Of a DNA stretch of 64,000 nt, positions 1 through 64,000 are shown in pieces. Both the position numbers and the translations under genes were made by a program. The stretch comes from an uncultured Armatimonadota bacterium (GTDB lineage: Bacteria; Armatimonadota; Fimbriimonadia; Fimbriimonadales; Fimbriimonadaceae), in the NCBI GenBank assembly GCA_903899015.1, contig CAIUHP010000079.1, positions 62,001 through 126,000 of the forward strand. Reading direction: 5' to 3'. Below the pieces are notes generated by a model. The model did not search any database and was not told the origin of the DNA. It saw only the letters and a list, made by a program, of their open reading frames with translations. The stretch's first letter is position 1. Each line of letters opens with the position of its first letter.

Positions 1-227
1 GTGATCGGTACCGAGCCAGGATTGTGAACAGTGAACACGAGGCCCCGTGAATGACTCCAATTCCAAGGAGATTTGGGAGTAAACGTAATATTGGGCCATT
101 CGTTTTGATGATAAACCACCGAGATTCCGCCTGGTAACGGCTGAACACTTGTGTTATTTGGTTTCAGATCAAAACCGCTTAAAGGCGCCTGCGCCGATAA
201 AAGGACCAGAGCTTTCAGAATCAGCAT
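1..227 (-). CDS. Partial secreted protein, N-terminus only (glycosidase-like beta domain)
   Basis: The minus strand is open from an ATG at 227-225 to the window edge, giving about 75 codons. It starts with a short hydrophobic signal peptide (MLILKALVLLSAQAPLSG) followed by a beta-rich stretch containing WPNITFTP, PWNWS and GLVFTVHNPG. This aromatic pattern is typical of the N-terminal sugar-binding-like domain of secreted agarase or beta-galactosidase type enzymes, but no catalytic region lies in the window. That the protein is exported follows from the signal peptide; the enzyme class is a guess from pattern similarity. It is divergent from the MoeB-like gene at 324. Confidence 0.55.
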   Translation of the reverse strand, partial: MLILKALVLLSAQAPLSGFDLKPNNTSVQPLPGGISVVYHQNEWPNITFTPKSPWNWSHSRGLVFTVHNPGSVPI

Positions 228-293
228 CACTTGATACGTAGTCTAATGCGTTACCGAAACTAGTTTTAAGTAAATCAACTCCCGAATGCTTCT

Positions 294-307
294 ACTGACC
301 GATCAGT
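294..307. promoter_or_regulatory. Small inverted repeat upstream of moeB-like gene
   Basis: ACTGA-CCGA-TCAGT is a 5-bp inverted repeat in the divergent intergenic region, ending 16 bases before the ATG at 324. It could be a repressor operator of TetR type. This is inferred from symmetry and position only. Confidence 0.25.
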
Positions 308-323
308 TTGTAAACTGTAAGTC

Positions 324-1454
324 ATGGAGTCCCCGCTTTCCCGCGAAGAACTGCTTCGGTACAGTCGCCATCTGATTTTGCCTGAGGTTGGTTTGGAGGG
401 GCAACTGAAACTGAAATCAGCCCGAGTCCTACTTGTCGGTGCGGGTGGACTAGGATCTCCAACCGCTCTCTACTTGGCCGCATCAGGAGTAGGCACACTG
501 GGAATCGTCGACTTCGATGCCGTTGACCTAACCAACTTGCACCGTCAGGTCATCCATGGGACCAGTGACGTCGGTCGTTCCAAACTTGACTCCGCAGCCG
601 AAGCGATTCACGAAGTAAATCCGAATGTTCAGGTCATCAAGCATGAGACCCTTCTAACAAGTGAGAACGCCTTGGACATATTAAGTGGGTATGACCTGGT
701 GGTCGATGGAACCGACAACTTTCCTACTCGCTACTTGGTAAACGACGCATGCGTGCTCCTAGGCAAGACGAACGTTTATGGTTCTATCTTTAGATTCGAT
801 GGCCAAGCAACCGTCTTCTGCGCACCGGGAGGCCCTTGCTACCGATGTTTGTATCCCGAACCTCCTCCTCCCGGAATGGTGCCGAGCTGTGCAGAAGGCG
901 GAGTGCTTGGAGTCTTACCTGGAATTATCGGTTTGATTCAGGCGACTGAGGCAGTCAAGCTTATTCTGGGTGTCGGCGAGCCGTTGATTGGCCGATTGGT
1001 ACTTTACGATGCGCTCGCGATGTCATTTCGCGAGCTTAAGATTCGCCGCGACCCCGCGTGTCCTATTTGCGGAGATCTTCCTTCGATTTCAGCCCTCATC
1101 GACTACAACCAATTCTGTGGGATCAAGCCGATTACAAATGAACCAGTGGCCTACCATGAGATCGAATCGAGCACTTTGAATGCAATGTTCCAGTCGGGCG
1201 AGGACTTTGTGCTTTTGGATGTTCGCGAGCCTGACGAATTCGAAGTTTCGCGCATACCGGGATCCATTTTGATTCCTCTCGGAGACGTCCCCAATCGACT
1301 CAATGAGCTGAATCCGTCAACGAAGACAGTCGTTCATTGCCGCTCTGGAATGAGGAGCGCAAAAGCGTGCGAGATCCTGATTGCCGCAGGATTCGGCGAC
1401 GTTTCGAACCTAAAGGGCGGAATTTTGGATTGGATGCAATCCGAGCAACCTTAG
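324..1454 (+). CDS. moeB: MoeB/ThiF-type adenylyltransferase fused to rhodanese domain
   Basis: An E1-like enzyme that adenylates the C-terminal glycine of a ubiquitin-fold sulfur carrier (MoaD or ThiS type); the rhodanese half then supplies sulfur to form a thiocarboxylate. Visible features: the ATP-binding loop GAGGLG (residues 39-44), the family motif DLTNLHRQ (about 68-75), two zinc-binding CxxC pairs (CYRC and CPIC), and a C-terminal rhodanese domain (about 275-376) with active-site loop CRSGMR, Cys339. The 376-residue length fits MoeBR proteins. The matching carrier lies convergently just downstream (1451-1753), the stop codons overlapping by 4 bases. Whether it serves molybdopterin, thiamine or another thiolation pathway cannot be told from sequence alone. 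Confidence 0.9.
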   Translation: MESPLSREELLRYSRHLILPEVGLEGQLKLKSARVLLVGAGGLGSPTALYLAASGVGTLGIVDFDAVDLTNLHRQVIHGTSDVGRSKLDSAAEAIHEVNPNVQVIKHETLLTSENALDILSGYDLVVDGTDNFPTRYLVNDACVLLGKTNVYGSIFRFDGQATVFCAPGGPCYRCLYPEPPPPGMVPSCAEGGVLGVLPGIIGLIQATEAVKLILGVGEPLIGRLVLYDALAMSFRELKIRRDPACPICGDLPSISALIDYNQFCGIKPITNEPVAYHEIESSTLNAMFQSGEDFVLLDVREPDEFEVSRIPGSILIPLGDVPNRLNELNPSTKTVVHCRSGMRSAKACEILIAAGFGDVSNLKGGILDWMQSEQP

Positions 1455-1753
1455 CCGCCCGCAATCGCACCGATAATTAAGAAAGGCTCTCGGCCCGAGG
1501 AAATCGGCTCGGGAAGCGTTTCTGTAGGCGGTTCGAGGGAGATATCTTCCGCACAAGCGAAGAACCTGAGAAAGGCTCTTCGCTTATGGGTCTGATGTTC
1601 TCGAATGGTGCCTTTCAGCACGGGGTAGGCAAGTTCAATCGCGTCGAGGATGCTCGAAACCGTCACGGGATCGGCGACCGAGACCGTGATCTCATTGCCA
1701 ACGTGAGCAAGGTTTCTCAGGTGAAAAGGCAGAACGACGCGAATTTGACTCAT
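1451..1753 (-). CDS. MoaD/ThiS-family sulfur carrier protein
   Basis: A 100-residue ubiquitin-fold protein ending in AIAGG, the diglycine tail that is adenylated and thiocarboxylated by MoeB/ThiF enzymes. The start chosen is the ATG at 1753 (MSQIRVVLPF). It begins 2 bases after the stop of the upstream BNR-repeat gene, so the two are probably co-transcribed; a longer frame to 1819 would overlap that gene without reason. The protein shows the expected pattern of a beta-strand start, a central SSILDAIELAYP helix and a G-rich tail. Convergent with the MoeB-rhodanese gene, its likely activating enzyme. Confidence 0.85.
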   Translation of the reverse strand: MSQIRVVLPFHLRNLAHVGNEITVSVADPVTVSSILDAIELAYPVLKGTIREHQTHKRRAFLRFFACAEDISLEPPTETLPEPISSGREPFLIIGAIAGG

Positions 1754-1755
1754 GA

Positions 1756-2922
1756 TTATCGAAGAGTTTGTACCTCTACGGAAAGCACCGATGGGAAATG
1801 CTCGTTGATCGCCGACCAATTATCACCACCGTCAGCTGAAACGTAAACCTGGCCGCCAGTGGTTCCGAAGTAGATTCCGCAATCATCCAACGAATCGACG
1901 GCCATCGCATCGCGCAAGACATTGACGTAACAATCCTGCTGAGGCAGACCGTTGGTCAACGCCTCCCATTCGTTACCACCTGTCTTGCTTCGGTAGACGC
2001 GTAGCTTCCCTTCGGGTGGGAAGTGCTCGCCGTCGCTCTTGATGGGCACGACATAGATCGTTTCAGGCTTGTGAGCATGAACGTCGATAGGGAATCCAAA
2101 GTCGCAAGGTAAGTTTCCGCTGACCTTTGTCCAATTATCTCCTGAGTCATCGCTTCGCATAACGTCCCAGTGCTTCTGCATGTAAAGCGTGTTGGGTTTT
2201 GATGCATGCGACGCGATTCGGTGGACACAATGACCAACTTCCGCTTCCGGATTCGGCATGAAGCTAGAAACTAAACCTTTGTTCGTTGGTTTCCATGTCA
2301 GACCACCGTCGTCCGTTCGGAAACAACCAGCGGCCGAAATGGCGACCCAAATTCGGTTTGGAGCAGTCGGATCGATGAGAATCGTGTGCAGACACATACC
2401 ACCCGCGCCTGGCTGCCAATCCTTTCCAGTTGTGTGTTGGCGTAGTCCCGAAAGTTCCGACCATGTGGTTCCAGCGTCTTTACTTTGGAACAATGCAGCG
2501 TCTTCAACACCGGCATAAACGACATCAGCATCTGTTAGTGATGGTTCAAGATGCCAAACGCGCTTGAACTCCCAAGGATGCGGCGTGCCGTCGTACCAAA
2601 GGTGCGTTCCGGTCTCTCCTTCATAGGTGAACTTGTTGCTCTCGCCTTGGGGCCAGCCTTGTGCCGAAACTAAATCTTCAGGGGCGCTTCCAGGAGGATT
2701 CCAAGTCTTTCCGCCATCGTCTGATCGCTGAATAATCTGCCCAAACCAGCCGCTCGATTGCGACACGTAAATTCGGTTAGGATCAACCGGGGATCCTTTT
2801 GCGTGATAGATCTCCCATCCCCCAAAAAATGGACCTTCAATCTTCCAGTCCTTTCGCTGCCCATCTGCGGTGCAAACAAAGGCACCCTTCTTTGAGCCGA
2901 CCAATACTCGAACCTGACTCAT
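1756..2922 (-). CDS. BNR/Asp-box beta-propeller protein (sialidase/sortilin-like)
   Basis: A 388-residue protein with repeated Asp-box signatures: [32 protein letters not shown] and SADGGDNW. These mark the turns of a multi-bladed beta-propeller of the BNR/YVTN glycosyl-hydrolase-like superfamily. There is no signal peptide (starts [16 protein letters not shown]), so it is probably cytoplasmic. Catalytic sialidase residues are not evident, so enzymatic function is doubtful. It is followed after 2 bases by a MoaD-like carrier, suggesting one transcription unit and possibly a shared role. Annotation as exo-alpha-sialidase would be over-interpretation. Confidence 0.75.
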
Positions 2923-3128
2923 GGATCAATCCCCCTAAGATTGCGATTAACAACCCATTAGGATACAGCGCTTTTGTAGTGAGTGAGTGGGTTTTTGTCT
3001 AGTAGAGTGTTGCAAAAAACTAAATTGATCTCGAAGGTTTAACGCTCAAAACCATCTCTTGCCCTCATCTCTTTTCGACTATTTCTATATAATCCCTTGA
3101 CCCGATTCAGCGTTTAGAAGTAGTCGAG

Positions 3129-4616
3129 ATGAACAAAAGGCTTAAGAAAGCAATACCGATGATTAAAGAGGTGCTCTTTAAGGCGCTGATCATTGGGGCA
3201 GGCTCCTATCTAATTGAGCACCTATGGCTTGATCGTCAGCCTTGGATTGTAGACATGCCGTTAACCGGTTACTCCTACGAGCAAAAGCTTCTTCAGGATA
3301 GCTTCTTAGACTCAAAACGTCAGTCTCCAGTGGTGGTCATGGATATTTCGCAGGCGCTACCGAGCCTTGCGAGCGAATTGCAGTCTGAAGGCAAATTAAC
3401 AAACAGCACGGACGATCAACGAGAAAACTTCCGAAATGCGGGCATGCTTATTGAGCAGATTTCCGATGCAAAGCCAACCGCAATTGCACTTGACTGGGAC
3501 ATATCAGACCCCGCGGATATGCCGCTTTCCTCAAAGTCCACACTTAATCAAAGCTCCATTCGATTTGATATTTGGAGGACGATTCGAGAATGCACATTGA
3601 AAGGAGTTCCTGTTTACTTTGGGTCAGATCGATTTCTAAAGGCTGGGGGGCGCATCTCTGACCTACAAGAGCCTTTCAAACATCTTGCTTGTACGCTGGA
3701 ACAGTCAAGCCCTAAGCCTGGGAGTTTTTCTGATGTAGCCCTCGTCCAGGGCGAGGGCGGAGTAGACACTTTATCGGTTGCAGTTGCTGAGTTTAAGGGT
3801 GTCTATGGTTTAAAACAGAACAAGCCGATTGAGGTCATTCGGACTCGTTTCCTTTCGATGGCACCAGACGATGAGGCCTCAAAACGCGAGAAATTTCTCA
3901 TTAATTACGAAGCTGTCCCTTCAATGATTCAGGAGTCGCTCAATATATTCGCCAGCAACGGGCCGGTCCCTATGATTGCAGACGCCAGTGTCTCGAAGCG
4001 GCTGACAGGTCGAGTCGTATTGTTAGGGGACTTGATTCGGCCTTCACCAGGAGACACCGCAAATTATCCTATTAGCGGTCCAAGCATGGGACGACTTCGG
4101 TCTTCTTACTCCGCGATTGTGAAAGGCAAGTCTAGCGAACGCGAGAAGGCTATCGATAACGGTATGTCTCTCATTTCAACGGGCGGAGTGCTTTATCAAG
4201 CATCGGCGATTCATACCCTTCTCGGGAACCAAGTGCTTGTCTTTACGGGCCCACTTGCGGAGTTTATCTTTGCCACTTCGGTAGGTGGATTTGCTTCGCT
4301 ATTGAAGATGCTCTTCCTCTCAGTCCTCTTGACGAAGAGAAAGTTTCACTCAGAAACGGCCTATGCAGAAATTCATCGGCTGTTCATCGAATTGTTTGTC
4401 GCAATCGTCATTATTCCGTTCTTAGTCCTGTGGTTCTGCGGGCAAACTCACATCCATCATCTTCTTATTCCCGGTGCGCCAGCCATTCTTTTGAGTTGTC
4501 TCATTGAGGGATTCGGCGAAGCCGCTTTTGCTTTGATAGTCGTACGGAGACACCTCGACCATCAAGAACACAAGACCAAATCGGAACCTGAACCAGTTCC
4601 CGCGACCATCCCTTAG
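3129..4616 (+). CDS. CHASE2-domain membrane sensor protein
   Basis: A 495-residue protein with an N-terminal hydrophobic segment (KALIIGAGSYLIEHLWL, about residues 17-33), then an extracytoplasmic CHASE2-like domain (about 50-340; hallmark strands VVVMDIS and AIALDWDIS) and a cluster of C-terminal membrane helices (about 375-475). No kinase, cyclase or other output domain is attached, so signal output is probably delivered by partners. It is followed after 3 bases by a caspase-TPR gene, which makes co-transcription very likely. A TATAAT box lies at 3088-3093. CHASE2 domains are extracellular sensory modules; the ligand is unknown. Confidence 0.8.
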   Translation: MNKRLKKAIPMIKEVLFKALIIGAGSYLIEHLWLDRQPWIVDMPLTGYSYEQKLLQDSFLDSKRQSPVVVMDISQALPSLASELQSEGKLTNSTDDQRENFRNAGMLIEQISDAKPTAIALDWDISDPADMPLSSKSTLNQSSIRFDIWRTIRECTLKGVPVYFGSDRFLKAGGRISDLQEPFKHLACTLEQSSPKPGSFSDVALVQGEGGVDTLSVAVAEFKGVYGLKQNKPIEVIRTRFLSMAPDDEASKREKFLINYEAVPSMIQESLNIFASNGPVPMIADASVSKRLTGRVVLLGDLIRPSPGDTANYPISGPSMGRLRSSYSAIVKGKSSEREKAIDNGMSLISTGGVLYQASAIHTLLGNQVLVFTGPLAEFIFATSVGGFASLLKMLFLSVLLTKRKFHSETAYAEIHRLFIELFVAIVIIPFLVLWFCGQTHIHHLLIPGAPAILLSCLIEGFGEAAFALIVVRRHLDHQEHKTKSEPEPVPATIP

Positions 4617-4619
4617 CCA

Positions 4620-6695
4620 ATGATGCCTCTTCCTTTTGTCGCCATCCTGGGTGTTGTTCTCACTACACGGGCTTCTTTAGCGCCTGAGATATTGCCGTTG
4701 GAATATCAGGGAGAGCAGATCTACCGAACGTCTCATGCGCTGATCGTTGCCGATAGCACTCCGCCACAAGGTGAAGTTGCATTTGGCAATTCCGCCGTTG
4801 CTATTGCCAAAACCTTAGTGGATACTTGCGGATTTCCGAAAGGGAATGTGGCGATCCTGACCGGCCAATCCGCAACAGTGTCAAATGTTCGCGCAGAAAT
4901 CGCTAAGCTCAAAGATCCAAAACGCGTTTCTCGCCAAGATCGAGTTTTGATCGTGATTGCGACGCATGGACTCGTCAAAGAAAAAATTGGATTCTTTCAG
5001 TTTGCGGGCGTGACCGATAATTTGTTGCCGATGAAGGAAGTGGCCGATGCGGTACTCACGAAGGAAGGTATCCCGGCTAAGCATGTCCTTATGCTCGCCG
5101 ATAGCTGTCATTCCGGCTCCATGACGAATTCGGAACCTACCGTTGGCGGTGACCAGGCTGCATCACTCTCTGACAAATTCCAACGTCCCTTTCGAGGAAT
5201 TTGGGCGGCTGCAAGCGCAAGTGGTCGGTCTTACAGTGACGACAGTTCTCAGTCCACTCAAATGATTAGTGCGATCATTTCGTGCCTGGGCAAGGACGAC
5301 ACCTATCCGTTGAATGTTGCTCAAGCTTGTGATGTCTTGTACCGCGCGAAAGATTTTATCCCGGTCACTCGCGCTTCCCTTTCTCAAGGAACCTATGTCT
5401 TTGCCCTCAAACCCGGAAAGCTTGTCGCACAAGCGGATGAGCGTGCTCGTCAGGACCAGTTAGAAAAGGATCATCAAGCAGCCGAGGCGCTTTCCTACAA
5501 GTCTAGCCAAAAGGTGCTTGAGTCGGAAAATGCTCTTGACGATGCAGATAAGTCGAAAGACTCCAAGGCATGGGCGAGCGCGCAAGATAAATATGCTGCT
5601 GCATTGATTGAGTTACCCACCGGCAATCGCACAAAGAACTTAAACAAAGCTCTTGATTCACTCAATCAAGCAATGACGGTTTTCACTGAGTCGGCCTACC
5701 CGGAGCAATGGGCATTTGCCATGTTCAAAGTTGGAGCGATTTACAACTACCTGCCAACCGGCGATCGGCAATCAAATCTAAAGCAAGCGATCCAATATTT
5801 GACCGGCGCCTTACGCGTCTTTAACGAAAAGGCGTTCCCTGAAGAATGGGCATCCGCCATGAATAGCCTTGCGGTTTCTCATCGGAACCTTCTATCTGGC
5901 GACGGCGAGGCAAACGTACGCAAGGCAATTGAATACTATCTCGCTGCTCTACGGGTCCGAACCGAGAAATCCAGCCCCGTAGACTACGCGACAACCATGA
6001 ACAATCTGGCCACATGTTATCGGCAGCTAAAAACGGGAGACACGGCCGCAAACAACAAGAAGTCGATTGAATGTTACGAGAATGCCATTCGAGTGGGCCG
6101 AGCGATTAGCGACACGATGGGCTGGACTACCAGCATGATGAATATGGGTGTCGCCCTTCGGTTAATGCGTGATGCAAATGCGGACGCGAACCTCAAGAAA
6201 TCCATCACCTGTTTGCAAACAGTCACTGACGTATTGGACGAGAAGACGCATCCCGAGTTGTGGTCCTTAGCGATGGGAAATCTTGGAGATGCTTATGGCG
6301 ACGTTTCCACCGGAGATACCGACGCGAGCCTCAAGAAGTCCATTGAATGTTATCAAAATGCGCTACGAGTCGATTCAGAAAAGGCTTATCCGGATTTATT
6401 TGGGACATGGATGCTCGGTAAAGGAATTTCATACCGCGAACTAAAGGGAGGAGATCGGGTACAGAACCTAAAGATGTCGGTCGAAGCAATCGAGAATTCG
6501 CTTCGGGTTCGGACAGAGGAAATCCCTCATGACAGAATTGAGGCACTTCTAGAACTTGCCGATACTCTAACGGAGCAAAAGAATAAAACTCGTGCTAGAT
6601 CTGTTTTGGAAGAGTGCCTCGCCCTCGCCAAGAAGATCAATGATCGCGATTCGATTGATGCTGCCACCGATGCTTTGAAAAAGATTTCGTCATGA
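4620..6695 (+). CDS. Caspase-family (C14) protease with TPR repeats
   Basis: A 691-residue protein: short hydrophobic N-terminus (possible signal or anchor), caspase-like p20 domain (about residues 35-270), then a helical linker and at least six tetratricopeptide repeats of about 50 residues (about 300-690). The catalytic dyad is present: His116 in IVIATHGL and Cys163 in LADSCHSGS. Bacterial caspase homologues of this type are predicted proteases; the TPR array probably binds a partner or substrate. It is encoded 3 bases after the CHASE2 sensor and before a FecR-like gene. Substrate and trigger are not visible. The repeats share the pattern of a GD-x-x-x-N-L-K-K-(A/S)-I-E turn and are probably recent internal duplications. 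Confidence 0.88.
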   Translation: MMPLPFVAILGVVLTTRASLAPEILPLEYQGEQIYRTSHALIVADSTPPQGEVAFGNSAVAIAKTLVDTCGFPKGNVAILTGQSATVSNVRAEIAKLKDPKRVSRQDRVLIVIATHGLVKEKIGFFQFAGVTDNLLPMKEVADAVLTKEGIPAKHVLMLADSCHSGSMTNSEPTVGGDQAASLSDKFQRPFRGIWAAASASGRSYSDDSSQSTQMISAIISCLGKDDTYPLNVAQACDVLYRAKDFIPVTRASLSQGTYVFALKPGKLVAQADERARQDQLEKDHQAAEALSYKSSQKVLESENALDDADKSKDSKAWASAQDKYAAALIELPTGNRTKNLNKALDSLNQAMTVFTESAYPEQWAFAMFKVGAIYNYLPTGDRQSNLKQAIQYLTGALRVFNEKAFPEEWASAMNSLAVSHRNLLSGDGEANVRKAIEYYLAALRVRTEKSSPVDYATTMNNLATCYRQLKTGDTAANNKKSIECYENAIRVGRAISDTMGWTTSMMNMGVALRLMRDANADANLKKSITCLQTVTDVLDEKTHPELWSLAMGNLGDAYGDVSTGDTDASLKKSIECYQNALRVDSEKAYPDLFGTWMLGKGISYRELKGGDRVQNLKMSVEAIENSLRVRTEEIPHDRIEALLELADTLTEQKNKTRARSVLEECLALAKKINDRDSIDAATDALKKISS

Positions 6696-6782
6696 TCCAG
6701 TCTTTGGCCCTGTCATTGAAACCTTGCTTCGGTATGTTTCGTGAACGGGTGTAGTGTTAGCTAGTAGGAACTTAACTTAGAA

Positions 6783-7739
6783 ATGGCATTCGCTCTGTTA
6801 GCTGCAATGGCAATCTGGGAGTCGAGCAGAGGCTATATCGCTTCGATGTCTGGCTCTGGTCAACTCACCCATGCGACCGGCACGACTGTGCCTTTGAAGG
6901 CAGAATCTTTAAAAAGTTGCGTGAGACTCTTTACCGGTGACCGAGTTCTACTCGCCAATTCCACATCAAAAGCGATGCTCATTCTAGATGGCAGAAGAGT
7001 ACGTATGGTGGGAGCGTCTGTCTTTACCGTTCCGTCCGACGCTGCGCAGGTCGGTGAACTTGCTTCTCGGACAGTCCTTGCCGGACGTGGCGCAGGATCG
7101 GGGGACAAGCCAGCACCCTTCGAAAAACTTGCGATCTTTTGCCGCCAAGATGGTGAGGAATCACCAGCCGGCAATCTTACCGTTTTTAATGATGGCTCTC
7201 TACCAATCGTTTGGGCTCACGACGAGCTAGCCAAGTCGGTTCAGATCACCATTCAGGTGGATGACGAGCCCAGCTTTACAACGGAATCGATTCCAGCTCA
7301 TGCGAACGGTATCAGCAGCTATCCCTTTGGCTCAACCAATCGCAAAGATTTGGGCGACTACCTGTTGAAAAACCTTTCCGACAAGTTCGCTCGGCAGGTT
7401 ACGCTAACGATCAAAGACAATAACGGTCGTACCAACAAGTCGTACTGGACCATTCAAAAGAAGGCTGAGTTTGAACGCGCAAGGAAATTATTCAAGGCCA
7501 ACGCCGTTGATGATTTTGATTTGTTCGATTCAACTGTTCAAAGCGCCGAAGGGGGCGAAGGGGGATCCAAGTCGCCTTCCTATCCAGGAATTAAAACGGC
7601 TCTTGTATATGGATATTTTGCAAAGCATGCGGACGCATTTATCGCGTTGGAGATGCTCCACTTCCTCTCTTTGACCCATCAATTTCCGGGAATCGAACTT
7701 CAACTTAAGAAGCAACTTGACGCTCGCGACAAAGGTTAA
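6783..7739 (+). CDS. FecR-like membrane-anchored protein of the CHASE2-caspase cassette
   Basis: A 318-residue protein with an N-terminal hydrophobic segment (MAFALLAAMAIW) followed by a FecR-like region (LFTGDRVLLANSTSKAMLIL, about 48-68), in which a short beta domain reads 'threshold, then value', as in FecR and DUF4384-type sensors. The start is fixed by an in-frame TAG 18 bases upstream and by the AGGAA at 6766-6770. It lies 87 bases after the caspase gene on the same strand and probably belongs to the same unit. The C-terminal half has no recognised domain. The FecR assignment is moderate; the link to the caspase is by position. Confidence 0.6.
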   Translation: MAFALLAAMAIWESSRGYIASMSGSGQLTHATGTTVPLKAESLKSCVRLFTGDRVLLANSTSKAMLILDGRRVRMVGASVFTVPSDAAQVGELASRTVLAGRGAGSGDKPAPFEKLAIFCRQDGEESPAGNLTVFNDGSLPIVWAHDELAKSVQITIQVDDEPSFTTESIPAHANGISSYPFGSTNRKDLGDYLLKNLSDKFARQVTLTIKDNNGRTNKSYWTIQKKAEFERARKLFKANAVDDFDLFDSTVQSAEGGEGGSKSPSYPGIKTALVYGYFAKHADAFIALEMLHFLSLTHQFPGIELQLKKQLDARDKG

Positions 7740-8311
7740 GGGCTCGCAACCAATCCAAAATGATAAGGGCACGAGGCCCGTAGGTCGACCGAGGTCACTT
7801 CTTTAAATCCCGCTTCGATCATCCAATCGCGGCATTGATTTGGACTCGGCCTTATCGCCAAGTTTGGCCCTCTTGGTGTGGGAATGTCACGTCGCCAATG
7901 AATAACGGAGAGCTTGCCATCTGGCTTTAGAATGCGATGAGATTCTTTCAAGAGATCAACCGGATTCTCCAAGTGCAGCAGGTTATAAACCATTACGTGA
8001 GCTTGCGATAAGTCCGGCCTCCCAGAGCCACTTGCCACAAAATCTCTTTGAACGGCACAGATATTCCCAATCGCCGATGACCTAGCCTTTGCTTGAACGC
8101 AATTCACCATTGAAAGATCGATATCCATGGCATGAATGAATCCCTCCACTCGGTGAGCGGTAGGGAGGGTAAACGTGCCGTAACCGCATCCAAATTCCGT
8201 TAGGTCCCCGATGAGCTGACCCACACCCATAAGTTGATCAAGTGCCAGTTCAACGTTGAAAAAGCTAGACCACATTTCTTCCGCGGGCATGCTGCTTTCA
8301 CGACCTTTCAT
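7736..8311 (-). CDS. Class I SAM-dependent methyltransferase
   Basis: A 191-residue Rossmann-fold methyltransferase. Motif I is LTEFGCGYG (about residues 37-45), followed by the acidic strand end HAMDID that binds the SAM ribose, a post-I region VMVYNLLHLENP and the motif HRILKPDGKLSVIHWR typical of UbiE/COQ5-like enzymes. The substrate is unknown. Two starts are possible, ATG 8311 or ATG 8290; neither has a clear ribosome-binding site. The 3' end overlaps the end of the convergent FecR-like gene by 4 bases. It is divergent from the glycosidase-like gene at 8394. Confidence 0.8.
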   Translation of the reverse strand: MKGRESSMPAEEMWSSFFNVELALDQLMGVGQLIGDLTEFGCGYGTFTLPTAHRVEGFIHAMDIDLSMVNCVQAKARSSAIGNICAVQRDFVASGSGRPDLSQAHVMVYNLLHLENPVDLLKESHRILKPDGKLSVIHWRRDIPTPRGPNLAIRPSPNQCRDWMIEAGFKEVTSVDLRASCPYHFGLVASP

Positions 8312-8372
8312 CTTTTTTCAACTTCGAAGTCTACTCTTGACACGATTTACTGCACGTTTTATTGACCAGATA

Positions 8373-8378
8373 TATAAT
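8373..8378 (+). promoter_or_regulatory. -10 box (TATAAT) before secreted glycosidase-like gene
   Basis: A perfect TATAAT lies 15 bases before the ATG at 8394. TTGACA at 8337-8342 is too far away (30-base spacer) to be its -35. If used, the transcript would have a leader of only a few bases, and no Shine-Dalgarno sequence is present. Confidence 0.4.
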
Positions 8379-8393
8379 GGCGGACCACCACCC

Positions 8394-10880
8394 ATGAAAC
8401 GAATTACCGAATGCTTGATCGCCGGAGCCCTTGCCAGTTTTACGTTGGGCTCGACCGATCGTCAGATGAATCAGGGCTTCAACTTTGCGAATAGCTTTGC
8501 GACGATCCAAATCGATCAGAAGGGTTCCGTATTCTCGATTCATTCTAGGGCGACGAACCACGAGTTTAGCGCTAAGACCCAACATTCACCGATTCTGGGT
8601 TTAGAGATCAATAAACAGATCATCGTACCGATCTCGGCAAAGTTGAATCGTCGCAGTCATCAACTCGTCCTCAAATATCCGAACGGATCGATTGCCACCA
8701 TTCAAGTCGCGGCTCACAAAGAGTATTTCCGGTTTCAATTGGTCTCGCTTACTCATCGGGCTCAGGTTGATAATGTGGTTTGGGGACCGATCAAAACGAC
8801 AATCTCTAAAATGATTGGCGACCTGATTGGGGTGGTTCGGCAAGATGACTTTGCGATTGGAATGGTAGGGCTGGATGACAATACCATCCCTGGCCCGCCA
8901 GTCGATGGAGACTGCTACGGCATGGGGTATTTCATCCACTCCCCCGATCCTAAAAAGATCCCTTTACCCGCCAAATACAAGGAAGGGCAGTGGTTCAACA
9001 TTGGTGGAGACGGCGTGAGCGACACTGCCTTTTACAGCCACCCCGAGGAGTTCTTTCAGCAGGTGATGGGGAATGGCGCAAAGCTCGAACCATCGTTCGG
9101 ATCAAGTGTCACCTACCATGCTCGTAATCGCCGTAAGTCTACAACGCACTTCTTCTCGCTCCTTCCAGGTTTCAAAGGCTCGCGCCCACGACATCAGATA
9201 AGTGATCCGGTGGATGTGGACTACATTGGTTCAGCAGTTGCGTTATTTGCCTGCCCGGATACTGAAGGTCTCAAAACAATTGAGAAGATTGAGCTGGCAG
9301 AAGGAGTCCCTCATCCAGTTATCGATGGCAAATGGATTCATGACCGAACTGGAGACAAGCCCGATGTGGCATGGTACGGTCCTCACGACAAGTTGATTGA
9401 ATACGCCGATCAGCTTGGGCTGCAAGCGGTTCAAGATGAGGGTCAAGGTGAGTATTACGCAAACCCGGCCGACCACTGGAAAGGCCAACGAGTCGGATTT
9501 GCAGACGGTCGAAAGATGACTTACCCCGAATTCACTCGAATTACAAATCAGCATGGCGTGAAGTACGGGTTACACACCTTGTGCCTTTTCCTCCAGGCAG
9601 GTCGATGCACGGACGTCACTCCGAAGGCTAACGTTCATCTTCAAACGGTACTGCGAACGAAGCTTGCGAAGTCGATTTCGGCGTCGGATACTCAGATTGA
9701 AGTGACCGATCCTTCGTTCCTTGCTGAAGACGGAACATGGCCCATGCGAGACGGTGCGAACACCTTGCGCATCGGCAATGAACTATTGACCTACACCGGT
9801 GTGAGCCAAACGGCTCCCTTTATGCTTCTAGGAATCAAGCGCGGACAAGATGGCACGACTGCAGTGCCTCACGAAGCTAAAAATGAGTTAGTCAAGCTTC
9901 AAATGAACTGCTACAACGGCTTTGTGCCTGACATGTCACTCATGCCCTCTTACGCTGACTACTATGCGAAAGTGATGGTCGAGAACGGGATGAAGTACAT
10001 CGATTTCGATGGCCTTGAAAGCTGCGTTTACCAAAACCATGGCTACTTCGGCGTTCGCAAGTTCCTACGAAGACTCTTTGAAACCTACGCCAAATTGACC
10101 GGCGGTCAAAGTCCGAGGGTCATGGGCTCCTGCGTTTTCCCTGGCGGGTGGGAATTCATGAGCGTTTGCAACATCGGTGGCGGAAACAACATGTTTGATC
10201 CCGTTCTTAATAAGTGGGGCATCGAAGGAAAAGATATTCGTAACGCCTTTGGAAACAGCTACTTCGCCGCTACCTTTGGCATTCAGGATTACCACAGCGA
10301 TTGGTCACTCTATGATGCAGAAAATCTAGAAGCCAAGTCGATCGGCTGGAATGCGATGTACATGCTCGGGCTGAGTGAACACACCGTTGAGCAAAGTGGC
10401 GAAAAGCGGGCCATCTTCAGGGCCTTCCGAGCTTGGGAGAATGCTCGCCACGCTCAGGTATTCAAGCCAGCAGTAAGGGCACAACTGAAGGATATGAACT
10501 CCAAATTTCATCTTGAGCAACTTGGGACATCGTTTTTCCTTTCCCCGGTTAAAGAGATTCGCAAAACCGCTACAAGCTTCTCGTTCGGCCCAGGGCCCTT
10601 ACATTTTTCACTTCAATTCATGAAGCCAGTTGATAGTTTCACCTTGCAGCTAGGTGGTAGCACGCTTCATTTCTCTCAGAAGGTTGACGCAGGACAATTC
10701 CTATTGGTAAATGGAGACCACGTATCAATGGCAGACTCGAATCGAAAGCCAACCGTAGCGTTACCCATCAGTTCTTCGGACCTATGGCTAAGCGGGAACT
10801 GCAACATGAGTGTTCAGTCTGCTTCACCATTGAGCTGCGAGTGGACGATTTGGACGGTCGGGAAACCCCAAAAGCTTTAG
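8394..10880 (+). CDS. Secreted TIM-barrel glycosidase-like protein
   Basis: An 828-residue protein from the ATG at 8394, where a signal peptide begins (MKRITECLIAGALASFTLG); the frame extends to 8256 but without a plausible start. The N-terminal third is beta-rich. The central region looks like a (beta/alpha)8 glycoside hydrolase: RVGFADGRKMTYPEFTRI, then a GVKYGLHTL strand, and KYIDFDGLES around residues 535-545, an acidic cluster suitable for catalysis. The C-terminus looks like a beta-sandwich. A short insert (about residues 425-500, with AKSISASDTQIEV) resembles a small beta domain seen in other armatimonad-type secreted proteins. The exact GH family is not recognised. Confidence 0.6.
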   Translation: MKRITECLIAGALASFTLGSTDRQMNQGFNFANSFATIQIDQKGSVFSIHSRATNHEFSAKTQHSPILGLEINKQIIVPISAKLNRRSHQLVLKYPNGSIATIQVAAHKEYFRFQLVSLTHRAQVDNVVWGPIKTTISKMIGDLIGVVRQDDFAIGMVGLDDNTIPGPPVDGDCYGMGYFIHSPDPKKIPLPAKYKEGQWFNIGGDGVSDTAFYSHPEEFFQQVMGNGAKLEPSFGSSVTYHARNRRKSTTHFFSLLPGFKGSRPRHQISDPVDVDYIGSAVALFACPDTEGLKTIEKIELAEGVPHPVIDGKWIHDRTGDKPDVAWYGPHDKLIEYADQLGLQAVQDEGQGEYYANPADHWKGQRVGFADGRKMTYPEFTRITNQHGVKYGLHTLCLFLQAGRCTDVTPKANVHLQTVLRTKLAKSISASDTQIEVTDPSFLAEDGTWPMRDGANTLRIGNELLTYTGVSQTAPFMLLGIKRGQDGTTAVPHEAKNELVKLQMNCYNGFVPDMSLMPSYADYYAKVMVENGMKYIDFDGLESCVYQNHGYFGVRKFLRRLFETYAKLTGGQSPRVMGSCVFPGGWEFMSVCNIGGGNNMFDPVLNKWGIEGKDIRNAFGNSYFAATFGIQDYHSDWSLYDAENLEAKSIGWNAMYMLGLSEHTVEQSGEKRAIFRAFRAWENARHAQVFKPAVRAQLKDMNSKFHLEQLGTSFFLSPVKEIRKTATSFSFGPGPLHFSLQFMKPVDSFTLQLGGSTLHFSQKVDAGQFLLVNGDHVSMADSNRKPTVALPISSSDLWLSGNCNMSVQSASPLSCEWTIWTVGKPQKL

Positions 10881-11587
10881 CCTCGGTGGAACGCTCGGCA
10901 TTGACGCACAAATTCCAGGATGAGAGGGTGCGGAGCATCGGGCTTTGATCTGGACTGAGGGACAAACAAGGTTCCCATAAAGAACGGATGTTCCGGCACT
11001 TCGACGATTCTGGCCTCTCCATTCGAGTCCTTGCCAGATATTGTTAGGCCAGCTTGAGTGAGAGTTGATGCGTGTTCAGGGGCAAGGCCAAAATTGCAGT
11101 AGAAATCCTCGGTCGCGGAAGAAACTCCTCCGTAAGCGAAGGAAGCTTTTGAGCAAGGTTGGATCTGAATATCAAGTGATTGACCAACAAGAGAGCAAGC
11201 TAATCGCGTGATAAATAGCGTTGAGGCATACGGATCGATCTCAGCATGTTGAGCATCTTTGAAGCCAACGACGTTTCTTGCGTATTCGATAACGAGATGC
11301 TGAAATCCACCGCACGTTCCGATTAGGGGCACATTAGCCGTTCGTGCAAAGCGAATTACTTTCAGGACCGCGTCCATATCTCGATAGGGACTTCCGGGAG
11401 AAATAAACAAGCCGCTGCAGTCTTGGACCTGCGCCGATAGATCTGAGAAATCGGTCGCGAGCCACTTTGCGTCCACGGCTTCATGCATTGACGTTGCGGC
11501 ATGAGTGATCCCATCTGTAGTCGCAACGTGAGTCGGATTACCCGGGTTGTAATCACCAATAATGCCGATGAGTGGACGCTTCATCAT
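10877..11587 (-). CDS. Class I glutamine amidotransferase-like (CTP synthase C-terminal-related)
   Basis: A 236-residue protein related to the GATase1 domain of CTP synthase but standing alone. The nucleophile elbow is LIGTCGGFQH, Cys92, encoded by TGC; the start of the domain (PLIGIIGDYNPGN) and the conserved FISPGSPY oxyanion-region strand are visible. Some relatives of this family carry selenocysteine at the nucleophile; this copy uses cysteine. The synthetase partner is not encoded nearby, so the acceptor reaction is unknown. The start is ATG 11587 or 11584; a TTG at 11605 is less likely. It converges with the glycosidase-like gene, overlapping by 4 bases. Confidence 0.75.
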   Translation of the reverse strand: MMKRPLIGIIGDYNPGNPTHVATTDGITHAATSMHEAVDAKWLATDFSDLSAQVQDCSGLFISPGSPYRDMDAVLKVIRFARTANVPLIGTCGGFQHLVIEYARNVVGFKDAQHAEIDPYASTLFITRLACSLVGQSLDIQIQPCSKASFAYGGVSSATEDFYCNFGLAPEHASTLTQAGLTISGKDSNGEARIVEVPEHPFFMGTLFVPQSRSKPDAPHPLILEFVRQCRAFHRG

Positions 11588-11627
11588 GCAGTTAAGGATA
11601 GCCAATCTGGAATTTCAAAGTGCCAGC

Positions 11628-11661
11628 CAGTGACCCGTATTGCCGGAAATACGGTTCACTG
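11628..11661 (-). terminator. Hairpin between 53-aa gene and amidotransferase
   Basis: CAGTGACCCGTATT (11628-11641) pairs with AATACGGTTCACTG (11648-11661), 13 of 14 positions, leaving a 6-base loop. It lies 17 bases after the stop of the small gene at 11679-11840. There is no U-run, so it may be a processing or mRNA-stabilising hairpin instead of a terminator. Confidence 0.5.
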
Positions 11662-11678
11662 ATCGGCTGACTATACGA

Positions 11679-11840
11679 TTAGACTTGTACTTGCTGAGGA
11701 GCAGGAGCGGTGACCTGGACTTGTTGGCCGGTTGAAAGCGTGATGGTTACAGTGCTGCCGCCATTGCTGGTAACGGATGTCCAGCCGAGGCCTTTTGGAT
11801 CGTGAACGGTGACTTGTACTTGTTGGGGAACGGTGCTCAT
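11679..11840 (-). CDS. 53-residue Gln/Val-rich small protein
   Basis: A small gene read from the minus strand: ATG at 11840, TAA at 11681-11679, with a good ribosome-binding site (GGAG followed by AAAACC and then ATG). The product begins MSTVPQQVQVTVHDPKGLGW and ends APAPQQVQV. It is almost all beta-prone (VQVTV, TVTITLS, QQVQVTA), with QQVQV occurring three times, no signal peptide and no cysteine. It is followed by a strong hairpin. No family is recognised. The ribosome-binding site, the hairpin and the internal repeat argue for a real gene. Confidence 0.6.
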   Translation of the reverse strand: MSTVPQQVQVTVHDPKGLGWTSVTSNGGSTVTITLSTGQQVQVTAPAPQQVQV

Positions 11841-12184
11841 GGTTTTCTCCTGCTTCCAGCATCTGCCGGAAACTCAATCCTACAGGAATCAGGCACGCCA
11901 GATAACGAGCCCTTGCCCAAATCAGGACTAACGACTTGCTAGGTTTTCCAGAAGAACCTATCCCCATTCCCACCCTCTCAAGTATCGGAATCCGTCAACC
12001 AATGGTAGTGCGCATTGCAAAATGCGGTGTGCATGAGTGCCCTATGATGGAGATGCGCGGTTGTCGAGGAATCGAACCTCCTAACTCTTCTCCCCAGAGT
12101 CACCATTACCAGATTGAGGCCCTGGCAGCCTTTTGGTTCGCCCGATTTCCTTAACTAGATACCAACAGGATTCTTCTGATAAAA
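11841..12184. other. Intergenic stretch with tRNA-like remnant
   Basis: About 340 bases with no supported protein gene. The only structure seen is a tRNA-like sequence on the minus strand at about 12058-12127, listed separately. Confidence 0.5.
12058..12127 (-). pseudogene. Degenerate tRNA-like sequence
   Basis: Read on the minus strand, this stretch has a T-arm-like segment GGAGGTTCGATTCCTC, an anticodon-arm-like hairpin ACTCT-GGGGAGA-AGAGT and a D-loop-like AATCTGGTA in the right order and spacing. The acceptor strands do not pair, the D-stem is weak, position 33 of the anticodon loop is G instead of U, and no CCA follows. It looks like a decayed tRNA gene; chance resemblance is possible. 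Confidence 0.3.
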
Positions 12185-12652
12185 CTAGTCGAGCAGATCG
12201 CAGGTCCAGTTTGCTTCCTGGATCTGCGTATCCAACTGTCTTAGTTCTTGTGCAAATCGATCAACATTCTCTCGAGCCTCTTTTACGTTGACGACTGAGA
12301 CGAACTTTATCTCCGACTTCGTGCTTCTCATCTGTTTGACAGCGGATGCTTCGGCCGCTTGACGCCAGATATTGATGTGGAATTTCAGCACGTCTCGGCG
12401 TGCAATTGCAGCGGTTAACGATCTTCTATCTGCTAGGGTCACGCTGAGATTTGTCCGGTTGATTCTCTCGATGAGGAGTTCAAACTCATCTGCGACTCGA
12501 TTGAATTCCAAGAGGAGTTCCTGAGCATCCTCACTAGGCGTATCGCCTTCTTGGATCAACGCGTTCGCCTTGACGCGTTCAGTTAACTGAAGCATCCTCT
12601 TGTGTCTATCGGCGCGTAAGCTCAGAGCCTCAGCGAGTTTCATGTCGTTCAT
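12185..12652 (-). CDS. DIP1984-family protein
   Basis: A 155-residue helical protein with the signature of the DIP1984 (septicolysin-like) family: MKLAEALSLRADRHKRMLQL, then ANALIQEGD, ELLLEFNRVADEFELLIERINRTN and the C-terminal ELRQLDTQIQEANW. It is probably a two-helix coiled protein; the function of the family is unknown. The start is ATG 12652 (MNDMKLAEAL) or 12643; the in-frame extension to 12706 runs through the upstream terminator hairpin and is rejected. Separated from the DinB-like gene by a strong terminator. Confidence 0.8.
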   Translation of the reverse strand: MNDMKLAEALSLRADRHKRMLQLTERVKANALIQEGDTPSEDAQELLLEFNRVADEFELLIERINRTNLSVTLADRRSLTAAIARRDVLKFHINIWRQAAEASAVKQMRSTKSEIKFVSVVNVKEARENVDRFAQELRQLDTQIQEANWTCDLLD

Positions 12653-12678
12653 CTTACCGAAGCGACCGGGACACACAC

Positions 12679-12717
12679 AAAAACCCGATATGAAGGTGGA
12701 CTTCACACCGGGTTTTT
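12679..12717 (-). terminator. Intrinsic terminator after DinB-like gene
   Basis: AAAAACCCG (12679-12687) pairs with CGGGTTTTT (12709-12717), with an inner GAAG-GTGGA-CTTC hairpin. It follows the stop at 12741 on the minus strand and ends in a T-run. Confidence 0.8.
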
Positions 12718-12740
12718 GACTTGGTTATATGTTACGTGGC

Positions 12741-13187
12741 CTATGCCATCCAGTGAACTTCGCCGTCACCAAGCAGGCCTTGGATGTAATTCAACTGACC
12801 GTCGTGGTACCAAATGTGGCTGACCGCGATATGGGCCAAAACCATAACGGGAGTCGCCATTTGCCAAGGCGCCATGGCTACTCGGTTCAGCTGATCGTCC
12901 GAAGCGCCTCGAATTGCGGCCGCAAGGGCAGCAGATGCTTCAGTGAGTGCCGTGATGGCGGTTTCCTTGTCCGCACACGCGGCCGATTCAGCCGCCATGT
13001 TGTTGTAAGCCGATGATTCGATCCCGTTGATCGTTTCAGTCGTCCACTTCAAGTTCGTGATCGTATCGCCAAGAAGCTCGTTAGCTGGTCGCGCGCAGCC
13101 GCCGTGAGCAGCCGTCCACTTATCGTCGGGAATCGCCTTAACGTCTGCGATCGTCATGTGGGTTACCGCGTCAAGCCACCCTGCCAA
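12741..13187 (-). CDS. DinB-like metal-dependent family protein, 5' end broken by in-frame TGA
   Basis: A four-helix-bundle protein of the DinB/DUF1569-like superfamily (148 residues in the open part), ending YHDGQLNYIQGLLGDGEVHW; His residues in WTTETI/HIAVSHIWYHDGQ would be metal ligands. The natural start seems to be the ATG at 13226, which has an SD-like GAGAGGA upstream and the same frame (MSEQTTGVDA), but a TGA at 13196-13194 interrupts it at codon 11. The next possible start is TTG 13187, two codons after the stop. So the gene is nonsense-mutated, re-initiated or mis-sequenced. A paralogue with the same C-terminus lies at 29559-30026. Confidence 0.65.
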   Translation of the reverse strand: MAGWLDAVTHMTIADVKAIPDDKWTAAHGGCARPANELLGDTITNLKWTTETINGIESSAYNNMAAESAACADKETAITALTEASAALAAAIRGASDDQLNRVAMAPWQMATPVMVLAHIAVSHIWYHDGQLNYIQGLLGDGEVHWMA

Positions 13188-13226
13188 ATACCCTCAGGCG
13201 TCAACGCCAGTTGTTTGTTCACTCAT

Positions 13227-13638
13227 AATTTGAATCCTCTCAGCTTTGATACAGTCAAACGCGCAGATCAGGTTTCAACCACCCGCCCGCGCACCTGGAG
13301 ATAGTACGCAATTCACCCGTCATTTTGTTCGCCTTCGTTAACACGATGTTAGGACAAGACGAAATAAACGAAAAGCTATATGAGGAGGCCAGCTCTTCCG
13401 GACCTGCCTCGTCATAGTGCTTGAAGCACATGTGTCCGCTTCGAAAAACCAAGAGATCGCGAACCAAGCTTGTCACAGTCCCCAGGTGCCGACCCATGTT
13501 TCATAACCACACCTTGACGTGTTGCTTCCATCCGCAAGGAAGCCGTCGGTCGCCCATCAGCATAGGTTGGTGTCGTTTGACAGATTCATTTTTCTGGGAA
13601 AGTCCGCGCATCAACTTGCCCAGAAAAATGAAATATCC
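13227..13638. other. Intergenic region without convincing gene
   Basis: About 410 bases between the DinB-like gene and the end of the large secreted-protein gene. Short open frames exist on both strands, but none has a ribosome-binding site or recognisable protein. It contains the hairpin at 13587-13630 and presumably the promoter of the DinB-like gene. Confidence 0.5.
13587..13630 (-). terminator. Long-stem hairpin after 1073-aa gene
   Basis: CATTTTTCTGGG (13587-13598) and CCCAGAAAAATG (13619-13630) form a perfect 12-bp stem with a 20-base loop, starting 9 bases after the stop at 13639 on the minus strand. Position and symmetry suggest a transcription terminator. Confidence 0.6.
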
Positions 13639-16600
13639 CTAGGGATCCAGCGTGATGACGATCTGCTTGAACTCTTTAGCTCCAAGCGTAATTGGCATCG
13701 TTTGGTGCTTCTTCCCGACCTGCACGTCGAGAGTGTAAGGAGTTACTTTCGGTGGGAATGATGTGCTTGACGACGGCAGAGCAGTCATTAGCTGGTACTG
13801 GATGGTTTTCCAGCTTTTCGGTGGAACAATCACCTTCAGTGGCGCATTCTTCAGGTTGATTTTGGTGTGGTTCGGTCCACCTCGCACCGTTATCTGGTCG
13901 ACTGACTTATAGGGTGTATTACTCGAATTCACCACGAGGACCCGAATGCCAACGGGTACGCCTTCAGCACCAAAGACCAGCGTTTGAACGGGATGCAATG
14001 GATCGTCACTGCTGAGGCTTAACGTTCCTACGAACTTTGTGCCGACCGATGGGCAGGTAAATGACACCACCAAATCGGTGTTCGTTTGGCCTGGCGCAAC
14101 GACGATGTCCTTAACCAGTACATGGGTCGAAGAGTTGTAATAGCTTGCGGGAAGTACCACGCTGAATCCGTCTCCCGCGATCGAAGGCTTCACGTGCAAT
14201 GTTGAGGTCCCTTGATTCGCTATAGTTACGAGCCATGTTGTTTGGGTGCCTACCACCAAGGAAGGTGTCCGACTGGTATTGGCCGAGGGGCTCAAGATCG
14301 GGTAGTTGATGCCGCCGGTAAGAGTCGACACAACTGATAGATGCAGAGGATCATTCGTCTGAAACGAAATCCGACCTGTACCATTTGTTACGGCAGTCGG
14401 CGAGAAATAGACATTGAAAGTCGACATCTTGCCTGGATTGACCGTGAAAGATGTTGGGGTAAAAGGCGCTAGCTTAAAGCCGCCGCCCGTAATAGCGATT
14501 CCTTGAACTTGTAGGGGTAACTCCCCGGTGTTCGATATTGTTACGGGAAGAAACCTTTCCGCTCCAATGGTAACCGCTCCGAATTTCATTGGCAGTCCCG
14601 AGACAACCAAACTGGGAGCCCGAGGCACAAACTGCACCGAATAGCTAACGGAGAATACAGGATCGGGGCAGGGAAATCCTTTGACGGTTTTTACCAACTC
14701 CGTCTCGTTAAGCTGGGATCTTCCAGTGCTCACGAAGTAACTTGAGTTGATCTGACTTAGATCAGTAAACACATTGAGCGGGGTAATACCGATCGCTCCA
14801 CCAAGATTTACGTTATCGCCAGTGCCAAGAAACTTATCGTCGATCAGGTGGAGGCCGGCAGTATAAACAGACTGGCCAACGTCGACTCCAAAACGCTTAT
14901 CAAAATCTCGCTGCGCATAGCCACTCGTAAAGACTCGTAAACTGTCAGTCTTATCAAGATAAACATCAAAGTTCAGAGCGTGGATGTTGTACTCCGGTGC
15001 GTTGATAAAGTTGGCTTGGTTGATGCCATCGACCAACGCGGTCTGAGGCTGAATGAGCCCACCAGGATCGGCATCTGAGAGGGATACCCATTGTCCGTTA
15101 ACGTCCGTCCACAAATAGAGTGGCCCCGGCCCAAGGTAACTGTTGTCGCTCCCTCCTCGGCTGGTCCAAAGGCTGTTAATTTGAACCGTAAAGTGTTCGG
15201 CGGGTGGATTGTAGACATCCCAGAAGAACTTGAATGTCTTGGCGAATTCGAGATTATCGGCGCCATTGTACGGAAGGTGAAAATGAGCAACAGTAGGGAG
15301 TCCGTTCACGAGTTTCGTGTAGGTAATGACCTCGTGAACTGAAGTGGTGTGACCGGGTTGCACAACGACGCTTACAGATGGTGTTGTCGCACCGGCTGGC
15401 GGAGCAGGCAAGGGAACATCAAAGTCATAGTCCATGTCGTTGATGCTTCTAAACTCCGCACCTGGGCCCCAGCCAATTCCAGATGGACCGGCTTGCGACT
15501 TGATGAGGTTTGGGTCAATTCCTTGCCCGATGAACCTCAGTACTTCCGCCAAATAGGTAGCAATTGAATTATCGGTAGGTCCAAACGCATTGTAAATTGC
15601 TGACTGTGCAGGAGTGAGATTGTCAGAAGTGTTTCCGCCGCCCAGACTTCCGTTTTCCAAAGCATCACCAAGACCCGTCGGGAACATGTTTGCTGCTCCG
15701 CCGTGACCGCTTACATAGACATCAACCTGAGAAGCTCTCGTCATTTGTCCGGTTTGAACAAGGGGAGTAACGGTGCTCAGCTTCCGCATCGTTGCAAGCA
15801 GTCGGGGTGGGTGGATCTCAGTTCGATCGCCTCCATCTGGATGGCCATTGTCCATCACCCAGCGACCAACCATAAAGATTCGGTCACCAACGGTAGGCAT
15901 GACCCAAAGGGGCATTCCGATATTTCCCTTTCCATAGCTTCCGTAGAAGGGAGACTTGTTATTGAGCGTTTCCCACTCACATTCCATCCTGCCAAAATTC
16001 GCTTTACCTGGGAACGTCTCGGAGAAGTAGTTTGCCGAACCTAGAAGCCAGAGATACTCAGGATCCGGGGCTAACTCCATATTCACATCGTGGGCAAAGT
16101 GAGAATTTGGAAGGTCAGAATGGGCAATAAACGATGGCTGGTTAACAGGGGGATCATCCACTGTAGCCAGGAGATTTGTCGGGGCTAGAGTTGCGTACAT
16201 TTGAACCGGCTTGTCGGTCCACACTGATGGCCATTCTGGGTCGGCACGTTCCGGTGAATTACTTCCCAACCAACCTTCACGAGCTCCACGTTGTCTTGGC
16301 CAGCCAGAAAAGACATAGGGATTAGCAGTTGGCTGTCCAATCGTATTGGGCGCGATATTGATGTAAACCGTAGCACTCTCGCCTGGTATGCCCCTGCCGA
16401 CAATTTGATAATAACCTGGGCGAGGAATGGACTTATTATTGAATGAGTTGAGCCCTTGAACTTCGTTGTAGGGGACGTACATGCCTGCCGTCTTAAAGCC
16501 AAATTCTTCAAACAAAACGAGCACACCACTTGAATTGGCAGCGGCATGTCCTAGAACTCTGTCATTCGGAATTACCCCGGGAGTATTGAGTGGCCCATAG

Positions 16601-16860
16601 AGATGGATCGTGATTATCTCGCCATGCCCCCATCCTGTTCCAGACATTCCTAGGGGTGAATCCCATAAGTAATATCCAGCGGTAGCAGAACTAAGACCGC
16701 TTAGCTTGAATGGGGTCACCGCCAGGGTGGGCCCAATTTCTCCTTGCCCATAGGCAATCCGAAAACTAAGGAGAAGGGCGAACACAAATAACAGATTTGT
16801 CGCAATCCTAGAAACACAAACTGGACGGTTGCGAAAGCCTTCGTCAAAGCTAATCATCAT
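13639..16860 (-). CDS. Large secreted protein with C-terminal ASPM-SPD2-Hydin (choice-of-anchor D) domains
   Basis: A 1073-residue exported protein. Near the N-terminus is a hydrophobic signal segment (NLLFVFALLLSF, about residues 22-33). The region from 60 to 700 has no recognised family but contains long beta-rich blocks with an uncleaved-looking catalytic-style patch HSDLPNSHFAHDVNMELAPDPEYLWLLG and DNGHPDGGDRTEIHPPR. From about 740 there are at least two Ig-like ASH domains (MKFGAVTIGAERFLPVTISN, then FSPTAVTNGTGRISFQTNDP), often used as surface-attachment modules. It is divergently transcribed from the SARP-type regulator at 16957, sharing a 96-base promoter region. The two may form a regulator-target pair. 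Confidence 0.7.
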   Translation of the reverse strand: MMISFDEGFRNRPVCVSRIATNLLFVFALLLSFRIAYGQGEIGPTLAVTPFKLSGLSSATAGYYLWDSPLGMSGTGWGHGEIITIHLYGPLNTPGVIPNDRVLGHAAANSSGVLVLFEEFGFKTAGMYVPYNEVQGLNSFNNKSIPRPGYYQIVGRGIPGESATVYINIAPNTIGQPTANPYVFSGWPRQRGAREGWLGSNSPERADPEWPSVWTDKPVQMYATLAPTNLLATVDDPPVNQPSFIAHSDLPNSHFAHDVNMELAPDPEYLWLLGSANYFSETFPGKANFGRMECEWETLNNKSPFYGSYGKGNIGMPLWVMPTVGDRIFMVGRWVMDNGHPDGGDRTEIHPPRLLATMRKLSTVTPLVQTGQMTRASQVDVYVSGHGGAANMFPTGLGDALENGSLGGGNTSDNLTPAQSAIYNAFGPTDNSIATYLAEVLRFIGQGIDPNLIKSQAGPSGIGWGPGAEFRSINDMDYDFDVPLPAPPAGATTPSVSVVVQPGHTTSVHEVITYTKLVNGLPTVAHFHLPYNGADNLEFAKTFKFFWDVYNPPAEHFTVQINSLWTSRGGSDNSYLGPGPLYLWTDVNGQWVSLSDADPGGLIQPQTALVDGINQANFINAPEYNIHALNFDVYLDKTDSLRVFTSGYAQRDFDKRFGVDVGQSVYTAGLHLIDDKFLGTGDNVNLGGAIGITPLNVFTDLSQINSSYFVSTGRSQLNETELVKTVKGFPCPDPVFSVSYSVQFVPRAPSLVVSGLPMKFGAVTIGAERFLPVTISNTGELPLQVQGIAITGGGFKLAPFTPTSFTVNPGKMSTFNVYFSPTAVTNGTGRISFQTNDPLHLSVVSTLTGGINYPILSPSANTSRTPSLVVGTQTTWLVTIANQGTSTLHVKPSIAGDGFSVVLPASYYNSSTHVLVKDIVVAPGQTNTDLVVSFTCPSVGTKFVGTLSLSSDDPLHPVQTLVFGAEGVPVGIRVLVVNSSNTPYKSVDQITVRGGPNHTKINLKNAPLKVIVPPKSWKTIQYQLMTALPSSSTSFPPKVTPYTLDVQVGKKHQTMPITLGAKEFKQIVITLDP

Positions 16861-16956
16861 GACAAGTGATTGTCGTCACGGTGTGTATACGTAATCGTAT
16901 ATAATCCAACCCCGGAAACGTATATGACAACGCAATTTGGAGGGGCTTAATATTTG
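16861..16956. promoter_or_regulatory. Divergent promoter/operator region with direct repeats
   Basis: The region between the secreted protein and the SARP regulator holds GTATAC (16885-16890), two direct CGTATAT repeats starting at 16896 and 16919 (23 bases apart, about two helical turns), an inverted repeat GACAA-GTGA-TTGTC (16861-16874) and a TATAAT-like box at about 16900. GGAGGGG at 16939-16945 is the ribosome-binding site of the regulator. SARP proteins are known to bind direct heptamer repeats; binding here is inference. Confidence 0.45.
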
Positions 16957-19806
16957 ATGACATCTCGGGCCAAATCTCGACCATTGCTTGACATACAACT
17001 ATTTGGCGAGACCAAGGTAACCGTAGCTGGAACTCAGGTCGTCGAGATGCCATCTCGACGTGCATTGTGGCTTCTTGCGATTCTCGGATTAAGGGAAGGA
17101 CGCCCAATAGAGCGAAATAAATTAGCTGGGCTACTGTGGCCAGACAGTTCCGATGACGCTGCTCTGCACAATCTTCGCCAAACGCTTGCAGGACTTAGGC
17201 GAGTCCTTGGACCCGCGAAGGACTGTATTGAGAGTGTCTCACCGCGCTCACTGGTACTAAGGAAGACATCTGACATTCGAATCGATGTTCTTGAGTTTGA
17301 TGCAGCCTGTGCCTCGGAATCTCTCCCCGATTTAGAGCACGCGTCCGAACTGTATCAGGAAAACTTGCTCGCTGGCTGTGAAGAGCCGTTTGCCGATGTT
17401 GAGAGAAGCGCGAGAGAAGTTGCATTTCTTAGTTCAGCTGATCGACTTGCCTCTCATTACACCTCCACCCTAAACTACGCTGCTGCCATAGCGGTTCTCC
17501 GGCGGACAATTGCGATCGATCCATTCCGTGAATCCTCTTACCGGGCGCTTATGGTATGCCTTGCCGAGTCGAACGAGTTGTTGGCGGCTCAGATTCTATA
17601 CAGGGAACTTCGATCTAAGCTCAATCGCGATTTGAATATCGAACCAAGTGAGCCGACCAAGGAGCTTTATCAATCGCTCAGAACTCAACGTCGATCGAAA
17701 TCAATCATTCTCGAATCTAAGGCTACGAGAACTGGCTTGCCTGTGCCACTAAGCAGTTTGGTAGGTAGACAGAAAGAGGTCGAAAGAGTAACGTCCCTCG
17801 TCAATCGATGTCGTCTAGTGACTCTGACGGGAGTTGGTGGAGTCGGGAAAACGAGACTCGCAATAGCAGTATCTGAAGCAGTCCAAGAGCGATTCTTGGA
17901 TGGCGTACGATTCCTTGATCTCGCCCCAGTCAGTGACCCAACAATGATCCCGTCAACGATCGCAACAGCTCTCGCAATCAAAGAAGACATAAGCAAACCG
18001 ATCATACAAAGTATTCTTGACCACCTATGGGCAAGTGAGATTCTGCTTGTCCTAGATAATTGCGAGCACTTGGTACAGGACTTGGTGCCCACCTTGGACC
18101 TCTTACTGTCCTCATCAAGAAACTTGCATGTCTTGGCAACCAGCCGACAATCCCTTGGTGTCAATGGAGAACTGATTTCGTCAGTGCCATCCCTTGCGAT
18201 ACCTGACGTTCAGCCTACCAATAGTCCAAAGGAAAGATCGAACTCGCTTAAGACCTCGGAATCAGTCCAGCTGTTTATCGAACGTTGTGGTGAAGCACTA
18301 CCGAAAGAGTTGTCCCTGGCTGACTTAGAATCCATTGGAGCAATTTGCCAAAGTCTAGACGGACTTCCCTTGGCGATTGAGCTCGCTGCAGCCCGCACAA
18401 ACTTTTTGACCGTTGGCGAGATCAAAGAGCGTCTTACCGACCGATTTGCGCTCCTGACAGCAGGAAACCGAACGATCGGTCGGCATAAAACCCTCAAGGA
18501 AACGATTGAATGGTCTTGGAGCATGCTTGAGGAAAATGAGCAAGACCTCCTCGCTCGGATGTCGGTCTTCAAAGGTGGTGCAACCCTCGAATCCATTGAG
18601 GGCTTGATTCGAAACACACCCGAGTCCAAGTCAACATTGGCACTGGTTGCTTCGCTTGTTGATAAATCACTGTTAACATCGGTCCGAAGTTCTCAAGGAA
18701 GTCGGTTTTTGATGCTTGAGTCCATTCGACAGTTTTCGGAGGAGAAGCTACGGAATCGCGGTGACCTAGAATTAGCGCTGAACAACCATCGAGACTACTT
18801 CCTGGCATGGCTAGACCAATCAACGCCTGCTCCTGCTACTCTTCAAGAACCGCTTTGGTTTGAGAAGCTTGAACAAGAGCATGACAACTTACGCGCGGCC
18901 CTTGACTGGTGTCATTTAGCCGGTGATCAAGACAAGGAGATTCGGCTTGCTGTCGGCTTAAGTCGGTTTTGGGACACCCACGGCCATTTAAATGAAGGTC
19001 GGCGCAGGATGGAATCGGTTCTAAAGAACGCCGATGAAGATCAGCGGCACCCCTTATGGGCAGGAGCACACGTGCTGGCAGGATGGATGGCTACTGTGCA
19101 GCACGACTGCCCAACTGCTTGTGTTCATTTTGAAAAAGCGATCTCAGTCTTCAGTGAGACCGGAGATGATGTCGCATTAGCGAGTGCCTACAACTGCCTT
19201 GGCACGGCGACCAACTACGCCGGAGACTATGAAGCGGCAATTGCTCATTTTGAGGAGGCTCTTAGGATCTACCAAAAGCTGGGCAGACAGGGTGGCATAG
19301 CGATGGTTCTCAATAACCTGGCCGAAGTTGCTCTCGGATCCGGAAATTATAAAACCGCTCGAAAGTATTTGGAGGGCAGTTTGGAGCAAGGAGCGAGCCT
19401 TAATCCCAATAATCCTGAAAGGCATGGGCTCACGCTTTTGAATCTATCCTTGGCAGATTATCTGCAGGGTCAGTTGGATGATGCTCTTGCTAATGCTGCC
19501 AAAGCCTTAATCCTATTCCGAGACTCATCGCTCGTCGTCGATATGCCTGCCGCACTAAATATGATGGGGCTGATACTCGGAGGACTCCAACTTTGGGCTC
19601 AATCCGCATGCCTATTTGGTGCGGCTGGGAAATTGGCGTCAGATCAAAACGTACCTATCACGGCGCTGCACAATCGCCCGAAAGAAACAACCATCAACAA
19701 CGCCCGCACTGTTCTCGGATCTGCGCGTTTTGATGCGAACTACGAAAAAGGGCAAAGGATGAATTTCAACGAAGCGATCTCGTTTGCGTTGTCTTTTACA
19801 TGTTGA
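16957..19806 (+). CDS. AfsR/SARP-like regulator with NB-ARC ATPase and TPR domains
   Basis: A 949-residue transcription regulator. Domains in order: winged-helix SARP-type DNA-binding domain (about 1-100; LFGETKVTVAG, RALWLLAILGL), bacterial transcriptional activation domain (about 105-245), NB-ARC/AAA ATPase with Walker A GVGGVGKT (292-299) and Walker B ILLVLDN (about 360-366) followed by the winged-helix segment GLPLAIELAAAR, and C-terminal TPR repeats (about 660-900; YAGDYEAAIAHFEEALRIY). The start is ATG 16957, 11 bases after GGAGGGG; a TTG at 16954 is less likely. Proteins of this layout act as signal-gated activators. It probably controls the divergent secreted-protein gene and itself. 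Confidence 0.9.
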   Translation: MTSRAKSRPLLDIQLFGETKVTVAGTQVVEMPSRRALWLLAILGLREGRPIERNKLAGLLWPDSSDDAALHNLRQTLAGLRRVLGPAKDCIESVSPRSLVLRKTSDIRIDVLEFDAACASESLPDLEHASELYQENLLAGCEEPFADVERSAREVAFLSSADRLASHYTSTLNYAAAIAVLRRTIAIDPFRESSYRALMVCLAESNELLAAQILYRELRSKLNRDLNIEPSEPTKELYQSLRTQRRSKSIILESKATRTGLPVPLSSLVGRQKEVERVTSLVNRCRLVTLTGVGGVGKTRLAIAVSEAVQERFLDGVRFLDLAPVSDPTMIPSTIATALAIKEDISKPIIQSILDHLWASEILLVLDNCEHLVQDLVPTLDLLLSSSRNLHVLATSRQSLGVNGELISSVPSLAIPDVQPTNSPKERSNSLKTSESVQLFIERCGEALPKELSLADLESIGAICQSLDGLPLAIELAAARTNFLTVGEIKERLTDRFALLTAGNRTIGRHKTLKETIEWSWSMLEENEQDLLARMSVFKGGATLESIEGLIRNTPESKSTLALVASLVDKSLLTSVRSSQGSRFLMLESIRQFSEEKLRNRGDLELALNNHRDYFLAWLDQSTPAPATLQEPLWFEKLEQEHDNLRAALDWCHLAGDQDKEIRLAVGLSRFWDTHGHLNEGRRRMESVLKNADEDQRHPLWAGAHVLAGWMATVQHDCPTACVHFEKAISVFSETGDDVALASAYNCLGTATNYAGDYEAAIAHFEEALRIYQKLGRQGGIAMVLNNLAEVALGSGNYKTARKYLEGSLEQGASLNPNNPERHGLTLLNLSLADYLQGQLDDALANAAKALILFRDSSLVVDMPAALNMMGLILGGLQLWAQSACLFGAAGKLASDQNVPITALHNRPKETTINNARTVLGSARFDANYEKGQRMNFNEAISFALSFTC

Positions 19807-19809
19807 AAT

Positions 19810-19886
19810 TGGTCGGGATGACAGGATTCGAACCTGCGACCTCTGCGTTCCGAACACAGCGCTCTACCAAGCTGAGCCACATCCCG
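19810..19886 (-). tRNA. tRNA-Pro (anticodon CGG)
   Basis: Minus-strand cloverleaf: acceptor CGGGATG pairs with CATCCCG, D-arm GCTC/GAGC, anticodon arm CTGTG-TTCGGAA-CGCAG with anticodon CGG (19850-19852), T-arm GCAGG-TTCGAAT-CCTGT, discriminator A and an encoded CCA at 19812-19810. It lies 3 bases after the stop of the convergent SARP gene. Confidence 0.95.
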
Positions 19887-19954
19887 ACGGGCTCTGAGGA
19901 GCCGAAGAAATAATACCTGTTGATTGTGGGATGTGAGATACGTCCGCTGAGTGA

Positions 19955-20305
19955 CTATGCTTCGGACAGGTGGTGGCGGACTCTTTGGACCAGGCCACCG
20001 GAGGTCGTCATTCCGCTGAAGGTTTGGATGACTTCTCCTGATTTGACGAGCACAAAGGTTGGCGTGCCTCGAACTCCGAATCGGGCGAGGAGTTCGGGTT
20101 CCTCGTCAACATTCACTAGCCCGATCACGACTTCACCGCTTAGCGTTTCGGCGGCTTTCTCGATAGCTCGCTTCATGAGATTGCAAGGAACACACCAGGT
20201 TGCCCAAAAGTCGAGCAGGATCGGTAGATTGCCTTCCTTGGCGAGTGAAGCGAAATTGGCCGATGTAACGGTGATCGTATGAAGGGTTGGTTTGAGGGAG
20301 GGCAT
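19955..20305 (-). CDS. Thioredoxin
   Basis: A 116-residue cytoplasmic thioredoxin with the redox motif WCVPC (Cys38, Cys41) in the usual context LDFWATWC, the cis-proline loop RGTPTFVLVKSG and C-terminal helix. The active-site dipeptide is Val-Pro, a frequent variant of the Gly-Pro of classical thioredoxins. There is no signal peptide. It probably reduces disulfides in cytoplasmic proteins. It stands alone upstream of the tRNA-Pro gene. Confidence 0.92.
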   Translation of the reverse strand: MPSLKPTLHTITVTSANFASLAKEGNLPILLDFWATWCVPCNLMKRAIEKAAETLSGEVVIGLVNVDEEPELLARFGVRGTPTFVLVKSGEVIQTFSGMTTSGGLVQRVRHHLSEA

Positions 20306-20394
20306 GGCTAGTCACATTAGGTCGAGTGCCACTTTGGCATTCTCACCAGCCCTACAAGACGAGAGGCAACCTGAAAGTTCCAACCAATGAAAGG

Positions 20395-21123
20395 CTAAAC
20401 CGGAATGACGTCGTTCGCAAACACATCTTCGCCTGAGAAGAAACGGTCAGCAACATCGGCAGACGTTAAGGCCGTTTCAAGCGCGAGGGCAAATACCAAC
20501 TCCGTTGGACGGTAGCCGACTGCTTCCAATCCCATTTGGATGCCTTGCCGAACGGCGCCCGCTGACATCAGGACCGGCATGATGATGGGAATCGCAACTC
20601 CGCTATTCGGATCTTCTCGACCTTCGGCGCACTTCTGAACATCCATCGAGTTACAACCCCGACAGATAAACGGTCGAACATCGTAGACCGGGCACAGGTT
20701 GCCATCGAGAATCGGACAAGCCAGTGAGAACATCGAACCGGCAGGATGCCGTTGAAATTCTTCACGGTAGGACTGGCATCTCACTAAAAGGTCTCCCACT
20801 TGCTCAGGTGACCAATTAGCGCGAATATATTCACTCACGGCAAAGACCTCGGTCGCGGTCGATCGTACCCATTGGTAGCAACAATGAGAGCAGCCGTCGG
20901 AACACTTCGGACGCATAAACTCACGCTCTTCTTCAGACATGGTGTCTAGCTGAGTCAACACATCCTTGATGCGATTGTCCGTGATGAGCGCAGCTTTTCG
21001 AAAAATCTTCTGACTTCGTTCGAGGGTGCGTTCCCTCTGCAATCCGCTAGACGTTAGAGTCTGAGCGAAGTCGACTAATCCCATGAACTGCTTGTTTGAT
21101 TCGCGATCGATCGGAGGTTGCAT
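20395..21123 (-). CDS. YkgJ-family cysteine-cluster protein
   Basis: A 242-residue protein with the zinc- or iron-chelating cysteine pattern of the YkgJ/CxxCxxCC superfamily: CSDGCSHCCYQWV, then CPILDGNLCPVYDVRPFICRGCNS. The rest is helical. These proteins are thought to bind a metal or Fe-S centre; the role is unknown. A single gene with its start at ATG 21123 and no close operon partner (downstream thioredoxin 90 bases away). Confidence 0.85.
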   Translation of the reverse strand: MQPPIDRESNKQFMGLVDFAQTLTSSGLQRERTLERSQKIFRKAALITDNRIKDVLTQLDTMSEEEREFMRPKCSDGCSHCCYQWVRSTATEVFAVSEYIRANWSPEQVGDLLVRCQSYREEFQRHPAGSMFSLACPILDGNLCPVYDVRPFICRGCNSMDVQKCAEGREDPNSGVAIPIIMPVLMSAGAVRQGIQMGLEAVGYRPTELVFALALETALTSADVADRFFSGEDVFANDVIPV

Positions 21124-21202
21124 ATTTGAACTCGGGGAGCTGATGTCTTATATCTTAATGGCCAGGTGCATCGCTAGGCAGACATTTGAGTGAGTCGTGT
21201 CG

Positions 21203-22432
21203 TTATCGGAAGATTTGATGCCACAGGGGCCGGAGCCAATCGTCGATCAGGAACATGAGTCGATCCAACAGGAAGCTCATTCTGGTCATCACGGTATTGC
21301 CGAAGAAGGCACCCAATCCGATCATCAAAACCCATCGACCGGAGCTAGAAACGGCTGCGATCATCGGACCTCGACGCTTAAAGCTAAAGAAAAAGTAGGT
21401 CATCACACAGAAAATCGTGACAACTGAGACCCAATTATCGAAGTAGTCACGGGCAGTCAACTTCGGCTGAGGCGGAGGAATTTCCCATATTTCAGAAACC
21501 TTCGGGCCCGTAATCATGGCGATGCCGTCGAACGACTGAACGCTGACGATCGGCTCAGGATAAGTAGCCGACCATAGAAAATCTCCGGCGTGAACGCCTT
21601 CGGCAACCCCGTCTTTGATCGCGTATGCGCTAAGTTCGCTTCCTTTTGCCCGAAGCTCTACTCCATGACCAAGTTGCGGTTGGCGATAGACAGCAACGAC
21701 CTTTAGCGGATCTCCTTCTCGATTCCCCAGAAGTTCTCCCGTGAACGTGATGGGATTGATCTTGCCGGTGGATCGGTCGACTTGAACCACTTCTGTCAGA
21801 CATGGAACCATGATTTTTTCAGCCACGAAACGAGGAGGTCCAGTGACGGCGGAAGGAAGTTTGGTTTGCCAAACTCGAACCCCGCCGAGAACTTCGTCGG
21901 CTTCAATGGTATTCCCCGAAACAAAGATCGCAAGCGAATCATCGACGAGTGGCTCGAAAGCCGAACCCGGTAGCTTGAGTGTGGTACGAGGTTGAGGTCG
22001 AACAATCGGAGGGGCAAGCGGTTTGAAAGCATCAAGTATCTGAGGAATGTTCCGACCGAGTTGACTCTTGAAAGTGAGACCCGCGCCAATACCGATCGTG
22101 ATGCCAATTGCGATTTTGCTGAGAGATGCATACTTGCGACTCAACTGAAGATAAAAGAGAATCCCGATTCCACCCACGAGTGCCCAAAGTGCGCCATAAG
22201 GAGATCCTGCCCCCCCAAACAGAGCTCGAAACCCGTCGATCATGGGCAAATACCATTGGGGATACAAAACGTCTCGCCACTGAATGATCGCTTGGTAACC
22301 GAGGTTGATGCCGATGAATATCTGCATCATCACTCGATACAAGGTGTTGTCCTTGAACAAGTACGTGTAAACCGACAGGACGCAGAAAGCGCTGATCCAG
22401 ATTTGCCAGTTGTTAGCCCAGTACCCGGTCAC
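21203..22432 (-). CDS. Multi-pass membrane protein of the DUF6754-type operon (fourth gene)
   Basis: A 409-residue integral membrane protein: five or more predicted helices in the first 130 residues (IWISAFCVLSVYTYLF, YGALWALVGGIGILFYL, IAIGITIGIGAGLTF), an extracytoplasmic beta-rich domain (about 135-325), and C-terminal helices (WVSVVTIFCVMTYFFFSF, WVLMIGLGAFFGN). No known family. It overlaps the preceding gene by 4 bases (ATGA), so it is the last cistron of a four-gene membrane operon. It probably forms a membrane complex with the three upstream products. Confidence 0.7.
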   Translation of the reverse strand: MTGYWANNWQIWISAFCVLSVYTYLFKDNTLYRVMMQIFIGINLGYQAIIQWRDVLYPQWYLPMIDGFRALFGGAGSPYGALWALVGGIGILFYLQLSRKYASLSKIAIGITIGIGAGLTFKSQLGRNIPQILDAFKPLAPPIVRPQPRTTLKLPGSAFEPLVDDSLAIFVSGNTIEADEVLGGVRVWQTKLPSAVTGPPRFVAEKIMVPCLTEVVQVDRSTGKINPITFTGELLGNREGDPLKVVAVYRQPQLGHGVELRAKGSELSAYAIKDGVAEGVHAGDFLWSATYPEPIVSVQSFDGIAMITGPKVSEIWEIPPPQPKLTARDYFDNWVSVVTIFCVMTYFFFSFKRRGPMIAAVSSSGRWVLMIGLGAFFGNTVMTRMSFLLDRLMFLIDDWLRPLWHQIFR

Positions 22433-23331
22433 AGTTGCCCCTTCTTTGCTGCCCGTTCGTTGGCGATCAGTTTTCGACGGGCGATCATTCCCACATTGCC
22501 CGCAAGAATAAAGAAGATGATAACAAGATGCCCAAATGCAAGCGGGACGACAAGCTTTTGCCCCCTCATCCCTTCCGACTTAAACGCCTTCCCGTATTTT
22601 TCGTTGAGCAAATTTTCGTATTCGGCGGCTCCCCGAGTACCGACCATCATGCCTATGATCTGTCCGCTTGAAATGTAGGGATAGTAACCGGATGAAACCA
22701 TGCCGGCACAAGAAAACAAGAGTGGCACGCGAGAAGCTGGATCGAAGAAAGCGGTCCAATCCAAATTCGGGGTGTATTCCACATCCCAAAGACAGCTGAA
22801 ATCGTTCAAGGAATTGACGTGCTCCATCAACGGAAGCTTTGTAAAGTCGCGAGTCGAGTTGTGGCGATAGTCAGTTTGAAAGACTTGCTTGATGTTCCGT
22901 CCAATCGAACCCATGACGAGCGGAGCACCCCTCGTTAAGCCAAGGTTGACCCAGTCGCGACCGTAGACGCATCCATATCGTTTCGCCTGACGCTCATTTA
23001 CGGTTTCTGCAAGCTGCGGAGAAACCGCGTCCGAGTCGATCGAAAAGACGATGAATGGAACGTGATTCATCATGCAGTGAGCAACGATCGCCTCATATTG
23101 GGGCCAGTTCTCACCTTGCGAGCCGGGATCCCAGTTACTGCAAATCGCTACAACCTTATTCGGAGCAGAATTTTGTGTGATGTTGAATGCGCTGCGTGTC
23201 TCTTTCCAGATCATGAGCGGCAGTCGAATGGGATAGAGGAACGGTAGTCCAGCTGCGATGAAGAGGACCAAATAAATGGTCTTCCTCGGGATCACTTCCA
23301 AACGGGCGAGCAATTGGAGCAACTTATTCAC
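22429..23331 (-). CDS. Membrane-anchored protein with Rossmann-like domain (third gene of DUF6754-type operon)
   Basis: A 300-residue protein with an N-terminal helix (TIYLVLFIAAGLPFLYPI), a large soluble domain beginning KVVAICSNWDPGSQ and ending with GQIIGMMVGTRGAAEYENLL, and a C-terminal helix (LAFGHLVIIFFILAGNVGMIA). The start is GTG 23331, overlapping the stop of the previous gene (GTGAATAA); a longer frame to 23415 would overlap it by 92 bases. The GMMVGTRGAAEYENLL stretch resembles VMMGSVAGQDYGKLFLLG in the first gene, suggesting the two are paralogous domains. Function unknown. Confidence 0.68.
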   Translation of the reverse strand: MNKLLQLLARLEVIPRKTIYLVLFIAAGLPFLYPIRLPLMIWKETRSAFNITQNSAPNKVVAICSNWDPGSQGENWPQYEAIVAHCMMNHVPFIVFSIDSDAVSPQLAETVNERQAKRYGCVYGRDWVNLGLTRGAPLVMGSIGRNIKQVFQTDYRHNSTRDFTKLPLMEHVNSLNDFSCLWDVEYTPNLDWTAFFDPASRVPLLFSCAGMVSSGYYPYISSGQIIGMMVGTRGAAEYENLLNEKYGKAFKSEGMRGQKLVVPLAFGHLVIIFFILAGNVGMIARRKLIANERAAKKGQL

Positions 23332-24547
23332 CCCCCGAAACTGACTTTTCCATGCTGAACCAATATCGAAGCGCGGTCGCAATTGCGCCCAGCATGACTC
23401 CAAATGTGAGTCCACGAAAAACCGATGTGTTGGGAACTCGCAAGATCCAACCCGCTATATTGGGCAACCAAAGTGCACTGTACTGCTCGCCCATCCAACT
23501 CGTAAGGTAAGAGCCAAATGGAGTCTGCCCTAACATCACGATGAGAGCTGAAGTCATCATGAGCGCGGCCTCGGCGGTCTTCACTCGAAACGCTCGGTAA
23601 GCAGCCGCTGCCATATAGAAGGCTAAAAGGCTGAAAATCGCGGAATTAACAGACGCAATTACGCGAAGAACAAAGAAATCACTCGTTGCCCGTGCCGCTG
23701 TGCCTGGGTCCTCGTATTTGCCGACACCCGCAATCACTCCCATTGCAACCGCGAAGAAGAAGAAGATAGAGAGATACCACCCCGTTTTTCGCTGGACCAA
23801 AATGCGAGTATGAGTCATGCCCAGGCTCAGCAAGCCGATTCCGAAGGCCATCGTCGTGATGACGGTGTTAAATTGTGCAGCGGTATCCCGGTTGTCCACA
23901 AATGTCGTTGCTGGCCCAATTTGAGCGGTATCGCCGACTTTGAGATCATCGACGGACACTTCCCCACCCGGTCCATTTCGGGCGAGTTTGATAACCGCGG
24001 TGTGATCGCCTAAGGATCGAGTCACGCGACCAGAACGCGAAATGAAGTCAATCGATCCGGGGTCTTTGCTGACAACGATGCCGTCTACCTGTTCGATGGA
24101 CATCGGTTGTCCGGTTGTGGGAGTCGCGATTGGATCGCTACCGGCTCCAGTCACCCACTTTTGGCCGGGACTTAAAGAGAGCTGAGTTCCGTCTGCGAGA
24201 GAAACCGACTGAGGATTGATGATGTGGGCAGCCACAAAGGGTCCGATTCGGACCGTGACTTTTGCTCCTACACCAGCTTCGCGTAGAAGGATCGCCGTCA
24301 ACTTTGGCTTCCCTAACGTGTCTCTTTGAGAGGACAGCAATTGAGGGCGCAGATTGTTTTTGGATATCAGTTGGTACAAAATAGGCGCGCTGGTGCCCGA
24401 TCGAACCGAGACTGAGCCGGGTTTCCAATCCGCTACAACCGCTTGAAACGAAACACCGGGCATCGTTGGGGGCACGATGAAATCGAGAAGAAAGTAGAGC
24501 CCTGCAATGAAGGTGACAACGATCGTGATGATTCGGCGGCCTTTCAT
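23324..24547 (-). CDS. Membrane protein (second gene of DUF6754-type operon)
   Basis: A 407-residue protein: N-terminal signal anchor (IITIVVTFIAGLYFLLDFIV), an extracytoplasmic beta-rich region of about 200 residues with two similar modules (GVGAKVTVRIGPFVAAHI and DDLKVGDTAQIGPATTFV), then four or five membrane helices (GIGLLSLGMTHTRILV, WYLSIFFFFAVAMGVIAG, IFSLLAFYMAAAAYRAF and others). No known domain. It starts 3 bases after the stop of the first gene and overlaps the third gene by 8 bases. Probably a subunit of the same membrane assembly. Confidence 0.7.
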   Translation of the reverse strand: MKGRRIITIVVTFIAGLYFLLDFIVPPTMPGVSFQAVVADWKPGSVSVRSGTSAPILYQLISKNNLRPQLLSSQRDTLGKPKLTAILLREAGVGAKVTVRIGPFVAAHIINPQSVSLADGTQLSLSPGQKWVTGAGSDPIATPTTGQPMSIEQVDGIVVSKDPGSIDFISRSGRVTRSLGDHTAVIKLARNGPGGEVSVDDLKVGDTAQIGPATTFVDNRDTAAQFNTVITTMAFGIGLLSLGMTHTRILVQRKTGWYLSIFFFFAVAMGVIAGVGKYEDPGTAARATSDFFVLRVIASVNSAIFSLLAFYMAAAAYRAFRVKTAEAALMMTSALIVMLGQTPFGSYLTSWMGEQYSALWLPNIAGWILRVPNTSVFRGLTFGVMLGAIATALRYWFSMEKSVSGGE

Positions 24548-24550
24548 AAG

Positions 24551-25333
24551 TTAAAAAACGAAAAGGCGCTCGAAGCCATTGATGGGATTGCCGATGCCGT
24601 AAAGGGTTGAAACGACGATTCCGACGGCGATGATTCCTAGGAGAAACAACTTTCCGTAATCTTGCCCGGCGACGCTACCCATCATCACTGGTTCTCGGCT
24701 GAGATAAGAGGAGCATGCAAATAATTCCTCAACCATAACGACGTAATCGCACGAAGCAATAAAGAAAGGAATCTGATAGATCTCTCCGGTACCAGCAATC
24801 TGCATGCAGCCTGCCAACTGGCCCCCTTCTGAATTGAGGAGTGATGTGTAATCGTATGAGCCGAAGAGAAAGACGCTCGCGACTCTTCGATCTTTCATGA
24901 TTGCCGCCGCTCCAAGGGCGGTTAGGTCGCTCTGAGTCGAAATGAAACGAACTTCGGACGTATGCATTAGCTCGGGCCGACCGGCTTTATCATACGAAGA
25001 GCGGATTACGTCCTCGCAAATCGGGACCATTACCGGCTTGCATGTGGTGACGATGAGAGGAACTCCAAATACGGCGCATTTGCCCGCCACGTGCCCTAGC
25101 ACTCCAAGGGCGGCAAGGGTTTGAATATTGGTGTAGTCCTCGGTGCCGGGGTTAAAGAGAACTGGAGTGCCAAGTTCGGCGGCACGTCCGATCGCTTCAT
25201 CGATTGCGACCAATCCAGGAATGGGCCGGATGTAAATTTGATCGGGATGACGTTTAGCAACCCAGATCTTCCAAAGAATTAAGCCCGAGAAGACAATGAT
25301 TAATAGAAGTGTCTGGAGATTAGCTGTATCGAT
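24551..25333 (-). CDS. DUF6754-like membrane protein, first gene of operon; start codon unclear
   Basis: The recognised body starts GLVAIDEAIGRAAELGTPVLFNPGTEDY, a DUF6754-like fold, and ends with a C-terminal membrane helix (LFLLGIIAVGIVVSTLYGI). A conventional start (TTG 25213) would give 220 residues, but the open frame continues upstream and encodes a clear membrane helix (QTLLLIIVFSGLILWKIW) back to a TGA at 25336-25334, without any ATG, GTG or TTG. An SD-like AAGGTGG lies about 7 bases before the first codon (ATC, 25333). The true start is thus either a rare ATC or ATT codon or hidden by an error. Upstream of a three-gene membrane operon, all closely spaced. Confidence 0.6.
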   Translation of the reverse strand: MDTANLQTLLLIIVFSGLILWKIWVAKRHPDQIYIRPIPGLVAIDEAIGRAAELGTPVLFNPGTEDYTNIQTLAALGVLGHVAGKCAVFGVPLIVTTCKPVMVPICEDVIRSSYDKAGRPELMHTSEVRFISTQSDLTALGAAAIMKDRRVASVFLFGSYDYTSLLNSEGGQLAGCMQIAGTGEIYQIPFFIASCDYVVMVEELFACSSYLSREPVMMGSVAGQDYGKLFLLGIIAVGIVVSTLYGIGNPINGFERLFVF

Positions 25334-25451
25334 TCAAACACCACCTTACAAGACCATCGCTCTCATTCTAACTCAGGTTCACCGTATTGGTCGTAATCCG
25401 AGGTCGTAAGGTTCGGCTACGGCACGTGAACGAGCCTGATACTTAAGTTTT

Positions 25452-25880
25452 TTAAGCTAAAAGCCAGAGTTTTAGGTGGGTGAAGCGCTTGAAACCACTA
25501 TCTAGCGTTGCCCAAGTTAGGCCCAATGCGGTTGCTAATGCTGCCAAATAAGTATCGGTACTGGGCGTTTCTTGCCCCTCTAAGCCGCCTATGATTTCAG
25601 ACCAAGCCAGATTCACTTGAATCGTGTCATCTACCCAAAAGAATCGGTCGTCGGACATCATCACGTTGACGACATTCCACGCCTCAACCGCCGAAAGAAG
25701 CCCGTCTCCCATAACCGTACGTCGCGTAAGGAGCCTTAATAGCCCCATCTGAGTGACTCGGCAAACTCCTATTTGGCTGGAAGATTGGATGCCCGACAAC
25801 CACTTGTTAGCTAACCCACAATGCTGATGGTCCTTTACAATAATTGCAAACAGGACGTTTACGTCTGCCAAATAAGCCAT
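25452..25880 (-). CDS. vapC: PIN-domain ribonuclease toxin VapC
   Basis: A 142-residue PIN-domain protein with the first acidic residue in LADVNVLFA (Asp6) and the later ones in STDTYLAALA (Asp109) and TLDSGF (Asp127), together with the VapC-type CRVTQMGLLRLLT signature. PIN toxins cut RNA and are kept in check by a partner antitoxin. The start ATG overlaps the antitoxin stop by one base (TGATG), the usual translational coupling of VapBC. Confidence 0.88.
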   Translation of the reverse strand: MAYLADVNVLFAIIVKDHQHCGLANKWLSGIQSSSQIGVCRVTQMGLLRLLTRRTVMGDGLLSAVEAWNVVNVMMSDDRFFWVDDTIQVNLAWSEIIGGLEGQETPSTDTYLAALATALGLTWATLDSGFKRFTHLKLWLLA

Positions 25881-26140
25881 CAGGATTTGAACCCGGTGCC
25901 TCGTAAATCGTCTTCATCTTCAAACTTTGAGAGAGCTTCACGCACGGCGAGGGATGTTATTGGAGAGCCACTGGAAATCAAAGGAAAAGACACTCGAGAG
26001 GGACTAGGGACACCGTTTAAACGAACGAGTTCTTCCCTCAGGGCCTGGCTAACGAGCTCTTTGAGAGTCATTCCATGCTGAATGGCGGCAACCTTAGCTT
26101 GCCTTAGCAAATCATCCGAAAGATCTAATGTCGTTCGCAT
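25880..26140 (-). CDS. vapB: Ribbon-helix-helix antitoxin VapB
   Basis: An 86-residue antitoxin. The N-terminus MRTTLDLSDDLLRQAKVAA with TLKELVSQALREEL is a ribbon-helix-helix DNA-binding domain; the C-terminal tail (LISSGSPITSLAVREALSKFEDEDDL) would wrap the toxin. It is upstream of and coupled to vapC, as expected. It probably represses its own promoter by binding the inverted repeat at 26143-26166. Confidence 0.88.
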   Translation of the reverse strand: MRTTLDLSDDLLRQAKVAAIQHGMTLKELVSQALREELVRLNGVPSPSRVSFPLISSGSPITSLAVREALSKFEDEDDLRGTGFKS

Positions 26141-26142
26141 AT

Positions 26143-26166
26143 AAGCATATTAACATATTTATGCTT
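26143..26166 (-). promoter_or_regulatory. Candidate VapB operator
   Basis: AAGCATA (26143-26149) and TATGCTT (26160-26166) are a perfect 7-bp inverted repeat with a 10-base AT-rich spacer, 3 bases upstream of the antitoxin ATG at 26140. Its place at the promoter suggests autoregulation. Confidence 0.6.
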
Positions 26167-26448
26167 CGTTACCGTCCCCAAAAAGTGCTGAACTAGATTT
26201 CCCAGCCAAGTTAGAAAAGTGGCTTAGAAACTACAAGGAGTTCAGACTTGAATCAAGTATCAGTTCTGAATCTCTCATCCATGGTGAAATCACGCCCTCA
26301 CTTGAGATGAATGACTGGAATGCTCCTACCTGAGTAGTCCAGTCTTTGCCTACCTCTTAAATCACTCTAAAAAACGGACCGCTTTGCCCTCAGTAAATCG
26401 TTAGTCCATGCAAACTTCTGATGAGTTTCCGCTAAGATAGCTTCACCC
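26167..26448. other. Intergenic region before sugar ABC operon
   Basis: About 280 bases with no gene seen. A TAAGAT box at 26433-26438 lies 10 bases before the ATG at 26449, with no Shine-Dalgarno sequence. No clear regulator operator was found. Confidence 0.4.
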
Positions 26449-27342
26449 ATGGCAAGGCGTTCGAATCATAAGGCCAAACAGTATCTGACCGGGTACTTGT
26501 TTGTAAGTCCATGGCTGATCGGATTCCTTGCGTTTACGGTCTGGCCATTTTTCCAAAGCATCTACCTGTCGTTCACCCGATACAACATCGTGTCGCCCGC
26601 CAAGTGGGTGGGTACGGCGAACTACCGAATGTTGCTGACGCAGGACGAATTGTTCTGGAAATCGGCCTGGGTGACGATTAAGTTCGCGATCATCTCGGTT
26701 CCGCTTGCAATCGTGGTGGGTATCGCATTGGCGCTTCTCTTGAACATCAATGTCAAGGGAATCACGGTTTTCCGAACGATCTTTTACCTTCCTTCGATTG
26801 TGCCGACAGTTGCGACTTCGGTGCTCTTCATTTGGATTTTGAATCCCAACATTGGCTTGGTAAATCGAGTTCTTGAAATCTTCGGAATCAAAGGGCCAGC
26901 TTGGTTGAACACCTCGCCGTGGGCGTTCTACAGCCTGGTTATGATGTCTCTTTGGGGGGTCGGAGGCAGCATGATTATTTACCTTGCGGGCCTAAAGGAC
27001 ATCCCCGTTCACCTGTACGAAGCAGCAACTATTGACGGTGCCAATGCAATCAGAAAGATGCGGCACATCACGCTGCCGATGATGACGCCGGTGATCTTCT
27101 TCAACCTGGTAATGGGAATCATCGGATCCTTCCAATACTTCACCCAGGCCTTTGTCATCGCTCCAAATGGCGGCCCTCAGGACAGTACGTATTTTTACAG
27201 CCTTTACCTTTACAACCGAGCCTGGAAATACCTCGACATGGGTTATGCCAGCGCAATGGCCTGGATGTTATTCCTCATCGTCATCGTGCTAACCGGACTC
27301 GTTTTCCGGACTCAGAAGAAGTGGGTGCACTATGGCGGCTAA
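26449..27342 (+). CDS. Sugar ABC transporter permease (MalF/UgpA type)
   Basis: A 297-residue inner-membrane permease with six predicted helices and the EAA loop YEAATIDGANAIRKMRHITLPMM, the site that contacts the ATPase. The start ATG 26449 has no Shine-Dalgarno sequence. First gene of a three-gene operon with a substrate-binding protein (11-base overlap) and a second permease. No ATP-binding gene is nearby, as is common for CUT1 systems served by a shared MsmX-type ATPase. The substrate is unknown; the neighbourhood suggests an oligosaccharide. Confidence 0.88.
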   Translation: MARRSNHKAKQYLTGYLFVSPWLIGFLAFTVWPFFQSIYLSFTRYNIVSPAKWVGTANYRMLLTQDELFWKSAWVTIKFAIISVPLAIVVGIALALLLNINVKGITVFRTIFYLPSIVPTVATSVLFIWILNPNIGLVNRVLEIFGIKGPAWLNTSPWAFYSLVMMSLWGVGGSMIIYLAGLKDIPVHLYEAATIDGANAIRKMRHITLPMMTPVIFFNLVMGIIGSFQYFTQAFVIAPNGGPQDSTYFYSLYLYNRAWKYLDMGYASAMAWMLFLIVIVLTGLVFRTQKKWVHYGG

Positions 27343-28696
27343 AGAAATGCGAGAGCCGATGAAGCTTAAGTTTTGGCTGATCTGGATCGCCGCGATTGTG
27401 ATCACGGTGGTCGTTTTTGCCTCCGGTCACTCCACGCCTCGCAAGTATCCCGAGCGGAAACTCGTGAGATTCTGGCATCGCTGGCAAGGAGATTGGGAAA
27501 AGCAAGTCCAAAAGATTTGTGACGCATTCAACGAAAGCCAGGACAAGTACGAAGTAGTAGCGGTCAGCGTTCCTGGAAGTGGGGCGGACGCAAAGTTCAT
27601 CCTCGGTGTCATCGGCGGCGATCCCCCTGACTTAATGTCAATGGGAAGCGGGGCCGTGCCAAATATGGCCGCGAATGGCTTCTTGACTCCGCTTGAAACA
27701 CTGATGACGCCAGTAGAGAAAACGGAGTTCTTCAAGCAAAGTTACCCGGCTATTCGCGACATAGGCACGTACAAGGGAAGTTGTTATGGTGTAACCATCG
27801 GCGCTGACCTGATGGCGTTGTACGTCAACGTCAAGCAACTTCGAGATGCAGGTCTCGACCCGGACAAGTTCCCCAAGACGATTGAGGAGCTTGAAGATTG
27901 GGGATTGAAGCTAAATAAGTACGACTCGAAAGGAAATTTGACCCGGTTGGGTCTGCTTTTCAGCGACGTTGGATACCTCTCACACAACTTTGGCGGCGGA
28001 TTCAACGTGAAAGACGACGGCAAGCTGGAACTTGACACTCCTCAAAACCTCCGAGCGTTGGAAGAGATCGTCAACTATCGAAAGAAGATTGGTTTCGAGA
28101 ACGTACTCCGGTTTCAAGCGGGCCTCAACGACATTGAAGGAGCGGCTTCTTGGGCTTTCATGCATGGCGACCTGAGCATCACGTATGACGGTCAATGGAG
28201 AGTCGAAGAGCTTCGTAAGTTCAAACCTGATCTTGAGTATCGGGTCTATCCCATTCCTCCTCCCAAAGTCGGGGGAACTCCACTTGGCGGACTTGTTGGC
28301 GGCAACTACATGATTGTTCCAATTTCGGCCAAGCAGAAACAAGGTGCTTGGGAGTTCCTGAAATTCTGGACCGGTCTTGATAATCCTGATCGAGCCGCTA
28401 CCTTCTATAACATGGGTGGCTGGCTACCGTACTCGCCGTCGGTTGCGCATTCACCCACTTTTCAAAAGTGGCTCAAGCATGACTCTCAATTCCAAGCATT
28501 CTTGGACATTCTGGCGAGTCCGAATTGCAAGGCACCGCCACCCATCGCGAACTTACAATTCCTTAACGACCTTATCACGCGGGCGGAAGACCAGGCCACG
28601 CGGGGCGCATCCACTCCGAAGGAAGCCTTGCAAGAATTGGAGAGCAAGTATCGAGAAGAATCAAACAAAAGGAAGGCGCTTGGCTATGAGCAGTGA
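27332..28696 (+). CDS. Sugar ABC transporter substrate-binding protein (family 1)
   Basis: A 454-residue extracytoplasmic solute-binding protein. The N-terminus has a hydrophobic signal segment (LIWIAAIVITVVVFASG, about residues 15-31) without a lipobox Cys, so it is anchored or cleaved without lipidation. The mature part shows the pattern of the MalE-like fold (LVRFWHRWQGDWEKQVQKI, GGDPPDLMSMGSGAVPNMAANG, VYPIPPPKVGGTPLGGLVGGN, aromatic-rich C-terminus). It overlaps the upstream permease by 11 bases and the next permease by 11 bases. Confidence 0.88.
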   Translation: MAAKEMREPMKLKFWLIWIAAIVITVVVFASGHSTPRKYPERKLVRFWHRWQGDWEKQVQKICDAFNESQDKYEVVAVSVPGSGADAKFILGVIGGDPPDLMSMGSGAVPNMAANGFLTPLETLMTPVEKTEFFKQSYPAIRDIGTYKGSCYGVTIGADLMALYVNVKQLRDAGLDPDKFPKTIEELEDWGLKLNKYDSKGNLTRLGLLFSDVGYLSHNFGGGFNVKDDGKLELDTPQNLRALEEIVNYRKKIGFENVLRFQAGLNDIEGAASWAFMHGDLSITYDGQWRVEELRKFKPDLEYRVYPIPPPKVGGTPLGGLVGGNYMIVPISAKQKQGAWEFLKFWTGLDNPDRAATFYNMGGWLPYSPSVAHSPTFQKWLKHDSQFQAFLDILASPNCKAPPPIANLQFLNDLITRAEDQATRGASTPKEALQELESKYREESNKRKALGYEQ

Positions 28697-29540
28697 TCCA
28701 TCTGTAAAGCTGCCAAAACTGACCAAGGTCGCGATCTACGCGGCCCTAATCATGCTTTCAATACCGGCCATTCTGCCTCTACTTTGGATGGTTTCGACGT
28801 CACTCAAGACCAATACCCAGATCTTTGGTTCGGGCGAGTTGAACTTGAAGGCCCTCATCCCTTCACCCCTTGAGACGCATAACTACCCCGCGGCACTGCA
28901 AAACATGCCGTTCTTGTTGTATCTGCGGAACACGCTCTTGCTCTGCATTTGCTCAGTGGTTGGTGCAGTCGTCAGTAGTGCAGTCGTTGCCTACGGATTC
29001 GCGAAGATTGAATTCCCGGGTCGAAATGGAATGTTTGCGGTAATGATCGCGACGATGGCTTTACCTGGCCAGGTCACGATGATCCCGATATTTAGCCTGT
29101 TCCGTTCATTGGGCTGGTACGGCACATATCTCCCGCTCATCATTCCAGCTTTTACATCCTCAGCGTATTACGTCTTTCTCTTGACGCAATTTTTCCGCAC
29201 ACTTCCGTTGGAGATGTCGGAAGCGGCTCGGGTCGATGGAGCCGGAGAGTGGACGATCTTCCAAAGATTGGTTCTTCCGCTTTCTAAGCCCGCATTGGCA
29301 ACTTGTGCTCTGTTCCAGTTCATCGGAACTTGGAACGACTTCCTTGGGCCACTCTTGTACTTGAACGATCCCGCCAAGTACACGCTCGCCTACGGACTCC
29401 AGCAATTTGTTTCTCACTACGGAGGGTTCTTCGCTCAGCTTATGGCGGCCGCGACGATCTTCACCATTCCGATCATCATCCTGTTCTTCTTCGCTCAGAA
29501 GACCTTTATTCAAGGGATTTCAACCACTGGCGGCAAGTAA
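28686..29540 (+). CDS. Sugar ABC transporter permease (MalG type)
   Basis: A 284-residue permease from ATG 28686 (MSSDPSVKLPKLTK), overlapping the binding-protein stop by 11 bases. The longer frame beginning at 28377 lies inside the previous gene and is not used. Six helices and the EAA motif MSEAARVDGAGEWTIFQRLVLPLSKPAL are visible. Partner of the MalF-type permease at 26449. Ends with a basic GGK tail. Confidence 0.9.
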   Translation: MSSDPSVKLPKLTKVAIYAALIMLSIPAILPLLWMVSTSLKTNTQIFGSGELNLKALIPSPLETHNYPAALQNMPFLLYLRNTLLLCICSVVGAVVSSAVVAYGFAKIEFPGRNGMFAVMIATMALPGQVTMIPIFSLFRSLGWYGTYLPLIIPAFTSSAYYVFLLTQFFRTLPLEMSEAARVDGAGEWTIFQRLVLPLSKPALATCALFQFIGTWNDFLGPLLYLNDPAKYTLAYGLQQFVSHYGGFFAQLMAAATIFTIPIIILFFFAQKTFIQGISTTGGK

Positions 29541-29558
29541 TCGTGTAGAGTCTCTCGC

Positions 29559-30026
29559 ATGGGACCTATGGAAGCAGCTGCCGCCGGAATGGAAAGCGCA
29601 GCAAAGAATTATCTCGATGATTTGGAAGCAATGTCGGAAGCTCAGATTCTTGAGTCCGCTGGCGGAACCGCGCGTTCAGCGGTTGATTTCACCTTTGAAA
29701 CCGCAATTATCAACAAGCGAATTGCCGCTCGATTGAACGGAGTCGAACCTCCAGCAATGCCTGAAGGTGAAGGGTGGACGGTTGCACCGGAAGAGTTGCG
29801 AAGTAAATCGGCGATTGCTGAATACATGAAGTCCGCTTGCGATGAACTCATCGCAGTCGCTAAGACTAAGAGCGAAGAAGCTGGTGCGCAATTGATGCCT
29901 CTGTTTGGCGGCGAGAAGCCTACATTCTATGCGGTCAATTTCGCCGCGATGCACACGATGTATCATTGCGCTCAGCTGAATTTCATTCAGTCGCTCGCGG
30001 GCGACATGGAAGTTCACTGGGGTTAG
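29559..30026 (+). CDS. DinB-like family protein
   Basis: A 155-residue protein of the same family as the gene at 12741, sharing the C-terminal pattern YHCAQLNFIQSLAGDMEVHW and a helical-bundle layout. It has potential metal-binding histidines in MHTMYH. The ATG at 29559 follows the transporter operon by 18 bases without a ribosome-binding site, so it may be leaderless or read through. Function unknown; DinB-superfamily members include thiol-dependent transferases. Confidence 0.65.
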   Translation: MGPMEAAAAGMESAAKNYLDDLEAMSEAQILESAGGTARSAVDFTFETAIINKRIAARLNGVEPPAMPEGEGWTVAPEELRSKSAIAEYMKSACDELIAVAKTKSEEAGAQLMPLFGGEKPTFYAVNFAAMHTMYHCAQLNFIQSLAGDMEVHWG

Positions 30027-30040
30027 TTTTCAACGCCCTT

Positions 30041-30163
30041 CGTAAACACTGAGATTACGGCTACAGGGTGCGTTGGTATTTGAAATATGGAGCCCAACCA
30101 ATTATGCCGGTGGCCTTCTTTTCACGTTCACAGGAGCCTGTAATCGTAATCTCTGTGTTTACG
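30041..30163. repeat. Near-perfect 27-base inverted repeat with 69-base centre
   Basis: CGTAAACACTGAGATTACGG (start of 30041-30067) and the segment at 30137-30163, ending GTGTTTACG, are complementary with about three mismatches. The centre has no obvious gene. It may be a large hairpin, a relic of a small mobile element (MITE-like), or a paired operator. Confidence 0.6.
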
Positions 30164-30283
30164 CTAGGAGTTAGATGGCCAGCAACCATCGTTTACGTAG
30201 CGATTGACAGGCCAACATGCCCTCCTTCATGCATGTTTACAGGCTCCACATCAACCTACAGAGATTCAGGCTTGACAAGTAAA

Positions 30284-30308
30284 ACCGGGGCACAAACCAG
30301 TCCCCGGT
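30284..30308 (+). terminator. Hairpin, candidate end of DinB transcript
   Basis: ACCGGGG (30284-30290) pairs with CCCCGGT (30302-30308); a second short hairpin GGTCT/AGACC follows. No clear U-run, so the role is uncertain. Confidence 0.35.
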
Positions 30309-30336
30309 CTGCAGAGACCGATTGTCTGATATAGAA

Positions 30337-30359
30337 ACGGGAGTGCGAGGCACTCCCGT
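30337..30359 (-). terminator. Intrinsic terminator of ahcY
   Basis: ACGGGAGTGC pairs with GCACTCCCGT in a perfect 10-bp stem with a 3-base loop, 32 bases after the ahcY stop on the minus strand, followed there by TTTC. Confidence 0.85.
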
Positions 30360-30390
30360 CTTCATTGATTACATGCGTATATTGGTCTAC

Positions 30391-31806
30391 TTAATACCGA
30401 TACATTTCGGCTTTGTAAGGGCCCTCGACAGGGACGCCGATGTACTCAGCTTGCTCAGGACGGAGGGTCGTGAGTCGAGCGTTTAGCTTCTTGAGCTGTA
30501 GTCTTGCGACCTTTTCGTCAAGGATCTTAGGAAGTACGTAGACGCCGGGGGCATACTCACCGCGCTTGGCCCAAAGCTCAATCTGCGCCATAACCTGGTT
30601 GGCGAAGCTGCTTGACATAACGTAGGACGGGTGCCCTGTGCCACAGCCGAGATTGACCAATCTACCCTTGGCCAAGAGGATGATGCGCTTGCCATCCGGG
30701 AAGATCACATGATCGACCTGAGGCTTGATCTCTTCCCACTGATAGCCTGACAAGGACGCCACGTCAATTTCGCTATCAAAATGGCCGATGTTGCAGACGA
30801 TGGCCTGGTCTTTCATCTTGGCTAGGACGGCATGAGTGATGACGTGAACGTTACCGGTGCAAGTTACAAAAATATCTCCCTGATCGGCAACTTCCTCAAG
30901 GTTCACGACTCGATAACCTTCCATCGCAGCTTGGAGAGCGCAGATAGGATCCACTTCGGTGACCCAAACTTGAGCACTTAATGCTCGCAAGGCTTGAGCA
31001 CTTCCCTTGCCTACGTCACCGTAACCGCACACGATTGCGACTTTTCCTGCGATCATGACGTCGGTCGCTCGCTTGATTGCATCGACTAAGCTCTCTCGGC
31101 AACCGTAAAGGTTATCGAACTTCGATTTGGTAACGCTGTCGTTTACATTGAATGCAGGGAACGGAAGTCGTCCCTCTTTCTGAAGCTGGTAGAGACGGTG
31201 GACACCGGTTGTTGTTTCTTCACTTACGCCGACAATGTTTTCGCGAATCTTGGAGTAGAACCCGGGTTTAGCAGCAAGCCACTTCTTGATCGTGCCGTAA
31301 AGCGCTCGCTCTTCTTCGTTCGTTGGATTCTCGATGACCTCTGGATTGGTTTCAGCCTGCGTTCCAAGGAGAACCAAGAGAGTTGCGTCTCCGCCGTCAT
31401 CAAGGATCAGGTTTGGAGTACCGCCATCGCTCCACTCGAAAATTCGGTGGGTGTACTCCCAATACTCTTCCAGGTTCTCTCCCTTATAAGCGAATACAGG
31501 AGTTCCATTCTCGGCGATTGCTGCGGCGGCGTGGTCCTGGGTGCTGAAGATGTTGCAGCTAGCCCACCGGACATCTGCGCCGAGTTCTTTGAGGGTTTCT
31601 ATAAGAACAGCGGTTTGGATCGTCATGTGAAGCGATCCAGCGATGCGAGCACCTTTCAGCGGTTTAGACGCTGAAAACTCTTCTCGGATGGCCATAAGAC
31701 CAGGCATTTCGGTTTCCGCGATGCGAATTTCTTTATGGCCCCAGTCTGCGAGACCAAGGTCGGCTACAACGAAGTCGGTTTGAATCGGATTTCCTACGGT
31801 TTTCAT
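30391..31806 (-). CDS. ahcY: Adenosylhomocysteinase
   Basis: A 471-residue cytoplasmic enzyme that hydrolyses S-adenosylhomocysteine to adenosine and homocysteine, removing the product of SAM-dependent methylations. NAD-binding loop [15 protein letters not shown], substrate motif [17 protein letters not shown], and the C-terminal [13 protein letters not shown] are all present. The start is ATG 31806, preceded by GAGGAACG; a longer frame to 31872 enters the regulatory leader. The leader carries an SAH riboswitch and terminator, so expression should rise with SAH. Confidence 0.96.
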
Positions 31807-31839
31807 GTGTTCGTTCCTCAACCCATGACTCTCGGACGC

Positions 31840-31876
31840 AAAAAACGCCCGCGAGCCATAAGTTATGCTCACGAGC
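31840..31876 (-). terminator. Riboswitch-controlled attenuator of ahcY
   Basis: Minus-strand hairpin with stem from GCTCGTGAGCATAA pairing to TTATGGCTCGCGGGC (31847-31876) followed by six Ts (31845-31840), about 35 bases before the ahcY start. Its 5' strand overlaps the 3' strand of the SAH aptamer (31872-31883), so the two structures exclude each other. Confidence 0.8.
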
Positions 31877-31949
31877 GCAGTTGTCTTACGCGTTATCCGC
31901 GCCTTGTCGAGCCTGGTTCCATTCCCATAGAATCGCAGCGCCCCTCGAC
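31869..31949 (-). promoter_or_regulatory. SAH riboswitch aptamer upstream of ahcY
   Basis: The minus strand has the conserved segments of the SAH riboswitch in order: CGAGGGGCGCTGCGAT, CCAGGCTCG, and ACAACTGCGCTCG. These match the class consensus (CGAGGAGCGCTGC, AGGCTCG, CAACGGCGCTC) and form its P1/P2 stems and pseudoknot. The gene downstream is adenosylhomocysteinase, the usual target. SAH binding stabilises the aptamer, preventing the overlapping terminator from folding: a genetic ON switch. The assignment is by motif comparison; no covariance search was run. Confidence 0.85.
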
Positions 31950-31956
31950 GAATGGT

Positions 31957-31985
31957 TTATTATTCCACATCAGCTTTGGTCTCAA
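31957..31985 (-). promoter_or_regulatory. ahcY promoter
   Basis: TTGAGA (31985-31980) and TAATAA (31962-31957) on the minus strand with a 17-base spacer. Initiation would fall near 31950, exactly at the first base of the aptamer. Confidence 0.6.
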
Positions 31986-32107
31986 TTTCTTGAGGTTTGG
32001 CTTCTTCACTAAATATTTACGATGTTTTAGAGGGAGTTATTTCTCATCGCTTTACACGTTCGATGGTCTGTGGTAGGTTGAGGCTATTCGATTTGGAGTC
32101 CCATCCT

Positions 32108-32629
32108 ATGAAAACCTATTTAGCCGCATTATTCATCGCCGTCTCCGCTTGTACATTTGCCCAAGGCCATGACATGAAGCCTGCCGAGGCCATGAAGCAG
32201 ATCCAATTCATTACGGGAGATTGGAAAGGCAAGCAAGACTTCGTCACTGGCGGCGCTCCTATGGTTGGCGACATTGTCGTTTCTGCAAAGTCAGTGGTCG
32301 GCAACCGCTACATCGAAGAAACACTTTCGACCACGTTGCCGGGCCGTAAACCGACTGATTCTCGCCATATGGTTGGATTTGACCCGAAGATAAACAAGTA
32401 CAAGGCATGGTGGTACAACGACACGAACAACGTTCCCATGCAACTCGAAGGGAATCTGGAAGGAGACAAACTAGTGTTTATGACCTCGCCTGGCCCAGAT
32501 GGTACCAACAAGGGTCCGGTTCTTCGTGCCACGTACGAAAAAGTTTCCGAGACATCGATGAAGTACATGGTTGAGATGAAAACCGCCGATGGTTGGCAAG
32601 CACTGTTCCACAACACCTACTCGAAATAG
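32108..32629 (+). CDS. Secreted DUF1579-family protein
   Basis: A 173-residue exported protein from ATG 32108, where a signal peptide starts (MKTYLAALFIAVSACTFAQG); the upstream in-frame extension overlaps the ahcY promoter and is rejected. The mature part has the pattern of DUF1579: FITGDWKGKQDFVTG, NRYIEETLSTTLPGRK, HMVGFDPKINKYKAWWYND and LEGNLEGDKLVF. It is probably a lipocalin-like beta barrel. It precedes the alpha-L-fucosidase by 32 bases and may share its transcript. Confidence 0.7.
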   Translation: MKTYLAALFIAVSACTFAQGHDMKPAEAMKQIQFITGDWKGKQDFVTGGAPMVGDIVVSAKSVVGNRYIEETLSTTLPGRKPTDSRHMVGFDPKINKYKAWWYNDTNNVPMQLEGNLEGDKLVFMTSPGPDGTNKGPVLRATYEKVSETSMKYMVEMKTADGWQALFHNTYSK

Positions 32630-32661
32630 TTCGATCACGCTCCGCACCGAAATAGAACCTT

Positions 32662-34422
32662 ATGAAACGACACTCCCTCTTGAGCTTGGCTCTCGCCACG
32701 GTTATCTGTGCTTCGACATCTGCCGCTTTCGCGGCCGGGAAACAGGATCCTAACGCCAACGAAACAAAGGCCCATCGCGACGCGCGTATGCATTGGTGGA
32801 GGGAAGCCCGATTTGGCATGTTTATCCACTGGGGCCTCTATGCCGTGCCAGCCGGAACTTATGAGGGCAAACGCACTGGCAGTATTGGCGAGTGGATCAT
32901 GCATGATCTGAAAATTCCAGTAGCGGACTACGCCAAGCTACAGAAGCAGTTCAATCCTGTGCAATTCAATGCCGATGAATGGGTGAGTATCGCCAAAGCG
33001 GCAGGAATGAAGTACATCGTCATGACCGCTAAGCACCACGAAGGCTTTGCAATGTTCCACACCAAGGTCGATGACTTCAACATCTATGACGGGACTCCAT
33101 TTAAGCGAGACCCGATTGCGGAGATGGCTGCCTCATGTAAGAAGCAGGGCATCAAGTTCGGTGTTTACTACTCACAGGCTCAGGACTGGCATCACGAAGG
33201 CGGAGGCGCTTATGGCGGACACTGGGACAAAGCACAGGATGGAGACCTCCACCAATATGTTCAGAAGGTAGCGGCACCCCAAGTCAACGAACTTATTTCG
33301 AAGTACAAGCCGGCCGTTCTTTGGTGGGACACTCAGGTCGACATGTCGCCCGAGGATATTAAAGCGCTAACCGCAGCGTTCTCAAAGGACCCGGGCCTAA
33401 TCGCGAACAATCGACTCGGCAATGGCGTCCCTGGAGACACCGAAACTCCTGAACAATACATCCCACCTAAGGGCTATCCCGGAAAAGACTGGGAAACTTG
33501 CATGACGATCAACGATACTTGGGGCTACAAGTCATTCGATAAGAACTTCAAACCGACAAGTGTTCTGCTTCGTAACTTAATCGATATTGCTTCGAAGGGT
33601 GGCAACTATTTGCTCAACGTTGGCCCCGAACCCACAGGTTTGATACCGGGTCCCGAAGTTGACCGACTAAAGGAAGTGGGCCAATGGCTAAAGGCTAACG
33701 GATCAAGCATCTACGCAACTTCCTCAAGTCCCTATCAGCATTTGAGCTTTGACGGGCGTGCCACGGTTAAGGGCAACTCTCTGTTCCTAAACGTCTTCCA
33801 ATTCCCTGAAACGGGATTAGTTCTGAAGGGTCTGCAAACACCTGTACTCAGTGCAAAGGCAGTTGCAACCGGTCAGAAACTGACGGTTAAAAAAGCCGAC
33901 GACGGTTCGCTGATCATTCAAATTCCGAACAAGATCGACCCAATCTCGACCGCCATCGAGCTCAAGCTCGCTGGTGCGCCGGTCGTATCAGAACCAGAAT
34001 ATGTTCTTGCACCCCTCGATAACGGCAATCTTCAGCTCAATGCTTCGGATGCAAAAACCGAAGGTGACACGATTCAGGTTGAAGGAGAGAACGTTGGATT
34101 CTGGACGAACGCTAAGGATTCGGTGGGTTGGAAATTCTCAATTCCCGACAAGAGCGCGGGCAAATATTCCGTAAAGCTTCGATATTCGTGTCCTCCCGAG
34201 GCCGAGGGAAGCACATTTGTTCTGGAAGTTGATGGCATGCCCACGGAAAAGACGGGCACCATCACAAAGACAAAGGGTTGGTCCAACTACACAACCGTTC
34301 CTCTTCCTGGCACGATTACGCTCGGATCAGGAACCCACACTTTGAAAGTGAAGGTACTCAGTAAGCCTGGATACGCCGTCATGAACCTTCGCAGCATCAC
34401 CTTGACTCCAATCAAAGAGTAA
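32662..34422 (+). CDS. Alpha-L-fucosidase, glycoside hydrolase family 29
   Basis: A 586-residue secreted enzyme with signal peptide (MKRHSLLSLALATVICASTSAAFA). The catalytic GH29 barrel shows ARFGMFIHWGLYAVPAGTYEG, MKYIVMTAKHHEGFAMF, GVYYSQAQDWH and the nucleophile strand AVLWWDTQVDM (about residues 218-228). A C-terminal carbohydrate-binding-like beta-sandwich (about 455-586; VEGENVGFWTNAKDSVGW) follows. It cleaves terminal fucose from glycans outside the cytoplasm. Nearby sugar importers would take up the products; this link is inference from position. Confidence 0.92.
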   Translation: MKRHSLLSLALATVICASTSAAFAAGKQDPNANETKAHRDARMHWWREARFGMFIHWGLYAVPAGTYEGKRTGSIGEWIMHDLKIPVADYAKLQKQFNPVQFNADEWVSIAKAAGMKYIVMTAKHHEGFAMFHTKVDDFNIYDGTPFKRDPIAEMAASCKKQGIKFGVYYSQAQDWHHEGGGAYGGHWDKAQDGDLHQYVQKVAAPQVNELISKYKPAVLWWDTQVDMSPEDIKALTAAFSKDPGLIANNRLGNGVPGDTETPEQYIPPKGYPGKDWETCMTINDTWGYKSFDKNFKPTSVLLRNLIDIASKGGNYLLNVGPEPTGLIPGPEVDRLKEVGQWLKANGSSIYATSSSPYQHLSFDGRATVKGNSLFLNVFQFPETGLVLKGLQTPVLSAKAVATGQKLTVKKADDGSLIIQIPNKIDPISTAIELKLAGAPVVSEPEYVLAPLDNGNLQLNASDAKTEGDTIQVEGENVGFWTNAKDSVGWKFSIPDKSAGKYSVKLRYSCPPEAEGSTFVLEVDGMPTEKTGTITKTKGWSNYTTVPLPGTITLGSGTHTLKVKVLSKPGYAVMNLRSITLTPIKE

Positions 34423-34452
34423 GTTCCGTCTCAATCGAAAGTCCAAAGATAT

Positions 34453-34494
34453 TCATTATATCCGCAACAGATATATCTGTCGCGGATATAATGA
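34453..34494. promoter_or_regulatory. 42-bp palindromic operator overlapping PadR promoter
   Basis: Nested symmetry: arms TCATTATATCCGC (34453-34465) and GCGGATATAATGA (34482-34494), centre ACAGATATATCTGT (34467-34480). Only one pair (34466/34481) does not match. TATAAT at 34487-34492 lies inside. It is a very probable binding site for the PadR repressor encoded 5 bases downstream. Confidence 0.8.
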
Positions 34495-34498
34495 AGGC

Positions 34499-34849
34499 AT
34501 GATTACGACTCACGGAGAGCCCTTGACTCCTGCGGTTTTGCATATTCTTATGGCCCTATCGGAGGGAGAGCGGCACGGATACGGCATCATGCAGGCCGTT
34601 TCCTCCCAAAGCGAAGGGGCAGTAAAGATGGGAGCAGGCACCTTATACGGCTCGATCAAGAGGATGCTGGTTCAACAACTCATTGAAGAATCTGAAATGC
34701 GTCCCGACCCAAATCATGGTGACGAACGGCGACGTTATTACCGCCTAACATCCTTAGGCGAACAAGCATTCCAGTCGGAGATTCGGCGACTTGAGAGGCT
34801 GCTTAAGGTTCCATCCGCCCAAAAAGTCCTAAGGGAGGCGCAACGGTGA
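34499..34849 (+). CDS. PadR-family transcriptional regulator
   Basis: A 116-residue winged-helix repressor of the PadR family: AVLHILMALSEGERHGYGIMQAV (recognition region), GAGTLYGSIKRML (wing-helix), RRYYRLTSLGEQAF. The promoter -10 box ends 7 bases before the ATG and no ribosome-binding site is visible, so the mRNA may be leaderless. The end overlaps the next gene by 4 bases (TGA in GTGA). PadR proteins usually sense small molecules; it probably represses itself and the membrane partner through the palindrome at 34453-34494. Confidence 0.9.
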   Translation: MITTHGEPLTPAVLHILMALSEGERHGYGIMQAVSSQSEGAVKMGAGTLYGSIKRMLVQQLIEESEMRPDPNHGDERRRYYRLTSLGEQAFQSEIRRLERLLKVPSAQKVLREAQR

Positions 34850-35739
34850 TAAAACTTCTGTGCTCGATTTTCAAGCTTCTTTTGAACTTGTACCCGGCTC
34901 GTTTTCAACATCAGTTTGGAACCGACATGCTACTTACCCTTCAGGACGGCATCAATGATGTCAAGCAGAAACGTGGCTTTCTCGGCCTGATTCAATTCAC
35001 AGTATTCACGATCGTTGACCTTCTTGTTGAGGTCAGTCGAGAACATCTCTCAGAGATGAGAGTTGCCAGGCGAGCAACATTTGCCTTTGCAGCGAGTTGC
35101 TCGTTGCTTCTCATCTGGATCGACGTACATGCTACCGAAAGCCAATCTCCTTTACTCGTAATACTTGCAACGTGCTTCATGTTAGGCTCGATCGAGCCGA
35201 AGCATGCTTGGAGATGGGGAGTCGCAATCGGCTCCGTTGTCCCACTGTATGACCTCACCCTTTCTCTGTTCCGTTTCAAACCCTTTGAGGTCGGACTTTT
35301 TGGCGAATTTGCGACGATTGTGCCTGGTGTCTTTGCGGCTGGCTGCGGAGCTTTGGTGCGATATGTTGTTGGACTCGCGAACTCCCAAAAAGGCTGGACT
35401 GCAGTTCTGGCCTTATTCGCATTGTCTGGTGGGGTCACCATTGGCTTTGCCGATTTCACCCTGAACACTCCGATCCATGCCGTGGTCGGCACGATGCTTT
35501 GTGGAGCGGTGCTCGGATTTTTCTCCCAGAAACCGATTTGGCCGGCAGCCATTCTTGGCTTTGGCGTTCCGCTTGGGATTACATTCCTCATGGCGATGCA
35601 CGCGCACCCCAGTCGACACCACTTCGTCTTTCTCGATGCGCGAGCGATTGCTGTGAGCGTAATTTCCGCAATGATTGCCGGTCAACTGCAACAAGTCGGA
35701 CGGAATCAGGCACGCGCCCTGGATGGTCCGACCTTTTAG
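34846..35739 (+). CDS. PadR-coupled membrane protein
   Basis: A 297-residue integral membrane protein starting at GTG 34846 behind AAGGGAGG. About eight hydrophobic segments, among them ATFAFAASCSLLLIWI, LLVILATCFMLG, and AAILGFGVPLGITFLMAM. The N-terminus (LLNLYPARFQHQFGTDMLLTLQDGIN) resembles the cytoplasmic prefix domain of PadR-linked permeases. Overlaps the PadR gene by 4 bases, so it is co-transcribed and probably regulated by it. Function unknown. Confidence 0.7.
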   Translation: MIKLLCSIFKLLLNLYPARFQHQFGTDMLLTLQDGINDVKQKRGFLGLIQFTVFTIVDLLVEVSREHLSEMRVARRATFAFAASCSLLLIWIDVHATESQSPLLVILATCFMLGSIEPKHAWRWGVAIGSVVPLYDLTLSLFRFKPFEVGLFGEFATIVPGVFAAGCGALVRYVVGLANSQKGWTAVLALFALSGGVTIGFADFTLNTPIHAVVGTMLCGAVLGFFSQKPIWPAAILGFGVPLGITFLMAMHAHPSRHHFVFLDARAIAVSVISAMIAGQLQQVGRNQARALDGPTF

Positions 35740-35813
35740 CTGAAATCACCTTCAGTTACGCTGCTGAACGCCCCTGAAACACTTCAAATCGGATAACGTT
35801 AGAAGGACGAACA

Positions 35814-38228
35814 GTGGCGTTCTCCAGTTTGCACCGCAATCGATGTCGACAGCTTAGAAATATCTGGGCTGGGATTGCCTGTTTATGCGGCCTAGCACCG
35901 GCAATTGCCTCCGCCCAAACCGTCAATCTTACATTTCGTTGCTGGGACGGCGCAGATAATATGCCTGCCATTTTTTCGGCAGCTAAGGCGTTTGAAGCCA
36001 GCCATCCGAACATCCACGTTCGAGTGCAATCGGTTACTGATAGCTACCAAGAGAAACTTCTTGCCGAAGTGGCGGCTGGAATCGCTCCCGATGTCGTCAT
36101 GATGGACCCAGGGAACGTTGAGAAATTTGCCATTCGGCATTCACTTCTCTCACTCACTCAGTTGATTGCCAAGTCCCATTACGATATTGGATCTTTTTAT
36201 CCAAATATCGTTGCTGCCCACACCTATCATGGGGACCTCTATGTTTTGCCGCGGGACATCGCTCCCATCAGTCCGATCTACTACAACAAGCGGATGTTTG
36301 ATGAAGCTGGGATTCCTTATCCAGATGGGAAATGGACTTGGGATTTCAATGAGCGGCCCGAGCTTCGTGAACACGATTTTCTCTGGGTAATCCATCAGCT
36401 AACCAAAACTGAAAACGGTAAGGTTGTTCGCTGGGGCTATGCCCCGGCTTGGCAAGATTTACTTTGGCAGCAATTTGCTCTATCTACTGGCGGACGCTGG
36501 GCGGATGACTACATGCATCCGATGCGGATGAAATACGACGACCCAAAGGTTATGAAGGCGATTCAATTCGCAGCCGACTTAACCTTGAAATACAACTGGG
36601 TTCCTAGTGCCACGGCGATCAAGACAGTCATGCAAACAAGCGCCAACCTTGCTTTCGCAGAGCAAAAGGTCGCGATGATGCAAAGCGGAATCTGGGAGGT
36701 TCCCGGACTCAGAAAAGCAATTGTAAAAGGCAAACCCGGATATTTTGACTGGGACATAGCCATGCCACCAGCTTACAAGGACGGCACACTCCATTTTTCA
36801 ACGGGTGGTTCCGGTTACGGAATCATGGCAAGCACCAAGCATCCTTGGGAAGCCTGGTTGCTCACATCATGGATGGCTGGCGCGCCAGGACAATTGGCCA
36901 TGGCGGCGACCGGCTTGGCTCAGCCGGCGATTCGCAAATTGAGTCAGTCCGTTCCGTGGATTCCGGGTCCGAATACTCCGCCAGACCAACAAGTCCCTCA
37001 TAACCGGATCATGATGGACCGGAGTGCGGAGCTCGTCGTATTCGGACCGTTTGGAACGGAGTGGGCCGACGCAAGCGATTTTGCGACCCGTATCCTTAGC
37101 AGAGTGTGGGATGGTTCTGCTCAAGCAGCTGACATCCTGCCCGCTGCAAATAAAGAGGGGCAGGAACGACTCACCTACCTTCGCAATCAGGGTATCCGAC
37201 CGAAATTCAACTGGACAATTGGCGGCCTCGTCGCAGTTGGGCTCTTCGTGTGCTTGCTAGCATGGATTTACCTACCTGAGCGAAAGATCCGTCGTACTGA
37301 ACGGGAAAAGCGAGAAAACAGAGCGGCCTACATGTTTATCATGCCGTGGATTCTCGGTGTTGTTCTTTTCACCGCCGGTCCAATGTTGCTCTCATTACTG
37401 ATGAGTGTTGCCGACTGGGACATCATTCAGCCCGCTAAATGGCGCGGCATAGAAAACTTCCGCGAGGCTTTCTTTGTCGATCCCCGATTCTGGATCTCAC
37501 TTCGAGTCACCCTCGCGTACACGATCATTGCCGTTCCCCTTGGTGTCGCTTCCTCTCTCGCACTCGCACTTTTGCTCAATGTCAGGGTACGAGGGATTCC
37601 AGTCTGGCGCACTTGCTATTACTTACCGAGCGTCGCAAGTGGCGTCGCCTCAAGCCTGATCTGGAAGCGGATATTCCAGCCCGATGGCGGTCTTTTGAAC
37701 GCAGTTATCTATGGTTCCCATGGCCACGGGAATCTCTTCGGAATCGCAACTCTTCTTAAGCCGTTTGCCGAATCCAACGGACAGGTCAACTGGCTCAATA
37801 ACGAGCATTTAGCTTTGCCATCGCTAACGATGATGTCGATGTGGGGCGCGGGAGGCGGAATGATCATCCTGCTCGCAGGTCTGCAGGGCGTTCCGCAGTA
37901 CTACTACGAAGCGGCAACTCTTGACGGAGCCAATCCATGGCAGCGCTTTAGAAACATCACGATCCCGATGATCTCACCTACCCTGTTTTTCTGCGTGCTC
38001 ACCGGATTTATTGGTACGTTCCAGTCATTCACGCAGGCATTGTTGATGACCGACGGAGGCCCCAATGATGCGACGATGTTCTTTGGCTTGCATATGTACA
38101 AGAGCGGTTTTCAAGCGCTTCGAATGGGATATGCGTCGGCACTCGGCTGGGTTCTGTTTGCGGTGGTCATGATCTTCACGGTTGTTCAACTTCGGCTCAG
38201 CAAGTGGGTCTATTACGAGGGTGGATAA
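35814..38228 (+). CDS. Sugar ABC transporter: substrate-binding protein fused to MalF-type permease
   Basis: An 804-residue fusion. Residues 1-35: signal anchor (CLCGLAPAIASAQ). About 36-455: family 1 solute-binding domain (LTFRCWDGADNMPAIF, VAAGIAPDVVMMDPGNVEKFA, GGSGYGIMASTKHPWEAWLL). About 460-480: a membrane helix (FNWTIGGLVAVGLFVCLLAWIYLP). About 500-804: a complete permease with EAA loop YYEAATLDGANPWQRFRNITIP. The start is GTG 35814 with AGAAGGA. Normally these are separate genes; the join is continuous and not near a frame change. A separate second permease follows; no ATPase gene is in the window. Confidence 0.9.
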   Translation: MAFSSLHRNRCRQLRNIWAGIACLCGLAPAIASAQTVNLTFRCWDGADNMPAIFSAAKAFEASHPNIHVRVQSVTDSYQEKLLAEVAAGIAPDVVMMDPGNVEKFAIRHSLLSLTQLIAKSHYDIGSFYPNIVAAHTYHGDLYVLPRDIAPISPIYYNKRMFDEAGIPYPDGKWTWDFNERPELREHDFLWVIHQLTKTENGKVVRWGYAPAWQDLLWQQFALSTGGRWADDYMHPMRMKYDDPKVMKAIQFAADLTLKYNWVPSATAIKTVMQTSANLAFAEQKVAMMQSGIWEVPGLRKAIVKGKPGYFDWDIAMPPAYKDGTLHFSTGGSGYGIMASTKHPWEAWLLTSWMAGAPGQLAMAATGLAQPAIRKLSQSVPWIPGPNTPPDQQVPHNRIMMDRSAELVVFGPFGTEWADASDFATRILSRVWDGSAQAADILPAANKEGQERLTYLRNQGIRPKFNWTIGGLVAVGLFVCLLAWIYLPERKIRRTEREKRENRAAYMFIMPWILGVVLFTAGPMLLSLLMSVADWDIIQPAKWRGIENFREAFFVDPRFWISLRVTLAYTIIAVPLGVASSLALALLLNVRVRGIPVWRTCYYLPSVASGVASSLIWKRIFQPDGGLLNAVIYGSHGHGNLFGIATLLKPFAESNGQVNWLNNEHLALPSLTMMSMWGAGGGMIILLAGLQGVPQYYYEAATLDGANPWQRFRNITIPMISPTLFFCVLTGFIGTFQSFTQALLMTDGGPNDATMFFGLHMYKSGFQALRMGYASALGWVLFAVVMIFTVVQLRLSKWVYYEGG

Positions 38229-39075
38229 GTTGGAACGAGCAACCGTTAACGAAAGACTCACGCGCATACTGGTGCTGGTAATTCTCGCTTTGGGAGCGGT
38301 TGCCTTTATGGTTCCGTTTTACATCACCGTCGCGATGTCATTAAAAAGCCAGTCGGAGCTGGCAACAACTTCGATGTGGTCTTGGCCCCACGATGTGACC
38401 TTTGAGAACTATCGCACCGTACTGACCAATCCTCTGGTGAGCTTTAGCGTGTTTCTCAAAAACACTTCGATTATTACGACCATTTCGACCCTTGGCACAT
38501 TGTTTGGGTGTACGGTGGTCGCTTATGGCTTTGCGCGAATGAAATTCGCAGGCAAAGATCGACTCTTTCTCGTTCTGCTCTCAACGATGATGTTGCCCGG
38601 GCTTCTTACAATGATTCCGAGCTACGTGATCTACGCCAAACTGCATTGGGTCAACACTTTCTATCCGCTAACCATCCCATCGTTCTTTGGCGGAGGTGCC
38701 TTCAACATCTTCTTGCTCCGACAGTTCTACTTAGGCATTCCAAAAGAGCTTGATGAAGCCGCAGTTCTGGATGGTGCCTCTCATTGGACAATCTTCTCAC
38801 GTGTCCTGTTACCGTTGAGTGGCCCCGCTATTGCCACGGTCGGCATTTTTTCGTTTATGGGCGCATGGCGTGATTTTATGGGCCCGTTGCTCTACCTCAA
38901 CGAACCCGAAAAGCAAACCTTGGAGCTCGGACTTCGCACCTACCAATCGCTCCATGATTCGCAATGGCACCTCATCATGGCGAGTACCGTTTTGGTGAGC
39001 ATTCCGATCATCATTCTTTTCTTTGTCGGACAGCGCTATTTTGTTAAAGGTATCGTGATGACCGGCCTCAAGTAG
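38221..39075 (+). CDS. Sugar ABC transporter permease (MalG type)
   Basis: A 284-residue permease from GTG 38221, overlapping the previous stop by 8 bases; TTG 38230 is an alternative. Six helices and the EAA motif ELDEAAVLDGASHWTIFSRVLLPLSGPAI. Ends with MTGLK. Partner of the fusion protein just upstream; about half of its sequence resembles the permease at 28686, suggesting the two operons arose by duplication. Confidence 0.88.
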   Translation: MDKLERATVNERLTRILVLVILALGAVAFMVPFYITVAMSLKSQSELATTSMWSWPHDVTFENYRTVLTNPLVSFSVFLKNTSIITTISTLGTLFGCTVVAYGFARMKFAGKDRLFLVLLSTMMLPGLLTMIPSYVIYAKLHWVNTFYPLTIPSFFGGGAFNIFLLRQFYLGIPKELDEAAVLDGASHWTIFSRVLLPLSGPAIATVGIFSFMGAWRDFMGPLLYLNEPEKQTLELGLRTYQSLHDSQWHLIMASTVLVSIPIIILFFVGQRYFVKGIVMTGLK

Positions 39076-39115
39076 AACCTACGGCATTCTCTTAAGGCGA
39101 AGCGTTCGGATACTC

Positions 39116-39517
39116 CTAGTCCGAGCCCTCGACGATATCAGCGTTGATGCCCTTTCCACCTGGCTTTCCATCAGCTCCATAGGAAAGAACAGAGAAGCCC
39201 TTTTTGCCTTTCGGACTTTTAGCCAAGTAAACATATGGACGCCCCCAGGGGTCGGGTGCGCACTTCTTGGAGACGTACGGGCCGCGCCACTTCTTCTCGA
39301 GCCCTGGTTGACATTGTTGCAAGCCTAGGAGTCCTTTCTTTGTGGTTGGATACCGATCACAATCGAGCCGAAATTGATTGAGAGCCATTTTAAGGGTTGC
39401 CACATCTGCCCGTGCCCGTCCAATTTTCGCTGCATCAACCTTGGGTTCTTGGGCATTCAAAGCTCCAACTAGGCACAGAAGAAAACCAAATCCTACCATT
39501 CTATGAACATTGCTCAT
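39116..39517 (-). CDS. Type II secretion GspG-like pseudopilin domain protein with signal peptide
   Basis: A 133-residue protein with a GspG core: ARADVATLKMALNQFRLDCDRYPTTKKGL, WRGPYV, PDPWGRPYVY and YGADGKPGGKGINADI, the calcium-binding C-terminal loop of T2SSG. The usual prepilin cleavage site and hydrophobic N-terminal helix are missing; instead a Sec-type signal peptide (MVGFGFLLCLVGALNAQ) precedes. It therefore looks like a secreted soluble version of a pseudopilin head, not a filament subunit. A single gene with no other secretion genes around. Confidence 0.75.
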   Translation of the reverse strand: MSNVHRMVGFGFLLCLVGALNAQEPKVDAAKIGRARADVATLKMALNQFRLDCDRYPTTKKGLLGLQQCQPGLEKKWRGPYVSKKCAPDPWGRPYVYLAKSPKGKKGFSVLSYGADGKPGGKGINADIVEGSD

Positions 39518-39580
39518 GACTGATAGTAACGTAACAATTGAACCAATGTTTATTCATTTACGAAAGGTAAGCAAAGTCTC

Positions 39581-39614
39581 ACTTCCCAAGTGGCGTCACT
39601 CGCTTGGCGAGTGA
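39581..39614. repeat. Two adjacent short hairpins
   Basis: CACTT-CCC-AAGTG (39581-39593) and CACTCGC-TTG-GCGAGTG (39598-39614) lie in the 256-base gap before the gene at 39774. They are not followed by a T-run. Role unknown; may mark the end of a transcript or an operator. Confidence 0.35.
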
Positions 39615-39773
39615 ATTCAATGCTAATCACAAAGTTGGATCGGAGTTTCTGCTTGTGATTCGGTATCCGTTAGTGAACACAGAATGAGTGCTAATGAACT
39701 CGCAAGCGCATCTCGAGATGGAACCGAATAGCTTAAGCTGAAGCTACAATAGATTGAAGGTGAACGGGCGAAG

Positions 39774-41177
39774 ATGACCAACATTCCTAGTATCGGAATT
39801 CCGCCATTGGCGGGTTTAGCAAGTTATGAAGAAGCGGCTCGACCAGGCTACGGCGTCGACGAAAACGTGGAGCTGATGCGCCGCTACAACTACGTCGAAA
39901 CTCGCCTGTACCAATTGAGCGCCGCGTTTATCAACCCAACTCCCGAGTGGGAAGTTAAGGGTGCTCTGAGTCTCCACCTCTATCTTGATGCCGAGCATGG
40001 TCTTGCTCTGCGCAACCGAGTCGCCGAACTCCGGCGTCCCCCTCTCTACTTGGACAAATGCCCGGATGAGAGACTGGAGACTTTGTTTGATGAAGCCCAG
40101 CAAGCCAAAGACACGATCGAACTGCTTACCGGTATTTTCAAGGTCATTCGACCTGCTTTGCTTGCTGCTTATCAGAAGCATCTGGCGGAATCTAACCCGG
40201 TATTCGACTTTCCTACCTGCCGACTTTTAAAGACTTCAATCTCAGAAGAGGAGCAGATGATTGGTTGGGGCCAGCAAGCCTTGGCAGCGCTACTTATTTC
40301 TGAGGACGACCATGCAACTTCGAGTTCCTGGGCCACCCACCTGGAAGCATTCCTAAACCATGCTGGCGGCGTGAGCGGAACCGATGCGGTGGATTCAAAT
40401 CTTCCACTGCCGGAATTGCGGGCAACTGAGCCCTTCGTTGCCGATGTGGATCCGAAACGAGATTGGCGTTCCGGCGAAATCTACAACTTCCACTATCGCG
40501 CCAACGACGTCTATCTTGACCCGGAAGCAGATTATGACGAGCGAGTTTTAGCTCTGATGTACAAGCGGTTCCACGAGATGGATGTTCCAGAAATGATGGC
40601 AAGCATCGTTCTCCAGACACCCGGAAAGCCGTGGGAGTATTACCGCGATATGGGCCGGCAGCTTTGGGACGAGGCTCGCCACTCAATGATGGGAGAAGTC
40701 TGGTTCGCAAAGAGCGGCTTCGATTGGAGCAAGTATCACAACCATGTTGGCTGGGGCATGCACTTGAACTTGGATCGCGAGCCGATCGACCGGCATATCA
40801 TTCTGTACTTCATCGAGCAGAACCTAATGGACGGGAAAACCGGCAAGCGATTGGAGTGGAAGATCGCGCAATCGGCCAAGGACGAACTGGCGACCTACTT
40901 CCAAGACTACGATTGGGCTGACGAAGTGCTTCACGCCCAAATTGGCAGGCGTTGGTTGAAACCGGATGTCGGCGACGTCAAGGCAATTCTCGAGCGAGCC
41001 AAAGAGATCACGAAGATGTCGAGCCCAAGTATTGATGCGCGTTCATTGACGACACCTCAAATCGACTGGTGGCCCGATTTCGTTCGCGACGCGCTCGGTA
41101 AAGAGAGCACCTCGCAAGCCGGATCCGAGCACAAGCTCATTCCGACATTCTCGTATGTTGCTTCCGGGGAAGGCTAG
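39774..41177 (+). CDS. Uncharacterised protein with ferritin-like metal motifs
   Basis: A 467-residue cytoplasmic, mostly helical protein of unrecognised family. Two stretches look like metal-binding helices: HLYLDAEHG (about residues 68-76) and DEARHSMMGE (about 299-308), which match the ExxH patterns of ferritin-like di-iron proteins. EEEQMIGWGQQAL (about 159-171) is a third acidic helix. The reading is inferred from motifs alone. It overlaps the end of the convergent cupin gene by 4 bases. Confidence 0.55.
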   Translation: MTNIPSIGIPPLAGLASYEEAARPGYGVDENVELMRRYNYVETRLYQLSAAFINPTPEWEVKGALSLHLYLDAEHGLALRNRVAELRRPPLYLDKCPDERLETLFDEAQQAKDTIELLTGIFKVIRPALLAAYQKHLAESNPVFDFPTCRLLKTSISEEEQMIGWGQQALAALLISEDDHATSSSWATHLEAFLNHAGGVSGTDAVDSNLPLPELRATEPFVADVDPKRDWRSGEIYNFHYRANDVYLDPEADYDERVLALMYKRFHEMDVPEMMASIVLQTPGKPWEYYRDMGRQLWDEARHSMMGEVWFAKSGFDWSKYHNHVGWGMHLNLDREPIDRHIILYFIEQNLMDGKTGKRLEWKIAQSAKDELATYFQDYDWADEVLHAQIGRRWLKPDVGDVKAILERAKEITKMSSPSIDARSLTTPQIDWWPDFVRDALGKESTSQAGSEHKLIPTFSYVASGEG

Positions 41178-41536
41178 GCCTTCGATTGACTATCAACTCC
41201 CATCGGGCCGACGGGCGAGAGGATGTCGATGAATTCGGCATCTTCAATGACGTCCACACCGTGAGGAAAATTTGAGGGGAGAACGAGAACTTCGCCGGCT
41301 TTCATGAGAAGTTCTCTGCGCTCCGGCGATTCTTCGGCACCGAGAGTCCATTTCACGACTCCGGAAATCAGTACAGACGTTTGCTCGCTTTCGTGATGGT
41401 GCAGATTAACATGACAGCCGACATGAAGCTTTACTTTGGCGACTAACATTTTCTCACCTCGCACGGCTTGGCGAGTGAGGAGCGGGATCAGGTGTTCAAC
41501 GGGGACGTCGTCCCAACTCGTGTGATGTGCATCCAT
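41174..41536 (-). CDS. Cupin-domain protein
   Basis: A 120-residue single-domain cupin. Motif 1 is GCHVNLHHHESEQTSVLISG with the His-x-His-x-Glu metal site; motif 2 is GEVLVLPSNFPHGV. Small stand-alone cupins bind a divalent metal and act on or sense small molecules; the ligand here is unknown. Start ATG 41536 without a clear ribosome-binding site. Not clearly linked to its neighbours. Confidence 0.85.
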   Translation of the reverse strand: MDAHHTSWDDVPVEHLIPLLTRQAVRGEKMLVAKVKLHVGCHVNLHHHESEQTSVLISGVVKWTLGAEESPERRELLMKAGEVLVLPSNFPHGVDVIEDAEFIDILSPVGPMGVDSQSKA

Positions 41537-41630
41537 CTCGTGACCATACCGTTGATTGAATGGTTAGTGCTCGGGACACCCTCAAGAATGGGCGGCACTG
41601 TCCAGTTGCTTGTCGCTCACGACGTGCACA

Positions 41631-42989
41631 TTAGCGAACCCTCTCGGGCATGCTTTGAGCGATGACTCGGCTCAGGTTCGAGGACTGTACTCGAAGTTCG
41701 GGAACGGCAGTGGACTCCCAAAGCATTCCTCTTCGAGGATGGCCGAGAACGTAAAGCCCCTCCTGCACCTTTCCATCGGAGTCGCAATTGATGCCTCGGT
41801 CGTAAGAATCTGTCTCGATCGTTCCCGCCGCGAGCAGGTTCTGAATCAGAGGCGACGGCCACGATCGGACATTACTTGTTGGACCCGTACAGTTGAAAAG
41901 GAGGTCGACCGATTGAACGACCGAAGGCCCGTCTGCATTCGGTTGTTGCCGAATGACTAATCGATCTCGATCAGACGAAATGGAAAGTAGCTTTCCTGCT
42001 TGTACCGTTAGTCGGGAATCTTTGATCAAAGCTTGAAGCTTCGAGTGGATCTCGGGAGCTAATCGGTGTCGATGTACTTCCCAGAATGGGCGAACATGGC
42101 TCAGAAATCGACGCTTGCTCTCAGGAGACAGGGTTTGCCAGTAGGTTGACATGCGGGGCCGCATTCCGTCGATGACGGCGCGCCAATTGGAACCAAAACT
42201 CAAGGATTGCTCGGCGGCTTTGCGCACACTCTTGAGCAATTGACGGATGGAAGCATTCGGTTGAGGGATCGACTCGGCAGGCAAAGGTTGGATGCTGAGG
42301 TCGTGAACCTGCGCCATCAACCCCCGTCGTGAATGCAAAGTATAAGTCCCCTCAAAGCCAAGGTTCTCGCAACTTAAAATTACGTCAATGGCAGTTAATC
42401 CCGCTCCGATGATGGCAACTTTTTCGGCATAGGCGAGCCGACAACGGTCAATTTCGGTCCAAGGATTCTCCACAAAAGCAGGGTGCCTTGTAACGGAGCG
42501 AGTTTCCGGTACATGGGCGGGCGGAAATCCGCCGAATGCCAGGGTTATTTGGCTGGCCGACATCAACGTACCATCTGAAAATTCTACTTGCCAGCCTTTC
42601 GGTGACTTGGTAACGTTTGTGACCTCTTTCTCAACCAGGCGAACCTTGCCACCGGCCGTAATCTCCTTTAGCAAATCTTCCAAATATTGCCGGTAAAGCT
42701 TTCGCGGTGCAAAGCTGTTTGGCTCAAGCGGTAGGCCTTGCTGGTGAGCCCACTCGACGAAATCATGAGGTAAATCGGGAAAAGCAGACATTCCTTTTGC
42801 CGGAACATTAAGAAGATGCGCTTCGAAATCCGTCTCGTAAGCGACTCCAAATCTTGGCCCCTTGGGAGACCGAGCGATCACTATTTCAAGATCGGGATTG
42901 CACTTTGTGAGGTTGAAAGCCAGCGTTATCCCAGAAAATCCTCCGCCAACAATGATGACGTCGACGGCTTCAGGCATCAAATAACTCAT
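41631..42989 (-). CDS. FAD/NAD(P)-binding protein
   Basis: A 452-residue flavoprotein-like enzyme of the NAD(P)-binding 9/HpyO-type superfamily. The dinucleotide loop DVIIVGGGFSGITLAF is at the N-terminus (about 5-20), followed by a second Rossmann loop in KVAIIGAGLTAIDVIL (about 190-205). The start is ATG 42989 or 42977; GTG 43010 would extend it. Substrate unknown. A TTAAGT-based inverted repeat lies just upstream at 43012-43028. Confidence 0.8.
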   Translation of the reverse strand: MSYLMPEAVDVIIVGGGFSGITLAFNLTKCNPDLEIVIARSPKGPRFGVAYETDFEAHLLNVPAKGMSAFPDLPHDFVEWAHQQGLPLEPNSFAPRKLYRQYLEDLLKEITAGGKVRLVEKEVTNVTKSPKGWQVEFSDGTLMSASQITLAFGGFPPAHVPETRSVTRHPAFVENPWTEIDRCRLAYAEKVAIIGAGLTAIDVILSCENLGFEGTYTLHSRRGLMAQVHDLSIQPLPAESIPQPNASIRQLLKSVRKAAEQSLSFGSNWRAVIDGMRPRMSTYWQTLSPESKRRFLSHVRPFWEVHRHRLAPEIHSKLQALIKDSRLTVQAGKLLSISSDRDRLVIRQQPNADGPSVVQSVDLLFNCTGPTSNVRSWPSPLIQNLLAAGTIETDSYDRGINCDSDGKVQEGLYVLGHPRRGMLWESTAVPELRVQSSNLSRVIAQSMPERVR

Positions 42990-43011
42990 GACAGCACTCG
43001 CATTAAACACG

Positions 43012-43028
43012 TTAAGTGATTTACTTAA
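43012..43028. promoter_or_regulatory. Inverted repeat upstream of FAD-binding protein
   Basis: TTAAGT-GATTT-ACTTAA is a perfect 6-bp palindrome with a 5-base spacer, 22 bases before the ATG at 42989. Likely a repressor or activator site; the protein that binds it is unknown. Confidence 0.4.
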
Positions 43029-43060
43029 TCATCTTACTCGTCTAATGAATGTCAAAAGAG

Positions 43061-43096
43061 AGCAGGGTGTCTCCCATTTAGCAGAGACGCCCTGCT
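43061..43096 (-). terminator. Intrinsic terminator
   Basis: AGCAGGGTGTCTC (43061-43073) pairs with GAGACGCCCTGCT (43084-43096), 12 of 13 positions, loop of 10, with TCTCTTTTG after it on the minus strand. It ends the gene at 43102. Confidence 0.8.
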
Positions 43097-43101
43097 TTGT
43101 C

Positions 43102-43611
43102 TTAGAACTTTCTTCCGAAAGTGAAGAGGACCGGTGGTTGCTTTGGCCCAAGGATGATCTCTGCTTCCACGAAGGAATTGTCCGGAAGGTTCAGACCGCC
43201 GAGCGCCTTGACGCCAAAGCCACTCTTGTGATCGCCAAAGTCATCGGTGAAGTAGTAGGTCGGACCGACTCCCGCGTAACCCTGCATGAAGGTTTGAACG
43301 CCAAGTAGTGACAGAGCATTGCCTCGACGATCTTTCCCGAAATTGCTAGGCTTGCCCCAAACTTCGGCATCCACTCGCAGTTGCGGTACCGGAAGAAGCG
43401 GGACGTTGAAGCTCACAGAGACGCCACCCGTGACCATAAATTCGTTCCAGTTTCCGCCACCTACTCGGATAGCAAACTTGGGAATGGGCACAATGGATGC
43501 GGCTTGCTTTGCAATGCTCACCTTCACCGGTGCAATATCCGACGGCACGGTAGATGCGCAAGCAACGGATGTTGCCATCGCGGCGACTAAAGCGTAGATC
43601 ACTCGATTCAT
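43102..43611 (-). CDS. Small exported beta-barrel-like protein
   Basis: A 169-residue protein with a signal peptide (MNRVIYALVAAMATSVACA) and alternating amphipathic strands (FAIRVGGGNWNEFMVTGGVSVSF, LRVDAEVWGK, GYAGVGPTYYF) ending in FTFGRKF, the terminal aromatic typical of outer-membrane barrels. No family recognised. It has a similar style to the protein at 52051-52569. It is followed by a strong terminator, so it stands as a single gene. Confidence 0.6.
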   Translation of the reverse strand: MNRVIYALVAAMATSVACASTVPSDIAPVKVSIAKQAASIVPIPKFAIRVGGGNWNEFMVTGGVSVSFNVPLLPVPQLRVDAEVWGKPSNFGKDRRGNALSLLGVQTFMQGYAGVGPTYYFTDDFGDHKSGFGVKALGGLNLPDNSFVEAEIILGPKQPPVLFTFGRKF

Positions 43612-43690
43612 AGGTTTCTCTCCTCCGTTCGATCAAACTGTTATAACAGTACGCTAAGCCTACCGAGTCCGTTCCGGTTTGCGCATGTGG

Positions 43691-44572
43691 TTACGCGTGA
43701 GGGGTCACGATCGAGAAATACTCTTCGAAGAACAAATCAACGTCAACCGTCTTGGCTACCTGATCGGGTCCATCTCCGGCAACGAGCTTCGTCATTCCAC
43801 ACAAGTTAAGATCCGGGGTCACGGGAACCTCGATGAGACCCGACTCATACGCGCAAAGTCCGGGTTTGAAGATTAACGCAGCCGCGAGAGGGTCATGAAA
43901 GGTCGCATCTTTCACTTGAGAGAACCACGTTTCCGCGAACGTTCTCACGGTGCTCAGCGGTTCCCCGACAAATCTCCGCCTGACTTCATCTGCACTGAGG
44001 CGGCAATGTTCCGTGACATCGAGCCCAACAGTCAGATGGTTTTGGCGGGGAGCGGTGTAAATCATCGACGTCGCAGTTGGGTCGACGAGAGCATTCCATT
44101 CTCGGCGATCTCCTCCGAAGAAAATCCCTCCCATCGACACAATTGATTTCACGAGGAATGGTATTTCCGGGTCAAGCGCAAACAAAAGCGCGATATTGGA
44201 ATAGGGTCCGATGGTCAGGAGAGTTACTTCATGAGGTCGAGACCGAATTTCACGCTGGAGGAATTCAACCGCAGTGTTTTCGGGTCGATCCAGTCGGTGA
44301 GCAACCCTTTCGATGGCAGCGTACTGTGGCACGCGCGGCTGACCGACTCCATGAACTAAAACATCTCTCCGCCCGCAATGAATCGGAATATCCGGTTGCC
44401 CAGCTGCCCGACAAATGACTTCTGCAAGGGCCGCTCGTTGCTGAACGTCGCCGGTTACGGTCGTGATGCCAAGTAATTCACAGCGAGGTTGACGAAGTAA
44501 ATAAGCCAAAGCCATCGCATCGTCAATATCACTACCGATATCGGTGTCGAGCAAAACCGGAAGCTTATACAT
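43691..44572 (-). CDS. Nucleoside hydrolase (IUNH family)
   Basis: A 293-residue enzyme that splits the N-glycosidic bond of ribonucleosides. The signature DTDIGSDIDDAMALAY (Asp9, Asp11, Asp15, Asp17, Asp18; calcium site) is at the N-terminus; further family motifs include TVTGDVQQRAALA and PTATSMIYTAP. The start is ATG 44572 (MYKLPVLLDT); the frame to 44626 is not convincing. Located next to ftsY but with 74 bases between. Substrate preference unknown. Confidence 0.88.
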   Translation of the reverse strand: MYKLPVLLDTDIGSDIDDAMALAYLLRQPRCELLGITTVTGDVQQRAALAEVICRAAGQPDIPIHCGRRDVLVHGVGQPRVPQYAAIERVAHRLDRPENTAVEFLQREIRSRPHEVTLLTIGPYSNIALLFALDPEIPFLVKSIVSMGGIFFGGDRREWNALVDPTATSMIYTAPRQNHLTVGLDVTEHCRLSADEVRRRFVGEPLSTVRTFAETWFSQVKDATFHDPLAAALIFKPGLCAYESGLIEVPVTPDLNLCGMTKLVAGDGPDQVAKTVDVDLFFEEYFSIVTPHA

Positions 44573-44646
44573 GGGTCCGCTACAGACTAACGTGCAACCG
44601 GAAGGGTTGTCTATGTGTCTCGCCAATACCTTGGCCAGAAAAGAAA

Positions 44647-45519
44647 CTACTCAAACAAGGAGGCTGCGAATTCGTCGGGCTTAAAGTCACGAAGATCGTC
44701 CATCTTTTCACCGACTCCAATGAATCGAATCGGAATCTTAAGACGCTCAAACACCCCAATGAGGGCGCCTCCACGAGCCGAACCGTCAATCTTTGTCAAG
44801 ACAAGGCCGGTAACACCCGCCGCCTTTTTGAATTCTTCCGCTTGCCGAATCGCGTTTTGGCCAGTATTCGCATCGAGAACCAATAGAACTTCATCTGGCT
44901 TTCGGCCCAATGCCTTTTCGGTAACCCGGAGAACTTTTCCAAGCTCCAGCATAAGGTTGTCTTTGCTATGCTGGCGTCCTGCGGTGTCAGCGAGAACGAA
45001 CTGAGCTCCCCGAGCTTTCGCTGCCACAATCGCATCGTAAATCACCGCGCTGGAGTCTGCTCCAGGCTGACTCCGCACAATCTCAGCACCCGTGCGACTT
45101 GCCCAAACTTCTAACTGCTCAATCGCGGCCGCTCGGAAAGTATCGCCTGCCGCTAAGATGACCTTGTTGCCTCGTTTCGTGAGAAGTCGCGCTACCTTGG
45201 CGATCGTCGTTGTCTTCCCCACTCCGTTGACACCGACAAAAACATAAACCGTCGGATCAAAATCACTGACCTCAATTCCGCCCGGACCTTGCTGACGGAA
45301 TCGATCTGCGATAGCCTTTTTCAGGCGTTCTTTCATCGCGTGAGTGTCAGTAATCTTCTCATCACGAACGGCCTTTCTCAGTTCTCCGAGAATCTCGGTG
45401 GTGGTGACAATGTGAGTGTCGGCCTGTAACAGCGCCTCTTCAAGTTCTTCGTAAAACTCTTCATCAATCACGCCTCGACCCAGCATGCGGTCGACACGTT
45501 CCATTAGGCGCTTGAACAT
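44647..45519 (-). CDS. ftsY: Signal recognition particle receptor FtsY
   Basis: A 290-residue SRP GTPase that docks ribosome-nascent-chain complexes on the inner membrane. NG domain only: helical N (about 1-80), G1 GVNGVGKTTT (96-105), DTAGRQHSKDNLMLEL (G3 and neighbouring switch), TKIDGSARGG (G4). The acidic A domain of E. coli FtsY is absent, as in many bacteria. Start ATG 45519. It stands downstream of the PIG-L gene in the direction of the envelope operon. Confidence 0.95.
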   Translation of the reverse strand: MFKRLMERVDRMLGRGVIDEEFYEELEEALLQADTHIVTTTEILGELRKAVRDEKITDTHAMKERLKKAIADRFRQQGPGGIEVSDFDPTVYVFVGVNGVGKTTTIAKVARLLTKRGNKVILAAGDTFRAAAIEQLEVWASRTGAEIVRSQPGADSSAVIYDAIVAAKARGAQFVLADTAGRQHSKDNLMLELGKVLRVTEKALGRKPDEVLLVLDANTGQNAIRQAEEFKKAAGVTGLVLTKIDGSARGGALIGVFERLKIPIRFIGVGEKMDDLRDFKPDEFAASLFE

Positions 45520-45570
45520 ACAGTTAAAGCGTAGCATGGGACGGCGGCAAGAATCCTGCCAAAACCACCA

Positions 45571-46320
45571 TTACGAGGCGGTAGCTTGTGATTTCCTGGC
45601 CCTTCTGATCGCCGCGCGCCATCGTTTCCAAGTCGCGCTACGCTTGACTTTGCGCGCTAGATAGGGCGGATGATTCGGTTTGGTGAACTCACGATGAGTC
45701 TGGAAGCGCATCCGCTCTGACTTGGCGAGGACAATCGGCTTGAGTCGAGCTTTCTGCCAAGCTTCGTAGAGTAGCAAAACGTGCCAGATGTTTTGACTCG
45801 GATATTGTCGGGCGATTTCCTTTTTGAGGCGTTGTTCGTCCATATCCAAATGGATAACTTCCTCTCCACGCGGATCACTGAATCGGTTGATGCGTTGAGA
45901 CCGAGTGAGATACGTGTGATAGAAAGGAATCTCCAAAACAGGGCCGTCGAAGGTTTTGTTCACCAAGTAATTGGTTGAGTCGTGGTCAATATGCCCCTGT
46001 TCAAAGGCGCCGCAACACACTCGATCGGGCTGCACTTCTGCCATCATCGCTCGGAATTTGGGCAACAAAACTGGAATCTCATCACAAACCGAACCGTCAG
46101 TCGCCTGATGGAAATACAGGTGGTCTTGAGGTACTCCAAGAATCTTCGCCACCGCTCTTGCTTCGTTTTCACGAATGGGTTTGCTATGAGTCCAGCTAAT
46201 AAAAACCGGGTTTCCTGCATGAACAAGGCGACGGATCCAAACACAAATGGAGATCTCGTCGTCCGGATGAGTCATGCAAAAAAGCCATCTCAGTTTGGGA
46301 TTAGTATTAAAGGCGATCAA
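45571..46320 (-). CDS. PIG-L/LmbE-family deacetylase
   Basis: A 249-residue zinc-dependent N-acetylglucosamine-type deacetylase. The metal motif HPDDE (residues 18-22) and the second motif HIDHD (about 109-113) are both present. The ATG overlaps the rfaE2 stop by 4 bases, tying it to the LPS genes. Typical substrates are GlcNAc-linked molecules; a role in LPS or sugar-nucleotide modification is inferred from position. Confidence 0.85.
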   Translation of the reverse strand: MIAFNTNPKLRWLFCMTHPDDEISICVWIRRLVHAGNPVFISWTHSKPIRENEARAVAKILGVPQDHLYFHQATDGSVCDEIPVLLPKFRAMMAEVQPDRVCCGAFEQGHIDHDSTNYLVNKTFDGPVLEIPFYHTYLTRSQRINRFSDPRGEEVIHLDMDEQRLKKEIARQYPSQNIWHVLLLYEAWQKARLKPIVLAKSERMRFQTHREFTKPNHPPYLARKVKRSATWKRWRAAIRRARKSQATAS

Positions 46321-46763
46321 TCGAGTTCCATACCTCGGATGACTCTTGTTGATGATCGGCCCTGAAGCAGGGGCATGATGACTACTTCACCGCCATATCC
46401 CAACACGATCTTTGATTCAGGCAGGCTTTCGACAGTGTAGTCTCCCCCCTTCACATGGACTTCCGGCTTCAGGATTGATATCAAGTTTTCGGGCGTATCT
46501 TCTTCAAACGCCACCACTCCATCGACGCATCGAAGTGCTTCGAGCACTGAAATCCGATCTTCAAGCGTGTTAATCGGACGATTGGGCCCCTTCCCTAAGC
46601 GTCGAACACTCGCGTCAGAATTCATTCCAACGATGAGCATGTCGCCAAGGGAACGGGCTGCTTGCAGATATTGCACATGTCCAGCGTGAAGAATGTCAAA
46701 GACACCGTTCGTAAAGATAAGGCGACGACCCTCTCGTAATTTCAAAGCCGCATTAATTTCCAT
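46317..46763 (-). CDS. rfaE2: D-glycero-beta-D-manno-heptose-1-phosphate adenylyltransferase
   Basis: A 148-residue nucleotidyltransferase (C-terminal half of HldE) that makes ADP-heptose for the LPS core. The cytidylyltransferase-like motifs FTNGVFDILHAGHVQYL (HxGH) and the C-terminal RSSTRVI (substrate-binding) are visible, with KGGDYTVESLPE and the family's length of 140-160. Starts 11 bases inside the upstream glycosyltransferase gene and overlaps PIG-L by 4. The kinase half (RfaE1) is not in the window. Confidence 0.88.
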   Translation of the reverse strand: MEINAALKLREGRRLIFTNGVFDILHAGHVQYLQAARSLGDMLIVGMNSDASVRRLGKGPNRPINTLEDRISVLEALRCVDGVVAFEEDTPENLISILKPEVHVKGGDYTVESLPESKIVLGYGGEVVIMPLLQGRSSTRVIRGMELD

Positions 46764-47703
46764 TGAGAGCTTTCCTCATCGTTTCCAACACATCTTCCGG
46801 CCGAATCATGGCTAACGAATCGGGATGATAATGACACCGATCGATTTGGCCATAAGGGCAAGAGCGCTCCGGCTTCGTAATGCTGTAGAGCCCTACCGCC
46901 GGTTTATTGAGTGCCGCTGCTACGTGAGTACTGCCGGTGTCGCCGCCAAGATGCACGGCACACTCGGAAATGAGCGCGACGAGTTCGCGAACATTGGTTT
47001 GCCCCAACAGCGAGATCGGCTTGCTCAAGCATCCACTGATGACCTCCGATGCTGCAAGTTGGTCAGCCTCCGCCTTGCCGCCAATCAGAACCGATGGTAC
47101 GCCGTCCTGTGCCAACTGATCGATAACGGATGAAAAGGACGCTGGCACCCAGCGCTTGGTCGCCCAACCGGCACCGGCATTGATTACCGCAAACAGCCCG
47201 CGAATGTTGTTTTCTGCGAGTTTGTTCCGTACCGAATCTAGGTCATCCCCCTTTGGACTCAGCATAAATTCGGCCCGATCCATTTGTCCGCCAACCGCCC
47301 GGGCAACGTCAACGTACTGGTCAACGACATGAAACGAGGTTGGGTCGGGAAGGATGCGTCCACTGAATAACCATGAGCCCTCTCGTTGCCAGTGATAACC
47401 AACTTTCCTGTTTGCCTTCGCTCGTGCGATGCCGAGGGCGCTTTTCAAAAGACCTTGCAGATCAAGTGCCGCTTCAAATGGCTCGGGATACGTTGGGATT
47501 GAGCTTAATGAAAGTTTGAGTTTAGGCTTGAATTTTAGAACTTCATCAACGGCTTCGCAGCACTCGACAATGCCAGCAAACCGAGGATCAACGACCCAAG
47601 TGATATGGCAATCCGGAAAGCCTTTCTTCAGAGCTACGGCAGCCGGGAGCGAACAAACCGTGTCACCCAGTGCCGATAAACGGCTGATCAAGAATCTAGG
47701 CAA
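46753..47703 (-). CDS. Glycosyltransferase family 9 (heptosyltransferase-like)
   Basis: A 316-residue GT9 enzyme. N-terminal motif FLISRLSALGDTVCSLPAA, middle AALDLQGLLKSALGIARAK, and donor-binding CAVHLGGDTGSTHVAAALNKPAVGLYS, all standard for ADP-heptose transferases of LPS core assembly. It overlaps the next gene by 11 bases and the previous by 8. Because rfaE2 follows, heptose is the likely donor. Confidence 0.87.
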   Translation of the reverse strand: MPRFLISRLSALGDTVCSLPAAVALKKGFPDCHITWVVDPRFAGIVECCEAVDEVLKFKPKLKLSLSSIPTYPEPFEAALDLQGLLKSALGIARAKANRKVGYHWQREGSWLFSGRILPDPTSFHVVDQYVDVARAVGGQMDRAEFMLSPKGDDLDSVRNKLAENNIRGLFAVINAGAGWATKRWVPASFSSVIDQLAQDGVPSVLIGGKAEADQLAASEVISGCLSKPISLLGQTNVRELVALISECAVHLGGDTGSTHVAAALNKPAVGLYSITKPERSCPYGQIDRCHYHPDSLAMIRPEDVLETMRKALNGN

Positions 47704-48658
47704 TTTGGCTCCTGATCAGGGTTCTTGATGCTTCGATAACTTCTTCCGAAGTGACTGCGGAAGCTTCCATACCGCGTCGCAAAACCACTCCGCGATGGGT
47801 ATAGGGGCGATAATTTGCTGGGTCCATGTGTCCGAACACAGAAACGACCGGCACACCATAGGCGGCTGCCATATGGCCGGTTCCGGTATCTCCTGCTAAA
47901 TGAAGCTCGCTTGACGCTACCATGCTCATCGATTGCGCTAAGGATAGCTTGCCGACATAACTCCTTGCACCCTCAAGTTCAATATCGGGATCGCCCAGGG
48001 CTCCCAGGAAGGCCACTTGATACCCATCTGCAACAAGGTTCTGAGCAACGGCACGCCATTGGTTAATCGGATATACCTTTGAAGGATGCCCGGCTGAAGT
48101 TGAAATCGTCACCAATTTTGGTTGAACCTTGGGCGCGCACGGCATGATCGGGAGAATAGGCAAGGGAAACGGTCCGAAGTTTTGAAGCACGTGGTTCTGC
48201 CATTCCACCCAATGAGCTTTTGCCGGCATTCTCTCCGGAACGGGATTGAGTAGCTTGGAAATGGCATCGGTTGCGTTGACGGAAATCCGTCGTTTGGGTC
48301 GAGCAAACTTGAGGCAAACCGCCGTCTTCAGATGACCTTGAAGGTCGATGCCAAAGTCAAAGTTCATGCGCTTGAGCTTCCGGCAGATTTCTATTTGCTC
48401 GCCGAGCACCTTTGGTGTCCACCGTTGTGACCGCCACTTTTGCCGTGGCACCACCATGAGTTCGTTCACAAGTTCATCACGATCGATAACATCGACACAC
48501 CGTTCTTCAACGGCCCAGCAAATGAACGCATTCGGATAGCGCTGTCGTATAGCGGTGGTGGCCCAAGTTGCCATAACGCAATCCCCAATCGCCGAGAATC
48601 GCACAATAAGGAACCGGGGACCGTCTAGAGCAGATTGCGTCTTCGTGCGCTTTTCCAT
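47696..48658 (-). CDS. Glycosyltransferase family 9 (heptosyltransferase-like)
   Basis: A 320-residue GT9 enzyme paralogous to the next gene: FLIVRFSAIGDCVMATWA, MNFDFGIDLQGHLKTAVCL, LHLAGDTGTGHMAAAYGVPVVSVFG. The start at 48658 overlaps the acyltransferase gene by 34 bases, with no better downstream start. Two consecutive GT9 enzymes suggest an inner core with at least two heptose-type residues, as for WaaC and WaaF. Confidence 0.85.
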   Translation of the reverse strand: MEKRTKTQSALDGPRFLIVRFSAIGDCVMATWATTAIRQRYPNAFICWAVEERCVDVIDRDELVNELMVVPRQKWRSQRWTPKVLGEQIEICRKLKRMNFDFGIDLQGHLKTAVCLKFARPKRRISVNATDAISKLLNPVPERMPAKAHWVEWQNHVLQNFGPFPLPILPIMPCAPKVQPKLVTISTSAGHPSKVYPINQWRAVAQNLVADGYQVAFLGALGDPDIELEGARSYVGKLSLAQSMSMVASSELHLAGDTGTGHMAAAYGVPVVSVFGHMDPANYRPYTHRGVVLRRGMEASAVTSEEVIEASRTLIRSQIA

Positions 48659-49521
48659 CGATCATGCAACCACAGCCACTGCTCAGGATATTCCCGAATG
48701 ACCGATTCGAGGACTTCGTTCAGCTTCGCCATGATCTCCTCTGCACTCTCCATCTTGTTATCGATGTCGACGGGCTCACGCACCACGACGCGATACTTGC
48801 CTGGCCCAATTCGAACACAAAATGATGGTAATAAGACCGCTCCGGTTCGCTGATGAAGAACGGCGGGACCCAGCACGGTACCGGCTGGCTTGCCAAAGAA
48901 AGGAACGAAAGATTCGTCCGAGTTTTGATCGGGAAGAATTCCAACGATTTCTTTTCGCTTGAGCTTGACCAAAATGGGGCGAGCAGAATCGCCTCGAGAC
49001 AGAACATTTACGCCCGTGAGACTTCGAATTTGGGATACACGGTCTTGGATTTCACCTTGATTGGCGTCGCGAGCCACAACTGAAATCTGTCGTCCGGTCG
49101 CGATCAGCCAGTGGCCAAATCGCTCCCAGTTCCCGAGATGCGCGGTACAAGCAATGATCCCTTTTTCGACTGCAGCTGCTCGTTCATAGTGCTCAAAACC
49201 TTCGACCTCCATATTGTCGAGGAGCTCTTGGTTTGTGCGCAACGGAGTGCGCATGAAGTCGGCGGTGATCAGTCCAAAATGTTTGAAGACACCTCTCGCG
49301 GTTTCATACCGCTGAGCATCCGTCCATTCGGGAAAGGCTAGCTGAAGATTGTTAATCGTACGCTCGCGCCGAGACCGCATCAACCTAAAGGCAAGGTTTC
49401 CGATTGCCTCTCCGCGTCTCTCAGCGACGGTGACATCTTGCTTGAGAAAGATTTTTTGGCCGAAACCAAACGCGTACAAACCTAATTTACTGACCAGCGC
49501 CTTCTGTCGGTTACTCATCAA
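48625..49521 (-). CDS. lpxL: Lipid A biosynthesis acyltransferase (LpxL/HtrB family)
   Basis: A 298-residue inner-membrane-associated acyltransferase. The catalytic H-x4-E motif is HLGNWE in IIACTAHLGNWERFGHW; other family motifs are LPDQNSDESFVPFFGKPAG and YPEQWLWLHDRWK. It adds a secondary acyl chain to lipid A. The start codon follows the LpxK gene's end by overlap of 11 bases (ATG 49521 or 49518). Which acyl position is modified cannot be read from sequence. Confidence 0.9.
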   Translation of the reverse strand: MMSNRQKALVSKLGLYAFGFGQKIFLKQDVTVAERRGEAIGNLAFRLMRSRRERTINNLQLAFPEWTDAQRYETARGVFKHFGLITADFMRTPLRTNQELLDNMEVEGFEHYERAAAVEKGIIACTAHLGNWERFGHWLIATGRQISVVARDANQGEIQDRVSQIRSLTGVNVLSRGDSARPILVKLKRKEIVGILPDQNSDESFVPFFGKPAGTVLGPAVLHQRTGAVLLPSFCVRIGPGKYRVVVREPVDIDNKMESAEEIMAKLNEVLESVIREYPEQWLWLHDRWKSARRRNLL

Positions 49522-50485
49522 GTCTCTTCTTTAACCAAGCTTTGAACTCTTCCTCAGGTTCAACAGATATTTGCTGAGTTGCAACCAAAAATTGGCGTCT
49601 ATCTATATCGGCTCGGTTTCGTAGCTTGACCCAATCCTTGGCGGTCACAACGATCGGCAAGTCTTTGGGAAACGATGCTAAAAGGGTACCTCCCGTAAGG
49701 GGATCATGGTCGGGAAGAAGCACGGTTATTCCAGGGTTTTGGCTATTCGGAAAAATTGAATTCAGCGCATCCAGAAATCTTTGCGGTTGCCCCAAGGCAC
49801 ACAGCACCGAGTATTCCTTGGGAGAAATCTGCTCACCGGTTGGCGAGATTAGTGTCATCGGCGCCGGTTTGATTTGGAACGAACCAGGCAAAACGAGGTC
49901 AGCCCGTCTTCGATTCCATCTGGGCTCGCGGTAGGGTCCGGCTGGAATACAGTTGGTATTGGCAGGAAATGGTTCGTCGAGGACAATCGTGATCTGCTTT
50001 TTGATTGGTAAATGCTGGAATCCGTCATCCATCACCAAGACGGAATTGGGGAACTGAGCGTGGACCAATTCGGCAGCCAAAACCCGACGCCTACCTACAA
50101 CAATTGGGACTTCTGGGTCTAGCCAACGAAACATTGCTGGTTCGTCGCCCCATTCTTGGGCATCCAACGGACCGTTTGGAGCGATAGTTGCGGCTTCAGA
50201 GTGAGGCGCACCGTAGCCGCTGCAACCAATCACAACTTCGTATCCCATCTCGCGCAACGTGCGCACAAGGTAACGAGTCATCGGACTCTTGCCGCTTCCC
50301 CCGGTGATGAGGTTTCCGACGCAAACAATAGGGCGATGCGGCTCTTGGGTTTGCTTGATTTTGAGACGATATACGGCGAGATAGCCTTGCCAGCCAGCAG
50401 CGTAAAGCCACGAAAGCGGAGTCAATGCGGCACGCATACAACGGGCACCCAAACTTTTGCCCTCCCAGATTTCATTCGGCCGCAT
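49511..50485 (-). CDS. lpxK: Tetraacyldisaccharide 4'-kinase
   Basis: A 324-residue membrane-bound kinase that phosphorylates the 4' position of the lipid A disaccharide. P-loop GGSGKSP (62-68) in VCVGNLITGGSGKSPMT, catalytic region VLVMDDGFQHLPIK and AGPYREPRW are all present. First gene of the envelope operon; upstream divergent to the membrane protein at 50598. Confidence 0.93.
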   Translation of the reverse strand: MRPNEIWEGKSLGARCMRAALTPLSWLYAAGWQGYLAVYRLKIKQTQEPHRPIVCVGNLITGGSGKSPMTRYLVRTLREMGYEVVIGCSGYGAPHSEAATIAPNGPLDAQEWGDEPAMFRWLDPEVPIVVGRRRVLAAELVHAQFPNSVLVMDDGFQHLPIKKQITIVLDEPFPANTNCIPAGPYREPRWNRRRADLVLPGSFQIKPAPMTLISPTGEQISPKEYSVLCALGQPQRFLDALNSIFPNSQNPGITVLLPDHDPLTGGTLLASFPKDLPIVVTAKDWVKLRNRADIDRRQFLVATQQISVEPEEEFKAWLKKRLDE

Positions 50486-50597
50486 CGTTTCGATTGTAGC
50501 GCCCCGGTCCGATCAATCGCTTTGCAAATCGAGATTTTGACAGTCGTGGGTCCTAGTCTTTGCACCTAGTCCCGGTCGAAGTGCGTACTATCTAGTC

Positions 50598-51383
50598 ATG
50601 CGACATGGGTTTAGACCGCGAGTCATCCGCCAAATATTCTCGCCGGTTCCGGCTGCCCGGTCGAGGTGCCTTTCAACGTTTGTCGCCATTGCACGTCAAG
50701 GTTTACCCACCACACTGAGGTACGAACCAAGCCACGTGCTCGCCGCTTCTAGTTTGCTTTTACTGGTGTTGGGTGGCATCATCCAAACCGTCTCACGCAT
50801 CGGAGGAACGATTGTCCTTTCTGGGTGGATGGTGGCTGGCCTGTCGCTAATTGCGCTTCTGTTCCAAGACAAATGGGTTTACGGATTTGGCCGCCCCCGA
50901 CTTTTACGACAACTGGATGAAGCGAGACGTACGGTGGGATTGGACGAGGCTCTCTTGCCGGAATCGCTTGATTTTCTAGAAACGGCGGCTCAGCAGTGGG
51001 AACGGGTGGAACACGCCCTGCAATCGCGAATTTGGGACCAGCACGACGACCTGCGCAACCGGATCAATTACGCCGCACATCAAGCCATGGAAGATGTCGT
51101 CGTATTGGAATGCGGAACGACTGGAGAATCTGGATTCTCCGATCAAGATGCCGAGCAGGCTTTAACCACGACGTCAGCCAACTTGCGCTTGCTGGCAGAC
51201 GCAGTCGATGCGACTGCGTCCGCGATCATGGCCTATCCGCGAGACAACTATGAGTCCAACGGAGAATCTCCACACGGCATTATCGAAGAGGTTCACGATC
51301 TTGAGCAAGCACTGGCTCGCTTGAACCAAAGTCGCACGCGCTCACCCCAGATTTTTCAGGGCATGCCGCCTCACGAAGACTAA
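50598..51383 (+). CDS. Membrane protein with two helices and soluble helical tail
   Basis: A 261-residue protein: two hydrophobic segments (SHVLAASSLLLLVLGGIIQTV and IVLSGWMVAGLSLIALLF, about 55-100) and then a long helical cytoplasmic or periplasmic region (about 110-260; ETAAQQWERVEHALQSRIWDQHDDLR). No recognised family. The 3' end overlaps the convergent isochorismatase gene by 4 bases. Divergent from lpxK. Confidence 0.55.
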   Translation: MRHGFRPRVIRQIFSPVPAARSRCLSTFVAIARQGLPTTLRYEPSHVLAASSLLLLVLGGIIQTVSRIGGTIVLSGWMVAGLSLIALLFQDKWVYGFGRPRLLRQLDEARRTVGLDEALLPESLDFLETAAQQWERVEHALQSRIWDQHDDLRNRINYAAHQAMEDVVVLECGTTGESGFSDQDAEQALTTTSANLRLLADAVDATASAIMAYPRDNYESNGESPHGIIEEVHDLEQALARLNQSRTRSPQIFQGMPPHED

Positions 51384-51949
51384 GGGTGCTGTTTCACTAT
51401 TGCGAGCGCGGCTTTGAACTCGGGACTGTCTGCGGTGCCTAGCCACTCGTACGCGACGGATTCGGTGTGAGCAGGAACCACTCCGGCATCTCGAATTCGT
51501 TCCATTCCTAATTTGTGGCGTTCAAGAGTTCGCGAGGAAACGGCATCGGGACAAACCACGACTTCAAATCCCTTTGCGAGAAGGTCTTGCGCCGTTTGAG
51601 AAACGCAAATATGCGTTTCCATTCCGACGATGATGATTTGCCTCCGCCCGCTTGCTAGGACGGCGGCCATGAATTCGTCGCATCCTGCCGCACTAAACGA
51701 CATCTTTGCAAAAGCCGGGGGTTCTTGGACCAAATCGGCAAGAGATTCATGAGTTGAACCCATGCGAGAGGGGTTTTGCTCGGTTGTTAAGACAGGAATT
51801 CCGAGTAGCCGAGCAACCTTTGCGAGAAAGGCAACCCGGTCAAGAACTCTATCTACCTCGTGAATAGTCTTAGTGAGGACGGGTTGAATGTCTATAATTG
51901 CGAGGAGCGATAAGTCGGGTTCTAGTTTAACGCTAGGCATTTTATGCAT
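51380..51949 (-). CDS. Isochorismatase-family hydrolase
   Basis: A 189-residue cysteine hydrolase of the isochorismatase/nicotinamidase-like superfamily. Motifs: LAIIDIQPVL (catalytic Asp), TEQNPSRMG (basic residue and cis-peptide region) and IIIVGMETHICVSQTAQDLL with the catalytic Cys in HICVS. The start is ATG 51949 or 51940; the frame to 52063 lies in the promoter of the next gene. The substrate is not clear. Confidence 0.85.
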   Translation of the reverse strand: MHKMPSVKLEPDLSLLAIIDIQPVLTKTIHEVDRVLDRVAFLAKVARLLGIPVLTTEQNPSRMGSTHESLADLVQEPPAFAKMSFSAAGCDEFMAAVLASGRRQIIIVGMETHICVSQTAQDLLAKGFEVVVCPDAVSSRTLERHKLGMERIRDAGVVPAHTESVAYEWLGTADSPEFKAALAIVKQHP

Positions 51950-52050
51950 TATGCTCCGGTGTTTTGCTAGACAACGCCTTCGCTTCCGGTTACAATGAGA
52001 CTGCTCATGGAACGAGCGAACGCTCGGCCTGATCTTCAGGAGGATTGAAA

Positions 52051-52569
52051 ATGACGAGAACACTTACAACGGCGGTCATCGCCACCCTTGGTATCTGCGG
52101 CGTTGCAAGCGCTCAGCAGGCTAGCACACTTAACGCAAGCCCGAACAACATCACCGTTCGAGGCGGCGTGGCTCTGCCAGTTGACAAGAGCCTTAGCAAC
52201 GTAAGCAATTCCTTTGGCAACATTGGTGTCGAATACCAGTTCGGCGATTCACTTTTCAAAGGCGGCGAGACATACCTTTCAGTTGATGCCTTCTTCAAGG
52301 ACCTCAGCAATGTCATCGCTTATCCAGTTGCTGTCAACCAGAGATTCTTCACTGGCCAAAATGCACAGGGTCACCGAAATTACTTCTTCGTGGGTGTTGG
52401 TATGACATTCGTGAACGTAACTTCTTCAGCCAACGCAATCTCAGCTCGTGGCGGATTTGGAACCGAACTCGGTCCTAACATCATCGCTGAGCTTGGTGGT
52501 TACATTTCCGACCGAGCAGCTGGTGTTCGCGGAAATGCGGTCACATTCAACGTCGGCTACCGCTTCTAA
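52051..52569 (+). CDS. Small exported beta-barrel-like protein
   Basis: A 172-residue protein with signal peptide (TRTLTTAVIATLGICGVASAQ) and amphipathic strands ending in VTFNVGYRF, like an outer-membrane barrel terminus. The start is ATG 52051, 7 bases after AGGAGG; a TTG at 52045 is not favoured. A good terminator follows (52588-52622). Resembles the style of the protein at 43102-43611. Function unknown. Confidence 0.65.
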   Translation: MTRTLTTAVIATLGICGVASAQQASTLNASPNNITVRGGVALPVDKSLSNVSNSFGNIGVEYQFGDSLFKGGETYLSVDAFFKDLSNVIAYPVAVNQRFFTGQNAQGHRNYFFVGVGMTFVNVTSSANAISARGGFGTELGPNIIAELGGYISDRAAGVRGNAVTFNVGYRF

Positions 52570-52587
52570 GATCGCTTAAGAAGCCCA

Positions 52588-52622
52588 AGCGTCAGACCCT
52601 AACCGGTCTGGCGCTTTTTTTT
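52588..52622 (+). terminator. Intrinsic terminator
   Basis: AGCGTCAGACC (52588-52598) pairs with GGTCTGGCGCT (52605-52615), one G-T pair, followed by eight Ts. Confidence 0.9.
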
Positions 52623-52731
52623 GCCAGATATATCCTCTGACCTCCATCTAAATTCTGACTGAGCCGGTGGAGACAGCCATGAACGTGAATCTTCGACCGG
52701 AACTCGCACACACAAGCCTTCGAGCGTCGCG

Positions 52732-52941
52732 ATGTCGACATCCTTCAATGACCTGAAGTTGATCGCTTCATTCGACAGATCAATTTTTTATTTCAGATTG
52801 GTGTCGGTCTGGCAGCTGGTCGGTGACTTCAGTTCGATCGCCTATTTTGAACTTGGAGTTCAGGATGCTTTCGGGCCAGGCGGAAATTCGAATACTCAAA
52901 CATATTTGAATTTGCGCCAGACCATGCTCTTCAAGCTATGA
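52732..52941 (+). CDS. Doubtful small protein (69 aa)
   Basis: An open frame beginning ATG 52732, ending LRQTMLFKL, with no ribosome-binding site. The end (YLNLRQTMLFKL) looks like a barrel terminus, so it may be a remnant of an outer-membrane protein related to its upstream neighbour. It may equally be chance. Confidence 0.2.
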   Translation: MSTSFNDLKLIASFDRSIFYFRLVSVWQLVGDFSSIAYFELGVQDAFGPGGNSNTQTYLNLRQTMLFKL

Positions 52942-52976
52942 AGGCTCTTTGAGTGCTCTCTCCCAAAATTCTGATG

Positions 52977-54221
52977 TCACTCGTATCGTAATGCCTGAAT
53001 CGGGTTCATGGATGCGGCTTTGCGGGCCGGATAGATGCCAAAGAAGATTCCAACACTGGCAGAAACCACTAAGGCGATCCCCAGTGCGGTTGGACTTACC
53101 ATCGTGCTCCAACCGGCAATGCTCGCAAGCAAAATCGTTCCCAGGACTCCACAGACGACCCCAATGATGCCGCCTAGTACCGAAATGATGCTTGCCTCGA
53201 TCAGAAATTGCATAAGAATGTCTCGCGGTGTGGCACCAATAGCTTTACGGATACCGACTTCACGAGTCCGCTCAGTTACGGAAACAAGCATGATATTCAT
53301 GATTCCAATGCCACCGACAATGAGACTGATGATTGCGACGGCGGTTAAAAGGCTTGTCATGGTGCCCGTCACACTTTGAGATCGGGCGAGCAAGTCAGTC
53401 TGATTCATCACTTGAAAGTCATCGTTTTGCGGAAAGGGGGGATGCAGATGGTGTCTTTGTCTGAGCAATGACGTAATTTGTTGCTGGGCGAGAGGCATCA
53501 TTTCGGGAGAAGTACATGCAATCGAAATACCGCTGATGTTCTTCACCCCCAGAACGCGCTGCATTGCGGGAGTTATGGGCATCATCACGACGTCATCCGG
53601 GTCGGGTCCGCCGGTTCCAGTTCCTTTGGGTGCCAACATGCCGATGACGGTGTAGTTCGACTTATTGACGGAGAGGATTTGCCCCGTTAAGTCAGTCTCT
53701 CCTTTTCCCGTTAAGTTCTCGGCCACGGTGTTCCCTACGACACAGACTTTTAAATTTCCCTGATCTTCGTAATTTGTAAAGAATCTTCCTGCCCGCATCG
53801 TGAAGTTGTTTACAACAAGATATTCGGGAGTTGAGCCAAGAACCGTCGATGTCGCATTGGCTCCATTTAAACGAACCTGAACGTTGCCTCTGACTTGAGG
53901 AGCGACACCTAAGATCGACTCTGGGAACTGTTTGGCAATCGTGCGACTATCAAGCAAGGTCAAGGTGTTTTGGGATTGCGCAGGAGCATTTCTGCTCGCA
54001 GCCGTCAGCCTCATTTCTCTTGGCCCTTGCCGGATCATCAATAAGTTGGTTCCTAGCCCGTTGATTTGATCAGTGACACTTTTCGTCGCTCCCTGACCAA
54101 TTGCCACCACCAGAATGGTCACTGCGACTCCAATAATGATGCCAAGCATTGTTAGCGCAGTGCGCATCTTGTTACTGTTAAGCGACCGAATAGCGAGTCG
54201 AAAATATTCGATTACAGCCAT
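52977..54221 (-). CDS. MacB-type ABC transporter permease
   Basis: A 414-residue permease of the FtsX/MacB family: N-terminal helix (ALTMLGIIIGVAVTILVVAIGQG), a periplasmic MacB-PCD domain (about 60-270), and three C-terminal helices with the family motif IGGIGIMNIMLVSVTERTREVGIRKAIGA. Its start follows the ATPase gene's stop by 1 base. Acts with the ATPase (54223) and the HlyD-type adaptor (54986) as a tripartite export pump; an outer-membrane TolC is not encoded here. Confidence 0.92.
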   Translation of the reverse strand: MAVIEYFRLAIRSLNSNKMRTALTMLGIIIGVAVTILVVAIGQGATKSVTDQINGLGTNLLMIRQGPREMRLTAASRNAPAQSQNTLTLLDSRTIAKQFPESILGVAPQVRGNVQVRLNGANATSTVLGSTPEYLVVNNFTMRAGRFFTNYEDQGNLKVCVVGNTVAENLTGKGETDLTGQILSVNKSNYTVIGMLAPKGTGTGGPDPDDVVMMPITPAMQRVLGVKNISGISIACTSPEMMPLAQQQITSLLRQRHHLHPPFPQNDDFQVMNQTDLLARSQSVTGTMTSLLTAVAIISLIVGGIGIMNIMLVSVTERTREVGIRKAIGATPRDILMQFLIEASIISVLGGIIGVVCGVLGTILLASIAGWSTMVSPTALGIALVVSASVGIFFGIYPARKAASMNPIQALRYE

Positions 54222-54222
54222 C

Positions 54223-54996
54223 TTATGCTCCCGGTAGGAGGACGGAAACTTTGGACTCTCGTGGCTTCTTTAACTCCAAGAGCACATCCTTTGCAAGCAA
54301 CCTGTTCTCAATCGGTTGGTCGCTTACAACCTGACCATCTCGCATTTCAACTCTGCGTTTGCAGTGTCGAGCAATATCTTCCTCGTGCGTCACCATCACA
54401 ATCGTCACGCCGTCTTCGTTCAATTCCTGAAAGATCTGCATGATTTCCTCGCTTTGGAGGGTCGATATGTTTCCCGTCGGTTCGTCGGCAAGAATCAGTC
54501 TCGGTTGCGACACGATGGCCCGCGCGATGGCAACTCTCTGTTGCTGACCACCCGACAATTCACTGGATTTGTGATCAAGTCGATCGCCCAAACCCACACG
54601 TGTTAAGGCGGCCGTCGCTCGCTCAGTCCGATTCTTCTGCCTGCCATACATGAGGGGTAACTCGACGTTTTCCAGTGCGGTCGTGCGCGCGATCAAGTTG
54701 AAACCCTGAAACACAAACCCGATCTTCTTGTTTCGAATTCGGGCCAGTTCATACTCGTCGAGAGTCGACACTTCTGCTCCGTCGATCAGGTACGAACCGC
54801 TATCCGGTACATCCAGACAGCCGATCAGGTTCATCAGTGTGGACTTGCCTGACCCCGATGGCCCCATAACGGCTACAAATTCACCAACGTGAACGTCAAG
54901 GCTTACTCCATCAAGGGCACGCACCTCTTGACCACCCATCACGTAGATCTTGTAGACGTCTCGAATACACAGAAGCAGGTCAGAACTACGGTCCAC
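54223..54996 (-). CDS. MacB/LolD-type ABC transporter ATPase
   Basis: A 257-residue ATPase: Walker A GPSGSGKST, ABC signature LSGGQQQRVAIARAIV, Walker B LILADEPTG, and H-loop VMVTHEED. The start is GTG 54996, overlapping the adaptor stop by 11 bases; a longer frame to 55101 would overlap the adaptor by more than 100 bases. Belongs with the permease and adaptor to one export unit. Confidence 0.93.
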   Translation of the reverse strand: MDRSSDLLLCIRDVYKIYVMGGQEVRALDGVSLDVHVGEFVAVMGPSGSGKSTLMNLIGCLDVPDSGSYLIDGAEVSTLDEYELARIRNKKIGFVFQGFNLIARTTALENVELPLMYGRQKNRTERATAALTRVGLGDRLDHKSSELSGGQQQRVAIARAIVSQPRLILADEPTGNISTLQSEEIMQIFQELNEDGVTIVMVTHEEDIARHCKRRVEMRDGQVVSDQPIENRLLAKDVLLELKKPRESKVSVLLPGA

Positions 54997-56719
54997 GCGG
55001 CCCTCCTCCACGCGAAGGATTGAGCGGCGAGCTGGAAGATGTTTGTCGGCTCTTTGCAGAAGGTGCCCCGGCAAGAACGATCGTGTCGCCTTCCGCCACA
55101 CCGGACTTAACCTCGATGTTTATTCCGTCGGTTCCGCCAGTTACGATTGGCGTCGAGACGATAGTCGGCTTACCGTCAACAGTCTTAACGAGATTTACGG
55201 AAGAACCCTTTGCCCCGACCTGAATAGCCACCGCAGAGACGAGCAACACATTCGATAGCCGTCCGGTCTGAATGCTTACGCTAGCGGTCATGTCCGGCTT
55301 GAGATCGTGCTGCTTATTCTCGATCGAGATCGTGACATCGTATGTCACGACCGCTTGCTGGATCGTAGAACCGGAAGCGACTTTCATTACTTTTCCGCGG
55401 AAAGTCTTCCCCGGGAAGGCATCCACTGTGCAGTCTGCGAATTGGCCAATCTTGATCTTGCCAATGTCGGTTTCATCCACATAGCAATCAATTTCCAGCC
55501 GATTAAGGTCGGCGACGATTAACAATGTTTGCGTTGCCAATCCCGCCGAAACAGTTTCGCCTTGTTGCGCAGCCAACTGAAGCACCGTCCCCGAGATCGG
55601 AGATCGAATGAATCCTTTATTAATTTGTGCCTGATCGAAAGCAACTAATGACTTAGCTTGATCCACCGCCTCTCGAGCAGCACTGACATCTTGAGACTTG
55701 AGGACATCATTCACTCCATTTGCTAAAGCCGCCCTCAAACTTGCGTTAGCTTGGCTAAGCGACGATTCTGCATCCTTTACGTCTGCGAATCGTGCGACCA
55801 CCGTTTGTGACTCCGCCTTTGCCGAATCGAGCGCAGCCTGGGCAGACAGTACGGCATCGGATGAGGCTTGCAAATCAGCGGCAACCTTTTGCTTCACCAA
55901 ATCTTGGTTGCTCATTGCCGCCCTCACTTGGGACTGAAAAACACCGTCTTGCGCCTTGGCGGTGTCATAGTCCGCGGCAGAAGTAAAACCTTGAAGGTAG
56001 AGACTATGCACGCGATTGAGGTTTGCCGCCGAGTTGGTTGCATTTGCTTTGGCTTGCTCAACGGCTTCGGCCGCGGTTGCGATTTGAAGGTTCGCCCCAG
56101 CCTTTGTTTGTGCCAGAACGGATCGAGCGGTCGATAAGACAGTCGAGGCTTTCTTAATGTCGTTTGGAGTTTGAATCGACTGCTGTTGCGCGTTCGCTTG
56201 AGCAACTCGGAGCTTCTCTTTTGTACTTTGTACTGCTTGGCGAGCAATCTCAAGGGCGCTTCCGGTTTGCGTGGCGATCTGGTTCACACCGGAGAGTTGC
56301 TGAGCATAGCGAGTTTCAGCCTGTGCTAACGCAGCTTGCGCTTGCCCCATTTGGGCTTTCAGATCGGGCAAATCGAGCTCAGCGATAATTTGACCAGCTG
56401 TCACCTGTCGACCGACGTCGGTGGCAAGCCTTTTAATTGTGCCGCTGACCTGAGAACCGACATGCACCTCCGCTCCGGTTTGAGCCGTTACGCTTCCGGT
56501 AGCCGATACCGTTTCAACGAGATCCCCACGAGAGACCTTGGCGGTAATCAGTTTCTGTTCAGCAGCAGGGTGTAACTTGCCCCAAGCCCAAAAGCTGATA
56601 AGCCCAAGAGCAGTTAAAGTCACGACCCAAGTTGCAATGCGGGTTCCAAGGCGTTTAGCAGTCGAGCGGTTTTGGGTCGGTGTGGGTTTTGTTGTTTGCG
56701 GAGTAGGCATTGTCGCCAT
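54986..56719 (-). CDS. HlyD/MacA-type periplasmic adaptor protein
   Basis: A 577-residue membrane-fusion protein with an N-terminal anchor (IATWVVTLTALGLISFWAWG), lipoyl-like half motifs (GDLVETVSATGSVTAQTGAEVHVGSQVSGTI), a very long coiled-coil hairpin (about 125-360, rich in Ala and Gln), and the second lipoyl half (SPISGTVLQLAAQQGETVSAG) with a beta-barrel and MP domain. It is longer than usual MacA (about 370-400) because of its long coiled coil. The start may be ATG 56719 or 56710. Confidence 0.9.
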   Translation of the reverse strand: MATMPTPQTTKPTPTQNRSTAKRLGTRIATWVVTLTALGLISFWAWGKLHPAAEQKLITAKVSRGDLVETVSATGSVTAQTGAEVHVGSQVSGTIKRLATDVGRQVTAGQIIAELDLPDLKAQMGQAQAALAQAETRYAQQLSGVNQIATQTGSALEIARQAVQSTKEKLRVAQANAQQQSIQTPNDIKKASTVLSTARSVLAQTKAGANLQIATAAEAVEQAKANATNSAANLNRVHSLYLQGFTSAADYDTAKAQDGVFQSQVRAAMSNQDLVKQKVAADLQASSDAVLSAQAALDSAKAESQTVVARFADVKDAESSLSQANASLRAALANGVNDVLKSQDVSAAREAVDQAKSLVAFDQAQINKGFIRSPISGTVLQLAAQQGETVSAGLATQTLLIVADLNRLEIDCYVDETDIGKIKIGQFADCTVDAFPGKTFRGKVMKVASGSTIQQAVVTYDVTISIENKQHDLKPDMTASVSIQTGRLSNVLLVSAVAIQVGAKGSSVNLVKTVDGKPTIVSTPIVTGGTDGINIEVKSGVAEGDTIVLAGAPSAKSRQTSSSSPLNPSRGGGPRGP

Positions 56720-56885
56720 CCCATCGCACTGATTTTTTCAGTAGCTTTCTAACTACATGGACCGCGTTTTAAGCCTTTAGTTCCAATCATGAATAAATTC
56801 TTTAAGCTTCCTGACTTGGGATTTAGTGTTGACCCCCAATCCCATCAACACGAACGCCAAGTTAGGCCGCTTTTGTGGCACCGTT

Positions 56886-58427
56886 CTATTTGACGATGAT
56901 GACTCCGACCATTCCTGTGCCAAAGGTGCTCCCGTTTCCAGGAAATCCGTGATAGGCGCAGTGGTAGTAGAACTTCGTGCCCGACTTTGTATCCGCCGGG
57001 ACTACCCACGAAAACGTCGCTCCCTTAAGGACATTGCCAGATAAGAATCCGCCGGGGGTGAGATCAGTTTGCGCGGTGTGCGCCATCGAACCGTTGTTCG
57101 TCCAAGTAACCGTTTCTCCTGCTGCGACGGTGAGAGTCATGGGAGAAAAACTGTTTGATAGGGTCATCGAAATGCCGTTCCCCACGTGGGGAACGATGCC
57201 GAGATTGCCGGTAGAGGTGTAGCCGTTGGGGTCGGTTGCCTTTATTGCGACGGAAGTTGCTTCTGCGACGTTGGCTGACGCAATCGAGAAGTTTCCGACC
57301 ATCGAACCCGCGCTGACCGTCGCAGATTTCGGAACCGTAACCGATGACTGCGATGAAGACAATTGAACAACCCAACCTCCCGTCGGAGCGGGAGCCGATA
57401 AAGTAAGTATTCCAATCGCAGGATCACCACCGGTAATAGAGGCAGGGCTTACACTCACGCTGACTAACCGAATGGCTGGCAGCTTGATTGACAGGTTCGC
57501 GGAATAAGCGTTCCCATACGCATCTTGAGCCTTTATAGGAGTTGTGGCGGCAGTCGATATGGGCAACGAACCGATCGCGAAAGTCGCACTCTTAGTGCCC
57601 GCTTTAACGGTTACCGACTGTGGAACCGTTACGAGAGATGCGGAACCGGAAATATTGACGACAAAACCGCTCGCAGGTGCGTTGGTATTCAAAGTTACCG
57701 TTCCAGAGGCTGCGCTTGGTGCGACGACTGAGCTCGGATTGAGAACTATTCCTGATAGATGAATGGCAGGTACATCGACCATGAGAGTGGCGGATGACTT
57801 ATATCCGTTCGGATCAAGTGCAACGACTGTCGCGAGCTGATTACGGTTTACCGGGCTCGCTCCGATAATGAAAGTTGCGCTCTTCGCTCCCCCTGAAACG
57901 GTTACAGACGAAGGAACTGAAATAAACGTTTGGAGGCTTGAAAGCTTCACCACGAATCCTTCCGTTGGTGCTGAGCCCGTCAGCATTAGAGTCCCAGTCG
58001 CTGAATCGGGTGAGCCGATCACAGTTGGTTTGATCGTTAGCTTTGACAAGCGCACCGTCGGCGGTGACAAAGAAATCGCGGCGGAGGCAACTTTCCCAGT
58101 GGGATCTTTCCCGGAAATGGTCACCTTTGCCGCGGCTAATACCGGCCCAACCATCAAACTAAATGTTCCTGAAGTTGCTCCCGAAGGAATCATGAGCGTA
58201 GTGGTTGAAAGGCTCACCAAGGTTGAACTAGAAGCTAACTTCACCTTGAGCCCGGATGACCCTGCCGGTTTCGATAGCGTTACAGTCCCTGTTGCGCCAC
58301 TTCCACCGATCAATGTTTTTGGTGTAACCGAGAGGCCACCAATCTGTTGGGCAGTCGCTAGGATGGGCAGAGCGATGAGAGCGACTGCACATAGGATATG
58401 CAGTGCTTTGGGGTGGTGAGACAGCAT
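56886..58427 (-). CDS. Exported Ig-like-repeat protein with C-terminal cupredoxin domain
   Basis: A 513-residue protein with signal peptide (ALHILCAVALIALPILATA), four Ig-like repeats of about 95 residues (each with a pattern like ASGTVTLNTNAPASGFVV...VPQSVTVKAGTKSATF), then a type 1 copper domain (about 412-513). Copper ligands: His in GSMAHTAQ, and Cys, His and Met in YHCAYHGF...GTGMVG. It may transfer electrons or bind copper outside the cell. Separated from prcB by a hairpin and not obviously linked to it. Confidence 0.8.
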   Translation of the reverse strand: MLSHHPKALHILCAVALIALPILATAQQIGGLSVTPKTLIGGSGATGTVTLSKPAGSSGLKVKLASSSTLVSLSTTTLMIPSGATSGTFSLMVGPVLAAAKVTISGKDPTGKVASAAISLSPPTVRLSKLTIKPTVIGSPDSATGTLMLTGSAPTEGFVVKLSSLQTFISVPSSVTVSGGAKSATFIIGASPVNRNQLATVVALDPNGYKSSATLMVDVPAIHLSGIVLNPSSVVAPSAASGTVTLNTNAPASGFVVNISGSASLVTVPQSVTVKAGTKSATFAIGSLPISTAATTPIKAQDAYGNAYSANLSIKLPAIRLVSVSVSPASITGGDPAIGILTLSAPAPTGGWVVQLSSSQSSVTVPKSATVSAGSMVGNFSIASANVAEATSVAIKATDPNGYTSTGNLGIVPHVGNGISMTLSNSFSPMTLTVAAGETVTWTNNGSMAHTAQTDLTPGGFLSGNVLKGATFSWVVPADTKSGTKFYYHCAYHGFPGNGSTFGTGMVGVIIVK

Positions 58428-58459
58428 CAGCCCTCATTATCCACCAGTCAGACCTTGGA

Positions 58460-58487
58460 TTCGGAGAGGCATTGCGGCCTCTCCGAA
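58460..58487 (-). terminator. Hairpin after prcB
   Basis: TTCGGAGAGGC pairs with GCCTCTCCGAA in a perfect 11-bp stem with a 6-base loop, starting 5 bases after the prcB stop on the minus strand. No T-run follows, so it might stabilise the mRNA end or act with a factor. Confidence 0.65.
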
Positions 58488-58491
58488 CAAC

Positions 58492-59253
58492 TTAGCCAGC
58501 GAGAACTTTTAGCGTAGCAGCCCGGAGCTGGTCTTCCGGAATTTCCCGAGTACCGTGCTGATCGAGAACTCTCGTAACTGGCAACGTCTTGTTAAACCCT
58601 CCAGTCGCCGAATCGAGGTCTGCCGCAATGTCAAGCATCTGAAGTCCGTCCGCGAGGACTTCGTCAAGAGGTCGCGTCTCGAACCTACCCTTGGTGCGAG
58701 CGATGTATTCAAACACCCCTCGGATCCTTTCCGAACCCGATCCTGCGCACGCGTAAGATCCATTTTGGAAGCGCGCTCCCGCACCGTCAAAGAAGTAGAC
58801 GCCAAACTCGCCTCGCTTTTTATCATAGGCGGCTACGATCGGCAAGAAAAGCCCAATGCCTTGCATCGCCATCGGAGCATTCCCAGCCAAAGCCCGCGAG
58901 ATTTCCATAAGCTTGCCCTCTAGGGACATCTCTTGAAGCACCGTCCGTCGATAATATTTGAACGAATGCTTGAGGAATCGGCAAACGTCGACCGACTTGG
59001 CGAACGCTCCCGAAATCGCAACAACTGTGGAGTCGTCGAGGGCGATGATCTTTTCCGCCTGATCGTACATGATCAGATTCCCAGCAGTTGCTCGGCGATC
59101 TGCGAGAGTTAGAACGCCTTGATCGTATCGCAGTTGCAGAACCGTTGTTCCGTGGGTCTCGAAGTGCGGATCGGTCATCCCATTGCCGTAAGACGCAAGA
59201 ACTTTTCCAAACCCGGTGAGTTCGGCAAAATCGCGAGGTTCTTGGGCGATCAT
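58492..59253 (-). CDS. prcB: 20S proteasome beta subunit
   Basis: A 253-residue proteolytic subunit of the bacterial 20S proteasome. The auto-processing site is HG/TTVLQL; the mature N-terminus would be Thr36, the nucleophile. Asp17 and Lys33 (mature numbering; residues 52 and 68 of the precursor) match the catalytic triad, and the conserved GSGSERIRGVFEYIA and DLDSATGG (Asp and Ser) are present. A propeptide of 35 residues precedes. The start overlaps the ubact stop by 4 bases (ATGA). No alpha subunit (prcA) is encoded in the window, so it must lie elsewhere or be replaced. Confidence 0.95.
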   Translation of the reverse strand: MIAQEPRDFAELTGFGKVLASYGNGMTDPHFETHGTTVLQLRYDQGVLTLADRRATAGNLIMYDQAEKIIALDDSTVVAISGAFAKSVDVCRFLKHSFKYYRRTVLQEMSLEGKLMEISRALAGNAPMAMQGIGLFLPIVAAYDKKRGEFGVYFFDGAGARFQNGSYACAGSGSERIRGVFEYIARTKGRFETRPLDEVLADGLQMLDIAADLDSATGGFNKTLPVTRVLDQHGTREIPEDQLRAATLKVLAG

Positions 59254-59432
59254 TGGCCCGATCGCTGGCGGTATTTCTTCGCCTGGTCCGGGTCAACCTT
59301 CTTCATTCTGCGAAGAAGCTCGTTGCCGCCTTCTGGTTTGCGAATGGTGGGTGTACTTGGCCCACTATCGTCGCCTTGCTTCGTACCTGGTTCTTTGGTT
59401 AATGGTCTTGTGAGCCTATCGCCGTCCGTCAT
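59250..59432 (-). CDS. ubact: UBact/Pup-like ubiquitin-like modifier
   Basis: A 60-residue disordered, charged protein with no cysteine or tryptophan. Its C-terminal third, RRMKKVDPDQAKKYRQRSGQ, fits the UBact modifier of Gram-negative bacteria and ends in Gln, as in Pup proteins that need Dop to convert Gln to Glu before ligation. The N-terminal half is rich in Gly, Pro and Thr. It overlaps dop by 4 bases and prcB by 4 bases, so translation is coupled. Its expected role is to be attached to lysines of target proteins and lead them to the proteasome. Confidence 0.93.
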   Translation of the reverse strand: MTDGDRLTRPLTKEPGTKQGDDSGPSTPTIRKPEGGNELLRRMKKVDPDQAKKYRQRSGQ

Positions 59433-60904
59433 TGAATACCTCTCAGCATGCTAATAAACGTTTCTACGTCTTCCGCCTCTGCTAATTGCGGAGGATATTC
59501 GAAATTTGGCATTAAATCCACTTCCACCGGTTTACCGCCAATATCAAAAGTCAGCGTTCGCCAACACACACCCTTCAGTCGATCATTGAAGCGAGATACA
59601 GCTAGTCCACGCGCATAGGCTCTTGTGGGCTCTTCAACTCCTTCTAAGGCAGCAAGAAGATCACTTTGCACCGGATTCGGTGACACTTCTCCCATTTGCT
59701 CAAGCGCGGCATGGAGTCCTTCTTCGGGGTCCGCGTTGTGGTACTCCAGATCAAATGCTCTTAGTTGTGGATCGCGCCAATCAGTCGACTCAGAAGCGAT
59801 GTAATCGGTATACATCGCATATTTCGCTGCCCAATCCACTTCCCGCTTGAATTGGCTGAAGTTTGTTCGAAGATCTTGGAGTAGTTGCCGAGAGGAGTCG
59901 ATGACCCATTTCATCTCATCATCAAGGTCGAGCAATCGCTCTGCGGCAGCAAAATAGGATTCCAAGATCTCATAGGCATTGGTCCAACTACGTCCCTTGA
60001 GTTCCACCTTAAAATCGAACGAAAGATCGTGGCTGATTGCTTGAAAAGCTCGAACCGGGTCCTTGAATTCCCAGATCGGGGCAAACTCCGCTTCGGTAAG
60101 GGCAATCGCTAGCTTCATCAGACCAACCTTTCTTGCCGTTGCGGAAGAAATCATGTTAGCGTCTCCACAGATGACGTGAAGCCGCATCCAATCTTTCGGT
60201 TCGGAGTGCGCCTCGTCCCGAGTGTTGAATATCGGGCGCCGATAGAGCGTTTCTGCGTTGGCAGGTTCGACAAGGTAATCCGCACGCTGGCTGAGTTGGT
60301 AACTCGGTTGCTTCGAAGACCCGTCCCCCACACAGCCTGCTCCAACGAGCACCTGACGGGTAACCATCATGGGGAGCAACCCCTTAAATAAGCGCTCGAA
60401 GCCAACCGAGCGTGGAACCAAATATCCTTCGTGCGTTCCGTACGAGGCACCGTGATAATCGGTGTTGTTCTTGTAGATGTGAACGGGGACACCCAGTTCT
60501 TTCTCAAAGGCTTTTGCCGCACGCATCACCACAATCTGGCCTGCGCAATCGTGCTTGGCTAGTTCAAAAATCGAGAGACATTCAGGCGTTGCGTATTCGG
60601 GATGGCCATGGTCGTTATAGAAACGTGCTCCGTTGGGCAGAACACGGTCTGACCGAATCTCATGAGCCTCACCGTAAGTCCGTCCCGCATCGAACTGAGC
60701 ATCAACCGGATCAAAGGCTAGCCTTTCGAGGCGGAACCCGCGCAGGTCAGCTCGAGGTGACTCATATTGGTAGTCCCAACCAAAATGGCACTCGCCCGGG
60801 TATCCCCGGACGAGTGCCATTGAATGATCGATCTGACTATCCGCGCCGTAACCTTCGACTAAGAGTCCATACTCCGTCTCGATTCCAGCGAGGATCTTCC
60901 GCAC
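59429..60904 (-). CDS. dop: Pup/UBact deamidase and depupylase Dop
   Basis: A 491-residue glutamine-synthetase-like enzyme that deamidates the modifier's C-terminal Gln and removes the modifier from substrates. Dop-type features: GIETEYGLL start, FGWDYQYESPRADLRGF (the WDYxxESPxxDxRGF signature of Dop, absent from PafA), NDHGHPEYATPEC, KNNTDYHGASYGTHEGYL, QLSQRADYL and NTRDEAHSEPKDWMRLHVICGDANM. The start is GTG 60904, overlapping the lipoprotein stop (TAGTG). The ligase PafA is not encoded here. Confidence 0.94.
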   Translation of the reverse strand: MRKILAGIETEYGLLVEGYGADSQIDHSMALVRGYPGECHFGWDYQYESPRADLRGFRLERLAFDPVDAQFDAGRTYGEAHEIRSDRVLPNGARFYNDHGHPEYATPECLSIFELAKHDCAGQIVVMRAAKAFEKELGVPVHIYKNNTDYHGASYGTHEGYLVPRSVGFERLFKGLLPMMVTRQVLVGAGCVGDGSSKQPSYQLSQRADYLVEPANAETLYRRPIFNTRDEAHSEPKDWMRLHVICGDANMISSATARKVGLMKLAIALTEAEFAPIWEFKDPVRAFQAISHDLSFDFKVELKGRSWTNAYEILESYFAAAERLLDLDDEMKWVIDSSRQLLQDLRTNFSQFKREVDWAAKYAMYTDYIASESTDWRDPQLRAFDLEYHNADPEEGLHAALEQMGEVSPNPVQSDLLAALEGVEEPTRAYARGLAVSRFNDRLKGVCWRTLTFDIGGKPVEVDLMPNFEYPPQLAEAEDVETFISMLRGIQ

Positions 60905-62295
60905 TAAACTCGGAACACGTAGAACGAACCGGTCGTGCCCTGTGCCAACGCTGCGGGAGGCTGGGGAACGGCGGCGGCCGTTGGTACGGTGGTGACTGTG
61001 AACACTCCGCTGCGTACAAGGTCAGGTGAGGACGTCGTACCGCCAGAGCGAGTGTAGAGTGAGCCAAGAGTTCCGCTGACTCCGTTTGCATTGCCTGAAC
61101 CGTCGACCGTTGAACCATTGACGAGGTTCGCAAGAGGATAGAGGTTGAAGGTTAGTGCATCGAGGTCGACAAAGCCGTAGTAGAGCGAACTTACGTTGCC
61201 GTTGGCATCCTGAGTGAACGCGACCATCTCTTGAAGGTTGTCGTCGTTGCTGCTTGGGAAAGTGACTACGTTGACCTTGCTTGAGGAAAGACCGGTCAGA
61301 ACAGTTGTGTGCTCTCGCCAAATGCCTTGGCTAGCCACAATCTTCATGACCTGGAAGATGTCGGTTGGATTAAGTGCGAGGAGCGAGTAGGTTCCTGCGT
61401 GAGGCAGTGTGCCTCCAGGGCCATTAAGCGATCCGGCTGCTCCAAGCAAACCGTTTACCTGGAATGCAGGATTCGTTGTCAGAGCCGCAATCGTGGAACC
61501 ACTTGCGTGGCCATCTGAAAGGGCGTAAACGTCTCCGCTGAAGAACACTCGATCTGCGCTTCCTGCAAATCCCGCTTGAGCTCCCAAAGCTGCTTTATCG
61601 GCAGCCGGAAGACCGTTCAAGTTGAAGGCAACAAAGTCACTGAGGAATCCACGAATCGGATTCAGCGTGGTTGCGCCGTTCGAAATCATGAACTGAGATT
61701 CGTTGTAAGCAATGGATGGTCCCGCTGGGTTCGTTGCATCGACCGTAAACATCGAGTCATCGATGTAAACCGGGAGGCTAGTGGTACGACCAGGGAAGAC
61801 TCGAATCTGAGCCGGATACTGCTTAGGGAAGCTAGCTGGTTCTGCGTAAGGAACCAGCGAACCAGGAACGCTTGTCTCCTGATCGAATCTCAAGAAATCT
61901 AGATTGAATGTCGTGAACTGCCGTGAAGGCACACCGGGAGCTTGCTTCGTGAACGACGCATCGAGGTGTACGACATTATTCTGAAAACCTACGAGTGGGC
62001 AATCAGTTTCTGGTGCGAGCGGATTGGTAACTTCGCCGTAGTTGTCGTCAAACACGACACGCTTTACAACGGCGATCAAGTCTCCCGCAGCGCGACCTTG
62101 ACCAGTCAAGTATGCAACGTCAATTGCACCGGGCGGGGTCGTCCCGGAATTTGTAAGCTTAATTCCAATGCCAGGTTGCTTAACTGTGCCACCGCCACCC
62201 CCAGCTGCGGCGTGGCCACTGCCACCCGTACCACCACAACCAATGACCGCAATGGCTGCGGCGGCGTAAATAAAGGCCCATTTCCTCAAAATCAA
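60904..62295 (-). CDS. Lipoprotein co-transcribed with dop-ubact-prcB
   Basis: A 463-residue exported lipoprotein: signal peptide with lipobox AVIGC (Cys20), then a Gly-rich linker (GGTGGSGHAAAGGGGG) and beta-rich body of unknown fold (VFFSGDVYALSDGHAS, NSGTTPPGAIDVAYLTG). No family recognised. Its stop codon overlaps the dop start by one base, so it is read as one unit with the Pup-like genes. Whether it functions with the proteasome is unknown; it is an outer-membrane or inner-membrane anchored protein. Confidence 0.75.
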   Translation of the reverse strand: MILRKWAFIYAAAAIAVIGCGGTGGSGHAAAGGGGGTVKQPGIGIKLTNSGTTPPGAIDVAYLTGQGRAAGDLIAVVKRVVFDDNYGEVTNPLAPETDCPLVGFQNNVVHLDASFTKQAPGVPSRQFTTFNLDFLRFDQETSVPGSLVPYAEPASFPKQYPAQIRVFPGRTTSLPVYIDDSMFTVDATNPAGPSIAYNESQFMISNGATTLNPIRGFLSDFVAFNLNGLPAADKAALGAQAGFAGSADRVFFSGDVYALSDGHASGSTIAALTTNPAFQVNGLLGAAGSLNGPGGTLPHAGTYSLLALNPTDIFQVMKIVASQGIWREHTTVLTGLSSSKVNVVTFPSSNDDNLQEMVAFTQDANGNVSSLYYGFVDLDALTFNLYPLANLVNGSTVDGSGNANGVSGTLGSLYTRSGGTTSSPDLVRSGVFTVTTVPTAAAVPQPPAALAQGTTGSFYVFRV

Positions 62296-62695
62296 TTCAC
62301 CTCGTGGACATGCCAGACGTACCTAGCCAAGCTTGCTGCCGACCAGTATAGCAACTTTAACCTGCCTTGTGTTCGACGCATCGAACAAGGCGAAAAGGTC
62401 ACCGAATTCGCCGATCACCCCACTTTTTTGTGAGATAACCCGCTAGAACTCAGATTGCCACCCGATTCTACCAAGATTCAGCCCATTACGGGGCAATTGT
62501 GCTCGACAGTCAGCAGCATTTTTATCTTGGGTTGACGGTGAGACATCACACCTGGCCGACTGCCTTCGCGAGAAAGAGAGCTTATTGATGAGAACTAATT
62601 CTCATTAGCCTGCCCACCATTCGATAAATCCCGAGTACATCAAAATTTCACTACATATATAGAAAAAAGATATATACTGATTTCTGAGGATATTT
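62296..62695. other. Intergenic region with Fur-like repeat
   Basis: About 400 bases without a supported gene. It contains the start region of the lipoprotein operon, a palindrome at 62588-62605 and an AT-rich stretch before the PadR gene. Confidence 0.5.
62588..62605. promoter_or_regulatory. Fur-like inverted repeat
   Basis: ATGAGAA-CTAA-TTCTCAT: perfect 7-bp arms with a 4-base spacer. This resembles Fur boxes of the TGAGAAT-ATTCTCA type but with one extra centre base. It is 90 bases before the PadR gene and 293 bases before the lipoprotein start. Confidence 0.4.
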
Positions 62696-63034
62696 ATGGC
62701 TTTCCGTGGAGACATTTGCGCTTTGATATTGGGGTCGCTTGAAAACGAACCCTTACATGGTTATGAGATCGTTCGACGACTAAGACAATCTGGCGGTGTC
62801 GGCAAGTTGTCAGAAGGTCAGGTTTACCCTTATCTACACCGCCTCGAAGAGGAACAGAAAGTGACGGCGGAGTGGAATACGGAGACTGGAGCTGCCCCTC
62901 GCCGGGTTTACCAAATTACGCCGACTGGTCGGAAGGCTCTGGCTGAACAGAAAGCAATTTGGAAACAATTCGTCAGCGGAATTGGAGCCCTTCTAGAATC
63001 TCGCCCCGCGACCCAGGAGGGTTCCGATGCTTGA
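62696..63034 (+). CDS. PadR-family transcriptional regulator
   Basis: A 112-residue winged-helix regulator: ALILGSLENEPLHGYEIVRRL, LSEGQVYPYLHRLEEEQKV, RRVYQITPTGRKALAEQ. The ribosome-binding site TGAGGA lies 5 bases before the ATG. Upstream AT-rich sequence repeats the ATATAT core (62652-62678) similar to the palindrome before the other PadR gene at 34499. Ends in an 8-base overlap with the next gene. Confidence 0.9.
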   Translation: MAFRGDICALILGSLENEPLHGYEIVRRLRQSGGVGKLSEGQVYPYLHRLEEEQKVTAEWNTETGAAPRRVYQITPTGRKALAEQKAIWKQFVSGIGALLESRPATQEGSDA

Positions 63035-64000
63035 CTACATTAACTGGTATCTCGTCGAACTGAAGCTTAGGATTACGCCTCGAATACCGGAGGATCGGCT
63101 AGAGACCATTTTGAAGGAATCCAGAAGCCACCTTGTACAAAGTTCAGAACGGATTGCCTTAGAAAAAGGGATCGACACATGTCATGCCGCTTTATTGGCG
63201 ATTGAGGATTTTGGATCACCCGAAAAAGTGGCCCAAACATACCTGCGAGAATCTCACCCTCGATTGTTCGGCACCAAGCCAATCGTCACGGTGATTATTT
63301 CCGCAGTGGTCGCAACATTCTGCTTCTGCTATCCGTTCGTCACGCTGCACGGCTATTTTGATGTCTTTGGTGAATCCTGGCAGTATCTTTTCGTTGGAGT
63401 GCTGGGCATCTTCTCGCTTGTGTTGTTTGCAATGGGATGTCGGGCTGGCTACCAATCGAATACGTTCACTTTATTAGCGACCAGCGGAACGATGGTTTTG
63501 GGTTCGATCCTGCTTCTATCTTTTTGGATCGTTGGATCGAACGGCTATCAAGGTTTTAACCGATTCCATCTCGGTCGTGATGTATCCACTGCCCATTCAA
63601 CCCTCAATAAACTTGAGAACCTCGCTCGATATTATCAAGCAGGAAAAACGGCATTCGCCAATGCAAAAACTGCTTCGGATGTTGCTTCAGAATTAACCTC
63701 TCCAAAGTTGGCAGACAAGGTGATCGGTCTAAGTGACGCATGGCTCGAAGAAAGAAGTCACGGCAATTCTCCTTCACCCGAAAAGCTCTCCTACATCATT
63801 CCGGGAAGCAGCGTTTCTGGATATGTTGACGGGCGGGTTTGGGGTCCCGAAGTAGAAGTGTTGACACTCAAGGAGGCGCAGAATTCCTGGAAAGAGAATG
63901 CTGACCGGGCACTCCAATCCATTCCAAGAGCGGAAAATGATCTCAACGTGTTACTAGCCTCCGCCCAAGAAGCTCGGTCGGGTCGCTTATTCTTTCTAAA
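63027..64000 (+). CDS. PadR-coupled membrane protein, C-terminus cut by window end
   Basis: Open from ATG 63027 to the edge, about 324 codons. Begins MLDYINWYLVELKLRITPRI, with a helical cytoplasmic prefix (about 1-85; ALEKGIDTCHAALLAIEDFGSPEKVAQ, HAAS/DUF1700-like), then three or four membrane helices (VTVIISAVVATFCFCYPFV, YLFVGVLGIFSLVLFAM, GTMVLGSILLLSFWIVG) and a long soluble region (about 190-324). Overlaps the PadR stop by 8 bases. It is not a PadR-linked permease of known type; function unknown. Confidence 0.8.
   Translation, partial: MLDYINWYLVELKLRITPRIPEDRLETILKESRSHLVQSSERIALEKGIDTCHAALLAIEDFGSPEKVAQTYLRESHPRLFGTKPIVTVIISAVVATFCFCYPFVTLHGYFDVFGESWQYLFVGVLGIFSLVLFAMGCRAGYQSNTFTLLATSGTMVLGSILLLSFWIVGSNGYQGFNRFHLGRDVSTAHSTLNKLENLARYYQAGKTAFANAKTASDVASELTSPKLADKVIGLSDAWLEERSHGNSPSPEKLSYIIPGSSVSGYVDGRVWGPEVEVLTLKEAQNSWKENADRALQSIPRAENDLNVLLASAQEARSGRLFFL

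Follow-up and report, generated by a model that had tools for sequence, protein, structure and literature searches.

Three genes lie side by side in the window, by which is meant the whole stretch of 64,000 nucleotides that was analysed (Table 1). They encode a CHASE2-type membrane protein, a caspase (C14) with TPR-type repeats and a FecR-like protein, with gaps of 3 bases between the CHASE2 and caspase genes and 87 bases between the caspase and FecR-like genes; the original prediction of three co-directional genes with this spacing was exact in coordinates, strand and gaps. A terminator- or promoter-like site was looked for in the 87-base gap, and none was seen. The FecR-like gene and the gene after it (7736-8311, minus strand) converge, and their ends overlap by 4 bases. 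The left flank contains an order-conserved block (324-2922) of genes for ThiF-rhodanese, a small protein without a Pfam match and a BNR-repeat protein, found in the same order in five relatives. In two genomes that carry the cassette, G004 and G008, it is located elsewhere in the genome relative to this flank, and the right-flank methyltransferase was found in no further genome of the genus. The cassette has a patchy distribution and a changing location. Its composition shows no sign of a foreign island, with a GC content (47-51%) close to that of the surroundings (about 49-53%). Elsewhere in the window, genes of the proteasome-subunit and Pup-ligase families adjoin each other (58492-60904, minus strand; Pfam E 5e-21 and 3e-137), and two DinB-superfamily-like proteins are encoded (12741-13187 and 29559-30026), both slightly below the Pfam cut-off.

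Table 1. Genes of the cassette, and loci in related genomes where a FecR-like and a TPR-CHAT protein precede a CHASE2-cyclase
Feature	Position	Strand	Length	Basis
CHASE2-type membrane protein gene	3129-4616	+	495 aa	ORF, exact coordinates
Caspase (C14) and TPR-type repeats gene	4620-6695	+	691 aa	ORF, exact coordinates
FecR-like protein gene	6783-7739	+	318 aa	ORF, exact coordinates
FecR-like beside or fused to TPR-CHAT, directly ahead of CHASE2-cyclase	L084 2298-6347			
FecR-like beside or fused to TPR-CHAT, directly ahead of CHASE2-cyclase	L106 7593-11741			
FecR-like beside or fused to TPR-CHAT, directly ahead of CHASE2-cyclase	L080			
FecR-like beside or fused to TPR-CHAT, directly ahead of CHASE2-cyclase	L082			

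The CHASE2 protein consists of an N-terminal transmembrane segment, an extracytoplasmic domain of ~340 residues, three C-terminal transmembrane segments (379-397, 418-436 and 441-459 in a hydropathy scan) and a charged tail of ~25 residues. The N-terminal segment is borderline in the same scan of the window protein and clear in its G004 orthologue. CHASE2 proteins have been described with a single helix ahead of the extracytoplasmic domain and three behind it (PMC3501461; PMC5192318), and the window protein has this layout. Against PF05226 it scores 15.4 bits, below the curated cut-off of 26.3, and the syntenic relative in G008 (29.7 bits) and the output-less CHASE2 proteins of G005 (61.5) and G126 (46.4) score over it. 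An alignment of 291 columns (hhalign 96%, E 4e-9) joins a window-type profile made from three sequences to an accepted CHASE2 protein, and the motifs GRVVLLGD and GVLYQASAIHTLLG are kept in it. Most CHASE2 proteins have a cytoplasmic output domain, although it is no requirement for the domain itself, and a cyclase is present in 32 of the family's CHASE2 loci that were examined. The window protein was predicted to have no output domain of its own, and none is found past the last transmembrane helix, because only ~25 residues follow it. An AlphaFold model from a two-row alignment (mean pLDDT 37) gave a fold too poor for use, and no match was returned by a PDB sequence search with the CHASE2 profile or by a viral-contig scan with the protein.

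The caspase-TPR protein begins with a hydrophobic, signal-peptide-like segment (residues 1-22), followed by the caspase domain at about residues 35-270 and then by TPR-type repeats of 46 residues. The caspase domain matches PF00656 (C14) with 29.2 bits, over the cut-off of 21.4, and TPR_12 is also matched; a PDB sequence search with the caspase profile returned mostly TPR proteins plus one metacaspase, and the EACC1-type caspase model gave 29.6 bits against a cut-off of 140. H116 is found in IATHG and C163 in DSCHSG. Both are invariant, together with D161, in three orthologues, so that the His-Cys dyad, described from the outset as intact, is indeed kept. The basic specificity of metacaspases is associated with a pocket containing two acidic residues (PMC6426788). 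D161, located two residues ahead of the catalytic Cys, would be one of these, according to our reading of the TbMC2 numbering in the same paper. At the second position, Ser is found in the window caspase where Asp is aligned in other caspases of the family. Basic specificity is not to be assumed for the window caspase, because its second acidic pocket residue appears to be replaced, and both its activity and its specificity are considered uncertain.

The FecR-like protein is composed, in order, of a signal-peptide-like N-terminus, a beta-rich FecR-like part, an Ig-like part and a helical C-terminus, with secondary structure read from a poor AlphaFold model (two-row alignment, mean pLDDT 40). 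Searches of Pfam, including PF04773, gave no match up to E 1, NCBIfam gave no match of note, and a PDB sequence search with the profile of this protein found none. In hhalign, the profile matches collinearly those FecR-like proteins that CHAT operons encode (E 2.4e-4, probability 44%), and further single-protein comparisons gave E 0.15-0.27. The formal family name FecR was rejected, there being no profile match and no hhalign signal with the true FecR protein of a related genome. We use the name FecR-like, not FecR, for the third protein; the support for it is indirect, which makes it the weakest label among the three. Its relatives are found in G004, G005 and G008. One of them (39% identity) is encoded alone in G005, at L027 (G005:C125; 8851-9804, minus strand), with neither CHASE2 nor caspase nearby.

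Two of the three proteins have N-termini that resemble those of exported proteins. Among the 47 proteins of the window, the N-terminus of the caspase ranks third and that of the FecR-like protein sixth in hydrophobicity, both among clear signal peptides. Between the caspase and its G004 orthologue, residues 1-30 are 50% identical and the catalytic domain 87%, and an N-terminus that appears to diverge faster than the catalytic domain is the usual signal-peptide pattern. No transmembrane helix follows the hydrophobic N-terminal segment of the caspase. Positive charge is absent from the N-termini of both proteins, as it is from several other signal-like N-termini in the family. Altogether, export of the caspase and of the FecR-like protein seems likely.

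The distribution of the cassette was followed in 61 genomes, the window's own (G000) being one and its relatives the other 60. Three of them, G000, G004 and G008, have the complete set side by side, and none of the rest has the CHASE2 gene. Because the three genes are together in the same three of 61 genomes, the pattern is far beyond chance. Identity to the window cassette is 66-80% in G004 and 28-31% in G008, where the gene order is CHASE2-FecR-caspase. By cassette sequence, the closest named relative is the G004 record CAIYLG010000004.1, an uncultured Armatimonadetes MAG and the only record matched in the contig search. G005 has a divergent cassette on a separate contig from the lone FecR-like gene. 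It encodes a CHASE2 protein of 477 aa, a protein that bears a signal peptide and matches DUF4384 below the threshold, and a WD40-caspase. In G126, L105 (G126:C264) encodes a protein of 848 residues. It has a clear signal peptide and a caspase domain (Pfam E 2e-11), and we read it as carrying FecR-like, Ig-like and helical parts ahead of the caspase. The gene of this fusion (6988-9534) overlaps that of an output-less CHASE2 protein of 466 residues (5600-7000), both on the minus strand. Co-occurrence of the three genes elsewhere, named as a check in the original prediction, is found as adjacency in G004 and G008, as a divergent cassette in G005 and with a fusion of FecR-like and caspase parts in G126. 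Because related bacteria keep, rearrange or fuse these parts, their products very likely work together.

A caspase neighbour is found for all five complete output-less CHASE2 proteins in the family versus one of 32 CHASE2-cyclases (Fisher p 1e-5, and 0.005 without the three query-derived loci, both a guide only, since related genomes are not independent). The truncated or doubtful CHASE2 hits L093, L109 and L110 are left out of this count. It had been suggested that the caspase may be the effector of the CHASE2 protein, and this contrast strengthens the suggestion: because output-less CHASE2 proteins in the family always adjoin a caspase and cyclase-bearing ones almost never do, the caspase is most likely the effector. 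At least one output-less CHASE2 protein from outside the family, that of G221, lacks a caspase neighbour. A plasmid search matched a single record, that of Caballeronia sp. M1242 (NZ_CP071130.1; L098, 3346-12882), in which an output-less CHASE2 gene is directly followed by that of a small FecR-like protein, and a CHAT protein is encoded ~4 kb from this pair, across an IS66-like transposase gene. The unannotated stretch of the same plasmid also encodes a phospholipase-D-like protein.

In the family, a class III cyclase is the last part of most CHASE2 proteins, and several of these adjoin FecR-like proteins. Four loci, one in G021, two in G033 and one in G163, have genes for a FecR-like protein and for a TPR-CHAT protein ahead of the CHASE2-cyclase gene, and the two proteins are fused in one of the G033 loci and in that of G163. 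A fifth locus, in G160, has CHAT, CHASE2-cyclase and FecR-like genes in sequence. These loci share with the window a FecR-like protein and a caspase-clan TPR protein beside a CHASE2 sensor, but differ in having a CHAT fold in place of the C14 caspase and a CHASE2 protein that keeps its cyclase. A WD40-caspase is also encoded near a CHASE2-cyclase in G159. At L091 (G018:C4; 2147-6567, minus strand), two CHASE2-cyclase genes lie close together with a gene for a small signal-bearing protein between them. Because a FecR-like part and a protease are joined in one signal-peptide chain in the G126 and FecR-CHAT fusions, these fusions are the strongest sign of a compartment and a task that the two have in common.

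Parts of this arrangement have been published in other forms. In Trichodesmium erythraeum, a metacaspase is fused to CHASE2 and the caspase is predicted to be cytoplasmic (PMC2853523; PMC3501461). No FecR-like partner is reported for that fusion, whereas in the window the caspase is encoded apart from CHASE2, as a TPR protein whose start is signal-peptide-like, and its gene adjoins a FecR-like one. EACC2-caspase proteins with a C-terminal CHASE2 domain have been described in predicted conflict systems linked to TRADD-N (PMC8195603). They share with the window the linkage of a caspase domain to a CHASE2 receptor domain, but in the window cassette the proteins are separate and no EACC2 or TRADD-N part was seen. 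The BiofilmReg operon of Burkholderia encodes a LysM-FecR protein and a CHASE2 histidine kinase (PMC5192318), that is, a signal-bearing FecR-domain protein next to a CHASE2 sensor whose membrane topology is that of the window protein. However, CHASE2 in that operon has a PAS and histidine-kinase output with a response regulator, whereas the window has a caspase and no output domain. Orthocaspases, some of them with TPRs (PMC6426788), share with the window protein a C14 domain that has the His-Cys dyad and, two residues ahead of the catalytic Cys, an Asp; the window caspase differs by its signal-peptide-like start, its linkage to CHASE2 and the apparent replacement of the second acidic pocket residue. 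In a literature search with subscription papers mostly outside its scope, CHASE2, caspase and FecR were not found together, nor was CHASE2 found with a CHAT domain. CHASE2-caspase fusions and CHASE2-FecR operons are thus already published, and the difference here seems to be a separate, apparently exported caspase combined with an output-less sensor.

Because the N-termini of the caspase and the FecR-like protein are signal-peptide-like, the cell envelope is probably where the protease acts. The simplest reading, and the one that we prefer at about even odds, is that the three genes encode one envelope-located module for sensing and proteolysis, whose export, physical assembly, ligand control, activation, protease activity and substrates we infer as follows. 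The CHASE2 protein would be located in the inner membrane, and the domain with which it binds its ligand would face away from the cytoplasm. Both the caspase-TPR and the FecR-like protein would be exported and would meet it there, probably in the periplasm. Binding of a ligand, or its loss, would alter the CHASE2 domain, which would switch the caspase either directly or via the FecR-like protein as adaptor and the TPR repeats as scaffold, and the switched caspase would then cleave envelope proteins. The caspase would thereby replace the output, as the window CHASE2 protein, unlike most of its relatives, is without a cyclase. Several observations speak against the module: the missing positive charge of the two N-termini, the lone FecR-like gene of G005, the G221 CHASE2 protein with no caspase beside it and the apparently replaced pocket residue. 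A more far-reaching form of this idea, to which we give only tentative credence, is that of a complete receptor-to-caspase pathway outside the cytoplasm, in which a cyclase-less CHASE2 protein would directly control an exported caspase via a FecR-like adaptor, CHAT being the alternative protease in the sister systems.

The caspase could also be cytoplasmic and controlled by the receptor from within, with CHASE2 sensing outside the cell and its helices and short tail recruiting or activating the caspase, possibly leading to cell death. The metacaspase-CHASE2 fusion of Trichodesmium, which has four transmembrane helices and a caspase predicted to be cytoplasmic (PMC3501461), is a precedent for this, as are the caspase-CHASE2 fusions of the TRADD-N/EACC2 systems (PMC8195603), and the absence of positive charge from the N-terminus of the window caspase would fit. 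However, this caspase is a separate protein with a hydrophobic and fast-changing N-terminus, its FecR-like partner is signal-bearing too, the G126 homologue has a clear signal peptide with a FecR-like part fused to the caspase, and the CHASE2 tail is just ~25 residues long, which together make a cytoplasmic caspase rather unlikely. Somewhat less probable still is that the caspase matures or sheds the CHASE2 or FecR-like protein, and so would be a regulator of the sensor and not its output, the downstream signal lying elsewhere. The same co-occurrence data would agree with such a role, and the CHASE2-cyclases with FecR-like and CHAT partners are cases in which a CHASE2 protein that has another output is accompanied by a protease-fold protein. 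In the cassette, however, CHASE2 has no other output domain, and if the protease were a regulator only, the system would be left without a known output.

Regulated cell death and a phage response, both of which had been suggested as possible roles of the cassette, are not supported by the data. The patchy distribution and the changing position relative to the ThiF-to-BNR flank in G004 and G008 would suit an anti-phage or programmed-death system, caspase and CHAT proteins are known in defence systems, and the G005 caspase matches a generic PADLOC caspase model. On the other hand, neither the CHASE2 nor the FecR-like protein matched a described anti-phage system in PADLOC, and the one match of the window caspase was to a generic TPR model (22.7 bits); the phage-defence label was rejected as there was no specific match. 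The cassette has no nucleic-acid sensor, NTPase or death-domain partner, and phage sensing from the envelope would be unusual in such a protein class. The cytoplasmic picture implied by cell death is likewise a poor fit to two proteins with signal-peptide-like N-termini, and we regard a defence or death function as quite improbable. That the three genes are mere neighbours without a common function, as the lone FecR-like gene of G005 might suggest, is hardly credible. It is already largely refuted by the fusion and by the way in which the set recurs independently, in another order and with other accessory domains, and the contrast between output-less CHASE2 proteins and CHASE2-cyclases also speaks against it.

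Most discussion of bacterial caspase-like proteins casts them as death or defence proteases of the cytoplasm. The combination of output-less sensor, apparently exported caspase and FecR-like protein, recurring as it does, would point instead to caspase signalling in the envelope, and would offer orphan CHASE2 and FecR-like proteins a partner that can be tested. The set also suggests that CHAT and caspase proteins may be interchangeable parts of one sensor system. If the pathway outside the cytoplasm is real, bacterial envelopes would hold a caspase-based signalling device with exchangeable scaffolds, among them TPR, WD40 and fusion to a FecR-like part.
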